Part shown: piece by piece, positions 1-5,946 of the stretch
Layout of the letters: every line of letters starts with the position of its first letter
Numbering within the stretch: position 1 is the stretch's first letter
NCBI GenBank assembly: GCA_009779525.1
Contig: WREB01000081.1
Coordinates: 1-5,946 of the forward strand
DNA length: 5,946 bases
Origin: Defluviitaleaceae bacterium
GTDB taxonomy: Bacteria > Bacillota_A > Clostridia > Lachnospirales > WQUN01
Direction of reading: 5' to 3'
Program-made: the position numbers and the translations under genes
Notes under the pieces: generated by a model
Told to the model about the DNA's origin: nothing
The model's input: only the letters and a program-made list of their open reading frames with translations
The model's database searches: none

Positions 1-209
1 AAATCTTCGGAAAAATCCGAGGCGCGGTCGAAATATATGAAATTCCACGCTCCGTTTAGGCTTTGGAAGTACGGTGAAAGCCCCCGCTTTAAGCTTAAAA
101 GCGACAAGTCGTCCGGGAGGTTTCCGCGCTCGAACGGTATGTAGAAGGAACGCGGCTCTTCCCTGTTTTCATTCGTGACCCGCGGATTTTCGTAGTTGCT
201 AAATTTTAT
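1..209 (-). CDS. lacZ: Beta-galactosidase (GH2, LacZ type), N-terminal 69 codons, cut by window edge
   Basis: The minus strand is open from 209 to the window edge and encodes a typical LacZ N-terminus. Residues 6-26 show the Y-ENP-x-VT-x2-NRE-x2-PRS-x2-IPF signature, and residues 50-60 show SLNGAWNFIYF, as at the start of the sugar-binding jelly-roll domain of large GH2 beta-galactosidases (about 1000 residues). Such enzymes hydrolyse terminal beta-D-galactosides such as lactose. The catalytic domain lies outside the window, so activity cannot be judged. An in-frame TAA at 227-225, the stop of the upstream phosphoesterase gene, limits how far the start can lie upstream. No ATG or GTG lies in frame between that stop and the conserved region, and the first TTG falls at residue 35, after the first motif. 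The best start is therefore ATA at 209-207, nine bases after a G-rich ribosome site. The family call is secure; the start codon is an inference. There is no signal peptide, so it is probably cytoplasmic. Confidence 0.88.
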   Translation of the reverse strand, partial: MKFSNYENPRVTNENREEPRSFYIPFERGNLPDDLSLLSLKRGLSPYFQSLNGAWNFIYFDRASDFSED

Positions 210-226
210 TTCGTCCCGCCCCCTTT
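210..226 (-). promoter_or_regulatory. Ribosome binding site placing the lacZ start at AUA
   Basis: Read on the minus strand, AAAGGGGG (226-219) is followed by a nine-base spacer and then ATA at 209-207. AAGGGGG can pair with the 16S anti-Shine-Dalgarno sequence with one G-U wobble. The site overlaps the TAA stop of the phosphoesterase gene, which suggests translational coupling. The same nine-base spacing precedes the starts at 1583 and 3775, which supports ATA as the real start. Confidence 0.6.
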
Positions 227-1583
227 AATTTAATGAAAAACTCGCGTTGTTGTCGGCCGGCTCAAGGTCGACCCACAATCCGTCGAGCACGTATTGCTGC
301 ATGAAAAGTATGAAGCGCCCCCAAACGCTGAGGCGGCTTTTGTCGAGCTCCGGGCGCATGTTGGGATCCTCGTCGCCGTAATAATGGGCGACGAAGGCGT
401 CCCCGACCGCGTTTGAAATTATGTCCGCGTCGAGTCCTTTAACCATGTATGACTCTAGCGTCTTCAGCGCCTCGAGCGCGACCGTCTGCTTGACGAAAGC
501 GTTTGCGCCGTCGGCGAAATCCGTCCCGGGGCGAAGCGAATCGACGATGGTTTTGGTCTCTACTTTAAACGCGTTGCCTTCTATCTTGCAAAACCTGATC
601 GGGCAGGGAGCGGTGACAAGCGATCCGGTTTCGACGTCGTAAAGGTATCCGCCGTTTTCATATTCACCCCTCGTTATGTCCTGCGCGTGGTAGTGGCCGG
701 TGAAGATGATCCTTACGCCGTAGGAAGCTAGAACCTCGCCGAATCTCGCGTAATCCTCGATCAAATATTTTGGGTGGAGCTTGCGCTGCCCGTCCCAATG
801 CTCAACCGCCCCGTGGTGCATCATCGCGACGACCGCGACTTCATTTTTCTGCGCGTATAAAAGCGCCTCGACGATCCAATCCATCGTCTCCTGCGAGACG
901 TTTCCGCCGGTTATGCAGCCGGTCTCGTCCGTGTTTTCGCGGTGGCGGCACGAATCGATCGCGAGAAGCCAAAGGCCGTCAGTCAATTCGGCGACGTAAC
1001 TGAGCGAATCCGGATCCCTCATGACCGCCCCGCCGTAGCCGAAGTTTGCGTAGATATCCGCGAAATCCGCTTCGCTTACGGTTTCGACCCGCGAGGTTGC
1101 GCCGCCCGAGTAGCTGACGGCGTCCGGGTTGTTGACGTCGTGGTTGCCTGGTATGACGTATGCGTTTATGCCGGCTTCCTTCAGCCGGCCGAGCTTTTCG
1201 GCTACTATCAGATGGTTAATCAATTCGCCGTCCTTAGTCATGTCGCCGCTAACGAGCACGAAATCCACGCCCGCTTTGATAATTTCGCCTATCGCCAGGT
1301 CAAGCAGCTCCTCGCTTTCCAAAAGCAGTTTCCTATCCGAATAAAGCGTTTCCTCAAACGCGGCTCCGGATACGCCGAGGGAATGGTCGTAGATATGCAA
1401 GTCCGATACCACCGCGAAGCTCGCCGCCGGATACGCTGGAAACGCCGCGTTTCCGGCGTTGTACGCGTACTCAAGTTTCGGCCGGCTATCAAGCCAGCTG
1501 GCGGTAAAAAAATAACCCGCGCCCACCGCGGCAAGCGCGAGTATCACAAGTAAAAAGATCCTGCCCCTTTTTTTGCGTTTCAT
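225..1583 (-). CDS. Membrane-anchored calcineurin-like metallophosphoesterase
   Basis: This 452-residue protein has the full set of metal-binding motifs of the calcineurin-like phosphoesterase superfamily: SDLH (D61, H63), SGDMTKDGE (G113-D114), PGNHD (N147, H148), MMHHG (H256-H257) and TGHYH (H297, H299). Such enzymes hold two divalent metals and hydrolyse phosphomonoesters or phosphodiesters; the substrate here cannot be told. A basic N-terminus followed by a hydrophobic stretch (residues 9-26) looks like an uncleaved signal anchor, so the catalytic domain should face outside. No lipobox cysteine is present. About 120 residues after the last motif form a mostly helical C-terminal extension of unknown role. 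The ATG start lies 18 bases after the stop of atpD, with AGAAAGG about nine bases upstream. The gene is co-directional with atpB and atpD and is probably read through from them, although a functional link to the ATPase is not evident. All metal ligands are intact, so it should be active. Confidence 0.9.
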   Translation of the reverse strand: MKRKKRGRIFLLVILALAAVGAGYFFTASWLDSRPKLEYAYNAGNAAFPAYPAASFAVVSDLHIYDHSLGVSGAAFEETLYSDRKLLLESEELLDLAIGEIIKAGVDFVLVSGDMTKDGELINHLIVAEKLGRLKEAGINAYVIPGNHDVNNPDAVSYSGGATSRVETVSEADFADIYANFGYGGAVMRDPDSLSYVAELTDGLWLLAIDSCRHRENTDETGCITGGNVSQETMDWIVEALLYAQKNEVAVVAMMHHGAVEHWDGQRKLHPKYLIEDYARFGEVLASYGVRIIFTGHYHAQDITRGEYENGGYLYDVETGSLVTAPCPIRFCKIEGNAFKVETKTIVDSLRPGTDFADGANAFVKQTVALEALKTLESYMVKGLDADIISNAVGDAFVAHYYGDEDPNMRPELDKSRLSVWGRFILFMQQYVLDGLWVDLEPADNNASFSLN

Positions 1584-1601
1584 GAAAGCACGCCTTTCTC
1601 T

Positions 1602-2216
1602 TTATAAATTGGACTTGATTTTTTTTTGCCTTGTAAATTCGTCGCGCTCGCGTTCTTCTAGCGTATCCTGTATCGTTTTCACCCGCGTCTCGAATTTGGG
1701 GATCGTCACGTTTTTTAGCGCGTTCGCCCTCTTCGTCGTCTTCCGGATATTTAGCGCGAGGTTTCTAGCGGAATTTTCTACCGAGGCGAGGCGGATTAAT
1801 ATTTCCTTCGCCTCGCTGAATTTTATCGTAGCCGAATCGAGCGCCGCCGTCGTGCTTCCGAGGCCGTAGCAGGGAGAGTCGCCGCCTGGTGCGCCGCTCG
1901 CCGCGATAGGTACTTCCACGCCCATGATGCTTCGCATCCTGACGTTTACCGATTCGTCCGCCGGAACGCCGTAACTGAATAGCTCGACATTGTATATGCC
2001 CATCTCGATATTTGCTTCCTGAAGCGCCGCGTAGGCTGACGCGAACACCCGCGCGGCGTTTTTTTGCAAGTCGCCCGCCTGTTCGTTAAGCAGCATCAGT
2101 TCGCGGATGAGAACGCCGCGCTTTTTGTCGAGCAGCTCGTATCCCTGCTTAGAGAGCGCCAGCGTATTCTTCGCCCGCAGCAGATTGCCCTTGGTCGGGA
2201 ACGCCGCCTGTTCCAT
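1602..2216 (-). CDS. atpD: V-type ATP synthase subunit D (central stalk)
   Basis: This 204-residue protein has the usual length and pattern of V/A-type ATPase subunit D, the coiled-coil shaft that rotates inside the A3B3 head. The N-terminal helix has the family signatures PTKGNLLRAK (residues 7-16) and LLDKKRGVLIREL (28-40). The C-terminal helix (about 130-200) includes the RKTTKRANALKNVTIPKFE motif and a basic tail. The middle (about 75-125) is the less conserved globular part, with a Gly/Ser-rich stretch around 107-120. Its ATG shares one base with the atpB stop (TGATG), so translation is probably coupled. The nearest AAGAAGG lies about 13 bases upstream, rather far, which also favours reinitiation by ribosomes ending atpB. 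The B-D order matches most bacterial and archaeal operons of this type. This is the V-type subunit D, not the F-type beta subunit that shares the symbol. Confidence 0.96.
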   Translation of the reverse strand: MEQAAFPTKGNLLRAKNTLALSKQGYELLDKKRGVLIRELMLLNEQAGDLQKNAARVFASAYAALQEANIEMGIYNVELFSYGVPADESVNVRMRSIMGVEVPIAASGAPGGDSPCYGLGSTTAALDSATIKFSEAKEILIRLASVENSARNLALNIRKTTKRANALKNVTIPKFETRVKTIQDTLEERERDEFTRQKKIKSNL

Positions 2217-3601
2217 CAGGCGCGAACCGCCTTCTTAGCCGAATAAAATTTTTCCAGCGTTCGCGGGTCGATTCGGTCCAGCTGCGATTTGGGCAGCATG
2301 CCAAGCAGCTCCCAGCCTAAGTCGAGCGTTTCGCAAATCGCGCGGTTTTCGTACGCGCTTTGATTTAGGTACCGTTCCTCAAACGCCTTTCCGAACGCGA
2401 TGAACTGCTTGTCGATTTCGGCGAGCTCCTCTTCGCCGATGACCGAGGCGAGCGCCCTCGCCTCCTCCACGCGGGAATAGGACGAAAAAAGCTGGTTGGC
2501 TTGCTCTGGATGGTCGGTGCGCGTGAAGCCCTCCCCTATCCCGTCCTTCATGAGCCTCGATAACGACGGGAGTATGGAGACCGGCGGATACACCCCGCGC
2601 TGCGAAAGGCCCCTGTCGAGCACGATCTGGCCTTCGGTAATGTACCCGGTCAAGTCCGGCACCGGATGAGTTATGTCGTCGTTCGGCATCGTAAGTATTG
2701 GTATTTGAGTGACCGAGCCTTTTCGCCCCTCCACTATTCCGGCGCGTTCGTAGACGGATGCGAATTCGGAATAAAGATAGCCAGGATAACCCTTCCTGCT
2801 AGGTATTTCGCCGCGCATTGACGATATTTCGCGAAGCGCCTCCGCGTACGCGGTCATGTCGGTCAGTATGACGAGTATGTGCATCCCGCGTTCAAAGGCA
2901 AGGTATTCGGCTGCGGTCAGCGCCGCCATCGGGGTGTTGACGCGCTCCATAACGGGGTCGTTCGCGAGGTTTAAGAACATGACCGCGCGTTCGCGCGCGC
3001 CGTTTTCCTCGAACGATTTTCTAAAAAATTCCGCGACATCGTGTTTCACGCCCATCGCCGCGAAAACGACCGCGAAATTTTTTCCGTCTTCGCCGGAGAT
3101 CGACGCCTGGCTCGCTATTTGTGCCGCAAGCCTGTCGTGCGGCAGGCCGCTCCCGGAAAAAATCGGAAGTTTTTGCCCGCGGATCAGCGTGCAGAGCCCG
3201 TCGATCGAAGATATTCCCGTCTGGATGTAGTCGCGGGGATATAAGCGCATCACCGGGTTTATCGCGCGGCCCCTGATTTCGCGCACGCAATCGGCGAAAA
3301 CTTCGCCCATCCCGTCAAGGGGCCTTCCCATCCCGTCGAAAGTGCGGCCGAGAATTTCTTCTGAAAGGCGCATCTCCATCGGCTTTCCGGTGAAACGCGC
3401 GACCGTGTTTTCGAGGGAAAGCGAACCGGTCCCCTCGAATACGAGCACGACCGCCTTGTCGCCGTCGATCTCGACTACGCGTCCGGTTCGCCTTTGGCCG
3501 CCCTCCACGGCAAAAGAAACGATTTCGTCGTACGCGGGATCTATCACGCCGTCAAGCACGACGAGCGAACCGTTTATTTCGTTGAGGCCGACGTATTCCA
3601 A
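2216..3601 (-). CDS. atpB: V-type ATP synthase subunit B (non-catalytic head subunit)
   Basis: This 461-residue protein is a full-length V/A-type ATPase B subunit, which alternates with subunit A in the A3B3 hexamer. Residues 1-75 form the beta-barrel, with GSLVVLDGV near the start. The nucleotide-binding-like domain has [14 protein letters not shown] (149-162) where catalytic subunits carry a Walker A loop, as is normal for B. Also present are [16 protein letters not shown] (245-260), GYPGYLYS (271-278) and [12 protein letters not shown] (345-356). The helical C-terminus ends in a basic tail. The start is TTG at 3601-3599: an in-frame TGA lies two codons upstream, and AGGCGGTGA precedes it at good spacing. 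The subunit A gene, normally directly upstream, is separated by about 2.1 kb containing a gene on the other strand, so atpB begins its own transcript here. It overlaps atpD by one base. Confidence 0.97.
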
Positions 3602-3604
3602 TTT

Positions 3605-3613
3605 TCACCGCCT
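3605..3613 (-). promoter_or_regulatory. Ribosome binding site for the TTG start of atpB
   Basis: AGGCGGTGA on the minus strand differs from AGGAGGTGA at one base and lies just upstream of TTG at 3601. The last three bases are an in-frame TGA, so no start further upstream is possible in this frame. TTG is therefore very likely the real start. Confidence 0.7.
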
Positions 3614-3630
3614 GCGTTTTCGGAATGTTT

Positions 3631-3659
3631 ATTTTAGCACGGAAAAATCGTAAATAAAA
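3631..3659 (-). promoter_or_regulatory. Possible extended -10 promoter for atpB-atpD
   Basis: On the minus strand, TGCTAAAAT (3639-3631) fits an extended -10 element, TGn plus a hexamer one base from TATAAT. With a 17-base spacer the -35 position holds TTTTAT, a weak match. Transcription would start near 3624, giving a leader of about 22 bases before the TTG. The neighbouring gene runs the other way and atpA ends in a terminator, so atpB needs a promoter in this interval. The exact element is an inference. Confidence 0.45.
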
Positions 3660-3682
3660 TTAAAAATGTTGCGCCTTCGGGG

Positions 3683-3712
3683 TTACTTTTTACTTGCCAT
3701 ATATGTTATTAT
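3683..3712 (+). promoter_or_regulatory. Possible extended -10 promoter for the secreted-protein gene
   Basis: TGTTATTAT at 3704-3712 fits an extended -10 element (TGn plus TATTAT, one base from consensus). TTACTT at 3683-3688, 18 bases upstream of the hexamer, is a poor -35. The start would be near 3719, leaving a leader of roughly 55 bases. The stretch between this and the opposing promoter (about 3640-3682) is AT-rich with no clear operator. Confidence 0.42.
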
Positions 3713-3759
3713 GCTACAGCCGGAGTTATCATCGGGAAATTATCAACGACAAACCAATG

Positions 3760-3765
3760 AGGAGG
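3760..3765 (+). promoter_or_regulatory. Ribosome binding site fixing the start at 3775
   Basis: A perfect AGGAGG is followed by a nine-base spacer and ATG at 3775. It lies inside the coding sequence of the two longer options (ATG at 3757, TTG at 3694), neither of which has a comparable site. The signal peptide also reads naturally only from 3775. Confidence 0.85.
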
Positions 3766-3774
3766 CTCGTTTTT

Positions 3775-5673
3775 ATGTTCAAACGCTTCAGGTGGATTGC
3801 GATCGCCGCGGCGGCGGTTTGCCTTATCTTGCCCCATCCGTTCGTTACGGCGCAGGCGGCGCCCGCCAGGATTTTCCTGCTTTCGGCAAGCAGCGAAACA
3901 ATCAATCCGGGCAGGGCGGTAACCTTAACCGTCGAAACGAACGTAGACACGCAGTTCGTTATAATCGAGTACGACGGCAAGCAAACCAACGCGGAATACC
4001 AGATGACGGATTCGTCGGGATACAAGGTTTGGACCCTGACGTTTTCGCCGTCCGTCTCGCAGTTGGTGTACGCCTACGCCAACCAGACGAACACGACCGA
4101 CAAAGCCAGCTTCAGGGGAATACACATTGACGTGGTCGGTTCGTCGTCCGGATCGGTCCAGGCGCCCTCGCAGCCGTCCGGCGTGATAATACACAGCGTC
4201 GGAGCGAACCAAAGCCGGGTGAACAAGGGCGACACGATCACCTACACGATCGAAACCAACGACCGCGCCAACGACGTTTGGGTGAGGTTCGACGAGGGGC
4301 TCTACGCTAAGGCGAGCCTTCGCGCTTCGGGTCCGAGCGACGTGAGGAGCTGGACGGTCACTATACGGCCCTCCTATTCGCAGACGCTGATAATATCCGC
4401 AAACACCTCTTACGCGGTGGCGGGCGCGGTAACTGCGGAAGAATACATTTCGGTGGAAGAATCGCCGCCCGTCATTCACAGCGCGAGGTCGAGCAGGTCC
4501 TCGATATCGCCGGGCGGTTCCGTCACGCTGACGATCACGACCAACGCCTCGGTCAACAACGTCTGGGCCAATTTTGACAGCCAGTCTTCCAACGCGAGGC
4601 TCGCAAGCAACTCGAACGGCGTAAAGACGTGGACCGTATCCGTGAGGCCTTCAAGGACGCAGCGGGTCGGCGTCTACGCCAACGTCGACGGTTCCGAAAA
4701 AGGCGCCGCGTCGACGAACGTTTCGATTTCAGTTTCGACTTCCTACGATTATACGTACCCGTCGTACTACAACCCGCCGTCTTCACCGACAGCGGGCGGC
4801 GCGTCGATCAGCAGCGCGAACGCCAACTGGAACTACGGCTCGGCGTATACCTACAACAACGCGGTGACGGTGACCGTCGTAACCAATTCGCGCGCTAACC
4901 ACGTTTGGGTCGAAAGCGGCTGGGGTTCGGTCAACCTTAGCTTCAGGTCGCAGGATTCGTTCGGAAACAAGACATGGTCGCTTACGTTCACGCCGTCAAG
5001 CTACTACGGGAGCGGTTATTACAGCGGCGGCTACTACGGATACGGATATGGCTACGGGTACGGGTACGGATACCCGGGTTCGGTTTGGTGCCCGGTCCAC
5101 CTTTCGTACTGGTGCACCGACATAACCTGCCCCTACTACTTCAGCAATTACGGAAACAACTACTTTAATTATTCGATGACCGTCTACGCGGGTTCGATAA
5201 GCGGTTCGAGGGAAGCCTCGAGAAGCGTCAACGTGGGAAATTCGAGTTATTGGGGAGGCGGCTATTACTATCCGACCTACCCGACTTACCCGACTTACCC
5301 GACTTACCCGTCGTATCCGTCATATCCGTCGTACCCGTATTATCCGGGCTATCCGGGCTACTGGGGCAACTGGGGAATTTCCTCGATAACGGGCGTGACG
5401 ACCACCGTTACGGACGTTTCAAACGATCCGGTTATATTCACCGTCGTGACCGACCACACCGTCACGTCGCTCACCGTCTACAACGGTTCGGGCGTTCCGG
5501 TATCGGCGACTTGCGCGGTAACCGGGACGACGCCCACTTCCAAGTCGTGGAGCGTATCGATCCCGACCAATGCGCTCGCCGCGGGCGCTTACGCCTATTC
5601 GATTGCTGCGGGCAGCACGCTTTATTCGCCCATATACAGCAACTCGTACCCGATCGCGTTCACGATTACCTGA
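3775..5673 (+). CDS. Secreted protein with five Ig-like repeats and Tyr/Gly/Pro-rich inserts; not a recognised family
   Basis: This 632-residue protein starts with a Sec signal peptide: basic MFKRFR, a hydrophobic core (7-20) and likely cleavage after AQA at 28. The rest is a chain of five diverged beta-rich repeats at about 31-120, 137-227, 232-320, 343-487 and 535-632. Each has a hydrophobic start, a V/I-T-x-T-x-x-T-(N/D) strand, usually a VW strand, then W-(T/S)-(V/L)-(T/S) and a Y-A strand, as in small bacterial Ig-like domains. Repeat 4 is interrupted at about 409-465 by a Tyr/Gly-rich insert with (GY)6 and C439-x2-H442-x4-C447-x4-C452. Between repeats 4 and 5 is a linker of ten P-x-Y units (500-529). 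There is no LPXTG, S-layer homology domain or C-terminal membrane helix, so it is either released or held non-covalently. A role in adhesion or envelope structure is a guess. The gene has its own promoter region and terminator and lies opposite to, and between, atpA and atpB. Confidence 0.9.
   Translation: MFKRFRWIAIAAAAVCLILPHPFVTAQAAPARIFLLSASSETINPGRAVTLTVETNVDTQFVIIEYDGKQTNAEYQMTDSSGYKVWTLTFSPSVSQLVYAYANQTNTTDKASFRGIHIDVVGSSSGSVQAPSQPSGVIIHSVGANQSRVNKGDTITYTIETNDRANDVWVRFDEGLYAKASLRASGPSDVRSWTVTIRPSYSQTLIISANTSYAVAGAVTAEEYISVEESPPVIHSARSSRSSISPGGSVTLTITTNASVNNVWANFDSQSSNARLASNSNGVKTWTVSVRPSRTQRVGVYANVDGSEKGAASTNVSISVSTSYDYTYPSYYNPPSSPTAGGASISSANANWNYGSAYTYNNAVTVTVVTNSRANHVWVESGWGSVNLSFRSQDSFGNKTWSLTFTPSSYYGSGYYSGGYYGYGYGYGYGYGYPGSVWCPVHLSYWCTDITCPYYFSNYGNNYFNYSMTVYAGSISGSREASRSVNVGNSSYWGGGYYYPTYPTYPTYPTYPSYPSYPSYPYYPGYPGYWGNWGISSITGVTTTVTDVSNDPVIFTVVTDHTVTSLTVYNGSGVPVSATCAVTGTTPTSKSWSVSIPTNALAAGAYAYSIAAGSTLYSPIYSNSYPIAFTIT
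4999..5169 (+). other. Tyr/Gly-rich insertion with a C-H-C-C cluster inside Ig-like repeat 4
   Basis: Repeats 2 and 3 run directly from the W-T-V-(T/S) strand through RPS into the next strand. In repeat 4 about 57 residues (409-465) intervene between FTPS and the strand beginning YSMTVYAG. The insert starts with YYGSGYYSGGYY and six GY units, then holds Cys439, His442, Cys447 and Cys452 with spacing C-x2-H-x4-C-x4-C, and ends in an Asn/Tyr-rich stretch. The four residues could bind a metal or form disulfides. These are the only cysteines in the mature protein apart from Cys580. Confidence 0.75.
5032..5073 (+). repeat. Six-base tandem repeat encoding Tyr-Gly units
   Basis: Alternating tac/tat and gga/ggc/ggg codons encode YY followed by six GY units. 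The third bases vary, so the repeat is kept at protein level and is not a fresh slippage product. It lies in the insertion within Ig-like repeat 4. Confidence 0.85.
5272..5361 (+). repeat. Nine-base tandem repeat, ten copies, encoding Pro-x-Tyr
   Basis: Ten in-frame nine-base units encode PTY four times, PSY three times, PYY once and PGY twice. Units 2-4 are identical (ccgacttac) and unit 1 differs by one base, which points to recent copy-number change by slippage. Later units have diverged. Because the unit is nine bases, gain or loss would keep the frame. It forms an extended linker between Ig-like repeats 4 and 5. Confidence 0.93.
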
Positions 5674-5678
5674 TAAAC

Positions 5679-5723
5679 AAAAAAAAGGGCCGGCTTCGAT
5701 CGAAGCCGGCCCTTCGTCTTTTT
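5679..5723. terminator. Bidirectional intrinsic terminator between convergent genes
   Basis: A perfect 30-base palindrome (5685-5714) can form a GC-rich hairpin with a stem of 11 G/C-rich pairs plus two A-T pairs and a GATC loop. Eight A's on the left (5679-5686, the last two within the palindrome) give a U tract for minus-strand transcripts. On the right, CGTCTTTTT (5715-5723) gives a weaker U tract for plus-strand transcripts. It lies a few bases after the stops of both the secreted-protein gene (5673) and the atpA-like gene (5727), so it can end both. Confidence 0.92.
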
Positions 5724-5726
5724 ACG

Positions 5727-5946
5727 TCATCGCTTGTTTAATAATTTTCGTTCGTAGAACGCGTCTATTTCGTCAACATATTTACCGAACGAATCGATTC
5801 CTTGGTCCGAGTCGTACTTCATATTAATTATCCGCTCAAAGATCGCGTCTTCGCTTATTTCATTTATACTTATTGATTTCAAAAGCAATTTTTTACAAGC
5901 GTCGTGCAGGTGCAAAATAATTTTCATCATGTCGAGCTGCCTTGCG
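5727..5946 (-). CDS. atpA: Probable C-terminus of V-type ATP synthase subunit A, cut by window edge
   Basis: The minus-strand frame is open from the window edge to TGA at 5729-5727 and gives 72 residues starting ARQLDMMKIILHLHDAC. The pattern fits the helical C-terminus of V/A-type ATPase subunit A, the catalytic head subunit. These proteins typically have a Q-x2-M-(L/M)-K-x-I-L helix, then a helix with A-x3-L, a short loop (here ISINEISED) and a segment like RE-(K/R)-I-(A/G)-R-(M/A)-KY (here FERIINMKY), ending in an acidic helix. Here the end is GKYVDEIDAFYERKLLNKR. The position supports the call: subunit A normally precedes B, and atpB and atpD follow in the same direction. An independent small gene starting at ATG 5930 is possible, since AAGG lies nine bases upstream, but the frame stays open beyond it and that start would begin inside the conserved helix. 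The call rests on remembered family patterns from a short, variable region. The Walker A domain is outside the window. Confidence 0.72.
   Translation of the reverse strand, partial: ARQLDMMKIILHLHDACKKLLLKSISINEISEDAIFERIINMKYDSDQGIDSFGKYVDEIDAFYERKLLNKR

What the first reader, a model, noticed from the sequence alone, without database searches (positions are those of the whole stretch)
3602..5726. V-type ATPase operon split between A and B by an opposite-strand secreted-protein gene
The minus strand carries, in order, a probable atpA C-terminus, then atpB and atpD. A-B-D is one of the most constant gene orders in V/A-type ATPase operons. Here about 2.1 kb with a plus-strand gene, its own promoter region and a strong terminator sits between A and B. 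A and B form the hexameric head in equal amounts and are normally made from one message. The hairpin after atpA should stop transcription before atpB, so A and B must be balanced some other way. No transposase, terminal repeats or target duplication is visible, so the route of insertion is unclear.
Basis: partly seen in the sequence, partly recalled or inferred. Interest (0 to 1): 0.72.

Follow-up and report, generated by a model that had tools for sequence, protein, structure and literature searches.

The report
ATPase operon split by inserted gene
In an uncultured clostridial bacterium a gene for a surface-type protein sits between two ion-pump genes that are nearly always neighbours, and relatives show the same joint opened several times by other DNA, so the two halves of the pump's head need not come from one message.

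Summary
The window carries atpD and atpB of a V/A-type ATPase, the last 72 codons of atpA and, between A and B, 2,125 bp (3602-5726) with one opposite-strand gene. A very stable hairpin with a U-tract follows atpA. The nearest relative found (G006, AtpB 77% identical) has A and B 11 nt apart, so the gene entered an intact joint.

The insert encodes a signal-like helix and tandem Ig-like domains; 3 of 11 relatives searched carry members at other loci. Extended -10 motifs face both ways in the divergent spacer, one 38 nt before atpB; 0 of 28 relatives' atpB have it there.

The break is not unique. Of 79 assessable AtpB relatives, 76 have A within 309 bp of B, 3 do not. In the family of L001's genome 12 of 27 genomes with both genes are split, 10 of them with A and B on unlinked contigs. 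On an AtpB tree this needs 6 changes.

Best reading: operon breakage by insertion, with atpBD gaining its own promoter. The recurrence at A|B is the interesting part. Transcription is untested.

The parts
5727..5946 (-). 3' end of atpA (last 72 codons; runs off the window)
   Evidence: TIGR01043 E 7.8e-4, model 516-571/580; tblastn best G006 atpA E 1.5e-14
5684..5715 (.). two-way terminator hairpin between atpA and the inserted gene, U-tract strongest on the atpA strand
   Evidence: 14-pair stem; -29.5 kcal/mol minus strand, -26.9 plus strand, 0 of 200 shuffles as stable for either
3602..5726 (.). interval between atpA and atpB, absent from the nearest relative (11 nt there)
3775..5673 (+). 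inserted gene: 632-aa protein with signal-like N-terminal helix, about four Ig-like domains, Tyr/Gly- and Pro/Tyr-rich stretches
   Evidence: ORF; no family over cut-off; model and fold search; homologues
3704..3712 (+). extended -10 motif TGTTATTAT, candidate promoter of the inserted gene
   Evidence: motif chosen after reading the sequence
3631..3639 (-). extended -10 motif TGCTAAAAT, candidate promoter of atpB-atpD, 38 nt before the atpB start
   Evidence: absent within 150 nt upstream of atpB in 28 of 28 relatives
2216..3601 (-). atpB, V/A-type ATPase subunit B, TTG start
1602..2216 (-). atpD, V/A-type ATPase subunit D

Best explanation
An intact V/A-type ATPase operon (I-K-F-E-A-B-D in the nearest relative) was interrupted between A and B, in the window's lineage, by a self-contained gene for a secreted or surface Ig-repeat protein. 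The gene lies on the opposite strand, with a divergent promoter region on the atpB side and a two-way terminator on the atpA side. The operon is thereby cut into two transcription units: one ending with atpA at the hairpin, and atpB-atpD starting from a promoter in the divergent spacer about 40 nt before atpB. A and B are then made from separate messages and meet after synthesis. Shown: gene content, the intact joint in the sister, the hairpin, the motif. Inferred: direction of the event, promoter use, separate transcripts.
For: Both flanks have G006 as best hit. G006 has A and B 11 nt apart and homologues of the inserted gene elsewhere. 76 of 79 assessable AtpB relatives have A within 309 bp of B. 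Terminator on the atpA strand. Extended -10 facing atpB, not found at 28 of 28 other atpB genes. The insert's composition matches its surroundings (GC3 0.76 against 0.69-0.71; codon-usage correlation 0.75-0.85). Other A|B interruptions show that cells of this group live with the split.
Against: No RNA data. The two-hexamer promoter scan finds nothing in the spacer. The solitary atpB genes of relatives lack the -10 motif too, so it is no requirement, and 3 of 200 shuffles gave as many hits as the window. The nearest relative is only 77% identical, so the event cannot be dated or its exact ends fixed. The atpA piece is short; it is 37-44% identical to six relatives that are 36-71% identical to each other there (in which the G006 and G001 rows ran past their stops, so their figures are rough).
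Confidence: 0.8

Rival explanations
1. Assembly artefact: the contig joins two loci that are not neighbours, and atpA and atpB are still adjacent, or each elsewhere, in the real genome.
For: No genome or reads are held for the window; the atpA piece is short and at the low end of identity among relatives.
Against: Both flanks have G006 as best hit. The low GC of the atpA end (0.37) is shared by relatives (0.37-0.55 there, lower than the whole gene in all ten measured). A chance join exactly between the end of atpA and the start of atpB is unlikely (inference).
Confidence: 0.08
2. Interrupted on the DNA but still one functional operon: transcription reads through the hairpin and the antisense gene into atpB, as could be the case in G001, whose inserted genes lie on the operon's strand.
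For: In G001 and L016 the inserts are codirectional and no strong terminator is found after G001's atpA. No two-hexamer promoter is found before the window's atpB.
Against: In the window the hairpin follows atpA at once with a U-tract, and 1.9 kb of antisense gene would have to be crossed.
Confidence: 0.1
3. The antisense gene was put there by a mobile element or integron-like process that uses the A-B joint as a target.
For: The same joint holds different cargo in G001, G005 and L016.
Against: No transposase, integrase or repeats at the window's ends; other joints break too, B|D in 3 of 90.
Confidence: 0.05

Closest known systems
V/A-type ATPase operons of Clostridia (C-I-K-F-E-A-B-D)
   Same: Subunit families, strand and the B-D neighbourhood
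   Different: A and B are 2.1 kb apart with an antisense gene and a terminator between; the median A|B gap is 21 bp in the 95 joints measured in relatives
F-type ATP synthase genes in separate transcription units, beta-epsilon apart from gamma-alpha (PMC5709465, section 16 read)
   Same: The two head subunits come from separate units
   Different: Another ATPase type, and transcription units predicted by computation there; here the split recurs by insertion and dispersal within one group
Disrupted A-type ATP synthase gene cluster of Ignicoccus hospitalis (PMC2614490, passages seen)
   Same: A conserved A/V-type ATPase cluster broken up
   Different: An archaeon in which about 180 clusters are said to be disrupted; the passage does not say which joints
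Operon decay by gene insertion ('The life-cycle of operons', Price et al. 2006; recalled, paper not held; seen only as a citation)
   Same: An inserted gene splits an operon and the parts take up their own promoters
   Different: Nothing essential; here the split parts are the two alternating head subunits

Membership tests
V/A-type ATPase operon | subunit B with N-terminal barrel, nucleotide-binding and V/A C-terminal domains | tested here: met
   PF02874, PF00006, PF22919 over cut-off; NF003235 706.8 bits against 349
V/A-type ATPase operon | subunit D next to B | tested here: met
   PF01813 176.7 bits; the ORFs share base 2216
V/A-type ATPase operon | subunit A directly before B | tested here: not met
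   atpA ends 2,125 bp from atpB with an antisense gene between
V/A-type ATPase operon | full-length A, and C, E, F, I, K upstream | not testable with these tools
   the window ends inside atpA and no genome is held
Transposable element insertion | transposase, terminal inverted repeats or target duplication | tested here: not met
   no such product; longest exact shared edge word 7 nt, inverted
Secreted Ig-like repeat protein | tandem Ig-like beta sandwiches | tested here: met
   repeated strand units (overall pLDDT 61, pTM 0.32, most ten-residue blocks 70-90 within the domains); fold search lists multi-Ig proteins, global TM only about 0.1-0.2
Secreted Ig-like repeat protein | signal peptide | tested here: inconclusive
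   hydrophobic helix at residues 3-18 followed by a disordered stretch; no signal-peptide predictor available

The most novel reading that the evidence does not exclude
In one family of Clostridia the joint between the two head subunits of a rotary V/A-ATPase is a recurrent break point, opened independently five or more times by unrelated inserts or by full dispersal, so that equal amounts of A and B are routinely supplied from separate messages. These genomes would then be natural experiments on whether co-transcription is needed for 1:1 assembly of an alternating hexamer.
Probability: 0.35. Interest if true: 0.55.

Novelty: new variant of a known kind. Interest (0 to 1): 0.4.

Why it matters
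A and B alternate in the hexameric head and are needed in equal number, and their adjacency is usually taken to mean that a shared message matters. Intact, interrupted and dispersed arrangements side by side in one family (AtpB 56-77% identical to the window) would let that idea be tested by RNA-seq and ribosome profiling. Operon breakage as such is ordinary.

Tried and rejected
Misassembly as main reading: weakened by the agreement of the two flanks and by the GC dip at the end of atpA that relatives share; not excluded.

Distant foreign origin of the insert: codon use and GC match the neighbours.

Mobile-element route: nothing found.

Functional link between insert and ATPase: no evidence. 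Inserts at the same joint elsewhere are unrelated: Fic, GH32 and SLH-domain proteins in G001; a BAAT-like hydrolase, a protein without family and a GNAT piece in G005; AmiS/UreI in L016. The UreI case could relate to pH but is single.

Wider homologue search with a four-member profile gave only the same two proteins.

Papers: the searches listed no paper that describes A|B breaks in clostridial V-type operons; I saw listings, plus passages of six papers, one section of one and no hit in another. (stoichiometry, termite MAGs) served other points; (cyanobacterial atp operon) listed none.

Not done: an order- or class-wide gene-order survey, which the unused genome searches would have allowed; the neighbourhood of atpA in G018, G020, G023, G024 and G025 was not fetched.

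Full report
WHAT IS THERE. The window (no genome held) carries on the minus strand the last 72 codons of atpA, then after 2,125 bp atpB and atpD, then a calcineurin-type phosphoesterase gene (PF00149 E 3e-13). atpB and atpD are certain by Pfam and NCBIfam. The atpA end is not named by Pfam, but TIGR01043 matches at E 7.8e-4 over model positions 516-571 of 580, and tblastn against held loci gives 89 rows, best G006 atpA at E 1.5e-14, with L052 equal in bits. Between lies one plus-strand ORF, 632 aa from ATG 3775, preceded by GAGGAGG.

THE ENDS OF THE INTERVAL. Just after the atpA stop stands a 14-pair hairpin with a U-tract on the atpA strand (-29.5 kcal/mol; plus strand -26.9; 0 of 200 shuffles as stable in either case). 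At the other side atpB and the inserted gene diverge across 173 bp. The two-hexamer promoter scan found nothing there. The extended -10 motif TGNTAWWAT occurs three times in the window (0.36 expected, 3 of 200 shuffles reach three); two of the three are in this spacer, one for each gene, the atpB one 38 nt before its TTG start. I chose the motif after reading the sequence, so the excess is suggestive only. 0 of 28 relatives' atpB genes, 15 next to atpA and 13 not, have it within 150 nt upstream. This fits acquisition with the insert, but shows also that solitary atpB genes manage without it.

WAS IT AN INSERTION? The closest AtpB found is that of G006 (77%; grouped with the window at SH-aLRT 91, not starred). 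G006 has I-K-F-E-A-B-D in one run with an 11-nt A-B spacer, and its homologues of the inserted gene are elsewhere: one beside genes that I read from recall as rpsF and ssb, one on another contig. So the joint was most likely intact and was opened in the window's line.

HOW UNUSUAL? Of 80 AtpB relatives from genome contigs (the best 80 of a capped list), 79 have enough upstream DNA; in 76 the A-B gap is 3-309 bp. The exceptions are L001 (3,136 bp), L016 (761 bp) and L006 (no A in 2.0 kb). L001's title bears Cu122, the code of Cubitermes ugandensis (PMC7024585, passages seen); the sources of L006 and L016 were not established (one search found nothing).

THE SAME JOINT IN RELATIVES. The family of L001's genome holds 38 genomes, G001 (L001's own) included. 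G005 is L006's genome; its A and B contigs share a 119-nt identical end, which gives an A-B distance of 2,294 bp, holding a BAAT-like hydrolase, a protein without family and a GNAT piece. G001 has Fic, GH32 and SLH-domain genes there, on the operon's strand. Of 27 genomes with both A and B of the window's type or the G013-G034 type, 15 have them adjacent and 12 do not: G001, G005, and ten with A and B on unlinked contigs (G018, G020, G023-G027, G030, G033, G034). In all ten the stretch held around B shows no other subunit. A's neighbourhood was fetched for five of the ten (G026, G027, G030, G033, G034) and shows other subunit genes upstream; genes around B were read for five (G024, G026, G030, G033, G034). 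Several sit far inside long contigs (G030: A at 60 kb of 224 kb, B at 99 kb of 114 kb). The other 11 of 38 were not counted: G002 has only a second ATPase type (A-B adjacent); G004, G019, G022, G031, G032 show A but no B at E 1e-150; G021, G029, G036-G038 show neither at the thresholds used.

INDEPENDENCE. On a 50-row AtpB tree (quick IQ-TREE; 20 of the non-family loci chosen by me as rows, the others of the 108 proteins collected left out) the split state needs 6 changes, 5 without L016. Holding window, G001 and G005 together is rejected (p-AU 5.5e-5), with the caution that I named that group after seeing the tree. The nearest rows with an intact joint are G006 for the window, G007-G010 for G001 (support 87, open fork), G012 for G005.

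OTHER JOINTS. Gaps over 600 bp: A|B 2 of 95, B|D 3 of 90, E|A 1 of 80, I|K 0 of 86, K|F 0 of 79, C|I 0 of 77, F|E 0 of 72. This count leaves out the window and the genomes whose A and B are on different contigs, so it understates A|B; but D is also away from B in the G013-G034 type. A|B is a frequent, not the only, break point, and a preference for it is not shown.

THE INSERTED PROTEIN. No family over cut-off. Two homologues among 7,992 scored candidates, 29-33% identical. Of 11 family genomes searched, G006 and G035 hold clear copies, G005 a weak one, 8 none; the other 27 were not searched. The model (pLDDT 61 overall; residues 409-464 and 490-632 below 50) has an N-terminal helix and about four Ig-like sandwiches. 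The fold search lists multi-Ig proteins with low global TM. A surface or secreted role is inferred.

MECHANISM AND STANDING. Most likely the operon now gives two messages, one ending after atpA and one starting before atpB, and A and B meet after synthesis. The anatomy is shown; promoter use and transcript ends are not. Separate units for the two head subunits are known for F-type enzymes (PMC5709465, section 16) and a disrupted A-type cluster is known in Ignicoccus (PMC2614490, passages). So this is a new variant of a known kind of event. Its recurrence at one joint in one bacterial group did not appear in the searches.

Noticed in passing
genomes G013-G018, G020, G023-G028, G030, G033 (e.g. 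loci L130, L131, L174): V/A-ATPases with no subunit F found (PF01990 matches 15 of 38 genomes, none of these 15). In 13 of them (not G028, G033) subunit D matches its profile in two pieces with about positions 72-107 missing; A mostly aligns only to about residue 525-535 of 589 (G016 to 561, G033 to 586) and B mostly to about 435 of 461. Controls: two of eight control genomes with D also show no F by this profile. Loss of F with part of D would be coherent if that part carries F (recalled).
   Followed up: partly
window 3-224 (-): Open frame after a stop that reads like the start of a beta-galactosidase (recalled resemblance; Pfam finds nothing), with an AGGGGGCGG run before it but no ATG, GTG or TTG before residue 40; a rare start or a frameshift is possible.
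   Followed up: partly
L001:7845-7969: Five copies of a 25-bp unit just before atpB, at the edge of that genome's A|B insert; such repeats could promote recombination.
   Followed up: no
L029, L076, L010: B|D joints opened by 6.3, 1.8 and 0.6 kb.
   Followed up: no
G002, G003, G005, G007, G008, G010, G012: A second, distant V-type ATPase (AtpB 53-55% identical to the window) with A and B adjacent.
   Followed up: no
window 225-1583 (-): Calcineurin-like phosphoesterase gene directly after atpD, with a match to the anti-phage phosphoesterase model NF053862 far below its cut-off (41.7 of 420 bits).
   Followed up: no
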